Of a stretch of DNA of 46,236 nucleotides, positions 1-46,236 are shown one piece after another (the first letter of the stretch is position 1; each line of letters opens with the position of its first letter). This stretch comes from Nitrospirota bacterium. Its GTDB lineage: Bacteria; Nitrospirota; Nitrospiria; 2-01-FULL-66-17. The position numbers and the translations under genes are program-made. The DNA lies in assembly GCA_016201825.1 (NCBI GenBank), contig JACQCD010000136.1, forward strand, positions 1 to 46,236, written 5' to 3'. The notes under the pieces are model-generated. The model was not told where the DNA came from and ran no database searches. It worked only from the letters and a program-made list of their open reading frames with translations.

Positions 1-828
1 ACTGAGTGGTGAGTCCAGTGTCCGATTTCCACCGCTTTACGGAGGCGCTCCGCAAGAATACGCGCGTTCCCTGCGTTCGTATTCGGGAGCATCACCGCAA
101 ATTCTTCGCCTCCATACCGACACGAGAAATCACTCAAACGCGCCGCTGTCTTGAGTTTTTGTGCGACGGCGTGCAGAGCCTCGTCCCCTGCAGGATGGCC
201 GAACGTATCATTGAAGCGCTTGAAATGGTCGATATCGACCATGACCAGCGAGAGAGGGGTGTGCTGTCGGTCCGCGCGGTGGACCTCTTCCTCCATCCGC
301 ATTTCAAACGCCCGACGATTTCCCAGGCCTGTCAACGGATCGGTGAGACTCTGGGCTTGCAGTTGGATATTCGCCGCTTCCAACTGGTGGTGATACGCTT
401 CAAGCTGCCGTTCGTACTGCGCGCGCTCGGCATCCCTCTGCCGCAGCTCTGCGACATGACGCCGCAATTCCAATTGTGCCATCACTTGGCGAGACAAGGC
501 CTGCAACGTGTGGTGTTGTTCATCGGTTAACGTGCGTGGAGTGCGATCGAACACGCACAACGTCCCTAAGGCGAAACCGGTCGATGTCACGAGCGGAATG
601 CCGGCATAAAAGCGAATATACGGGTCCGCCATGACCATCGGGTTCTCGGCAAACCGTGGGTCTTTCCTGGCATCCGACACCACGAGCATTTCCGAGGGAT
701 GCAAAATCGCGTGGGCACAGAAGGACACGTCGCGTGAGATCTCGGTCATCTCCACCCCCTTGCGTGCCTTGAACCATTGGCGATGTCGATCGACGAGAGT
801 CACTAAGGAGATGGGCGTCTCGCAAATG
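1..828 (-). CDS. GAF-GGDEF diguanylate cyclase, partial (runs off the window edge; 5' end also appears truncated)
   Basis: Manual minus-strand translation gives ..HICETPISLVTLVDRHRQWFKARKGVEMTEISRDVSFCAHAI.. (GAF), then SLTDPLTGLGNRRAFEMRM..LVMVDIDHFKRFNDTFGHPAGDEAL.. and RYGGEEFAV (GGEEF active site). Not in the ORF track because no start codon is evident. Confidence 0.85.
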
Positions 829-1240
829 TGGGGGCGAGATGGACGATCGTGACCTGCTTGAGATCCGCCGACGTCGTGGTCACGTTCCAGGTCCCCGCGT
901 AGGTCTGGCTCACGCCGCGCACCGTCTGCACGGGGTTCGGATAGACCTGGTACGACGGCAAGAGCGCCGCGTTTGTGCCGTCGTAGGGGGCAAGGCTGCC
1001 GCTGACGACGTTATCGATCGCTTGGGCCAGCAGGGCCTCCGCGACCTGACTCGTCATCCGCACCGCCGTGTTCCGCAGATCATTCTGGAGGTTCGCCTGG
1101 ATCGACGTGATGGTCAGGCTCAACAACCCCAAGATCCCGACGACGAGGATCACGAGCGCCGCCATCAGCTCGATCAATGTGACCCCGGCTTGCCCCTCCC
1201 GGGCGACGGCGCGCTTATGACACGACACAGTTGGCCCCAT
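803..1240 (-). CDS. type IV pilus PilV-like minor pilin, apparently 3'-truncated
   Basis: Prepilin motif GVTLIELMAALVILVVGILGLLSLT; the C-terminus becomes non-pilin (HLAPTFARRPSP) after DLKQVTIV. Confidence 0.75.
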   Translation of the reverse strand: MGPTVSCHKRAVAREGQAGVTLIELMAALVILVVGILGLLSLTITSIQANLQNDLRNTAVRMTSQVAEALLAQAIDNVVSGSLAPYDGTNAALLPSYQVYPNPVQTVRGVSQTYAGTWNVTTTSADLKQVTIVHLAPTFARRPSP

Positions 1241-1775
1241 TGAGCCCTCCTTCGCGAATCCGCGCCTGGTTCAGGAGGATGCACTTGGCCAGCGCCGGCA
1301 GGCGCGACGACTGGACGACGAACCGGAGGCCAGCGCCGGGCACGAACGCCCAGTTGGTCTCGCGCGCCATCCCCTGCTTGTCGAAGATGATCACGGTTCC
1401 GGTCGGGTCCGCACCGTCCAGGGTCAGCGACAGGCCTCCAGAGAGGGTCTTGGTCCGGACGGAGCCGGCGAGTTCCTCGACGGCAGGGGCGGGATCGTAC
1501 TGGTAGTCGTTATCCGCGTCGACGAATTCAAATGTCACGTACGAGGTTGCCGATGCAAAGCGGATTCCGGCGCCGCGACTCGTCGCCCCTGAGCTGCGCG
1601 TGATCGCGTCCTGACGCGCGCGTTGCAGGTCGGCGAGCAACTCGCGTGTCGCGCCAGCGACCCGCTGCCGCTCCACCGCGTCGGAGCCCAGCCCGGCGAT
1701 GGCCAGAAGGATCGCCAGGATACCGACCACGACCAGCAGTTCAACCAATGTAATTCCCGACTCGGATCGCTTCAT
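1215..1775 (-). CDS. GspH/FimT-family pseudopilin
   Basis: MKRSESGITLVELLVVVGILAILLAIA.. prepilin N-terminus; start chosen at the internal Met before the prepilin peptide. Confidence 0.8.
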   Translation of the reverse strand: MKRSESGITLVELLVVVGILAILLAIAGLGSDAVERQRVAGATRELLADLQRARQDAITRSSGATSRGAGIRFASATSYVTFEFVDADNDYQYDPAPAVEELAGSVRTKTLSGGLSLTLDGADPTGTVIIFDKQGMARETNWAFVPGAGLRFVVQSSRLPALAKCILLNQARIREGGLNGANCVVS

Positions 1776-1938
1776 CGTGCTCCCCTTCACCCGGAGTCGC
1801 CGCATTCCGAGCAGGACAGATTGCACCGGCCGTGCCAGGGCTCCTGGTCAGGGCCGCGGGGCGCAGATGGGGTTTTATGGCTTGCCCGGCGAGCTGACGG
1901 ATTACGGTGTGGAGAAATCTACCCAACTGGACGATGCG

Positions 1939-2306
1939 TTACCCATTCCCGAGGCCCCACGCATCGGGGGAGGCGATCCGCCGACGGCTTCCCGGCTTCA
2001 CGAGCGATGGGGCGAAGCCCCGTCGGTCGCCGGTCCTCAGCGTCCCGTCGTACCAGACCTCAAGGCCACCGACATCGTCGAAACCATGGCCGGCCTTGAC
2101 GGCACCAAACACGTTGACACGACCATCCACCCTGACTCGTCCCGCCACCAGCAGGGCGCCCACGTAATGGACCCCGGATAGCGTGATTCCGCGTGCGACC
2201 GGTTCCCCCGACGGACTTCCGTCGTCCGGCGGCGTGTCCACCACCACCGACCGACCCACGGTGCCGGTGATGACGAGGTGCGCTCCGACAAATGCATCGG
2301 CTTGCC
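1939..2306 (-). pseudogene. C-terminal fragment of a PilX-like pilus assembly protein
   Basis: Open frame NGQADAFVGAHLVITGTVGRSVVVDTPPDDG..GITLSGVHYVGALLVAGRVRVDGRVNVFGAVKAG..; no N-terminal prepilin region, and an upstream stop lies in the GACCCC repeat. Confidence 0.5.
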
Positions 2307-2356
2307 CATTGGGTCACCAATTGGGGTCACAATTGGGGTCACACAATTGGGGTCAG
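2307..2356. repeat. short direct repeats of TGACCCCAATTG (about 3-4 units, minus-strand reading)
   Basis: Minus strand reads CTGACCCCAATTGTGTGACCCCAATTGTGACCCCAATTGGTGACCCAATG. Confidence 0.85.
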
Positions 2357-2605
2357 GCATGAGTATTGACTTTCGCTAGCCCTTGACGAAGTTCCGCTTG
2401 AACAGGCGCTCTGAACTTCCCGCAATCCCCTCTCGGTGAAGACCACCGACTTCGCCTTCCCCACGGGGTTTTCGATGAAACCCTTCGCGTACAGCCTGTT
2501 CATCGCATCCCAATCAACGGATTTCCACGCCCTGACATCATCGTGGAGCGTCAGATACAGGAGGGCGAGGACTGCTTCGTCGATTTTCTCAGTGTCGATC
2601 TCCAC
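2339..2605 (-). pseudogene. DUF6429-like small protein with a probable 3' frameshift
   Basis: MEIDTEKIDEAVLALLYLTLHDDVRAWKSVDWDAMNRLYAKGFIENPVGKAKSVVFTERGLREVQ matches the family as I recall it; an alternative frame gives ERLFKRNFVKG* with a stop at 2376-2378. Confidence 0.65.
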
Positions 2606-2707
2606 TACAACACCTTCTCGGCAACGGTTTACGCTTCATCGTCTGCCCGGGCATCGTGCGAAACCGAATCCCGTCATCAGCCGCGAGAAGCCACCCAACG
2701 CGCGCCC

Positions 2708-2908
2708 TCACGCCGCCCCCTCTCGCTGCTTCGGCGGGCAGGGAATCGATCCGTACGAGCAGAACACGCAGCACGTGCCGGCCTTGGGTCGCAGCGTCGC
2801 GCCGCACGCGCGGCATTGGTAGACTACCACGCACGCGTCGAGCGGCATCGTTTCCTCGTACCTGGCACTGCACTGCGGACAGGTGATGGTCGCGGTCGTG
2901 ATCATCAT
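2708..2908 (-). CDS. small zinc-ribbon protein (CPxC/CxxC plus CCVFCSYGSIPCPP)
   Basis: MMITTATITCPQCSARYEETMPLDACVVVYQCRACGATLRPKAGTCCVFCSYGSIPCPPKQREGAA; start overlaps the mnmE stop. Confidence 0.75.
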   Translation of the reverse strand: MMITTATITCPQCSARYEETMPLDACVVVYQCRACGATLRPKAGTCCVFCSYGSIPCPPKQREGAA

Positions 2909-4308
2909 TATTTTCCAATGCAGAACTTCGAAAAAATTTCATTCAGCACATCGTCCGTCGTCACCGTCCCCAGGATCTCGCCCAGCGCATCCACGGCCCC
3001 TCGCAGATCAAGGGCGATGCACTCGCGGGGTCCCCGCGCAGCCAGCGTCTCTCCCAATTGCGCGAGCGAGGCCTCGGCGCACTTGAGCGCCTCGACGTGG
3101 CGGAGTTTGATTACGAACGTGCCTTCCTTGGCCGCCACGCCTCCGCCAAGGCGATCGACGATCTGGTTCGTCAGCGTGTCGATCCCCCTACGCGTGAGAG
3201 TGGAGACGCGCTGAATCTTCGCTCCACCGAGCGCCCCGCTGATCGCGTCCACTTCCAATCGCTGGACCAGATCCGCCTTGTTCGAGACGGCAATCACCGG
3301 TCGGCCTTTCATCTCGGCCACCAACACGCGGTCATCCTCCGCCAGCGGCTCGGAGCCGTCGAACACGGCGAGGACCACATCAGCGCCCTCGACCGCGTCC
3401 CTCGTGCGCCGAATGCCCTCGACTTCGATGGGATTGCTCGTTTGCCGCACGCCCGCAGTGTCCGAGAGCCGCACAGCGATCCCGCCAAGGTCTGCGATCT
3501 CTTCGATCGTATCCCGCGTCGTCCCCGGGATCGGCGTGACGATTGCGCGGTTCTCGCGCAGCAATACGTTGAGCAGGCTGGATTTGCCCACGTTGGGCCG
3601 GCCCGCGATGACGACCGACGCGCCTTCCCGGACGATCCGCCCGCGGTCCGCCGTCGCCAACAACCGGCGCACCTCGCGCAGCGCCTCATCGACCGAAAGC
3701 CCCAGCGCCTCGCGCGGCAGGAACTCAAGCCCCTCTTCAGAAAAATCGATGCTCGCTTCGACTTCTACGAGGAGCCTCACGAGCCGCTCCTGCAGCGTCC
3801 GGATCTCCGCCGACAGCCCGCCGCGCAATTGCGCCACCGCCGCGCGCGCGCCGGCGTCGCTCTGGGCGCGGATGACGTCCATCACGGCCTCGGCCTGGGC
3901 CAGGTCGATCCGGCCATTGAGAAATGCGCGCCGGGTGAACTCGCCGGGCTGGGCTAGGCGAACGGGGGGGGAGAGCAGGGCGCCCACGATCCGCTTGAGC
4001 ACGTGCGAGCCGCCGTGGCAGGAGAGCTCGACGACGTCCTCGCGCGTGTAACTCGTCGGCGCGCGCATCACGGTCACGAGCACCTCGTCGATCACGCATC
4101 CATCGCCGGGATCGACGGCGTGACCGAACGCCACGCGGCGGTCATCGAGCGCCTTGAGCGGCCGGCCCGAGGCCAGACGCAGAAGACGATCCGCCGCCGC
4201 GATCGCCTCGGGCCCCGACAGACGCACCACGCCGATCGCGGCCTCGCCGGGCGCGGTGGCGATCGCGCAGATCGTGTCGGTCGTTGGAATCGAGCAGGCC
4301 ATGCGCAT
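2908..4308 (-). CDS. mnmE: tRNA uridine-5-carboxymethylaminomethyl(34) synthesis GTPase MnmE
   Basis: TICAIATAPGEAAIGVVRLSG, GRPNVGKSSLLN, DTAG and C-terminal FCIGK motifs. Confidence 0.97.
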   Translation of the reverse strand: MRMACSIPTTDTICAIATAPGEAAIGVVRLSGPEAIAAADRLLRLASGRPLKALDDRRVAFGHAVDPGDGCVIDEVLVTVMRAPTSYTREDVVELSCHGGSHVLKRIVGALLSPPVRLAQPGEFTRRAFLNGRIDLAQAEAVMDVIRAQSDAGARAAVAQLRGGLSAEIRTLQERLVRLLVEVEASIDFSEEGLEFLPREALGLSVDEALREVRRLLATADRGRIVREGASVVIAGRPNVGKSSLLNVLLRENRAIVTPIPGTTRDTIEEIADLGGIAVRLSDTAGVRQTSNPIEVEGIRRTRDAVEGADVVLAVFDGSEPLAEDDRVLVAEMKGRPVIAVSNKADLVQRLEVDAISGALGGAKIQRVSTLTRRGIDTLTNQIVDRLGGGVAAKEGTFVIKLRHVEALKCAEASLAQLGETLAARGPRECIALDLRGAVDALGEILGTVTTDDVLNEIFSKFCIGK

Positions 4309-4327
4309 CGGCAGCGCCCGGCCGGGT

Positions 4328-5959
4328 CTAGTGCCCTTTGGACACCACCACGGCCTGCGGCATCAAGTACTTCATGGTCACATATTGCTGGAGAATGCTC
4401 AAGAGGTTGTTGACCATCCAGTAGAGCACCAGCCCGGACGGGAAGCTCAAAAAGAAAAAGGTGAACACCACCGGCATGAGCAGCATCAGCTTGGCCTGCT
4501 TGGGGTCCATCGTGGTCGGCTGCAACTTCTGCTGCAGGACCATCGTCGCCCCCATCAGGACCGGGAGCACGTACGAGGGGTCTTTGTCCGACAAATCGGT
4601 GATCCAGAACACGAACGGCGCCTGGCGCAACTCTATTGTGGTATAGAGAATGTTAAAGAACGCGACGAAAAACGGGATCTGCAGGACCATGGGGAGGCAT
4701 CCCCCAAGGGGATTGACCTTGTTGGTCTTATAGAGACTCATCAATTCCTGGTTGAGGCGGGCCTTGTCGTGCTTGTATTTTTTCTGGAGCGCCTGCAGTT
4801 GCGGCTGCAGCGTCGACATCGCCCGCATCGAGACGTAGCTCTTGTGCGTGAGCGGAATAAAGACGATCTTGATCAGCGCGGTCAACGAGATAATCGCCAC
4901 GCCGTAGTTGCCGAGATACGCGTGCAGGAATTTGAGGATGAGGAAGAGCGGTTCGGCGATCAGCCGCACCAGCGACCAACTGCCGAACATGAACCAGCCG
5001 AAGTCGATGGTCGCATCGAGCCCGACGTGCATCGCCCCCAGCCGATCGTATTCTTTGGGACCGGCGTAGAGGCGATAGCGGCGGGTCCCCGTCTCGCCCG
5101 ACACCGTATCCTGCAACCCCGCCGTGACTCGTCGATCGCCGAACCGCTCGGCCACGACGGCGACCTGAGGCTCCTGTGGGATCAGGGCCGCGAGAAAGTA
5201 CTTGTCTTGCAACGCGGTCCACGCGACCCGGCCCGCGTGGATCACCGGTTGTTCCAGTTTCGACGGTTTATCTTGGATGATCTTGCCGTCCACCTGGCTG
5301 GTCGGCCCCACGTAGCCCACCGACGTGGTGTCCCCCCACTGCCGGATGCCGAAATTCTCGCCCAGCATCAGGCGATACGGCCCCGCGACCTGGCGCGCCG
5401 TGAGCTCGACGTCCACCTCGTACGAATCGTGGTGGAAGGTCAGGCGCTTGGACACCACCTGACCGGACGGGGTCCGGACCTCGAACCGCAACTGGCCGGT
5501 CGGCTGATCGGCCGAGAGTCGTAGATCACCGCCTTCCAGCGCGTACGGTCCGTTCAGCACGGCCGTGTTGAGCGCCTCGTCGCTGCCCTCGATGACCACC
5601 GCCAGCGGCGCCACCGCGGCGCCTTTTTCCGGAGGGGTGAACAGGCCGACCGGCGCCCGTTTAGTGGGGCCGTTGGTGTAGCGTGCGAGCTGCCACGACG
5701 TGATCACCGCGCCGCGCGTCGACAACGTGGCGTGGTACAGGTCGGTCTCAACGGTCACGACCCGCTCGGGCCCTGGCTCGAGGGCGGGCGCTTCCCCCTC
5801 TGCCCGAGGCGTCGCGATCCTCTGGGGTGTGGCGGGTTTTTCGTCCACGGTCGACGCCGATGGCTTGGGGACCGGGGGAGGAGAAGGGGGCACCACCAAC
5901 GAGTACACAATAATAATGATGACCGACATGACGAGAAAAATGACGGCGTTACGTTCCAT
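4328..5959 (-). CDS. yidC: membrane protein insertase YidC
   Basis: MERNAVIFLVMSVIIIIVYSLVV..; LTHKSYVSMRAMSTLQPQLQALQKKY..NPLGGCLPMVLQIPFFVAFFNIL. Confidence 0.97.
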   Translation of the reverse strand: MERNAVIFLVMSVIIIIVYSLVVPPSPPPVPKPSASTVDEKPATPQRIATPRAEGEAPALEPGPERVVTVETDLYHATLSTRGAVITSWQLARYTNGPTKRAPVGLFTPPEKGAAVAPLAVVIEGSDEALNTAVLNGPYALEGGDLRLSADQPTGQLRFEVRTPSGQVVSKRLTFHHDSYEVDVELTARQVAGPYRLMLGENFGIRQWGDTTSVGYVGPTSQVDGKIIQDKPSKLEQPVIHAGRVAWTALQDKYFLAALIPQEPQVAVVAERFGDRRVTAGLQDTVSGETGTRRYRLYAGPKEYDRLGAMHVGLDATIDFGWFMFGSWSLVRLIAEPLFLILKFLHAYLGNYGVAIISLTALIKIVFIPLTHKSYVSMRAMSTLQPQLQALQKKYKHDKARLNQELMSLYKTNKVNPLGGCLPMVLQIPFFVAFFNILYTTIELRQAPFVFWITDLSDKDPSYVLPVLMGATMVLQQKLQPTTMDPKQAKLMLLMPVVFTFFFLSFPSGLVLYWMVNNLLSILQQYVTMKYLMPQAVVVSKGH

Positions 5960-6018
5960 AGCGATGAAAGCTCACTCCGATAGTCAGCGAAGGGTGATCG
6001 AGGCCGGAAGACGGATGC

Positions 6019-6282
6019 TCATGGAACGGGGTCGTACCCTGCGGCGTGGAAGGGATGGCAGCGCAGAAGCCGGCGCATCGCGAGCCACATTCCCTTGATC
6101 GCCCCGTGACGTTGGATCGCCTCGGTCGCGTACGCCGAACAGGAGGGAACAAAGCGACACGCCGGAGGAAGATACGGCGAGATGGCCATGCGGTAGAGCG
6201 ACAGTACGCCCAGACTCCCTCTCGCGAGCAGATGACCGGACGCCGTGCGACTCGCCGCCGAAGACCCCTCGGCGCGCGTCAT
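6019..6282 (-). CDS. yidD: membrane protein insertion efficiency factor YidD
   Basis: [65 protein letters not shown]-type overlap with rnpA. Confidence 0.93.
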
Positions 6283-6647
6283 GGCGAGGCCCCGGGAGCC
6301 CTGGACCCCGTGTCGAGCTCGCGGCGCCATGCCGTCAGCAACGTGTCGAACGCGTCGCTCAACGCGCCGAACGTCCACTGCTGCGCCGACGTCCGCGGGA
6401 GGACGAGCACATCCCATCCTGGAGGAATGGCCTCGGAATGGGTTCTGAGGAGAACCCGGAGACGACGTTTGATGCGGTTTCGCTGGACCGCCCCGCCGAA
6501 CTTCCGCCCCACGATGACCCCCACCCGAGAATCGGGATGGGTCGGACCCGTCGCCAGGCCGATCACGGTCAGCGGTCCCCGCGAGGCCCGCCGCCCATCC
6601 GCGACGATCCGCCGGATATCGGGGCTTCGCGTCACGCGTCCCAGCAC
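6279..6647 (-). CDS. rnpA: ribonuclease P protein component
   Basis: [27 protein letters not shown] (RNase P protein signature). Confidence 0.95.
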
Positions 6648-6664
6648 CCGGCCGGGGTTCTTGA

Positions 6665-6802
6665 CTACACGGTGAGTCGTTTTCGCCCTTTGGCTCGTCG
6701 ACGCTTTAAGACACGGCGACCGTCTTTGGTTTCCATCCGCTTGAGGAAACCGTGGGTGCGTTTACGGCGAAGATTACTTGGTTGGCGTCTCGTGATGGAC
6801 AT
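6665..6802 (-). CDS. rpmH: 50S ribosomal protein L34
   Basis: [45 protein letters not shown], 45 aa. Confidence 0.95.
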
Positions 6803-6953
6803 TCCAGCTCCTCTACTCTTGTTATTTCGGAAAAAACGCCCTATTATAGGGAACCCTCGGTCGAGTGTCAAACCGGGCTGGTCGACGAAGCGCGCAGGGG
6901 AGCGTGCGGGGGCGGGGCTCACGACAAGGATGTCGTCCGATGGCGATCGCCTC

Positions 6954-7565
6954 ATGACGGTCTCGAAGTCTACGGCTCCCGCCGTGTGCTCCGACCGCGA
7001 CACCCTTCTGGGTCTCCTGTTCGAGCGCGCCTTTCGCTGCCATCCCGACCCGATGTTTCGCCTCGCGTCCGGGGCGATGAGCCGTTACTACTTCAACTGT
7101 AAGCTCGTCACCCTCGACCCGAAGGGGGCGAGTTTGGTCGGACGGCTGATGTTCGAGCGACTCCGAGGGCTCGACGTCAAAGGCGTCGGCGGATTGACCC
7201 TCGGGGCCGACCCCATCGCCGTCGCCACCGCGATCGCGAGTGAGGCCGCCGGCGAACCGATCCCCGCCTTCATCGTCCGGAAAGAACCGAAAGGACACGG
7301 GACCTCGCAATGGATCGAGGGCCCCCTGGCCGAGGGCGCTCCGGTCGCCGTGGTCGACGATGTGGTCACCACCGGAGGCTCCACCGAAAAAGCCCTCGAC
7401 ATTCTAATGAAGTTGGGGCATCCCATCCGCAAGGTAATGGCGCTCGTTGATCGGAACGAAGGGGGACGCGAGGCCCTCCGTCGGCGTGGTTTCGAGCTGG
7501 AGAGCCTCTACCACATCGACGATTTCACGACCCTGTGGAATGCCAGCCGTCCGAGAACCGTCTAA
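6954..7565 (+). CDS. pyrE: orotate phosphoribosyltransferase
   Basis: [22 protein letters not shown].. and the PRPP-binding motif [17 protein letters not shown]; the longer ORF upstream is antisense to rnpA. Confidence 0.93.
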
Positions 7566-7705
7566 TAACCTGTCGGGTGGGAATGCGGCCACCCGTCACG
7601 GCGGTTCCACGGTCAACCCCGCGGCGCGACCCGGCCGGCTCAGACGGCCCACCGCACGGGGGGTACGGCAACCGGGGCTTCGTCCCCGGACTGAAGGAGG
7701 GGCGT

Positions 7706-8545
7706 GTGCGAACACTTGGTACGGTGATGTCGATAGGGCTTGTCGGGGTGTCGGCCCTGGTCCTGCTGGCAACGGGTCCGATTCGGTCGGGTGCGTCGAT
7801 TCTCGCCGCGGACATCGTGCAGAAGTCCGAGGATGTGTATCCCGGCAAAGATCAGACGGCCAGACTGACCTTCACCATCAAGGAGTCCAAGGAGTCCGGC
7901 GGGGCGGAGCGGAAATCCGTCCTTCGCCGGTACTGGAAGAACTATCGAGGCCAGAGCGGGATGGACTTTAAGGTCCTCGTGTTCAACGAATATCCTCCGG
8001 ACGCCAAGGGCAGCTCGTTCATGCTCTGGGGCTACGATCCCCGCAGCGGGAAACCGGCCGACCGGTGGTTGTACATCCCCATCCTGAATAAGGTCAACAA
8101 GCTCGTCAACACGGTGACGGACACCGGCATCGCCAGCTCCGATCTCCAGCCCGGCGACATGGTCTCGCGCCCGGTGGAGCGAGACGACCACCGGCTGATC
8201 GGCGAGGAGGTCGTGGGAAACCGCACGTACTACGTCATCGAGAGCACCCCCAAGGGGCGCGACCCGTCCTATCCCTACGGCAAGCTGGTCAAATGGATCA
8301 CCAAGGACACGTTCCTCAAAGAGCGGATCGACTACTACGACCTCCAGGGAAAGCTGCTGAAAACCCAGGTGACGACGTGGAAACCGATCAAGGACGCGTG
8401 GGTCTGGGAAAAGGTCGTGATCACCAACGCCCAAACCGGAGCCGAGACCTATCTCAGCATCAACGACATCAGGACGAACATCGGCTTGGAAGATTCATTC
8501 TTCACCGAGCGCTCGATGAAGCAGGGGCTTGATCGTCTGCCATGA
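7706..8545 (+). CDS. outer-membrane lipoprotein-sorting-like protein (LolA-like fold family)
   Basis: AADIVQKSEDVYPGKDQTARLTFTIKE..SSFMLWGYDP..ADRWLYIPILNKV..ITKDTFLKERIDYYDLQGKLLKT; GTG start preceded by AAGGAGG; signal peptide. Confidence 0.75.
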   Translation: MRTLGTVMSIGLVGVSALVLLATGPIRSGASILAADIVQKSEDVYPGKDQTARLTFTIKESKESGGAERKSVLRRYWKNYRGQSGMDFKVLVFNEYPPDAKGSSFMLWGYDPRSGKPADRWLYIPILNKVNKLVNTVTDTGIASSDLQPGDMVSRPVERDDHRLIGEEVVGNRTYYVIESTPKGRDPSYPYGKLVKWITKDTFLKERIDYYDLQGKLLKTQVTTWKPIKDAWVWEKVVITNAQTGAETYLSINDIRTNIGLEDSFFTERSMKQGLDRLP

Positions 8546-10401
8546 CCGCTCAAGCCGCCCGGCAGAGTAAGGGCGGGTCGGTATCTCCGCCCCGAGCCCG
8601 TTTCCGCGTATGGCGCCCGCATTTGACGGCGCGCCTGGGGCTCTTCATCCTGATCGCCGGTCTCATGTCGGGTGGCGTCACCCTCGGGTTTATCTACTTC
8701 ATCGGGACCGCGACCCTCAAGGGCACGATCGGTCGCAGCTTTCAAGAGCTCGCCCACACGACCAGCTCCAACATCGAGACCCTGATCGAACACCAGATCG
8801 AAGAAGCTCGCCTCTTGGCCACGGCCCAGCCGGTGCTCTCGATCGTGGAGGAATCGAACGCCTTTTACGGCTCCGACCCACCGGAAGAAGTTCAGCGGCG
8901 GATCACCGACATCGATGAGCGTTGGCGGCACGCGCAGGGCGTCGACGCCTTTTTACTCGAAATCCGAGGGAATCGGGCGACGACCTACCTTCAGGATTTT
9001 GCGGCGCAGACGCCCGATCCGAAATTGTATCAGGCCGTCCTCGTCACCAACGCCTACGGGGCGCTCGTGGCCGCGGTCGGCCGCCCCGCCCGCTACGCCT
9101 ACGGCGAAACCGCGTGGTGGACTCACGCGTACCAGGGCGGCCAGGGCCGTCTCTTCGTCAGCGGCGTGGACCACGACTCCGAGCTCGGCCGAGACACCAT
9201 CATCGTGGCCACGCCGATCTTCAAGGACAAACGCGCGGTGGGCGTGCTCAGCATGGTGCACGACGCCGACGCCTTCTTCCGCGAAGTCACCTCGGCCAAG
9301 ATCGGGAAGACGGACCATACGATGATCATGACCAAGGAAGGCCGGGTCGTGTGCTGTCCCCCGGAACCGCCGGCCGGCCAACCGCTTGCCGCCGAGCAGA
9401 TCGCCGCCGTGACGCGTGACGAAAACGGGTGGGTGGCCACCACCGCCGATGCCCACTTTCCCGGCCGCGAATCGCTGAACGGTCACGCCCCCATTTCGAT
9501 CACCCGTACGCTGGGACCGGAGAATTTCGGGGGACACACGTGGTATGTCGTGACCAGCCAAGATCCCCGCGAGAGTTACGCCCCGATCTACACGCTGCTG
9601 GGCTGGACGGCCGTGGCGGGGGTTGTGGGCACGCTGATCTTCTCCTTGCTCGGGCTCTTGATCGCCCGCCGGATCGTCCGCCCGATTCAGGCGCTCCAAA
9701 CGGGAGCCGAGCTGATCGGGCAGGGGAATCTCAACCATCGCATCGACATCACGACCGGCGACGAAATCGAAGACCTCGCGAACCAGTTCAACAAAATGGC
9801 GCATAAACTGAAGCTGTTCTACATCGGCCTCGAGGAGAACGTCAAAGAGAAGAGCTGGAAACTCGAGCACCAGAATAAAGAACTGTCCATCCTCTACTCG
9901 ATCGCCGCGACGCTGAATCAGGCCTTGCCACTCAAAGAGCTGCTCGACGACACGCTCAATAAAATGCTCGTCGTCATGGAGGCGGACGGTGGGATGATTT
10001 GGATGGCCGACCCGCCGCCGGGATCGTCCCCGATCACGGCGACCAAGCTGCCCACGCTTTCTCCGGGACAGATGAGTAACCTCATCGAACTCATCCACTA
10101 CATCAGCCGCACCGTCCGCGAGAGCGGCGAACTCTGGACCACCGAAAATCTCGCCGTGGATGGGCGCCTCGAAGCCCTCAAATCCAGCGACCCCGGCTTC
10201 ATCTCGCTCGCCGGGATTCCTCTCGCTTCGCGCGATCACGTCTTGGGCATCTTGTTCCTGCTGTATCGCGACATCCGCGCCTTGACCTCGCGCGAGGAAA
10301 AATTGCTGGCCTCGGTGGGAGCGCAGATCGGCGTCACAATCGAGCACACCGCGCTCGCCGCCCAAACCCGGAGTCCCGCGGACGGCAGAACAAACCGTTA
10401 A
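8542..10401 (+). CDS. membrane sensor: extracytoplasmic Cache-like domain, TM, HAMP, GAF; no recognisable output domain
   Basis: N-terminal TM, large periplasmic region, second TM, RIVRPIQALQTGAELIGQGNLNHRIDITTGDEIEDLANQFNKMA (HAMP), then GAF-like C-terminus; no H-box or GG(D/E)EF. Confidence 0.8.
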   Translation: MTAQAARQSKGGSVSPPRARFRVWRPHLTARLGLFILIAGLMSGGVTLGFIYFIGTATLKGTIGRSFQELAHTTSSNIETLIEHQIEEARLLATAQPVLSIVEESNAFYGSDPPEEVQRRITDIDERWRHAQGVDAFLLEIRGNRATTYLQDFAAQTPDPKLYQAVLVTNAYGALVAAVGRPARYAYGETAWWTHAYQGGQGRLFVSGVDHDSELGRDTIIVATPIFKDKRAVGVLSMVHDADAFFREVTSAKIGKTDHTMIMTKEGRVVCCPPEPPAGQPLAAEQIAAVTRDENGWVATTADAHFPGRESLNGHAPISITRTLGPENFGGHTWYVVTSQDPRESYAPIYTLLGWTAVAGVVGTLIFSLLGLLIARRIVRPIQALQTGAELIGQGNLNHRIDITTGDEIEDLANQFNKMAHKLKLFYIGLEENVKEKSWKLEHQNKELSILYSIAATLNQALPLKELLDDTLNKMLVVMEADGGMIWMADPPPGSSPITATKLPTLSPGQMSNLIELIHYISRTVRESGELWTTENLAVDGRLEALKSSDPGFISLAGIPLASRDHVLGILFLLYRDIRALTSREEKLLASVGAQIGVTIEHTALAAQTRSPADGRTNR

Positions 10402-10407
10402 GCGGCC

Positions 10408-10428
10408 GCCCAGGAATATTTCCTGGGC
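10408..10428. other. perfect 9-bp inverted repeat (GCCCAGGAA-TAT-TTCCTGGGC) between sensor and ECF sigma genes; terminator or operator
   Basis: Seen directly; followed by GGTTTT rather than a long T tract. Confidence 0.6.
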
Positions 10429-10461
10429 CTGATCGGTTTTACGGTATACCAGCCCTAGTGG

Positions 10462-11064
10462 GTGACCATGCTCGGCTTCGGCGGACGGGAAGACGTCCAA
10501 AAAGCGGAATTCGAGGACTTGACTCTTCGGTATCTCGATTCGCTCTACGGGTTTGCCGTGGTGCTGACAGGCAACAGCGATGACGCGCACGATTTGGTTC
10601 AGGACGCCTACTTGCGCGCCTACCGCTTTTATCACCGGTACCAGCAAGTCACGAACTACAAAGCGTGGCTTTTTACCCTCACCAAGAACCTCTTCATCAA
10701 TCGCTACCACCAACGCGCTCGAGAAGTCTCGCTGACCGAGCTCGAAGTGGAGATCGACGATCCGTACGAGTCACCGAAGGAACTCTTGGTGGCGGCGCAC
10801 GGGCGACACGAGAAGGGTGTATTCCAACACGATTTTCGGTGGGCGATGGCCGCCTTGCCGGAGAAGTTGCGCCTCGCCGTGCTGCTCAAGGACATCGAAG
10901 GCTTCGATTATAAGGAGATCGCCGAGATCATGGGCTGCCCGTTGGGGACGGTCATGTCACGGCTCTCGCGGGGACGCAATCTCTTAAAGAAATCTCTGAA
11001 AGATTACTGGGTGACCGGTTCGCTCTCTGAGCCGGCCCATCGCATGCGTAAGGACCCGTCCTGA
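10462..11064 (+). CDS. ECF RNA polymerase sigma factor
   Basis: DAHDLVQDAYLRAYRFYHRYQQVTNYKAWLFTLTKNLFINRYHQR (sigma2) and LPEKLRLAVLLKDIEGFDYKEIAEIMGCPLGTVMSRLSRGRNLLKKSL (sigma4). Confidence 0.95.
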   Translation: MTMLGFGGREDVQKAEFEDLTLRYLDSLYGFAVVLTGNSDDAHDLVQDAYLRAYRFYHRYQQVTNYKAWLFTLTKNLFINRYHQRAREVSLTELEVEIDDPYESPKELLVAAHGRHEKGVFQHDFRWAMAALPEKLRLAVLLKDIEGFDYKEIAEIMGCPLGTVMSRLSRGRNLLKKSLKDYWVTGSLSEPAHRMRKDPS

Positions 11065-11885
11065 TGTACGACTGCTCGTCGGTTATGAAGATGATAGACC
11101 CCCACCTCGACGGCGAGCTGGACGTCAAAGAGTCGCTTCGCGTCCAGACCCACCTCCAGGAATGTCCGTACTGTCGCGAGAATTTCGTGTCCGAGCACGC
11201 GTTTCAGGATCTCCTCCGGCAGAATGCGTCGCCGACCCCAGCCCCCGAATTCGCCCGCCAATGTCTTTCGGCGGCGCTGTCGCGCGAAGCCCGACGGCAC
11301 CGGCCCGCGCGGGTACGATGGCCGTCTCCGCCCCTCTTCGCCGCCGTGGGGGCGGCCGCCGCCCTGCTCTGGTTCGTGTTCGTGGGGTTCTTCAGCGCAC
11401 CCATACCGGGTCTCGTCCAGTTGGCGGTTGACCAACACCGGGCCTACCTCAACCACCCCGACTCGCTCGACGTGACTAGCGACGACATCAGGGTGGTCGC
11501 CGCCTGGTTGAAGCGCGCCCTCGACTTCCACCCCGGATTATCGGTCGAACCGGTCGCGAATCTTCGTGTGGTGGGGGCTCGGGCGCTGGCCGATGGGGAC
11601 CGCCGGGCCGCACAGCTGGTGTACCGCCTTGGCAACGACACGGTGTCGCTGCTGATCACGCCGCCTCAGAATGTTCGCTTCTCCAGCCGGAACGTCATCG
11701 CGTTCAAGAACATCTTATTTCACCCTGCCGACGTCGATGGCTATCACACCCTACAGTGGTCGGACAACCGCCATACCTATGTTTTAGTTTCGGATCAGTC
11801 CAAGGCGGTGTACGAAGGGTGTGTGATCTGCCACAGCTCCAGTCAGAGCCGCGACACGACCGCCGGATTTCAGGAAGGGATCTGA
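11064..11885 (+). CDS. zf-HC2-type anti-sigma factor, one TM, C-terminal CxxCH motif
   Basis: DPHLDGELDVKESLRVQTHLQECPYCRENF (H..CxxC); TM LFAAVGAAAALLWFVFVGFF; C-terminus VYEGCVICHSSSQSRD; start overlaps the sigma stop. Confidence 0.85.
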   Translation: MYDCSSVMKMIDPHLDGELDVKESLRVQTHLQECPYCRENFVSEHAFQDLLRQNASPTPAPEFARQCLSAALSREARRHRPARVRWPSPPLFAAVGAAAALLWFVFVGFFSAPIPGLVQLAVDQHRAYLNHPDSLDVTSDDIRVVAAWLKRALDFHPGLSVEPVANLRVVGARALADGDRRAAQLVYRLGNDTVSLLITPPQNVRFSSRNVIAFKNILFHPADVDGYHTLQWSDNRHTYVLVSDQSKAVYEGCVICHSSSQSRDTTAGFQEGI

Positions 11886-11902
11886 AGGATCGTCAAGCCG
11901 AC

Positions 11903-13165
11903 TTATGCCGACTTGACGCCCTTATCCTGCTGGTTGTCGTAGACGAGGATGGGCGCGCCGGTGTTGTGGATCACTTCCTCGGTAATCACGCATTCCTTGA
12001 CGTTCTTCGACGACGGAATCTCGTACATGAGTTCCAACATGACGCTTTCGAGGATGGCGCGCAGTCCTCGCGCCCCGGTCTTCTGCGCGTTCGCGCGCTT
12101 GGCAACTTCCGCCAGCGCGCCGTTGGTGAACTTTAGCTTGACCTTTTCAAACGAAAACAGCTTCTCATATTGCTTGATGAGCGCGTTCTTCGGCTCGGTG
12201 AGGATACGAATCAACGCGTGCTCGTCCAGATCTTGGAGCGTCGCGTGAACGGGAAGCCGTCCCACGAACTCAGGGATCAGCCCGAACCGAAGTAGGTCTT
12301 CCGGTTGGACCTGTGCCAACGTATCCCCGAGCCGGCGCTCGGACCGGCTCTTCACGTCCGCACCAAATCCCATCGCTCGGGTCTGCATCCGTTGTGCGAT
12401 GATCGTTTCCAACCCCACGAACGCGCCACCGCAGATAAAGAGAATCTGGCTGGTATCCACCTGGATAAACTCCTGGTGGGGATGTTTCCGTCCGCCTTGC
12501 GGCGGCACATTCGCGACCGTGCCCTCGATCAATTTCAGCAGGGCTTGTTGCACCCCTTCGCCCGACACATCGCGGGTAATCGAGGGGGAATCGCTCTTGC
12601 GGCTGATCTTATCGATCTCGTCGATATAGACGATTCCGCGCTCGGCCTTCTCGACATCGTAGTCCGCCGCTTGAAGCAGCTTGAGGATGATATTCTCGAC
12701 ATCTTCGCCGACGTAGCCCGCTTCGGTGAGGGTCGTCGCATCGGCGATCGTGAACGGAACATCTAAGATCCGAGCCATCGTCTGAGCGAGCAGGGTCTTG
12801 CCCGTGCCGGTAGGCCCGATCAGCAAAATATTTCCTTTTTGGAGTTCGACATCCTGATGGGAGCCGGAATTGATCCGCTTGTAGTGGTTGTGAACCGCCA
12901 CCGCCAGGACTTTCTTGGCGCGTTCTTGCCCGACCACGTACTGATCGAGCGTCCGCTTGATTTCGACCGGCTTGGGCAGCGAGGACGAGACGAGGTCCTT
13001 TTCTTCTTCACCCTCCTCGGCGATGATGTCGTTGCACAGCTCGATACACTCGTCGCAAATGTACACGGTCGGGCCGGCGATCAGCTTCCGCACCTCATCC
13101 CGACTCTTGCCGCAAAACGAGCATCGCAACGACTCGGTCCGGTCCGCCCTGCGTTTCTCGTCCAC
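11903..13165 (-). CDS. clpX: ATP-dependent Clp protease ATP-binding subunit ClpX
   Basis: [51 protein letters not shown]. Confidence 0.98.
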
Positions 13166-13297
13166 CCTATCGTCCTCCCACCCCAGCTTGCGTGCCGCAC
13201 CGTCGAAACGACGGCCCGGAACGGGGCTGTGAGATCAACGTGTGCGTGCCGGTCTCATCGGCCCCTCCCACCCACGTCTTACGCCAACCCTCAGCGC

Positions 13298-13927
13298 CTA
13301 CGCCTTGGCCACGACCGGAACGCGCTCCAAAATTCCGTCGATCAGCCCGTACTCCTTGGCCTCTTCGCTCGAGAGAAAGTAATCGCGTTCCGTATCCATC
13401 CGTATCCGCTCCAGCGACTGGCCGGTGTGTTTGGCCAACACCTCATTCAAGCGCTCGCGCACCTTGAGAATCTCCTTGGCATGGATCCCGATGTCGGTCG
13501 CCTGCCCCTGAAATCCCCCGAGCGGCTGATGGATCATGAGGCGCGCATTCGGCAGGGCGAACCGTTTCCCCCGCGCTCCGGCCGCCAACAAGACCGCAGC
13601 CATGCTGGAAGCCTGGCCGATACAAATCGTCGAGACATCGGATTTAATGTACTGCATGGTGTCGTAGATGGCGAGTCCCGACGTCACCATCCCTCCGGGA
13701 CTGTTGACGTACATGCTGATGTCCTTTTCGGGATCCTCGGCTTCAAGGAACAACAGCTGGGCGATGATCAAGTTCGCGGAGTTATCATCAATAGGCGTGC
13801 CGATGATGATAATCCGGTCTTTTAAGAGGCGGGAATAAATGTCGTATGCCCGCTCCCCGCGGTTCGTTTGCTCGATAACCATCGGTACCAGCATGCAGTG
13901 CTCCTTTACGAAATCGGTGCCGTTCAC
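13298..13927 (-). CDS. clpP: ATP-dependent Clp protease proteolytic subunit ClpP
   Basis: [60 protein letters not shown]. Confidence 0.98.
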
Positions 13928-13951
13928 CGGCGCGCCTCGTGCGTTGTTGTC

Positions 13952-15256
13952 TTATGGTGCTTGACCACTGGTCGAGCCTTCTTCTTCCCTGATTTGTGCC
14001 TGGGCGTGGAGCCAATCGAGGGTTTTTTCCCGCAACAGGGTGGCGCGCAGACCCCCAAACGTGCCGCTTTCCCCGGCCAGCAGCTTGCGCACCTCCCGGA
14101 CACTCGATTTGGTATCCCGTGCCAAGCGCTCGATCTCCCGTTCGATTTCACCCTCATCGACCTGGAGGCGTTCGCGCTCCGCGATCGTTTCCAACAAGAG
14201 GTCGCCCTTCACTCGTTCTTCCGCCACACGGTCCGCCTGCCGTTGCAGCGTGTCGGCCTCCGGGCCCGGAAGGTCGGCCCCCGTGGTGTGAAGATGACGG
14301 GTGATCCGATCACGGACCAATACGGCCTCGCGTTGCACCAAACTCGGTGGTAGTTCGACCTGGTGGCGCTCCAACAGGGTTTTCAGCAAGGCCTGCCGTT
14401 CATCGAGCCGTTGCTCCTCCCGCTTGCGGCGCTCGATGTCCTGGCGAACGGTCGCCCGCAGCACGGCAAGACTCTCCATGCCCAGGTCCTTCGCGAAGTC
14501 ATCATCCAGTTCTGGCAGGACCTGGCGTTTGACCTCCACGACGGCAACCTGGAACGTTGCGAGGCGCCCGGCAAGGCGCGCGTTGCGGTGATCGGGTAGG
14601 AACGCAACGGCCGTTTCGAAGCGGTCGCCCTTGCGGTGTCCTGCCAGGGCTGCCTCGATCTCGGGGACCAGCGCCTTCGCCCCGACGTGGACGAGATACC
14701 CCTTGGCTGCGGTTTCAGGCACCGGCTGTCCATCGACCGTTCCCTCAAAATCGATGACGACGTAATCGCCCTCCACCACGACATGGTCATCACCTAGGCC
14801 TTCGAGCTGCCCTTGCCGTTGCCGAAGGCTGTCCAACACCGCCGCGACATCGGCCTCCGTCACGGTGATCGGGCGACGCACGAGCGGCAGATCGCGGTAG
14901 GGTTGGAGGCTGATCGGCGGCCGGACCTCGACGGTCGCCCGAAACGACAGCGGCGCATCTTTCGCCACGGAGACGTGGTCAATGGTGGGGAGTTGGACCG
15001 GGACCAACCCCACTTCCTTCACGGCCTCCTCATAAAACCGGGGAATCAGTCGACGCACCACGTCGTCGGCAATCTCCTGGTGGTACCGCTTCTCCAAGAT
15101 CGCCAGCGGGACCTTCCCCGGCCGGAATCCTGAAATCTTGACGCGACGACTCAGCTCGGCGTAGGCCGACGCGAACTCCTCACCGACGATATCCGACCCG
15201 ACCTCGACCGACAGGGACCGTTTGACCGGGGAGATCGTTTCCACCTCAACTTTCAT
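13952..15256 (-). CDS. tig: trigger factor
   Basis: MKVEVETISPVKRSLSVEVGSDIVGEEFASAYAELSRRVKISGFRPGKVPLAILEKRY; start reset to the internal Met. Confidence 0.96.
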   Translation of the reverse strand: MKVEVETISPVKRSLSVEVGSDIVGEEFASAYAELSRRVKISGFRPGKVPLAILEKRYHQEIADDVVRRLIPRFYEEAVKEVGLVPVQLPTIDHVSVAKDAPLSFRATVEVRPPISLQPYRDLPLVRRPITVTEADVAAVLDSLRQRQGQLEGLGDDHVVVEGDYVVIDFEGTVDGQPVPETAAKGYLVHVGAKALVPEIEAALAGHRKGDRFETAVAFLPDHRNARLAGRLATFQVAVVEVKRQVLPELDDDFAKDLGMESLAVLRATVRQDIERRKREEQRLDERQALLKTLLERHQVELPPSLVQREAVLVRDRITRHLHTTGADLPGPEADTLQRQADRVAEERVKGDLLLETIAERERLQVDEGEIEREIERLARDTKSSVREVRKLLAGESGTFGGLRATLLREKTLDWLHAQAQIREEEGSTSGQAP

Positions 15257-15339
15257 ACTCTTCCTCGCACCCAGGCCATGTCCGCCAAGCTCCACGGCGG
15301 CAACATCACACGACTGTCCCTTCTCCAGATCTTCCCGTA

Positions 15340-15422
15340 TGCGAGAGGGGGGATTTGAACCCCCACGGGATAACCCACCAGATCCTAAGTCTGGCGCGTC
15401 TGCCAGGTTCCGCCACTCTCGC
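15340..15422 (-). tRNA. tRNA-Leu(UAG)
   Basis: Cloverleaf read manually: acceptor GCGAGAG/CTCTCGC, anticodon loop CUUAGGA, T arm GGGGGTTCAAATCCCCC, long variable arm; CCA not encoded. Confidence 0.93.
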
Positions 15423-15639
15423 AATTACCAACGGCGACCACGTTCACAGGACTCCTGCGGATGCCGACAGCTACGTGTGGTATGGAGCGCGCCTACCCGC
15501 GGCGCGGATCGAATTTCCTATCGCTCGCCGAGAGGCAGGGCGGCGCGCGCCGCACCCAACACGCGGGCTCTTTGCCGCCGGAACCGCTCTCTCGGACCGG
15601 ATCACCCGAGCGACGGAGGGTCGGACCTCTTATATAAAT

Positions 15640-15715
<76 letters not shown>

Positions 15716-15732
15716 ACCTATAACCAACACGA

Positions 15733-15808
15733 TGGCGCGCCTGGAGGGAATTGAACCCCCGACACATGGCTCCGGAGGCCATTGCTCTATCCGCTGAGCT
15801 ACAGGCGC
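15733..15808 (-). tRNA. tRNA-Arg(CCG)
   Basis: GCGCCTGTAGCTCAGCGGATAGAGCAATGGCCTCCGGAGCCATGTGTCGGGGGTTCAATTCCCTCCAGGCGCGCCA; CCA encoded. Confidence 0.94.
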
Positions 15809-15968
15809 AGCACGTCGCACCGCGCCTCCGGCGCGAACATCCACGCTCGGTGGTTCGAGTGTTCCGCGTTCTCCGATCGCTGGATCGCAGGTGCAAAGCG
15901 GCGTTATTCTACAGAAGTCACCGGCAGTTTGTCAAAAAAACCGCGGGAGGCCGGCTCCAACGAATCGA

Positions 15969-18317
15969 TCAGGCCCCGCGGTCGAGTTGGTGAAAGCGGT
16001 GGATGTCGGCAGTTGGTCGGGAGACCGTGGTCGGCACGGTCGGTTTCACGAAGATCTCCACCGTTGACGCCCCCCCCGGTGCTGCAAGCTGGCCGGTTTT
16101 GGGATCGACCTTCGCAAAGACCACATCCTCCGGGATCGGGAAGCCTTGAACGGGGAGCTCCGACAGCGCCTCCTTCATGAACGTCACCCAGACGGGGAGC
16201 GCGACCGACGCGCCCGCCTCGCGATCCCCCAATGAACGCCGATCGTCGAATCCAACCCACACCCCGGCGGCAAGGTTCGGCGCGTACCCCACAAACCAGG
16301 CATCGGCGAACTCATTCGTCGTGCCGGTCTTCCCCGCGAGGGGACGTCCCAGCACGCGGGCCCGCGTACCGGTGCCGGACTGGATCACTTCTTCGAGCAT
16401 ATTGGTGATGACGTACGCCGTTTCACGCGAGATCACCACCGTGGGATTGGGCTCGTAGTGCGCGAGGACCGCCCCACCGTGATCGGTGACCGAGCGCAGC
16501 CCTCCCGGCTCTACGCGGCGGCCTTCGTCCGCGAACACCGCGAGCGCCGACGTGAGCTCCAGCAAGCCGACTCCCGACGTCCCTAACGCCAGCGAGAGAT
16601 CGTTGCCCAGCGGGCTGGTGATACCAACCCGGCGTGCAAACTCGGTCACGGTCGAGATCCCGATCTGCTCCAAGAGTTTCACCGTCGCGACGTTGCGCGA
16701 ATGGGCCAACGCCTCCCGCATCGTAATGGGTCCGTAAAAGCGATCTTCGTAATTGGTCGGCTTCCAGATTTTCTGAAGCACGGGGTCGTCGAAGATAACG
16801 GGCGAGTCCACCAAGATCGTGGAGGGCGTCAACCCTCGGTCGATCGCGGCCGCATAAATGATCGGCTTAAACGCCGATCCGGGTTGGCGTCGAGCCGACA
16901 CTGCGCGATTAAACTCGCTCCGCTTAAAATCGTAGCCGCCGACCATCGCCCGGATCCCTCCGGTCCTCGGGTCCACCGCCACCAGCGCCCCTTCCACCAC
17001 CGGTTCCTGTTCCAGCGCGAGCGCCAGCTTCCCATCCGGCTCCCGGCGAATCACTCGGACCAGGATCCGATCACCGACCGCAAACAGGTGGGATAGGCTG
17101 GCGGCAGATCGAACCTCCGCCGTCCTGAAATCGGGTGGCAGCAGACGCTTGCGGGCCCAGGCCGCGTCCTCGATCGCCAAGATCCCCGATGCGCCGGCAA
17201 CCGCGACCGTCGCCCGCTGGGCCGAGAGTTTGACAACCGTCCCCTCAACGATCTCACCCAGTTGGATCTGCGAAACGGGGCGCGCAGACGTTTTCGGCAC
17301 CCTCGAGTCTTCATTAAGCTTCACGTGACCCAGCGGGCCGCGGTAGCCCTGGCGCTTGTCGATGGCACGTAACCCTTCGCGTACCGCCTCTACCGCCGCC
17401 TTCTGCATGTCGATATTCAGGGTGGTGTAGACGTTCAACCCGCCCTTATAGACCATTTCCTCCCCGTAGGTTGCGGTCAACTGTTGGCGGAGGGATTCCA
17501 GAAAGTACGGAGCAATCTCTTCCGGGGCTTGGTACCTGGCAAAATACAGATCCTCCTGGTAGGCTTGGCGGAATTCCGCGTCGGTCACGAACTTCTCATC
17601 AAGCATCCGACGCAGCACGACGCCCTGCCGCGCCTTGGCCCGCTCCGGATAGAAATACGGCGAGTAATTACTGGGCGCTTTGGGCAGACCCGCGATGAAC
17701 GCCATCTCCGCCAGCGTCAGTTCGGCGACGTCCTTGCCGAAATAGGTTTTCGCCCCGGCCTGGACGCCATACGCGCCATGGCCGAAATAGATCTGGTTCA
17801 AATACATTTCAAGGATTTCGTCTTTGGAAAGAAGGCGCTCGATCTTGAGTGCCAGCAGAATTTCTCTGACCTTCCGCTTGAGGCTCTTTTCCTGCGTGAG
17901 AAACAGCGACCGAGCCAACTGCTGCGTGATCGTGCTGGCCCCCTCGCGCATCTCGAACGACGCCAGATCGACCAAGAGCGCTTTGGCGATCCGGATCAGG
18001 TCGAGGCCTTCGTGGTGGTAAAACCGCGAATCCTCGACCGCGATCACCGCCTGAATCAGTCGGGGAGGAATCTTTGAGAGCGGCGTCAGGACGCGCTTCT
18101 CGACGTAAAACTGACCGATCTGGCGGTTGTCATCGGCATAGACTCGGGTGACCAGACTCGGCTGGTAAGAGCGAAGCGCGGCGATATCCGGCAGATCGCG
18201 CGAAAGCAACCACACCGCCGCCGAGCCGGCAACCAGGAGGACCCCGGCGACCGTGGCCCCGACGAGCACCCACCGTCTAGCCCGGCGCCAGAGACCGCGC
18301 AGCCATCCCGGGCTCAC
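15969..18317 (-). CDS. PBP1A-family bifunctional penicillin-binding protein
   Basis: Transglycosylase AVEDSRFYHHEGLDLIRIAKA..GASTITQQLARSLFL; transpeptidase SARRQPGSAFKPIIYAAA..SRN..GKTGTTNEFADAWFVGYAP. Confidence 0.96.
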   Translation of the reverse strand: MSPGWLRGLWRRARRWVLVGATVAGVLLVAGSAAVWLLSRDLPDIAALRSYQPSLVTRVYADDNRQIGQFYVEKRVLTPLSKIPPRLIQAVIAVEDSRFYHHEGLDLIRIAKALLVDLASFEMREGASTITQQLARSLFLTQEKSLKRKVREILLALKIERLLSKDEILEMYLNQIYFGHGAYGVQAGAKTYFGKDVAELTLAEMAFIAGLPKAPSNYSPYFYPERAKARQGVVLRRMLDEKFVTDAEFRQAYQEDLYFARYQAPEEIAPYFLESLRQQLTATYGEEMVYKGGLNVYTTLNIDMQKAAVEAVREGLRAIDKRQGYRGPLGHVKLNEDSRVPKTSARPVSQIQLGEIVEGTVVKLSAQRATVAVAGASGILAIEDAAWARKRLLPPDFRTAEVRSAASLSHLFAVGDRILVRVIRREPDGKLALALEQEPVVEGALVAVDPRTGGIRAMVGGYDFKRSEFNRAVSARRQPGSAFKPIIYAAAIDRGLTPSTILVDSPVIFDDPVLQKIWKPTNYEDRFYGPITMREALAHSRNVATVKLLEQIGISTVTEFARRVGITSPLGNDLSLALGTSGVGLLELTSALAVFADEGRRVEPGGLRSVTDHGGAVLAHYEPNPTVVISRETAYVITNMLEEVIQSGTGTRARVLGRPLAGKTGTTNEFADAWFVGYAPNLAAGVWVGFDDRRSLGDREAGASVALPVWVTFMKEALSELPVQGFPIPEDVVFAKVDPKTGQLAAPGGASTVEIFVKPTVPTTVSRPTADIHRFHQLDRGA

Positions 18318-18385
18318 CGTGTCAACCGCCCTCCGGTGGAGCGTTGCAATCTCGGACCGTCTGGTCGGGGCACACGCTCACCATG

Positions 18386-19912
18386 CTACGGGATGACCCG
18401 TCGATCCAAACTTCGATATTGGATCGCTTCGGACACATGAGCGGAGGACAGGCGATCGTGGTCGTCCAGATCCGCGATCGTCCGCGCCACCTTGAGTATC
18501 CGGTGATAGGCACGCGCCGACAGTCCCAGTTTCGTCATCGCGAGTTCAATGAGCCGCCGCGATTCAGGCCCGATCTCGCAGTGACGCTTTAACAGACGGG
18601 GGCGAAGTTGCGCGTTGCAAAAGACCCCATCGGCCTTATACCGATCCTGCTGCAGCGCCCGAGCGCGCGCCACCCGCGCCCGGACCGTCGCCGACTCGTC
18701 CCTCGGCCGATCCGCGGCTAGATCTTGAAACGGAACGGCCGGCACTTCCAGATGAATATCAATCCGATCAAGAAGGGGTCCGGAGACGCGCGATCGGTAT
18801 CGCTGGATTTGCGTGGGCGTGCACACGCATTGACGGGCACGATCCGTGAAATACCCACAAGGACAAGGGTTCATGGCTGCGACCAACATGAACTGCGCGG
18901 GATACGTGACCGACCCGGCGGAACGGGCGATCGTCACCCGACCTTGTTCCAATGGTTGCCTGAGCACTTCCAGCACGTTGCGTTTAAATTCCGGCAATTC
19001 GTCCAAAAACAGGACCCCGTGATGAGCTAAGCTGACCTCGCCGGGTTTCGGGATCTGGCCCCCTCCGATCAGACCGGCATCGGAAATCGTGTGGTGCGGA
19101 GATTGAAAGGGACGCGTCGCCAACAGCGGAGTATCTGCTGCAAGCAGCCCCATGACGCTGTGAATCTTCGTGCTCTCCAGCGCCTCGTCGAGAGTCATCC
19201 CGGGAAGAATCGTCATCAACCCACGGGCGAGCATGGTCTTTCCCGATCCGGGTGGGCCAACGAGCAAGATATTGTGCCCTCCGGCCGCCGCGACTTCCAG
19301 CGCACGCTTGGCGTGCTCTTGCCCCTTCACATCCCCGAAGTCGTCGCCTTCGCGAGCAGCGCCCGTACTCGGATTCGGGGATGCGGTTGGCTCCAGCGCC
19401 AACCTCCCGTCCAGAAACTCGATCACTTGCGGAAGGGTCTCGACACCGTAGACGGGAAGGCCGTCGACAATGGCGGCCTCCGAGGCGTTCTCTCGCGGGA
19501 GGATCAATCCGCGCATCCCACCCTTTTTCGCCGCCAACGCCATCGGGAGTCCTCCTCGGACAGGCCTGACGCGTCCATCCAAGGACAACTCCCCCACGAG
19601 GACGTACGGGGCCACGCGCTCCGGAGCCAACCCCCCTTCGGCGACCATAATGCCAATCGCCATCGGCAGATCAAACGCCGACCCTTCTTTTTTCACATCC
19701 GCGGGAGCGAGATTCACGGTAATCTTCTTGACCGGAAAGTTGAGCCCGGTGTTTTTGATGGCCGCGCGGACCCGGTCCCTGCTCTCCTTCACCGCCAAAT
19801 CGGGAAGGCCCACGATGGAAAACATCGGAAGCCCTTGCGCGATGTCGACCTCGACGTCCACGAGGTAACCGTCAAGGCCGTACACCGCGCTGCTCACGAC
19901 CTTCGCCAGCAT
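18386..19912 (-). CDS. YifB/ComM-family Mg chelatase-like AAA ATPase
   Basis: [69 protein letters not shown]. Confidence 0.96.
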
Positions 19913-20055
19913 GACGTGATCCTTTAGGGATCTGGAAGGCAGAACATGGGACAGCCAGAAATCACCGCAGTCTATCCCCTCATGCACGCGGGCGCAGTGT
20001 ATCACACCCCGGGGCGGGTTTCACAGATCTCGCAGATCGGAGCGGGAGGATAGAG

Positions 20056-20607
20056 CTACGGTGCCGTCTGGCCGCTCGACTGGTTCAACTCAGTGACCAC
20101 GTTGGACTGAGTCGTGCCCACGGCGTCCTGGATCGTGAAATGTCCCGAAACCGGCGCCGATGCGACCCCCGCTTGATCGATCAGTACGGCGTCGAAGTTC
20201 AGCGTCCCGAGGTCCGGTATCCTAACCCCTGCGCGAAAGACTCTCTGTCCCCCCGTGCTGGCCGCCACGTCGGGTGCTACGGTTGCCAAATCCACATCGG
20301 CCTGACTAGAAAGGATTGGAACATCGAGAGTGGCAAAGACCAACGATAGCGTCGCAGGTTTTTGAAGAGCCGTGAAGGCTAGGGTGATATCGATGGTAAC
20401 TAGACGCGCGGGAAGTTCGGGGGATCCGGGTATCGGGACGGGGGAACCGTATTGCTCCACACTCACCCGCGTCAATTCAGGCGAAGTCCCCGCCGAGGAG
20501 AGCTCCTGTGGCAGACTACCACCACACCCGACCAGCCACAAGAGCAGGAGCGCACCCATCGGCCCTCCAAGCCGTCGAACCCCGCCCGTTGGGATCACAA
20601 ATCTCAT
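20056..20607 (-). CDS. hypothetical lipoprotein
   Basis: Signal peptide and lipobox LLLLWLVGCGG. Confidence 0.6.
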   Translation of the reverse strand: MRFVIPTGGVRRLGGPMGALLLLWLVGCGGSLPQELSSAGTSPELTRVSVEQYGSPVPIPGSPELPARLVTIDITLAFTALQKPATLSLVFATLDVPILSSQADVDLATVAPDVAASTGGQRVFRAGVRIPDLGTLNFDAVLIDQAGVASAPVSGHFTIQDAVGTTQSNVVTELNQSSGQTAP

Positions 20608-20684
20608 AGCCCACTTTAAACCACCGCGGACCGCCGTGTAAAGCAGCGCGACTCTTCGGTAGGATCAGCGGTGAGAGCGAAAAG

Positions 20685-21590
20685 TTAGATGTAGGGACAG
20701 AATTCGCCCTGGAGGGTCGCAGACGGCAGGTCAGCCCCCACTTGCGTCAAGGCGGCGCTTCCATCCTCGAACCCCAGCTCCAACGCCCGGTTGATCTGGA
20801 GTTTCTTATGAAAATCCATGAAGCCCAGCCCCAGGGTCTTCGACGGCTGGATGACCGTGAGATCGACGAATTTATAGCTGGTCCCATTCGCGGTGAGATT
20901 GATCCGTCTGGCTAACTCGATATCGACCAGCATATTCGAACGCTGAGCAAGATTCATAACCTGGATTGCCCACTCCAGATTATTGCGAGCCACCCGCCGG
21001 TGATCCTCGGGATGGTCACACAGCACCGCATAAATGCGCTCAGCGCCGGCTGAGATCGCCGGTTTTAGAGGCCACACCGTCGCGCCCAAATCCACATATT
21101 CGTGCCCATTCATCACGACCGGTGGAAACACCAACGGAATCGAGGTGCTGGCCAACAACGCCCGGTGGAGATCTGGGAAGTGATTGTCGAATCGCTCGAC
21201 GCGGTGGAGTGTCTGGTTGTAGCAGGTCACGATCAGCCTCTGCGGGCTGGATCTGACCCTCGCCAAATCGACATTCTGGGTGATCAACCGAGCCAGCGGA
21301 TCAGCACTGTATGCCGGGTACCGATACGGCCTGATAAAAGACAAGAAAAACTGCACGCGCGAACGCAGACCGTATACCTGCGCGGGAGTCAGCCCTCGCC
21401 AGATTTCGCCAAGACGCTCCTGTTCACCAGCGACCACCATCGCGGCAACAAGAGCACCCACGGAGGTGCCGCACACAATTTCGGGGTGGAGCTCTCGCCG
21501 AGCGAATGCGAGTGCCACCCCGGCGTTGTATGCGCCTCGCGCACCGCCGCCGGAAAATACCAGTGCTGTTTTCGATTGGATCGCGCCCAC
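20685..21590 (-). CDS. patatin-like phospholipase family protein
   Basis: ALVFSGGGARGAYNAGV (oxyanion loop), GTSVGAL (GxSxG), VDLGA near the catalytic Asp. Confidence 0.9.
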   Translation of the reverse strand: MGAIQSKTALVFSGGGARGAYNAGVALAFARRELHPEIVCGTSVGALVAAMVVAGEQERLGEIWRGLTPAQVYGLRSRVQFFLSFIRPYRYPAYSADPLARLITQNVDLARVRSSPQRLIVTCYNQTLHRVERFDNHFPDLHRALLASTSIPLVFPPVVMNGHEYVDLGATVWPLKPAISAGAERIYAVLCDHPEDHRRVARNNLEWAIQVMNLAQRSNMLVDIELARRINLTANGTSYKFVDLTVIQPSKTLGLGFMDFHKKLQINRALELGFEDGSAALTQVGADLPSATLQGEFCPYI

Positions 21591-21682
21591 CGAGAAGCCC
21601 GTCGTACAAGGTACCCCGACGATGGACCGTTGTCAACGGCAGGCGGTTTCAGCTTTTCTTCTGCCGGCGCCAAAAGGCGGCG

Positions 21683-22813
21683 CTACATGGGGACCACCTG
21701 AGGCTCTCCGCCGGATCGTGCAGCAACCGCGTGATCCTTCACCATGGTGACCGTGAGCGCCTCAACCACGACGACCGAGCTCTGTCCTCCCAACGTGTCC
21801 TGGGCCACGACGCTGTTCTGCGGATCCTCCCGCCACTCATCGTCCACCACGAACTTATACTGGTAACTACCGGGCCCAAGAAACACGAACTTCTTCCAGA
21901 GACCGCCTTCATCCTTGAGGCTGAGGACATCTCGGTCAGGAATCCACCCGTTGAAATCTCCGGCCAATTTAACATCGTGGGCACCCGGGGCGTTGATGGC
22001 AAAGAGCACGCCCGATCGCGACAGGGGCCCGAGTCCGGTTTGACGATCTTTTTCGCGGCCACGTTCGATCGAGATGACCTCACGCGCCAGCGCCATATAG
22101 TCTTTAAACCCGGTGGACTCCGGCGCGTACTCAGTGATCGGAAGGCCCAGACCCGCCGCCTCTCGGAGCTTATCGTTGAGGTTGATCGCCGTGGCAAGGG
22201 TCACATCACTGAACCGCTCGCGCATTTTGAGCAAAATTTCTTTCGCGTAACCCGCTCGCCGATCCACTTTGGTCGGAAGAATCCGCACCGAAATTTCGTG
22301 GCCGATCTTTTCTCCGATCAACTTGATCGTTTCCGAGAGCTTCACGACCCCTTGCAGGGAGAAGAAACTGGTCTCAACGGGAACAATTGCCTCCTGGCAA
22401 GCGATCAGCGCATTAAAGGTCAGTAATCCTACGCTCGGAGGGCAATCGATCAACACATAGTCATACGGCTCCTGGAGCGCAGCGATACGGGACGCCAACT
22501 GGCGTTCTCGCTCTGGAGTGCCTGCAAGGAATTGCTCAATCGCGCTTAAGGCGATATTGGACGGGGCCAAAGACAAGCGGGGGAGGACCTGTGTAATCAC
22601 CTCATCGAGTGTCGCTTCACCACTCAAGACCTCATACATGCCCCGCTCGGCCTCTTCCGGCTTAATACTGAGACCCAGGGTTGCGTGCGCCTGTGGATCC
22701 AGATCGATGAGCAAGACATTGCGCGATTGCGCGGCTAGACACGCCGCGAGGTTGATGGCCGTGGTCGTTTTTCCACATCCGCCTTTTTGATTAACGATCG
22801 CGATCACACGCAT
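21683..22813 (-). CDS. ParA-family ATPase with C-terminal AMPK-beta/CBM48-like domain
   Basis: MRVIAIVNQKGGCGKTTTAINLAACLA..LLIDLDPQAHATLGL..VLIDCPPSVG; C-terminus VLFAINAPGAHDVKLAGDFNGW..GLWKKFVFLGPGSYQYKFVVDDEWREDPQN. Confidence 0.92.
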   Translation of the reverse strand: MRVIAIVNQKGGCGKTTTAINLAACLAAQSRNVLLIDLDPQAHATLGLSIKPEEAERGMYEVLSGEATLDEVITQVLPRLSLAPSNIALSAIEQFLAGTPERERQLASRIAALQEPYDYVLIDCPPSVGLLTFNALIACQEAIVPVETSFFSLQGVVKLSETIKLIGEKIGHEISVRILPTKVDRRAGYAKEILLKMRERFSDVTLATAINLNDKLREAAGLGLPITEYAPESTGFKDYMALAREVISIERGREKDRQTGLGPLSRSGVLFAINAPGAHDVKLAGDFNGWIPDRDVLSLKDEGGLWKKFVFLGPGSYQYKFVVDDEWREDPQNSVVAQDTLGGQSSVVVVEALTVTMVKDHAVAARSGGEPQVVPM

Positions 22814-22899
22814 CGTCCGACCTCCCTGGTGGAGACGACTCCTGAGTAACGAATCGTCTGATTCAAACCTCCATATCCATCGGCAAGAGCGACTCACCT

Positions 22900-23135
22900 T
22901 TACTTATTCTTGAGCGGGTTACCTAGTTAGTAACACCTCCCTTCATCCCGCGTCTTAAAAAATACTTATTTTAATTCAATAGCTTAGTATATGACATTAT
23001 CCAATTAGCATAACCGCTCGATGAAGTCAAGAACAAACACCAATAATCACAAATTTGTTTAGAATCTATTTTGTTATTTTTTTCTGTTGCAATACTTGGG
23101 AGGGAGGCTATGGTATCTGTGGAGCGAACTTCAGA
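22900..23135. other. AT-rich intergenic segment between the parA-like gene and bioB
   Basis: Long A/T-rich run (e.g. TTAAAAAATACTTATTTTAATTCAATAGCTTAGTATATGAC) in an otherwise GC-rich window; no convincing CDS. Confidence 0.7.
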
Positions 23136-24125
23136 CTAGGGGGCGTTCATGGGAACCGGGTCTCCAACTTCAAAACCAAGATCCTGGACCATGCGGATTG
23201 CATCTGCGGCCGCTTGACCGGGGGTTGTCAAATACCCTTCGATAAAGAGCGAGTTGCCGGGATAAAGAGCGAGGGGTTGAAGGCTCCGGAGATTGACCTC
23301 GCGGCCTCCTGCCACTCGAATCTCGGTTTTTGGAAGCATGAAGCGGAATAAGCAGAGAATCTTCAAGCAACGCCACGGCGTTAAGTCCTTTACATCCGCG
23401 AGTGGGGTGCCGGCGACGGGGTGGAGGAAATTCACGGGTACCGAATCGACCGCTAATCCCCGCAGCACACTGGCAACTTCGATGAGATCATGGTCGGTCT
23501 CGCCCATCCCGGCCAAGACCCCGCTACACGTCGCAAGACGGGCGGCCTGAGCCGCTTCCACCGTGGCCACGCGGTCGGCGAACGAGTGGGTCGAGCAGAT
23601 CGCCGGATAATAGCGCGCACTTGTATTCAGATTATGATTGACGCGGTCGACCCCAGCAGCTTTTAATTGCTGCGCCTTTTCCAACGTCAGCAACCCCAGC
23701 GAACAACACACCTCGATCGGCACCTCGGCCTTAATCGCCTCGACGGCTGCGACGATCCGCTCGATTTCGGGAGTCGTGGCTCCGCGTGCGCTGATCACCA
23801 GGCAGAACCGATGGGCTCCTGCGCGATGGGCCTTGCGGGCAGCTTGCAGCATCTCGTCCATGGAACGGAGGGGATAGCGGTCAATCTCCGTGGTGGACAT
23901 CGAGGACTGCGAGCAGTACCCGCAGTCTTCCGGACAGAACCCGCTTTTCGCGTTCATCAGAACATGGAACTGAACCCGCGTCCCGAATGTCGCTCTACGG
24001 ACCCGAAATGCCGCCCCCAAGAGATCGAAAAGATCTTCCGCGGGGGCCTGTAAAACACCGAGGGCCTGCTCGGTCGTCAGCAGATTTCCGGCCAGTGAGC
24101 ACTCCGCAATTGTCTGATAATCCAT
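23136..24125 (-). CDS. bioB: biotin synthase
   Basis: SGFCPEDCGYCSQS radical SAM cluster; NHNLNTSARYYP; AGMGETDHDLIEVASVLR. Confidence 0.96.
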   Translation of the reverse strand: MDYQTIAECSLAGNLLTTEQALGVLQAPAEDLFDLLGAAFRVRRATFGTRVQFHVLMNAKSGFCPEDCGYCSQSSMSTTEIDRYPLRSMDEMLQAARKAHRAGAHRFCLVISARGATTPEIERIVAAVEAIKAEVPIEVCCSLGLLTLEKAQQLKAAGVDRVNHNLNTSARYYPAICSTHSFADRVATVEAAQAARLATCSGVLAGMGETDHDLIEVASVLRGLAVDSVPVNFLHPVAGTPLADVKDLTPWRCLKILCLFRFMLPKTEIRVAGGREVNLRSLQPLALYPGNSLFIEGYLTTPGQAAADAIRMVQDLGFEVGDPVPMNAP

Positions 24126-24268
24126 CGTTCCCCCGGATTCTGATGCCACGTCAATCTTGGGCGTACGTATACGCTTTTCACGTCGATTTTTCAACCACGT
24201 TTCTAGAGCAATCGATTTTCTCTCGCGCGAGACCGAATATCTCGCAATCTCTATGTGTCGTTGTGAAT

Positions 24269-25213
24269 ATGAGGCACGCCATACGATCGTTTTGCGCCTT
24301 GGCGGTTGCGGCGATCGCGATCGGGTGTGGAGCTAATCTTCCCCCCGAAGTTCCCGCCGACAGCACCGTCCCGGTAGACGCTTCGCAGGGATGCGCGCTC
24401 ACAGGCACTAACCTGGACTTTAACGTGACGTCTCAGGGCTCCACCCTCTTCTGGGCCACCGATCCGCAGATCAAACTCCCCCAAGATCAAGCCAAGGCGA
24501 AGCTGTTGTTCGATGTCCCGGATGACCAGCTCCCCTCGGGCGTACTCTCCGCCCAGATTCGGATTGCCCCCGAACCTGACGGCAACCTTCCCGCAGGTGG
24601 CCACATCGATACCGCGTTTCGGATCACCGCAATCACCCCATCCGATTTAACGGGGTTCTCCGGGGGAGGACCAACACCCATAACCCTCACCATTCGCTAC
24701 GACCCGGTCGCATGCAGTATTGCTCCGGAGGCCGAAGCCAAGTTCGTCCTCGGGCGGCTTAATGAAAGCGGCGCGTGGACGGAGGTGTGCGGCGACACCG
24801 CCAACGTCACCGACCACGAGGTCTCGTGTGACAATTCCGACCTCAGCTTCGGCGTGTTCGCCGTCATCCCCAAGGGCACGGGCATTCTCAACGACCCGGA
24901 TCCCCCCTTCTTTCCCGAGACGGTGGCGGTGTCTTTAACAGGCACCCCCTGCTACGCCTGTGTCCCTCCCTATGTCCTGCTGGAGTGGAGTCCGGCCTCG
25001 GACGGAACGGGGAGCGGAGTCAGAGGGTACCGGATCTATGTCGACGGTAATCGGGATACCTTTGTGGCCAATGTGACCGGAAACCCCACGATCAAATTCG
25101 CCTTTACTCCAACAGGGACTGTGGATATCAAACAGCCCCATCTCTACCAGATCACCGCCGTCGACAATGCGGACAATGAGTCGCCGCTTTACGGAGCGCT
25201 GCGCCTCCCCTAG
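24269..25213 (+). CDS. hypothetical lipoprotein with a fibronectin-type-III-like C-terminal region
   Basis: MRHAIRSFCALAVAAIAIGCGANLPPE lipobox; C-terminus VLLEWSPASDGTGSGVRGYRIYVDG..YQITAVDNADNES. Confidence 0.65.
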   Translation: MRHAIRSFCALAVAAIAIGCGANLPPEVPADSTVPVDASQGCALTGTNLDFNVTSQGSTLFWATDPQIKLPQDQAKAKLLFDVPDDQLPSGVLSAQIRIAPEPDGNLPAGGHIDTAFRITAITPSDLTGFSGGGPTPITLTIRYDPVACSIAPEAEAKFVLGRLNESGAWTEVCGDTANVTDHEVSCDNSDLSFGVFAVIPKGTGILNDPDPPFFPETVAVSLTGTPCYACVPPYVLLEWSPASDGTGSGVRGYRIYVDGNRDTFVANVTGNPTIKFAFTPTGTVDIKQPHLYQITAVDNADNESPLYGALRLP

Positions 25214-25231
25214 CCGCGACGCAGGGTTGAT

Positions 25232-27244
25232 TTGTCGGTCCCGTTTCGTTACGATTTCCGGGGAATTTCCTGGTTGCCTCCGCGTCGGATCGTCGCCTTG
25301 CCAGACCGAACATGTTCGAAGTGCCCAGAACGGATATATGGTGTTCGCCGTGCGCGCCGAATCGAGATCATCGCCTGCGCCATCGGTTTGTCGGTGATCC
25401 TCGGTCACCCGGGATGGGCGGAACCCGCCGCGTTCCCGCTGGGAGAGCAGGTTCACGCCCTCAAGAAATCGATCGTGGCCTATCGCAAAGCCCTATTTAT
25501 GCTTCGCGAAAACCCCGTCAAACCCGCGCCGCACATCGAGATTTTTTTCGACGTCGATAGCCGCAGCGACCCTATTCCGGCTCACCATCTTCCCAGTTGG
25601 ATCCGCCTCGCCCTTGATCACCACCCGCCAGCGGAGCATACCTATACCGACGGGGAATGGCATACCTTGGCCGCCGGAGCGCTCCAGACGCTGCTCACCG
25701 TATCGGCCGGCCCCGGCCAACATACGCTGGCCGTCAGCTTTAAGGGCATCGATCGGAACGGCAAGAGTTACTTGAAGGCCAAAACCCTGACGTTTGAAAG
25801 CACGCGAGCCGCCGACCACCGCGTGCTGCGCTTCAGGGCCGGCTTTAACGAAGAGCCCCATGTGACCCTGGAGCCCGCTGGCGAGTCGTTGCTGGATGTG
25901 CGGCGCGCCGATCGACCGATCGACGATCCGGTGTACCGCCTCGGCCTCTTTGCCGCTCAGACCGGCGATTTCGGCAACGCCGCGGTCTTCTTTCTTTCCG
26001 CCCTCGACCGCGAGCCTCCGCCCCGACTCAAACAGGAGAGCCGCCTCCGGCTGGCCGAAGCGTACGCCGCCGTCGGGCTGCCCGAGGAAGCCGATGCGGT
26101 TCTCCACACGTTGATCAGCGAGGCCCCCGACGACGAGGTGCGCGCGCGCGCGTGGTTTCTGATCGAGCAGATCGCGTTTCGCGATGGCCAGCACGCGCGG
26201 GTGATCGAAGCGCATAATCACCTCGGCGCAGCGCTTCCCGCCGAACTCGCCGGCGAGGCTCATGCCCTGGCAGGGATCAGCGCCCTGGCACTGCGAGCGT
26301 ATCCGGAAGCTGCGGGATTTTTTCGAAGCGTGCCAAAGTCGAGCCCCGACGAACCCTTGGCGCTCTATGGCCAGGCTCAGGCGTTGTCGGGGCTGGGTGA
26401 CGCCTTCACGGCCTCCACCACTCTCAAAAGACTGATCCAATCCCATTCGATCTTCGACCCGATCCGCTCCCGCGTTGTCGAGCATGCCCACGCCGCGTTG
26501 GGGCTGCAATTAATCGAGCAAGGGCGGTATGACGAGGCGCTCGCCGAGTTAGGCCAGGTGGGCACCAACAGTGCCGTCCACGAGACGGCCCTGTTCGGCG
26601 TGGCATGGGCGTTGCGGAAAGCGGATGAACACGTCAAAGCCATTGCGATCCTCCAGGAGCTACTCGCCCGATTCCCCAACGGGCAACACGCGCACGAGGC
26701 GCGACTCACGCTCGCCGCCTCCTATGCGGATTTACGGGCGTACACCAGATCGGTGACGGCCCATCGTGCCGCGCTCGACGGGCTCACCGCCGCGATGGAT
26801 GCCGTCGATCGCCTCCGCGCGGCGATCAAGAGTTCCCAATGGGATCCGCTGAACGGCGAGGCGGGGAACGCCTTGGAGGACGCGGCATTTTCCCGCGCTC
26901 TTGAACATTATCGTTGGCTCGTGCGTTTTGAGCGGGACCTTCGCCAAACCCTCGAGCATCTTCCGTCTGATATCACCGCCGCCCCGCCCCCCTCGGTCAC
27001 GCTGGGGGTACGTCTGCAATCGCTCGACAGCACGCAGCTTGCGGCAAAGGGCCAAGAACTCCTCGTCAAGTTTGACGCGGTCAAATTCGAGTCGCGCGGG
27101 GTGTTGGCGGCGCTCGCCCTCGACGCGCTGGCCCGAGAGCAGGCGCAGCTGGAGGACTGGGCTGTCCAGGCCAGTCTAGGCATTGCCCGCAACCTCGTGG
27201 CCGAGCGCGACGAGTTGGGGTCGGAGGCCTTAACGCTTGAGTAA
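25232..27244 (+). CDS. secreted TPR-repeat protein (first gene of the TolQR/AgmX operon); start codon uncertain
   Basis: Signal peptide-like IEIIACAIGLSVILGHPGWAEP; TPR-like helices; stop overlaps the next gene. Confidence 0.75.
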   Translation: MSVPFRYDFRGISWLPPRRIVALPDRTCSKCPERIYGVRRARRIEIIACAIGLSVILGHPGWAEPAAFPLGEQVHALKKSIVAYRKALFMLRENPVKPAPHIEIFFDVDSRSDPIPAHHLPSWIRLALDHHPPAEHTYTDGEWHTLAAGALQTLLTVSAGPGQHTLAVSFKGIDRNGKSYLKAKTLTFESTRAADHRVLRFRAGFNEEPHVTLEPAGESLLDVRRADRPIDDPVYRLGLFAAQTGDFGNAAVFFLSALDREPPPRLKQESRLRLAEAYAAVGLPEEADAVLHTLISEAPDDEVRARAWFLIEQIAFRDGQHARVIEAHNHLGAALPAELAGEAHALAGISALALRAYPEAAGFFRSVPKSSPDEPLALYGQAQALSGLGDAFTASTTLKRLIQSHSIFDPIRSRVVEHAHAALGLQLIEQGRYDEALAELGQVGTNSAVHETALFGVAWALRKADEHVKAIAILQELLARFPNGQHAHEARLTLAASYADLRAYTRSVTAHRAALDGLTAAMDAVDRLRAAIKSSQWDPLNGEAGNALEDAAFSRALEHYRWLVRFERDLRQTLEHLPSDITAAPPPSVTLGVRLQSLDSTQLAAKGQELLVKFDAVKFESRGVLAALALDALAREQAQLEDWAVQASLGIARNLVAERDELGSEALTLE

Positions 27245-30170
27245 CCCCGTCCGCCGCGTATGGCTGTTGCCTCCGGCCCGGTGGGCTGGACTGCTTCTCC
27301 TCGCAGAAGCCCTGTCGGGGTTCGCGCCGGCATGGGGCGTGGCCGCCGATCTTCCAATCGCCATTGACGCGGCAAAAATCCGCGCGATCACCGAAGATGT
27401 CTTGGCCAGCCAGCGCGATCCGAGGGGACGCGCCCAGAAGGTGGACGCGTTGCGGGCGTATGAGCGCTTCGTTATGGAGGGCCTGGAGGGCCGCTCGACG
27501 CTCCGGGCCGAGGCGATCCACCGTCTCGGCGACCTGTACACCCAAATCGAAACGTCGACGTACGACAAACGCGTTCGGGACGCGCGGGCCCGCGGGGGCA
27601 AGGAGCGGTCCGGCGCGCCGCCCTCCCTTGATCGCACGAAGTCGATCACCGTCTACGAACGCCTATTGACCCTCTACCCCGACCGCGCTGAAAACGATTC
27701 CGCCCTCTACCAGCTTGCGCGAGCCTATTGGGAAACCCGGCGTTTGGACGAGGCCGCCACACATCTCCAGCACCTTCTGACACGGTATCCACGGAGCATC
27801 TACGCCGCCGAGGCGGCGTTCCGGCTCGGCGAATACGCCTTCGCGACCCGGGATTTCCCAGCGGCCGCCGATTGGTTTGGCAAAGCGCAGGCGGGGGCGG
27901 ATCCCACCCTGACCGAGAGCGCCGCGTATCAGCTCGGATGGACCGACCTCAACCTTCAGGAATACCGACGGGCGGCCGACGCATTTGTGTCTATTCTAGA
28001 CGCCTCGACGCGACGCGCACACAGCGGAACCGCGACGGCATCCCCCGGTGTTCCGGGGCCCGAACTCGCGTTTTCCCTCTCGGACTTCTCGGAGCCCGAC
28101 GCGGCCTTTGTCATGGATGTGATGAAGGCTCTCCTGCTCAGCTTCGACTATCTGGGGGGGCCCGGTGACATGCGGACCTATTTTGACCGCGCGGGGCGAC
28201 GCGGGTACGAGGAAACGCTTTACCGAACACTGGGATCGCTGTACCAGGCTCAGGATCGCACGGCCGACGCGGCCGACGCCTACGACGCGTTCTTGGCCAC
28301 CCATCCGTCTCACCCGAATGCGCCCCAGTTCCAAGCCGCGATCGCCGAAACCTACACCAAGGCCAAGTGGCAGACCGCCCTCATCGGCGCCCGCGAGCGA
28401 CTCGTGGAACGCTACAGTCCCGGAACCGCTTGGGCCAACGCCACATCCGAGACCGCTCGTCAGGCGGCCAAACCGCTCGTCAAAGACGCGCTGTACCAAT
28501 TGGCGCTCTACGACCACACCCAAGCCCAAGCCGCGCGACGACCCGACGCCTACGAGCGGGCACTCGCGCGACACGACCGTTTTCTCGCGCTGTTTCCCAC
28601 CGACATCGAGGCCGCAAAGATCGCCTGGCTCCGGGCGGACGCCCTGTTCGAACTGGGGCGGTACACCGACTCCTCAGAGGCATATCTACGCGCGGCGTAC
28701 AACTACCCCCTGCACGGGCAGAGCCGCGAGGCCGGCTACGCCGCCGTGGTGGCATGGGAGCGGACGCTCCCCCCGGACGGGCCGCTCTCCCCCGGCGCCG
28801 CCGAGGGTTTCCTGTTTCGCGTCAACCGGTTCCTCACGGCGTTTGCGGATGATGCGCGCAACCCGGATTTGCTCATGAAAGCGGCCGAAACCGCGGCGCG
28901 CGCCGGCCTCGCCGACCGGGCACTCGATACCGCGCAGCGCCTGGTCACGAGCTACCCCTCCAGTCGGTGGACGACCACCGCCAAGCGATTGATCGGCCAA
29001 ACGTTCTATGATCGCCACGAGTACCCGGCCGCCGAGACCGCTTTTCGGCAAGCCCTGGCCACCGCGACCGGCCCTCAAGCCGAGGCACTCGCGACCCTCT
29101 CGGCGTCCGCGCTGTACCAGCACGCCGTCGATCAGCGCACCCAAGGCAAGGGGGAGGCGGCCGCGGCAGCGTTCCTGAAAGTGGCGGACGATTTCCCGAA
29201 GACCGCGCTCGCGCCGGCGGCCCTGAGCGAGGCCGCCGACCTCGCGCTGGGGGTCGGGGATCGACCCGGGGCGAAGCGAATCTGGACCCGGCTGCTGGGG
29301 GACTATCGGGACAGTCCGCAGTCCGTTCCGGCCCTGCGCCAACTCGCAGTCCTTGCGGTACAAGAAGGGGAAGTGGCCAAAGCCCTCGACTGGTACGAGG
29401 CGCTGGCAGCCCGGAATGACGCCCCCACGCGGGACGAGATCGTCTGGACGATGGCCGACCTCGCGGAGGGAGCCCGGCTGTGGCCTCGCGCCGAACGTGC
29501 GCTCGTGTCCCTGGCGGAGCGATCCGATCTGGCCACTCCGCTCTCGCTCCAAGCGGGGTTTCGCGCGGCCAACACGATCTCCCGCCAGGGGCGGAGCGCC
29601 GAAGCGCGCCAGCGCGCCGAAGCCACGCTGGACCGTTACCGGGCATGGCGAGCGCAGCGCGCCATAGGAACCGAGTTGACCCCCGCCGACGCGCTGGCGG
29701 CCACCGCACTCTTGGATTTGGCAGACCGCCGCGCCGCGGCATGTGTCGCGGTTCGGCTCAGCGATCCCCTGGAACACACCTTGGCCGAAAAGCGGACCGC
29801 GTTGAACCTGGCGCTGGACACCTATGCGGAAGCCGCCGATCTCAAGATCGCGGGGGTCACGACCGCCTCGACGCATAAGATCGGGATGCTCCTCGACGAC
29901 TTTCTCGCGGCGCTCCTGGGATCGGAGCGTCCGCGCGAGCTGACCCCCGAGCAACTGGAGCAGTACACCATCCTCCTCGAAGAACAGGCGGCGCCGTTCG
30001 AGGAGCGCGCGGTCGCGGCGTACGAAACCAACGTGCGGCGTGCGCAGGAGCTCGGGGTATACGACGAGTGGGTGGCGAAGAGTTTCGAGCGGCTGGCCGT
30101 CGTACGGCCCGCGCGGTATAAGCGCCCGGAACGCGCGGAGCTCGTGCAACGGACCATGGGAGGCCGATGA
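27237..30170 (+). CDS. large secreted TPR-repeat protein (977 aa)
   Basis: Signal peptide and many TPR units (e.g. ALYQLARAYWETRRLDEAATHLQHLLTRYP). Confidence 0.85.
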   Translation: MSNPVRRVWLLPPARWAGLLLLAEALSGFAPAWGVAADLPIAIDAAKIRAITEDVLASQRDPRGRAQKVDALRAYERFVMEGLEGRSTLRAEAIHRLGDLYTQIETSTYDKRVRDARARGGKERSGAPPSLDRTKSITVYERLLTLYPDRAENDSALYQLARAYWETRRLDEAATHLQHLLTRYPRSIYAAEAAFRLGEYAFATRDFPAAADWFGKAQAGADPTLTESAAYQLGWTDLNLQEYRRAADAFVSILDASTRRAHSGTATASPGVPGPELAFSLSDFSEPDAAFVMDVMKALLLSFDYLGGPGDMRTYFDRAGRRGYEETLYRTLGSLYQAQDRTADAADAYDAFLATHPSHPNAPQFQAAIAETYTKAKWQTALIGARERLVERYSPGTAWANATSETARQAAKPLVKDALYQLALYDHTQAQAARRPDAYERALARHDRFLALFPTDIEAAKIAWLRADALFELGRYTDSSEAYLRAAYNYPLHGQSREAGYAAVVAWERTLPPDGPLSPGAAEGFLFRVNRFLTAFADDARNPDLLMKAAETAARAGLADRALDTAQRLVTSYPSSRWTTTAKRLIGQTFYDRHEYPAAETAFRQALATATGPQAEALATLSASALYQHAVDQRTQGKGEAAAAAFLKVADDFPKTALAPAALSEAADLALGVGDRPGAKRIWTRLLGDYRDSPQSVPALRQLAVLAVQEGEVAKALDWYEALAARNDAPTRDEIVWTMADLAEGARLWPRAERALVSLAERSDLATPLSLQAGFRAANTISRQGRSAEARQRAEATLDRYRAWRAQRAIGTELTPADALAATALLDLADRRAAACVAVRLSDPLEHTLAEKRTALNLALDTYAEAADLKIAGVTTASTHKIGMLLDDFLAALLGSERPRELTPEQLEQYTILLEEQAAPFEERAVAAYETNVRRAQELGVYDEWVAKSFERLAVVRPARYKRPERAELVQRTMGGR

Positions 30171-30790
30171 CGGTCCGGACTCCGCAGACGCTGCGTATGG
30201 TCCTCGTCTCGGCCTCGATCGCGTGGCTGATCGCCGGCTGTGCGGGAACGCCCCCAGCCCCCACACACGCCGACGTCTCGCGCCCCGATCCCGCCGCCGC
30301 GCTGTTTACGGAAGCGCTCGCCGCGCAGGAGGCGGGAGACGATGCCCGGGCTACCGCCCTGCTGAACGAGGTGATCGCCATCGCACCGGAGCAGGCTGCT
30401 CCGCATACCAATCTGGGTATTATTTTTCGACGGACCGGGCGGTTGGACGACGCGGTTCGGGAGTACGAGACCGCGATTCGGCTCAACCCCACCGACGCCG
30501 AGGCCTATCACAACCTCGGGCTCGCCCAGCGGACGCGAGGAGCCTTCGGCGACGCGGAACGGGCCTATCTTCGGGCGCTGGAGCTCCGCCCCAATCAGGT
30601 CGACACGCACTACAATCTGGGGATCCTCTACGACCTCTACCTCAATCGACCCCAGGACGCTCTGGTCCATTACCGGGCCATTCTCGACCTGGGAGGTCCC
30701 GACGTCGAGATGATCACGGGGTGGATTCGCACGCTGGAGCGGCAGGCGACGCGCGGAGCGTCCCCCCTGCCGACCGACGGACCGCCATGA
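30167..30790 (+). CDS. TPR lipoprotein
   Basis: Lipobox SIAWLIAGCAG; TPRs APHTNLGIIFRRTGRLDDAVREYETAIRLNPTDAEAYHNLGLAQRTRGAFGDAERAYLRALELRPNQ. Confidence 0.88.
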   Translation: MTVRTPQTLRMVLVSASIAWLIAGCAGTPPAPTHADVSRPDPAAALFTEALAAQEAGDDARATALLNEVIAIAPEQAAPHTNLGIIFRRTGRLDDAVREYETAIRLNPTDAEAYHNLGLAQRTRGAFGDAERAYLRALELRPNQVDTHYNLGILYDLYLNRPQDALVHYRAILDLGGPDVEMITGWIRTLERQATRGASPLPTDGPP

Positions 30791-31149
30791 CGCCCCGACA
30801 CGCGTGTACGTTGATCGCAATCGTCCTGACGGCCATCGTGGCTCCGGACGCGGCGTGGGCAGCATCCCCGGCCCCGCCCGCCGCGCGGAATCCGCCCGTG
30901 GCGAAACCGTCGCCGCCTTCCGCCGCCGACCGGCCCGCCGCCAAACCTAAACCACGGCGGGTCTTGATCTTTGGGACGACGATCGTGGGCGATGTCCTCA
31001 AGCCTCCGATCGACAGGACGGTGCCGTGGCAGAGTCCTCCCGCGTTCCGGACCAACGCGGCGCCGCTCGCGCACGATTTTACCCGCGAGCTGCTCACGCC
31101 GTTAGACCGCGAGCAGATTCTGCGTGACGCAGGCGACCATACCCATTAG
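30787..31149 (+). CDS. small secreted protein in the TolQR/AgmX operon
   Basis: MTPRHACTLIAIVLTAIVAPDAAWAASPAPP..; ATGA overlap with the upstream gene. Confidence 0.65.
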   Translation: MTPRHACTLIAIVLTAIVAPDAAWAASPAPPAARNPPVAKPSPPSAADRPAAKPKPRRVLIFGTTIVGDVLKPPIDRTVPWQSPPAFRTNAAPLAHDFTRELLTPLDREQILRDAGDHTH

Positions 31150-31196
31150 AATGAGGCCCAATCGGCGGGAGCGGTTCACCCCACAAAGGAGTCTCG

Positions 31197-31841
31197 ATGG
31201 AGATGATTGAGTTTCTCGTGGCCAATTTTAAATCGGGGGGGATTTTCATGTACGGGATCCTCCTCGTCCTGGTCGTCGGAACGGCCATCGTGGTCGAGCG
31301 CGCCTTGGCGCTGGTGATCCGCGGCCGCGTCAACGCGCGCGCGTTCTGGCGCGAGCTCGAGGAGCTGATCGGGCGCGACAAGCTCGCCGACGCGCTCCAA
31401 CACGCCGCGACGACCGACGCGCCGCTCGCGCGAGTCCTGGCCGCCGGGCTGGCGAGCGCTCACCGCGGCGAAGGTCGAGAGGCGATCGAGCGGGGGATGG
31501 AGGAGACCGTCCGAGAAGTCCTCCCGCAGCTCGAAAAACGCATTCACTACCTCTACACGCTCTCCAACGTGTCGACCCTGGTCGGGCTACTCGGCACGGT
31601 CGTCGGCTTGATCACCGCCTTCACCGCGGTCTCCTTGGCCGACCCCGCCCAAAAGGCCGCGTTGTTGGCCAATGGCATTTCCCTCGCCTTGAACAACACC
31701 GCCTTCGGCCTGATGGTCGCGATCCTCCTCATGTTGACCTATTCCTTCATGCAATCTCGCGCCGCCCGCATCGGCGATGAGATCGACGAGTTCTCGCTCC
31801 GACTCGCGAATCGTCTCGTGGCGCGCACGGATCGCCGCTGA
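31197..31841 (+). CDS. MotA/TolQ/ExbB-family proton channel protein
   Basis: YGILLVLVVGTAIVVERALALVI; LYTLSNVSTLVGLLGTVVGLITAFTAVS. Confidence 0.95.
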   Translation: MEMIEFLVANFKSGGIFMYGILLVLVVGTAIVVERALALVIRGRVNARAFWRELEELIGRDKLADALQHAATTDAPLARVLAAGLASAHRGEGREAIERGMEETVREVLPQLEKRIHYLYTLSNVSTLVGLLGTVVGLITAFTAVSLADPAQKAALLANGISLALNNTAFGLMVAILLMLTYSFMQSRAARIGDEIDEFSLRLANRLVARTDRR

Positions 31842-32377
31842 TGCTGGAGCGCCTCGCCCACAGCCGCCGTCGCCCGGTCGCCGACGAAGCGATTCACATC
31901 GTGGCGCTATGGAATCTGATGATCATCCTGATCCCGTTCCTGTTGTTGTCGGCCGTGTTTTCCCAAACCTCGATTCTGAACCTCTATTTGCCGCCTCCAG
32001 CCCCGCCGGGAGCCGGCAAGACGACGCCGGCGGCATCCGCGCCCAAGCCCGTCGTCTCCATCGTGCGGGACGGCTATTTGGTGAGCGACGGCCCAACGGT
32101 GGTGGCCGCGATCCCGATGGACGCCGACGGCCGCTACCAGACCCGCAAGCTGACCGACCTGCTCCTCCAGGTCAAACAAAGCATCCCCGACCGGCTCGAC
32201 ATCGTGATCCTAAGCGAGGCGACGATCCCGTACGAGACGATCGTGCAGACAATGGACGCCAGCCGCGAAGCGGTGGTGGACCGCGAGGGGCGTCGCGAGG
32301 CGGTGCCGCTTTTTCCGAACATCTCACTGGGGCAGATCGGCCGATCGGCTCCGATCGACGTCAAGGATCGCTCATGA
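31841..32377 (+). CDS. ExbD/TolR-like protein, conserved TM Asp replaced by Asn
   Basis: ALWNLMIILIPFLLLSAVFSQTSILNLYLP. Confidence 0.8.
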   Translation: MLERLAHSRRRPVADEAIHIVALWNLMIILIPFLLLSAVFSQTSILNLYLPPPAPPGAGKTTPAASAPKPVVSIVRDGYLVSDGPTVVAAIPMDADGRYQTRKLTDLLLQVKQSIPDRLDIVILSEATIPYETIVQTMDASREAVVDREGRREAVPLFPNISLGQIGRSAPIDVKDRS

Positions 32378-32868
32378 GCCGCCGGACGCCAGGGGCGCGG
32401 CGCCACCTCGAACCGCCGCGGCTGAATCTCACCGCGATGGTCGACGTGTTCACGGTGTTATTGGTCTTTCTGTTGAAGAGCTACGCCGCCGAAGGCACAC
32501 TCACCGCCGCCGCCCACAATCTGGAGCTCCCCTCGTCCACCTCGAGCCTGGCGCCCCAGGCGACGATCACCATTACCGTCTCGGAAGACGCGCTCTTCGT
32601 CGACGAGGAGCGCGTCGCGGAGCTCGCGCAGCTCGCCGGAATCGATGGGCTCTACCTGCCCGCCCTGGGACAGGCGTTGAAAGCCCGCGTAGACAAAGCC
32701 CGCTTCATCGCGGGAAGCAACACCACGGTCGCGTTTCAGGGCAAGGTAACGATCATGGGGGACAAGAAGACCCCGTTCGCGATGCTCGAAAAAATCATGT
32801 ACACCGCGTCGGCGAGCGAGTTTGGCGATATCGCCCTGGCGGTCTACCAGCACGGTAGGGCAAGCTGA
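32374..32868 (+). CDS. ExbD/TolR-family protein, conserved TM Asp present
   Basis: PRLNLTAMVDVFTVLLVFLLKSYAAEG; internal ATG start overlapping the upstream stop. Confidence 0.88.
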   Translation: MSRRTPGARRHLEPPRLNLTAMVDVFTVLLVFLLKSYAAEGTLTAAAHNLELPSSTSSLAPQATITITVSEDALFVDEERVAELAQLAGIDGLYLPALGQALKARVDKARFIAGSNTTVAFQGKVTIMGDKKTPFAMLEKIMYTASASEFGDIALAVYQHGRAS

Positions 32869-33917
32869 TGACTTCCGTCCATCCTCGCCCCGAGTTGTTT
32901 ACATCCGACGACCGTGAGTTCTTCCTCATCCTGACGGCGTGCGGCCTCGGTTACGCGCTCCTGGCCGCCGCGCTGTCCTTCGTGCCCACGCCGAGCCGCT
33001 CCACAACCGACGTCGCGAGTCTCCCCCCGCGCATCGCCAAGCTCATCCTCAATGCGCCGCCCCCGCCCCCCGCCAAACTGATCGTCCCGGTCCCCGAGAC
33101 CGCGCCATCGAACGCGCCCGCCGCCCCCAAGCCGAAGGCCGGGACCACCGCAAAAAAAGTGGAACCTCGTCCGACAACCCCTCCTCCGTCGCAGGAGGTC
33201 GAGGCCCCGGTTGACGCGGAGAAAGCCCTCGCCGAGGCCCGCCTCCGCCTGGAAGCCGAAGCGGCCGCCGCGCGGGAACGCAACCGGGCAGTGGCCAAAC
33301 AGAGCGGCTTGCTGAAGGCGCTGGCAGGGGAGGCGGGCGGCGCGTCACCGGGAGGAAACCCGGCCGCCCTCGATCGGGTGCTCTCAGATATCTCGGTGCT
33401 CAGCAATCCCGCGCTGGCCCCCACCGGGCAAGGCGGGGGCGGACCCGGCCTGGGTGGAACGGGACAACACGGACTGGGAGGCGGCAGCGGGAGCGGCGTG
33501 AGTGTCGACGAGGTGATCGCAGGCTTAAAGGGCCATGGAACCGGCGACGCGGTCGTGCTGGCCGGAAAAGGCTCAGCCCGGGTGGAGAGCGCGCTGGTCG
33601 TCAAGGGAGGCGGACCGACGCGCAGCGAGGAGTCCATCCTCCACGTGCTCAAGGGCCTCAACGCGTGGCTGAAGTTTCAGTATCACAAGGCCCAGCGCGA
33701 CCAACCGGCCCTCGGCAGCAGCATCACGATCGAGTTCACCATCACCCCGCAAGGCGGCGTGACCGATTGCCGCGTGGCCTCGAGCGCCTTGAATGACCCG
33801 CCCCTGGAAGACGCGATCCTCAAGCGGTTCTGTCTTCTCACGTTTTCGCCGCTCGCCGCCGACGCCGATGACGAGGTCACGGTGAAGTACCCCATCGACT
33901 TCGAAGGGTTCTCGTAA
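32868..33917 (+). CDS. AgmX/PglI C-terminal-domain (TonB-like) energy-transducer protein
   Basis: N-terminal TM, Pro-rich linker, GS.ITIEFTITPQGGVTDCRVASSALNDPPLEDAILKRFCLLTFSP. Confidence 0.88.
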   Translation: MTSVHPRPELFTSDDREFFLILTACGLGYALLAAALSFVPTPSRSTTDVASLPPRIAKLILNAPPPPPAKLIVPVPETAPSNAPAAPKPKAGTTAKKVEPRPTTPPPSQEVEAPVDAEKALAEARLRLEAEAAAARERNRAVAKQSGLLKALAGEAGGASPGGNPAALDRVLSDISVLSNPALAPTGQGGGGPGLGGTGQHGLGGGSGSGVSVDEVIAGLKGHGTGDAVVLAGKGSARVESALVVKGGGPTRSEESILHVLKGLNAWLKFQYHKAQRDQPALGSSITIEFTITPQGGVTDCRVASSALNDPPLEDAILKRFCLLTFSPLAADADDEVTVKYPIDFEGFS

Positions 33918-33926
33918 CGCGGGGCT

Positions 33927-35345
33927 TTAAAGCACGGGCAGTGAGTGTCGTGGTGAAACCACGCTGCCGACCAGATCGTAGCCCAGCGCTTCGATGATCT
34001 CCACCTCGACGAACTCGCCAGGCTCGACGCCCTGTTCGCTGACGTAGACCACCCCGTCGATCTCGGGAGCTTGCGTCGCCATCCGCCCCTCGAAAGCGAA
34101 CTCGTCGTCCTGGGCGGGGCCTTCGATCATGACGGTCCTCCGGCTGCCGACCAGCGCGTCGCCCTTGCCCTGCGCGATCTCCAGTTGCAGGTCCAGCAGC
34201 CGTTGGCGCCGCTCGGCCTTCGTTCCAGCATCTACGGGGTCTCCGAACTTCTCGGCAGCCGTTCCTTCCTCCATCGAATAGGTGAAGACGGCGACGCGGT
34301 CGAAGCGCTGCTCGTCGACGAAGTCGACCAGCCGTTCGAATTCGCGCTCGGTTTCACCGGGAAATCCGACGATGAACGACGTTCGGATCGCCACGTCAGG
34401 AATCCGCTCGCGGAATCGGTCGAGCGTCAGGCGAATCTCGGCGCTGGTACCGCCGCGGTTCATGCGCCGCAGGATACCGTCGTCAATATGCTGAATCGGC
34501 ATCTCGACGTACGGGCACAGCTTGGGCTCGTCGGCAAACAGGTCGATCAAGCCCGCCGGCAGCTTGTGCGGGTACAGGTACATGAGGCGGAGCCATCGAA
34601 GATCGTCGATCGCGGTGAGCGCGTGAACGAGCTCGATCAGCTCGCCCTTGCGACCGCGGTCGATCCCGAACGCGGGGAGGTCCTGTGCGATCAGGTTGAT
34701 TTCCCGCACGCCGTCGACCCCAAGCGCGGTCGCCTCGCGAACGACCGACTCGATCGTCCGACTGGCGAGGTCGCCGCGGAAGCTCGGAATCGCGCAGAAC
34801 GCGCAGCGCTTATCGCACCCCTCGGAGATCTTCACGTAGGCCCAGTGCCGGGGGCCGATCCTTCGGCGCGGCGTGCCGGCGTCATAAAGGAACGTGGGAT
34901 GCTCGAACCACTCGCGCCGCGAGCCGGGAGACCCCTGCTCCAAGCGAGCGGCGATGATCTCGGCAATCCGCGGAAAATCCCCGGTGCCGACGATCGCATC
35001 GAGCTCCGGAAGTTCCTTGAGCAGCTCGCCCTGATACCGTTGGGTCAAGCACCCCGTCGCGATGAGCGTCGTGCACCGCCCCCGGCGTTTCAGCGCGCCG
35101 AGTTCGATGATCGTGTTGATCGACTCTTCCTTCGCGGTGTCGATGAATCCACAGGTGTTGACGATGATCGCGTCGGCGACTCGCTCATCCTCGATCACAT
35201 CGAGGCCGGCCTGGGCCAGTTGGCCAAGCATGACCTCGGAATCGACCTGATTCTTGGGGCAGCCGAGGGTGACCACGGCGACCGTGGGCCGGCCTCTGGA
35301 CCGCCGGCGGCGGGTTGTTGCGGGGGCTGTGGACTTAATTTTCAT
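33927..35345 (-). CDS. rimO: ribosomal protein S12 methylthiotransferase RimO
   Basis: VTLGCPKNQVDSEVMLG; SEGCDKRCAFCAIPSFRG; C-terminal TRAM-like domain. Confidence 0.96.
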   Translation of the reverse strand: MKIKSTAPATTRRRRSRGRPTVAVVTLGCPKNQVDSEVMLGQLAQAGLDVIEDERVADAIIVNTCGFIDTAKEESINTIIELGALKRRGRCTTLIATGCLTQRYQGELLKELPELDAIVGTGDFPRIAEIIAARLEQGSPGSRREWFEHPTFLYDAGTPRRRIGPRHWAYVKISEGCDKRCAFCAIPSFRGDLASRTIESVVREATALGVDGVREINLIAQDLPAFGIDRGRKGELIELVHALTAIDDLRWLRLMYLYPHKLPAGLIDLFADEPKLCPYVEMPIQHIDDGILRRMNRGGTSAEIRLTLDRFRERIPDVAIRTSFIVGFPGETEREFERLVDFVDEQRFDRVAVFTYSMEEGTAAEKFGDPVDAGTKAERRQRLLDLQLEIAQGKGDALVGSRRTVMIEGPAQDDEFAFEGRMATQAPEIDGVVYVSEQGVEPGEFVEVEIIEALGYDLVGSVVSPRHSLPVL

Positions 35346-35562
35346 AAAGGACTCCACTGTACCACAGGCCCAACGAGGCCGTCGACGCGTGAGCGTTTTC
35401 TTATTTTCTTCTTTTGGTCTTCTTTTGGGCCAGTCGAGAGCGATGGCGGCCCGCTGGCCGACGAGAGGGTGGCGGATGCAAGGCGAAGCAAGGTTTGCGC
35501 CCGGAGCGTACTGGGTCGTACGTGAGGACGCAAACCGCAGCGACAACGCCGCAGACGCCGCC

Positions 35563-36681
35563 CTATCGGCGATCCAGCGGGCGGACTCGCGCCACGCCGC
35601 CCCGGTAGCCCATCCACACCGAACGGTCGGGGTCGATCGCCACGGCGTACACATCGCCTCCGGTGTATCGTTGGGAGGGGGCCACCGACGACCACACCCG
35701 GCCGTCATACGTGGAAAGACCATGGTTGGTGCCGAACCACAGTCGGCCGGTCGGGTCTTGGGCGATGGCGTAGACGACGTTGCCAGCCAGCCCGTCCCTG
35801 GTCGTGAAATTCGTCCAGGTCCGGCCGTCGAACCGGGCGACTCCTCCGCCCCATGTGCCCACCCATTTGATCCCTTGGGGGTCGATCAGCAAGGAGAACA
35901 CGTAATTGTCGTTGTAAGTCTCCTTGCCCTCGGGATCGAGGGCGGTGAGATCATGTCGGTGCTGGTTGCCCGCCGTCAGCGTCCCGAACCCCGTGTTGTC
36001 GCTGGCCTTGAGGCGCCACGAGTTCGGAGCCCCCAGACCGTCCGCGTGGGTCCAGCTCCTCCAGGTATATCCGTCAAAACGGCTGACCCCGCCTTCGGTA
36101 CCGAACCACACCGAATCGTCCCGATCGATCGCGACCGCGTAGACCCAGCGGTTGATCAACCCATCCTCGACTCGGTACGTGGTAAAGTGTTCGCCGTCGA
36201 ATCGGTTGACGCCGTTCCACGTTCCGATCCACATCGTCCCGTCGCGCTGATACGCCATGTTGTACACCCAGGGATCAGCCAGGCCGTCCCGGACGTGGAA
36301 CGTCGTGACTCGATCGCCATCCACGCGCGCCAACCCTCCGCTGTTGGTGCCCAGCCAGGTCGTGCCCCGACGGTCGGTCGAGACCGCGAACACGTAGTCG
36401 ACCAGCAGCCCCTCGCGGGTGGTGTAGCTACGGACCAGCTTGCCGCTCGCCCGCTCGATGCTCAGCGCTCCTTCGGAAGAGGCCACCCAGAGGGAGGGAC
36501 CGTCGATCGAGAGCGCCCGGACGAAGGCGTGGGTCCCGGTTTCAAAACTCTCGGCGACCGCGAAGGTCGGCGGCACCGACCGCGCGGTACAGGCGATCAT
36601 CCCCACCGCAACGCCCCAGACGGCGATGGATCGGATCATCGACGCGATCCGGGTTGCCGCAGCACGATGCACTGGCCTCAT
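35563..36681 (-). CDS. secreted Reg_prop-type beta-propeller protein
   Basis: Repeats of the form D..G..WVGTWGGGVARFDGRTWTNFTTRDGLAGNVVYAIAQDPTGRLWFGTNHGLSTYDG; the ORF 5' extension overlaps a tRNA, so an internal Met was chosen. Confidence 0.85.
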   Translation of the reverse strand: MRPVHRAAATRIASMIRSIAVWGVAVGMIACTARSVPPTFAVAESFETGTHAFVRALSIDGPSLWVASSEGALSIERASGKLVRSYTTREGLLVDYVFAVSTDRRGTTWLGTNSGGLARVDGDRVTTFHVRDGLADPWVYNMAYQRDGTMWIGTWNGVNRFDGEHFTTYRVEDGLINRWVYAVAIDRDDSVWFGTEGGVSRFDGYTWRSWTHADGLGAPNSWRLKASDNTGFGTLTAGNQHRHDLTALDPEGKETYNDNYVFSLLIDPQGIKWVGTWGGGVARFDGRTWTNFTTRDGLAGNVVYAIAQDPTGRLWFGTNHGLSTYDGRVWSSVAPSQRYTGGDVYAVAIDPDRSVWMGYRGGVARVRPLDRR

Positions 36682-36706
36682 GACATCCTGTCGGTTTGGG
36701 AAGCCG

Positions 36707-36780
36707 CGCGCCTGGCTGGAATCGAACCAGCGACCCACAGCTTAGAAGGCTGTTGCTCTATCCGACTGAGCTACAGGCGC
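36707..36780 (-). tRNA. tRNA-Arg(UCU)
   Basis: GCGCCTGTAGCTCAGTCGGATAGAGCAACAGCCTTCTAAGCTGTGGGTCGCTGGTTCGATTCCAGCCAGGCGCG; anticodon loop CUUCUAA. Confidence 0.94.
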
Positions 36781-36918
36781 AAAGGCAACAAACCAAAGAC
36801 CTCGCAGCCTCGGCGCGGGAAATCAGCGCCTGCGTTGCGTCTCCCGCGTAGCGGGGAACCTGCCCCGCACCGGCAAGGTGCGGGATACGATACCGTTTCC
36901 TCGCAGGTGGCGAAGCAA

Positions 36919-36982
<64 letters not shown>

Positions 36983-36992
<10 letters not shown>

Positions 36993-37684
36993 TCGTTCCC
37001 CCTCTGCCACACGGCCGGCTCCGCGATCAAGATATCACAGATCTGCGCCAAGGCGTGCGCGCGGTGGCTGATCCGGTTCTTCTCCTCGCTCGGCAACTCG
37101 GCGAACGTTCGGCCGGTGCAGTCCACCACGAAGACCGGATCGTACCCGAACCCGCCGTCACCCGTCTCCTCCTCGCCGATCTGTCCCTCGACGACCCCCT
37201 CGACCACACGCGAGGCGCCGCGCGGGGAGATCAGCGCCATGACGCAGCGAAAACGCGCCCCCCATTGGGAGCGTGGAGTCTCCCGCAAGCGGTCGAGCAG
37301 CAACCGCCGGTTCTGAGCGTCGGTCGCCTGCGCTCCCGCGAAGCGCGCCGAGTACAGGCCAGGCGCGCCGTCCAAGGCGTCGACTTCCAGACCGGAATCG
37401 TCCCCCAACGCCGTCAGGCCCAGCCGAGCAGCCGCGGCCTGCGCTTTCTTGACCGCGTTCGCGGCGTACGTCAGGCCGTCCTCCCGCACCTCGGGCATCT
37501 CTCCAAAATCACTTTGGGCGTTGACCGTCCACCCCACGGCATCGAGGACCGCTCGGATCTCACGCACCTTCCCCGCGTTGGTGGTCGCGATCACAATCTC
37601 CCGCCCTGCAGGACCCACACCAACAGGGCCGCGGCCCTGCACCACCGGTCGGGATGCGGGGGAACATGAGGCGTTCTCATTCAT
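36983..37684 (-). CDS. rdgB: RdgB/HAM1-family XTP/dITP diphosphatase
   Basis: IVIATTNAGKVREIRAVL; LGDDSGLEVDALDGAPGLYSARFAG; GDGGFGYDPVF. Confidence 0.94.
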
Positions 37685-37696
37685 GATCGTCGCGAG

Positions 37697-38434
37697 TCAA
37701 ACAGTGAAGCGGGGACCCAGCACCGCTTTCTGGTGGGCCACGAGCTTGGTAATCCCCGTTCGTGCCGCGCGGGTCAGCTCCCCAAGATCGGACGCTGTAA
37801 ACGGCGCGCGTTCGGCGGTCCCTTGCACCTCCACAAAGCCGCCCGACCCCGTCATGACGACATTCATGTCCACCTCGGCCCCGGAATCCTCCGCGTAGGT
37901 CAGATCCAGGAGGACGCGCCCGCCGACCTTCCCGACGCTCACCGCCGCGACATAGTCGGTCAGTGGCATCTCGTCAAAGATCCCGAGGTCCATGCCCTTC
38001 CGACACGCCGCCGCCATGGCGACAAACGCCCCCGTGATCGAGGCGGTGCGCGTTCCGCCGTCCGCTTGGATCACGTCGCAGTCGATCCAAATCGTTCGTT
38101 CGCCCATCCGTGTAAAATCAACTACCGCACGCAACGAGCGTCCGACCAACCGCTGAATCTCCTGGGTGCGCCCGCCCACTTTGGAACGCTCGCGCTGGGT
38201 CCGCTCGACGGTCGCGCGGGGCAGCATGGCGTACTCGGCAGTGACCCAACCGGTGCCCTTGCCCTTGAGAAACGGGGGAACCCGATTCTCGATGGTCGCC
38301 GTGCAGACGACCTTGGTATCGCCCATTTCGATCAGCGCCGAGCCCTCGGCCGGCTTGATAAAGTCCTGCGTGATTGTAACCGATCGCAACTGCCGTGGTG
38401 TCCGTCCGTCTCCGCGCACGATAAGGCTGCCCAA
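37697..38434 (-). CDS. rph: ribonuclease PH
   Basis: [61 protein letters not shown]. Confidence 0.97.
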
Positions 38435-38541
38435 GATGAAAAAGCGGGGCCATTATAGGAAAGGCCGTGTGAAAGATCAACCGCGGCGGCAGGAGAGACG
38501 GTCCGACGGCGACTTGCTCACGATCAGCCGTCGGCGGACCG

Positions 38542-39756
38542 TCAGGCCACGGCGGGGAGCGAGCTGTCGTCGTCCCAACGCCGAGCGTTGCGGCGCCGGT
38601 CGTAGGTCCGCGGGTTAATCGGGAGCTTGACCGTGAACGTGGTACCGCGCCCGACCTCGGACTGCACGTGGATGAGGCCGCGGTGCTCATCAATGACCTG
38701 ATGGCAGGTCAAGAGTCCCAGACCGCTGCCTTCGTGACCTTTGGTGGTGAAGAACGGGGTAAACAGCTTCTCAAGATGATCCGGGGGGATCCCTGTTCCG
38801 GTATCGGCGACCTCCACCTCCGCATGGGGACAGCCCTTCACGGTGGTCGCGCGAACCGTGACCGTCACCGTACCTCCGGTTGGCATCGCTTGGATCGCGT
38901 TGAGCAACAGATTCAGGAAGACCTGCTTGATCCGCTCGGCATCCACCCACACCGGTGTCAGTGTGGGGGCGGGCGTCAACGCGACGGTCACACCCTTCGA
39001 CCGAGCTTGCGGATCCAGGAAGACCACCATGTGGTGAGCCAGGGCGTTGAAATCCACCGGTTCGAGGTTCAGCTCGGCTTCTCCGGTAAACTTCGCGTAT
39101 GTCAGGAGCTGGCGGATCAATCCCCGGATGCGCTCCACCTCCTTGACCGTGACCTGGTAGAGCGCTCCCCAATACTCCTCGTCGGGCTGGGGCTCTTTGC
39201 GTTTGGCGGGAAGCATTTGCAGAAATGTCGAAATGGGTACCAGGGGATTATTGATCTCGTGCGCCAGACCGGCCGCGAGCGTTCCAACCGCGCTCAGGCG
39301 ATTCGCGCGGGCAATGCGCTTCATCGTCTCGATCTTTTCGGCGTACAACGTATCGCGCTCCTTGACCAGCACGTACCGTTCGATCCCCTCGCGGAGCGCC
39401 ATGCGCACCTCGCGTTCCTCGTAGGGCTTGGTCAAGTACCGGCACACGTTGCCAAGATTGATCGCATCGACCACGCTTTCGATATCGGAATACGCCGTCA
39501 ACAGCATCCGCACCGTCTCCGGGTGCTCGGCGCGGACCCGAGCCAGAAATTGCGTGCCGCTCATGTCGGGCATGCGTTGGTCGGACAGGACGACGGCCAC
39601 CGCTTGCTCCGCCAAAACCTCCAGCCCCTTCGCCCCACTCGGAGCGATGAGTATCGTGAAGTCGTGCTTAAACTGCCGCTGCACGGTGTCGAGCGCAAAG
39701 GGCTCGTCGTCGACGTAGAGAATGGGGTAGGCCTTGTAATCCAGGTGCTCGAACAT
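38542..39756 (-). CDS. response regulator receiver - histidine kinase protein (REC-HisKA-HATPase)
   Basis: ILYVDDEPFALDTV..VVLSDQRMPDMSG..LTKPYEE; LAAGLAHEINNPLVP; NLLLNAIQAMP..GTGIPPDHLEKLFTPFFTTK. Confidence 0.93.
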   Translation of the reverse strand: MFEHLDYKAYPILYVDDEPFALDTVQRQFKHDFTILIAPSGAKGLEVLAEQAVAVVLSDQRMPDMSGTQFLARVRAEHPETVRMLLTAYSDIESVVDAINLGNVCRYLTKPYEEREVRMALREGIERYVLVKERDTLYAEKIETMKRIARANRLSAVGTLAAGLAHEINNPLVPISTFLQMLPAKRKEPQPDEEYWGALYQVTVKEVERIRGLIRQLLTYAKFTGEAELNLEPVDFNALAHHMVVFLDPQARSKGVTVALTPAPTLTPVWVDAERIKQVFLNLLLNAIQAMPTGGTVTVTVRATTVKGCPHAEVEVADTGTGIPPDHLEKLFTPFFTTKGHEGSGLGLLTCHQVIDEHRGLIHVQSEVGRGTTFTVKLPINPRTYDRRRNARRWDDDSSLPAVA

Positions 39757-39774
39757 GCCGAATCCTTTCTTCGG

Positions 39775-42700
39775 TTACGCCGCCCGTGAAAGACGATGGG
39801 CCAGCGGCAGAAACACGGTAAACTCCGCTCCGTGTCCCTCTTCGCTCTTGACCTCGATCCGCCCCCCGGCCTCCTGGACGATCTGATAACTCACCGAGAG
39901 TCCCAGCCCGGTTCCTTGACCCACCGCCTTCGTCGTGAAGAACGGCTCGAACAGTTTCGCGAGGTGGTCCTTCTTAATACCCGGACCTGAATCGCGCACC
40001 GACACCGACGCCACGTGCTCGTGATCGCGCGAGGTCACCCAAATCTCTCCCGACGTCCCCACCGCCTGGACAGCGTTCTGGAGGAGATTCATCCACACCT
40101 GATTGAGCTGACCTGGAACCATGCCCACCAGCCCGGTCGATTCGAAGTCCGTGTGCAGGACCACCTGGGGCCCCAACGTGTGCCGGATGAGATGGATCGT
40201 GGACTCCAATCCCTCCTGGATCGGGGCCCGCACCTGGCGGTTCTGATCCTTCCGAACGAAGATCTTCAACTGAGTCACGATCTGCTCGGTCCGCGCCACC
40301 CCCGTCTTCACGATGCCCACCGATGCTTCCAAATCCTCTACCGCTTCGCGGGACGATTCCTTCTGATCGAGGAGCGGTTTTAACTCACGCCAGGCTCGTT
40401 CTACAATCGCCAAGCTATTCTTCGCGAAGTTGATTGGGTTATTGATCTCATGCGCCATCCCGGCGACCAGTAAGCCGAGCCCCGCCATCTTCTCCGACTG
40501 CACCAGCTGAGATTGGGTGGCCTTTAATTCCGCCAGCGCGGCCTCCAACGCCTCATTCCGCTGTTGGATCTCCCGCTCCAGACCCCGCAAGGCCAGCAAG
40601 GACTTGATCTTCGCGCGCAGCTCCTGCGCGTTGAACGGTTTGGTCAGATAATCATCGGCTCCGTGCTCCAGGCCCTCGATCTTCATCGACATATCGGCCC
40701 GCGCCGTCAGGAGGACGATCGGGATGTGCATCATATGCGGGTCCGAGCGGATCTCGCGGCAAAGCTGGTAGCCGTCTTTCTCCGGCATCATCACGTCGGA
40801 CACAATCAGGTCGGGGAGCGCCTCACGCGCCACCCGAACACCCTCGACGCCGTTGGTGGCCTTCAAAACCCGATACTCGCCCTGGAGCTGAAAGGCAATG
40901 AACTCCCGCATGTCTTGGTTGTCTTCGACGATGAGAATCTGAACGCCGTTGGCCGGGGCCAGGCTTTGGGAAGACAGGCCCTCCGACTCGCCCGCCGCGC
41001 TCGCGATCTGATGATGTTCGGCGGCGGCGTGCAGTTCGCGCGTCCAATCCACTGGCTCCCCTATCGTCTCGGCCGCGTCCTCGTAACCTTCCGGCGCCTC
41101 AAGCCGCAGGGGAATTGTGAACGTCATGGTCGTGCCACGGCCCGGCTCACTCTCAACACCAATCTGCCCGCCGTGCAGCTCAACGATCTCCTTGGCGAGC
41201 GCCAAACCGATCCCGGTCCCCTCGTACCGACGATTGGTCGACGCATCCACCTGCGAAAAACGCTTAAACAGTTTTGGCAGATCGTCGCGCGAGATCCCGA
41301 TCCCCGTATCCTTCACTTGAACCTGGACATGCCCATTACTTCCGAGCACCCACCGTACGTCCACCGCTCCTCCCAAGGGGGTGAACTTGAGCGCGTTGAA
41401 GACGAGGTTGAGAACCACTTTTTCCAATCGATCGTGGTCAAAATACGACCGAACTGGCAGGGGCGTCTCTTCATGACCGGTGAGCGCGATATGCTTTTTC
41501 TCGGCCATCGGCGTGATCGACGCAACAAGGCCGCGAAGAAACGCCGAGAGATCCCCCGCCTGATACCGAAGCTCCATGCGCCCCGCATCGAGCTTCGCCA
41601 AATCCAGGAGACTGTTGATCTGCTTGAGCAGGCGCAGGGCATTGTGATGCATAATGTCAACGTGGCGTCGGTGAACCTCCGACAACAGTCCGACCTCGCC
41701 CTTCAGCAGCGATTCCAGCGGGGCGAGGATCAGGGTGAGCGGCGTGCGTAGCTCGTGGCTGATGTTGGCGAAGAAGTCGGACTTCGCTTGATCCAGTTCC
41801 TTGAGCTGGTTGTATGCACCTTCGAGCTCCTGGGTCCGATCCCGGATCTTTTCTTCAAGTTCCGCGTTCCACCGCTCCAACTGCTTAGTAAGCGCCGTAA
41901 CGTTCTCGAAGAGCAGGGAGTTGTGATACGCAACGATCACTTCGGTCCGGAGCCGGTTGAGAAACTCAATATCGAGGGCCGTGTACGGCTGCAGCGTGCG
42001 CTTCGGCCCGAGATGCAACACCCCCAGCAACGTTTCGTCCTTGACGAACGGCACGGCAACGTCGCAGGAAACTCGTTCAAAGTAGGCGCGCGCCGTGTCT
42101 CGGATTCCCTCGGCTAGCCTTCCGAGCTCCGATTTCCGGAGGATCTGGTTATTGGTAGAGAGCCACCGGAATACCTCGTGGTCGAACGGGATCTCCTGCT
42201 GCGGGGATGGAAAAGCTGCTCGCGGTTGGCCATTCGACAACACCGTAATATGCGCCGCTTCTGCATAGAGCACATCCATCACGGTGGCGAGCACTTTGTC
42301 CGACACCTCTCCGATCCCTCTCAGCAGTACAAGCTCTTCCGCCAAGCGTTGTGCTGCGTGGTAGAAGTCGTAGCGCCGCCGTTGAAACTTGTGGTCGATA
42401 TATGGCTGGATCCGCCTGGCGTACATGAGGATGCCAAAACTGATCGCAACCACTAACGACCCCTCCGCAGCGGGGTGCCCATCAACGTAGGGATATGCCA
42501 CCAAGAAGAGCAGCGTCGCCGGCACCACGACAAGCGCGGACGTCGCGAGCCAGAGTCCAGTCCGGTGAACCACGGTTTTAATGTCCATCGCACCGTGTTG
42601 GATGATTGCATAGGCGATCAGCAGGTTATAGGCCACTTCAAAAAAGTAATAGAGAGGGAGAGCGTTTGACACGAACAGCCCCGAGGCGAACGACGCCACA

Positions 42701-43251
42701 CCCAACGCGACCATCCCAGAAGCAGCCAGGATGTACTGGATCTGGCCTCGCTTGGCGTCGGATGCGATGCGGTATGCGGATAGGAGGCGATAGATTCCGT
42801 AGAAAACCGCCCACACAAGGTAGAGCGCAAAGATCCAGAACAGGGATCCCGGTTCCTCCGAGAATCCTTGCTCAAAGCTCACGCTCTTGATAATGTACGG
42901 CGTCACCATCAGCACCCCCAATACGGGGGAGACCCCATTCATGAACAACCGCACGAACCGCGAAGGCATCGATTGGCCAGAAACCGCGCAGTAGAAACGA
43001 ACATAGAACTGGACAAACAACACGCTTCCGATATAAGCGACCCGATCCGCGTAGAGCGCAGCGACGGGGTCCGATTGGAACAACGTGGCAAAGAAGTCCC
43101 CTGAATTCCAGAACCCTACGGCCAGATTGAACAAGCAAAAGAATTTATTGACTGGATTTCGGGGGTTTTTAGAATAGACGAGCAGCCCAATGGCAATGCA
43201 GCTCAGCGCACCAAATCCAACGAGCAGAAGGCGCTGATTCACACTATCCAT
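39775..43251 (-). CDS. multi-TM hybrid sensor kinase: TM region-GAF-HisKA-HATPase-REC-HisKA-HATPase (1158 aa)
   Basis: N-terminal multi-TM region; FFANISHELRTPLTLIL; ILIVEDNQDMREF..DLIVSDVMMPEKDG..LTKPF; LVAGMAHEINNPINFAKN; two HATPase blocks. Confidence 0.93.
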   Translation of the reverse strand: MDSVNQRLLLVGFGALSCIAIGLLVYSKNPRNPVNKFFCLFNLAVGFWNSGDFFATLFQSDPVAALYADRVAYIGSVLFVQFYVRFYCAVSGQSMPSRFVRLFMNGVSPVLGVLMVTPYIIKSVSFEQGFSEEPGSLFWIFALYLVWAVFYGIYRLLSAYRIASDAKRGQIQYILAASGMVALGVASFASGLFVSNALPLYYFFEVAYNLLIAYAIIQHGAMDIKTVVHRTGLWLATSALVVVPATLLFLVAYPYVDGHPAAEGSLVVAISFGILMYARRIQPYIDHKFQRRRYDFYHAAQRLAEELVLLRGIGEVSDKVLATVMDVLYAEAAHITVLSNGQPRAAFPSPQQEIPFDHEVFRWLSTNNQILRKSELGRLAEGIRDTARAYFERVSCDVAVPFVKDETLLGVLHLGPKRTLQPYTALDIEFLNRLRTEVIVAYHNSLLFENVTALTKQLERWNAELEEKIRDRTQELEGAYNQLKELDQAKSDFFANISHELRTPLTLILAPLESLLKGEVGLLSEVHRRHVDIMHHNALRLLKQINSLLDLAKLDAGRMELRYQAGDLSAFLRGLVASITPMAEKKHIALTGHEETPLPVRSYFDHDRLEKVVLNLVFNALKFTPLGGAVDVRWVLGSNGHVQVQVKDTGIGISRDDLPKLFKRFSQVDASTNRRYEGTGIGLALAKEIVELHGGQIGVESEPGRGTTMTFTIPLRLEAPEGYEDAAETIGEPVDWTRELHAAAEHHQIASAAGESEGLSSQSLAPANGVQILIVEDNQDMREFIAFQLQGEYRVLKATNGVEGVRVAREALPDLIVSDVMMPEKDGYQLCREIRSDPHMMHIPIVLLTARADMSMKIEGLEHGADDYLTKPFNAQELRAKIKSLLALRGLEREIQQRNEALEAALAELKATQSQLVQSEKMAGLGLLVAGMAHEINNPINFAKNSLAIVERAWRELKPLLDQKESSREAVEDLEASVGIVKTGVARTEQIVTQLKIFVRKDQNRQVRAPIQEGLESTIHLIRHTLGPQVVLHTDFESTGLVGMVPGQLNQVWMNLLQNAVQAVGTSGEIWVTSRDHEHVASVSVRDSGPGIKKDHLAKLFEPFFTTKAVGQGTGLGLSVSYQIVQEAGGRIEVKSEEGHGAEFTVFLPLAHRLSRAA

Positions 43252-44869
43252 GCTTTTCTATTGCTAAATCGATCGCCGGTCTAACAGATTTAAATGCATC
43301 AAGAGCCTGGGATATGTCCTGTTGCGAGTGAGCGGAGCTTACTGTCATACGAATACGGGCTTCCCCTCTTTTTACCGCTGGCCGAATAAATGAACTGACA
43401 TACACACCTCGATCTTCAAGCGAACGAACAATCTCGTACGTCGTCTGTTCATGGCCAATGAGGATCGACACGATGGCCGATTCGGTGGCGCTGATTTTAA
43501 ACCCCAGCTCTTTCAGCCCCTCTTTTAATTGATGCATGTTCGACCAAAGCCGCGTGCGGAGGGACTCATCGGTTTTGAGAATTCGAAGCGCCTCTAACAA
43601 ACCCGCTGTCGTGGCCGGAGGAAGGCTGGTCGTGAAAAGAAATCCTTTCGAAAAGTGCCGGAGGTAATCACCAATGTACTTCTGACAGGCGACAAAGCCG
43701 CCAATCCCGCCCAGCACGCCACTCAAAGTCCCCATGTCGAGTTCAATATGTCCGTTCATGTGGAAATGATCAGCGGTTCCGGCCCCTCGAGGCCCCAACA
43801 CCCCGAAGCCATGAGCATCGTCAACCATCACCGGAATGTGATGAGCTGAAGCCAGGGCTTGAATTTCAGGAAGGCGAGCGAGGTCGCCCTCGATGCTGTA
43901 GACCCCATCGACGATGAGCAAGTTACGACTCCCTTTGACGCGCTGAATCTTGCGCCCCAAATCATCAATCGAGTTATGCCGGAACGGCACAATCTTCGCG
44001 GCGCTAAAAATACAGCCATCGATGACGCTGACGTGGACCTTCTCGTCAATAAACACGACGTCGTCCTTTTTCAGCAACCCGGTCAGAATTCCAATATTCG
44101 CCAGGTATCCGCCTCCAAAGACTAAGGCGGTTTCGGTGCCCTTAAAGTCCGCGATTCCCTGTTCGAGTTCCTCGTGCAGGTTGAGCGTGCCGTTCAACAC
44201 GCGCGATCCGGCGCTGGTGCCATAACGCTCCACCGCTTTACGCGCCGCTTCTTTCACGCGCGGATCGTGAGACAATCCCAAATAGTCATTGGTACCAAAC
44301 GAAATAAGCTCTCGTCCGTTAATGACGATTCGAGCCGGGTGCGTCGCTTCGGTCTGCCTGAAAATGGTATAGGTGGACTTCCAGTCTCCCACCCGACTGG
44401 CAAACGATGCGCACTCGCGAAACACCCCGTAGTCCTTACGCCTATTTGTGACTCTCCGCTCTAGTTGATGAGCCGCAGCCGCGTTGCGCCGCTCACCCAC
44501 CCGACGTTCTCGGACACTGCCGCCAAGTGAACTCAAATAGGTGTGAAGCTTTCTCCGTTCGCTCTCTCTGTCGAACATCAGCTCAGCAGCGCAGATAGCG
44601 CGGCCGAGGACCGACGGCCTTTGCCTCACCGGCTTGAGCGTCACCGAGGCGTGAGAAGCTTTCGGAAATTCGAACCGGACTCTTGATCTGACCCCAGATG
44701 TGAACAGTCCTTCCTCCGCCTCGAAACACACCCCGTGTCGCGAAAGGTCCAGCACCTGACATGGAATTATTTTCTCTGCCCCGTCTTGTGATGCGACGAG
44801 AATCTCGGCTTGCAGTTGAGTGGCAACCCGTGGCTCTTTGCGCCGCTGAAACGAGGTGCTTATCGTCAT
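43244..44869 (-). CDS. PilZ domain fused to an alpha-oxoamine synthase (AOS) family protein lacking the canonical PLP-Lys
   Basis: N-term RRKEPRVATQLQAEILV..CQVLDLSRHGVCFEAEE (PilZ-like); C-term SFGTNDYLGLSHDPRVKEAARKAVERYGTSAGSRVLNGTLNLHEELEQGIADF..VDDAHGFGVLG..MGTLSGVLGGIGGFVA. Confidence 0.92.
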   Translation of the reverse strand: MTISTSFQRRKEPRVATQLQAEILVASQDGAEKIIPCQVLDLSRHGVCFEAEEGLFTSGVRSRVRFEFPKASHASVTLKPVRQRPSVLGRAICAAELMFDRESERRKLHTYLSSLGGSVRERRVGERRNAAAAHQLERRVTNRRKDYGVFRECASFASRVGDWKSTYTIFRQTEATHPARIVINGRELISFGTNDYLGLSHDPRVKEAARKAVERYGTSAGSRVLNGTLNLHEELEQGIADFKGTETALVFGGGYLANIGILTGLLKKDDVVFIDEKVHVSVIDGCIFSAAKIVPFRHNSIDDLGRKIQRVKGSRNLLIVDGVYSIEGDLARLPEIQALASAHHIPVMVDDAHGFGVLGPRGAGTADHFHMNGHIELDMGTLSGVLGGIGGFVACQKYIGDYLRHFSKGFLFTTSLPPATTAGLLEALRILKTDESLRTRLWSNMHQLKEGLKELGFKISATESAIVSILIGHEQTTYEIVRSLEDRGVYVSSFIRPAVKRGEARIRMTVSSAHSQQDISQALDAFKSVRPAIDLAIEKHG

Positions 44870-44989
44870 TCTGCTTCTCCTCGGGTGATCAATCGGCTTA
44901 CCAACTGCATCGCCTGCTTTACTTCTCCAGGCTCTATGTTAACGTTATGGGCAATGCTGGCGGTACAATCATATTCCCGGAGGGGATTC

Positions 44990-46114
44990 ATGGGATTGAG
45001 GCTTCGATCATCTTGCGTCATCCTGGTCGCATTCAGCGCGATAAGTGTAGCACACGGTGTTGCGTATGCCGGCGGATTCGGACTGGATGAGCAAGGTGCG
45101 GCTGCCATGGGACGGGCCAACGCGTTTGCGGCGCAGGCTGATGATCCCACAGCGCTCTTCTATAACCCGGCGGGTATCGGTCAACTTCACGGAACGCAGC
45201 TTAGCCTCGGAACCACGCTGATAACGCCTTCGACAACCTTCGAGAGCACGAGCACTACTCTCTCAACCGACACAACCGCTGCGTTATTCTATCCCCCGAC
45301 GCTGTATGTCACCCATGAAATCCGTCGCGATCTGCACGTCGGCCTCGGCGTGTTTACGCCGTTCGGCCTCTCAACCAAGTGGCCATCCGACTGGGAGGGC
45401 CGGTACCTGACGACGTTTTCCGAGATCAATACCTATTACATCAATCCCAACATCGCGTGGAGCCCGAACGCGCGCGTCCACGTGGCAGCGGGTATCAGTT
45501 ACGTGCCGTCTTCCGTCACGCTGAGAAGTAAAGTCGAGCTCACCCCGCTTCCGGACGGAGCCTCGGACATCAAAGCCACCGGAGACGGATGGGGTTACAA
45601 TGTGGCACTCTTGGCGTCGCTTCCCGCTCAGACCAGTTTGGGTGTGTCCTTCCGAAGCGCGGTGACCGTCGACTATCACGGGGATGGAACGTTCAGCCCT
45701 TCGGCACTTTTGGGACCGCCCCAACCAGTTCGGTCGTCGCTGACCCTCCCCCCGATCCTGACGGTGGGGCTGGCGAACCACTCGTGGGACCGGCTTACCC
45801 TGGAAGCCGATGCACAGTGGGTAGGATGGACCAGCGTCGACAAGATCACGATCGACTTCACCGACCCCTCGTCTCCTTTTCCCGACGTTGAAACCCCCAA
45901 AAATTGGCGAAACAGTTACTCCCTGCGGTTTGGCGCCGAGCGCCAACTCGATCCCTTGACGGTCCGAGCGGGCTACGCCTACGACATCACACCGATCCCC
46001 TCGGAAACGATCGATCCATCCCTCCCCGATGCCGACAAACACACCTTTGCAGTTGGCGGGGGTTACCAACTCGGCGAGGTCACCATCGACCTCGCCTCAG
46101 TAGTGTCCGGTTAA
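44990..46114 (+). CDS. OmpP1/FadL-family outer-membrane transporter, apparently 3'-truncated
   Basis: GGFGLDEQGAAAMGRANAFAAQADDPTALFYNPAGIGQLHGTQLSLGTTLI..; frame ends TIDLA-SVVSG* at TAGTGTCCGGTTAA. Confidence 0.85.
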   Translation: MGLRLRSSCVILVAFSAISVAHGVAYAGGFGLDEQGAAAMGRANAFAAQADDPTALFYNPAGIGQLHGTQLSLGTTLITPSTTFESTSTTLSTDTTAALFYPPTLYVTHEIRRDLHVGLGVFTPFGLSTKWPSDWEGRYLTTFSEINTYYINPNIAWSPNARVHVAAGISYVPSSVTLRSKVELTPLPDGASDIKATGDGWGYNVALLASLPAQTSLGVSFRSAVTVDYHGDGTFSPSALLGPPQPVRSSLTLPPILTVGLANHSWDRLTLEADAQWVGWTSVDKITIDFTDPSSPFPDVETPKNWRNSYSLRFGAERQLDPLTVRAGYAYDITPIPSETIDPSLPDADKHTFAVGGGYQLGEVTIDLASVVSG

Positions 46115-46236
46115 GAACGGGCTCATGTTGCTAAAACCCTTGCGCTGTGCGGCTTTCCACGATATTCGGCGTGTCTCCGACTTGAACGGCCATCAGCCGA
46201 TCGGCCAAGCTCCCGGGAGTTCCCTCGCCGGAGAGC
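46101..46236. mobile_element. possible insertion-sequence end (continues past the window)
   Basis: TAGTGTCCGGTTAA resembles an IS terminal inverted repeat as I recall it; FadL homology stops exactly here. No transposase visible in the window. Confidence 0.4.

Follow-up and report, generated by a model that had tools for sequence, protein, structure and literature searches.

An ECF sigma factor gene in the window, i.e. the whole stretch of 46,236 nucleotides of Nitrospirota DNA that was analysed, is followed by the gene of a transmembrane anti-sigma factor with a CxxCH motif near its C-terminus. Our preferred reading, which we rate slightly above an even chance, is that this anti-sigma factor is a c-type hemoprotein that senses peroxide or the redox state in the periplasm and releases the sigma factor for the transcription of peroxide defence and cytochrome genes. 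We propose more tentatively, a little short of even, that an RseB-C-like periplasmic domain acquired a cytochrome-type CxxCH and became a covalent heme-c peroxide or redox sensor, with direct control of a sigma factor that in Nitrospirota turns on the genes of cytochromes, a di-heme peroxidase and KatG/rubrerythrin. Heme attachment, the C-out topology, inhibition of the sigma factor, the signal and the release are steps that we infer. The features concerned are the following.

7535..8545, + strand: neighbouring gene, LolA-like / DUF1329 outer-membrane lipoprotein-sorting protein (PF17131 E 2.2e-40; synteny)
8542..10401, + strand: neighbouring gene, dCache-HAMP-GAF protein (Pfam; synteny in L024 and L055)
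10413..10441, + strand: promoter-like site GGAATATTTCCTGGGCCTGATCGGTTTTA (-35 GGAATA, N15, -10-like CGGTTTTA), putative ECF promoter through which the sigma/anti-sigma pair would regulate itself
10462..11064, + strand: ECF sigma factor, GTG start (Pfam Sigma70_r2 E 9.8e-14, Sigma70_r4_2 E 5.3e-17)
11064..11885, + strand: transmembrane anti-sigma factor with CxxCH, ORF of 273 aa, ATG start
11073..11177, + strand: N-terminal zf-HC2 / ZAS domain, aa 4-38 with C4, H30, C34 and C37 (PF13490 E 3.5e-8)
11334..11402, + strand: single transmembrane helix, about aa 91-113 (Kyte-Doolittle <=2.3 over 19 residues)
11406..11798, + strand: predicted periplasmic sensor domain, aa 115-245, two helices and an antiparallel sheet, RseB/MucB C-terminal-like (AF2, Foldseek)
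11820..11834, + strand: CVICH, heme-c attachment motif, aa 253-257 (C, C and H invariant in ten full-length orthologs and a fragment)

The stop codon of the sigma gene and the start codon of the anti-sigma gene overlap by one base. A first, sequence-only reading had described the anti-sigma factor as a protein with a zf-HC2 motif, one transmembrane segment and a predicted periplasmic C-terminus ending with CVICH. This description agrees with the present results, i.e. PF13490 matches aa 4-38, one hydrophobic segment is found, and the codons TGT GTG ATC TGC CAC are present where the motif is listed. The PF13490 match recurs in 9/9 anti-sigma members, with C4, H30, C34 and C37 invariant, and a profile search with the ZAS domain against solved structures gave RsiW (5wuq, E 4.3e-9), RsrA (5frf, E 6.1e-8) and ChrR (0.03). 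As the sequence N-terminal of the transmembrane helix is Arg-rich, the C-terminus is predicted to be periplasmic (C-out); a cytoplasmic C-terminus had been named as one of the outcomes that would speak against a heme sensor.

Orthologs with CxxCH were searched for among 58 relatives and then more widely, in the phylum (396 genomes) and the class (270 genomes). They were found in 12 genomes (G000, which is the window's own, G001, G002, G004, G006, G036, G042, G050, G159, G302, G431 and G412) from six families within one class of Nitrospirota. Among these, G001 is Nitrospirae bacterium RIFCSPHIGHO2_01_FULL_66_17 (contig MHEO01000062) and G050 is Candidatus Manganitrophus sp. GAC4; f1, f2 and f14 are used below as family labels of the relatives' genomes. 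Ten orthologs are full length, whereas a contig end truncates the one in G412 and a frame change divides the one in G050. We note that the latter gene (L026, 7944-8830) lies in two frames, which reflects either a sequencing error or a broken gene.

The motif is kept in all ten full-length orthologs as well as in the fragment and the frame-split gene, in the variants CVICH, CLLCH, CVVCH, CHICH, CLICH, CQICH and CMICH. The aligned full-length orthologs are 24-65% identical to the window protein, and C253, C256 and H257 are among the few periplasmic residues that are invariant in this alignment; the conservation that had been suggested as a check is thus seen down to about 24% identity. No periplasmic Cys other than the CxxCH pair occurs in the ten full-length orthologs. 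The only other conserved periplasmic His or Met is H125. It is the one candidate for a distal heme ligand that conservation offers, and it was not accepted as such, being found also in homologs that have no CxxCH.

The sequence-only reading had further held that the tails of related anti-sigma proteins usually lack cysteines, and this is what we see: homologs of the same architecture without CxxCH end with VSDLNxxELxxF and contain no Cys there, whereas CxxCH members run on into ...YEGCVICH. Two such proteins, the paralogs L011 and L012, belong to the window's own family (f1), and the Manganitrophus orthologs are more distant from the window protein than these two are. When the tree is computed with the tail left out, both paralogs fall inside the CxxCH group (support 84 and 100), which makes a loss of the motif most likely. 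The node that joins all CxxCH members has a support of only 30, and a single gain of CxxCH is therefore plausible but not proven. In the window's family a CxxCH-less anti-sigma paralog was seen in L025 (8001-8780) and L062 (10207-11025), with no sigma gene nearby according to BLASTP.

A sigma gene adjoins the CxxCH anti-sigma gene in all complete loci inspected with the exception of G006, where the anti-sigma gene is present and BLASTP found no sigma gene within about 10 kb. Conservation of the dCache-HAMP-GAF gene beside the pair is confined to the window's own family. A second ECF sigma factor, which shares 81-85% identity with that of the window, is encoded in L064 (11630-12694, G000:C21) and L066 (9625-10650, G001:C39). 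There it is followed by a short ORF (about 86 aa) that consists of the zf-HC2 region only, with neither transmembrane segment nor periplasmic domain, and adjoined by a ribonucleotide-reductase-like gene; the PF13490 match of this short ORF is shown for L013. Another arrangement is found in L018 (1438-2277, G002:C8), in which one ORF encodes zf-HC2 and then a BTAD domain (PF03704), i.e. an anti-sigma-type zinc domain is joined to a transcriptional-activator domain.

The periplasmic part was modelled with AF2 from a shallow alignment of 4 sequences (mean pLDDT 81.6, pTM 0.81). CxxCH lies at the end of the last well-modelled helix, and the tail beyond it is of low confidence. With this model Foldseek ranked TM1622 (1vr8) at the top with E 1.2e-3, followed by RseB (2v42, E 7.3e-3); the superposition on RseB/MucB 2p4b has an rmsd of 3.0 over 86 columns. 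For the RseB/MucB fold the probability is 0.99-1.0, yet E is about 7e-3 and TM 0.39. For DUF4367, one remote homolog (L031) exceeds the cut-off. Membership in MucB_RseB_C by sequence was rejected, since none of the members matches PF17188, which the E. coli RseB control matches at 5.6e-29; hhalign against one single RseB sequence also gave no match. As RseB/MucB is near the top of the Foldseek ranking and PF17188 is unmatched, the modelled domain is called RseB-C-like by fold and is not counted as a PF17188 member.

A c-type heme depends on a maturation system, the presence of which had also been raised as a check, and such systems were found: Cytochrom_C_asm (PF01578) proteins are encoded in 11/11 genomes tested. 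In the window's genome, contig C140 encodes CcmF (649 aa, CcmF_C E 1.3e-76) with a CcmC-like neighbour and, from reading the ORFs, an ABC exporter pair beside them. Three f2 genomes (G159, G302 and G431) have a second gene of the CcsB type (TIGR03144 E 3.9e-77 in G302), located apart from the ResB-linked copy and separated from the anti-sigma gene by 7-8 kb.

Upstream of the sigma genes and their neighbours in relatives a common motif was found, GGAATA-N15-CTGTTW or a CGGTTTW variant. The exact pattern GGAATAWW-N13-CTGTTW has 13 sites in 11 anti-sigma genomes and none in the reversed control. Of the 13, 12 lie on the anti-sigma contig, within 20 kb, and there is no site in 18 genomes of the same families that have no CxxCH anti-sigma factor. 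The variant GGAATAWW-N14-GGTTTW has seven sites, six of them at anti-sigma loci, and is less specific, as the reversed control gave six matches.

The genes marked by the motif in relatives include the sigma gene itself. In f2 and f14 the motif precedes a gene for a Tat-exported phosphoesterase and then one for a SoxA/TsdA-type cytochrome c, and in f2 it also precedes a run of genes for Fur, rubrerythrin, a CCG Fe-S protein, DUF3501 and a KatG-type peroxidase. In Manganitrophus it stands before a CCP_MauG di-heme peroxidase gene, and in G006 before the gene of a CARDB protein (weak cupredoxin match) and two unknown genes. An exact site in G302 (L113, 1501-1527) is doubtful because it is about 600 bp upstream of the gene of an Oxidored_molyb protein, the other sites being 10-230 bp from the starts.

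In the window the sole strong site is that at 10413, which precedes the GTG start of the sigma gene by 20 bp. With a matrix made from relatives, excluding the window, it scores 17.6 bits, as compared to 9.9 for the runner-up in the window, and among 3.7 million shuffled positions a single one scores as well. The window's whole genome contains just one other exact site of the GGTTTW variant. No matching site is present at the equivalent place in G001, and the one in G002 is degenerate, so that in the window's lineage the sigma/anti-sigma pair probably, though not certainly, regulates itself. In the window's genome the motif marks the sigma promoter and one doubtful site before a porin-like gene, i.e. 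the predicted peroxide regulon is seen in relatives only, and for the window's own lineage the promoter sites support autoregulation alone. A regulon of the window's own genome was also sought by a scan allowing one mismatch and was rejected, as the seven further sites have no coherent theme.

A palindrome, CCCAGGAATATTTCCTGGG, is located at 10410-10430 between the dCache and sigma genes and overlaps the promoter-like site. At this position G001 and G002 carry palindromes that differ from it, so that CCCAGGAATATTTCCTGGG may be a terminator or an operator instead of a part of the promoter.

According to the preferred reading, the cytochrome c maturation system would attach one heme to CxxCH after export of the C-terminal part, and in the resting state the ZAS domain would keep the sigma factor bound. 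If the heme is then oxidised, or reacts with peroxide or another small ligand, the periplasmic domain would change, which in turn would lead to release of the sigma factor either by regulated proteolysis or across the single transmembrane helix. The freed sigma factor would transcribe its own operon and, in relatives, the genes of the periplasmic c-type cytochrome, the di-heme peroxidase and the Fur/rubrerythrin/KatG peroxide defence. As the motif-marked genes of relatives encode peroxide-removing enzymes and c-type cytochromes, peroxide or the periplasmic redox state appears to be the likeliest signal, and it would be a better fit to the predicted target genes than the sensing of a gas. The sequence-only reading had suggested a redox or gas sensor with a covalent heme, and we find this interpretation supported in part. 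We counted for the heme-c sensor the conserved CxxCH, the fact that it holds the sole periplasmic Cys pair, the assembly proteins, the promoter motif, the genes behind its sites and the precedent of the sCache_heme domains described below. Counted against it were the lack of an obvious distal ligand, the regulon being drawn from relatives, G006 with no sigma gene nearby, and the shallow AF2 alignment.

Other explanations of the tail have to be considered. That CxxCH is a chance motif without function could be suspected from its small size and from the otherwise poorly conserved tail, but in 200,000 shuffles of the periplasmic part, the two Cys and seven His of which were retained, C..CH arose in 0.05% (a probability of 0.0005 in one protein). 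This explanation is barely credible, and we reject it on the conservation across the orthologs. Alternatively, CxxCH could work without heme, as a periplasmic thiol-disulfide switch or a metal site that responds to oxidants or to redox carriers of the Dsb type. The CxxC spacing of the two Cys and an oxidant-defence regulon in relatives would suit this, but every ortholog has a His immediately behind CxxC, a residue for which a disulfide switch has no use, and a maturation system that recognises CxxCH is present, so we hold it quite improbable.

Two further explanations keep the heme and change the signal. The anti-sigma factor could be a sentinel of heme attachment itself: an unstable apo-protein, left by a failure of heme supply or maturation, would free the sigma factor and raise the expression of cytochromes and CcsB. 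The shared cluster of a CcsB-type assembly gene and cytochromes in f2 genomes is in line with this, as is the position of the motif close to the very C-terminus, where the loaded or unloaded state could govern proteolysis; the predicted targets KatG, rubrerythrin and di-heme peroxidase, on the other hand, point to peroxide, and we give this explanation a small but real chance. It is also conceivable, with a low probability in our estimate, that the anti-sigma factor docks with a small cytochrome c regulated together with it and monitors the respiratory chain's redox poise rather than a diffusible ligand. In f2 and f14 genomes a gene for a mono-heme SoxA/TsdA-type cytochrome c is indeed found close to the pair, but the window has no such cytochrome beside the pair.

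The window protein resembles the known ZAS anti-sigma factors RsiW (transmembrane) and RsrA and ChrR (soluble) in its profile-matched ZAS domain and in the overlap of its gene with the sigma gene, and RsiW also in having one transmembrane helix. It differs from all three in its predicted periplasmic domain with CxxCH, and to our knowledge none of them carries a covalent heme. ChrR is soluble and contains a cupin domain that binds metal, whereas the window protein bears a putative periplasmic heme motif. The predicted oxidative-stress output is, on the other hand, shared with oxidant-responsive ECF/anti-sigma pairs such as RpoE2-ChrR (PMC4336711). The C-terminal domain of RseB/MucB may resemble the modelled periplasmic domain in fold; RseB/MucB is a separate periplasmic protein, whereas the domain in the window is fused to the anti-sigma factor itself, has no PF17188 match and has the CxxCH tail added.

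The closest precedent for the heme is found in sCache_heme (DUF3365/Tll0287) domains, e.g. those of Geobacter GSU0582 and GSU0935. According to PMC12889525, these are extracytoplasmic sensors of NO or redox with covalent heme c, which gained CxxCH from a short cytochrome-derived fragment. The window protein is similar in combining an extracytoplasmic sensor with a short CxxCH element. However, its CxxCH is at the C-terminus and not an insertion, and its predicted output is an anti-sigma factor, an output that the sections consulted of PMC12889525 do not describe for sCache_heme. Its membership in sCache_heme was rejected, as nine of the anti-sigma members gave no PF11845 match at E 0.1 and the top folds are TM1622 and RseB/MucB, not Cache. 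No anti-sigma factor with heme c or another covalent cofactor on the outside was found in the literature searched, which consisted mostly of non-subscription papers.

ECF sigma factors are a major bacterial route for envelope sensing. If the preferred reading is true, the anti-sigma factor would connect the chemistry of a periplasmic heme with transcription in a single protein, and its periplasmic domain would be the second fold, after Cache, to gain heme sensing via a small cytochrome-like motif. It would also provide a testable peroxide-response circuit in Nitrospirota, the Manganitrophus lineage included.
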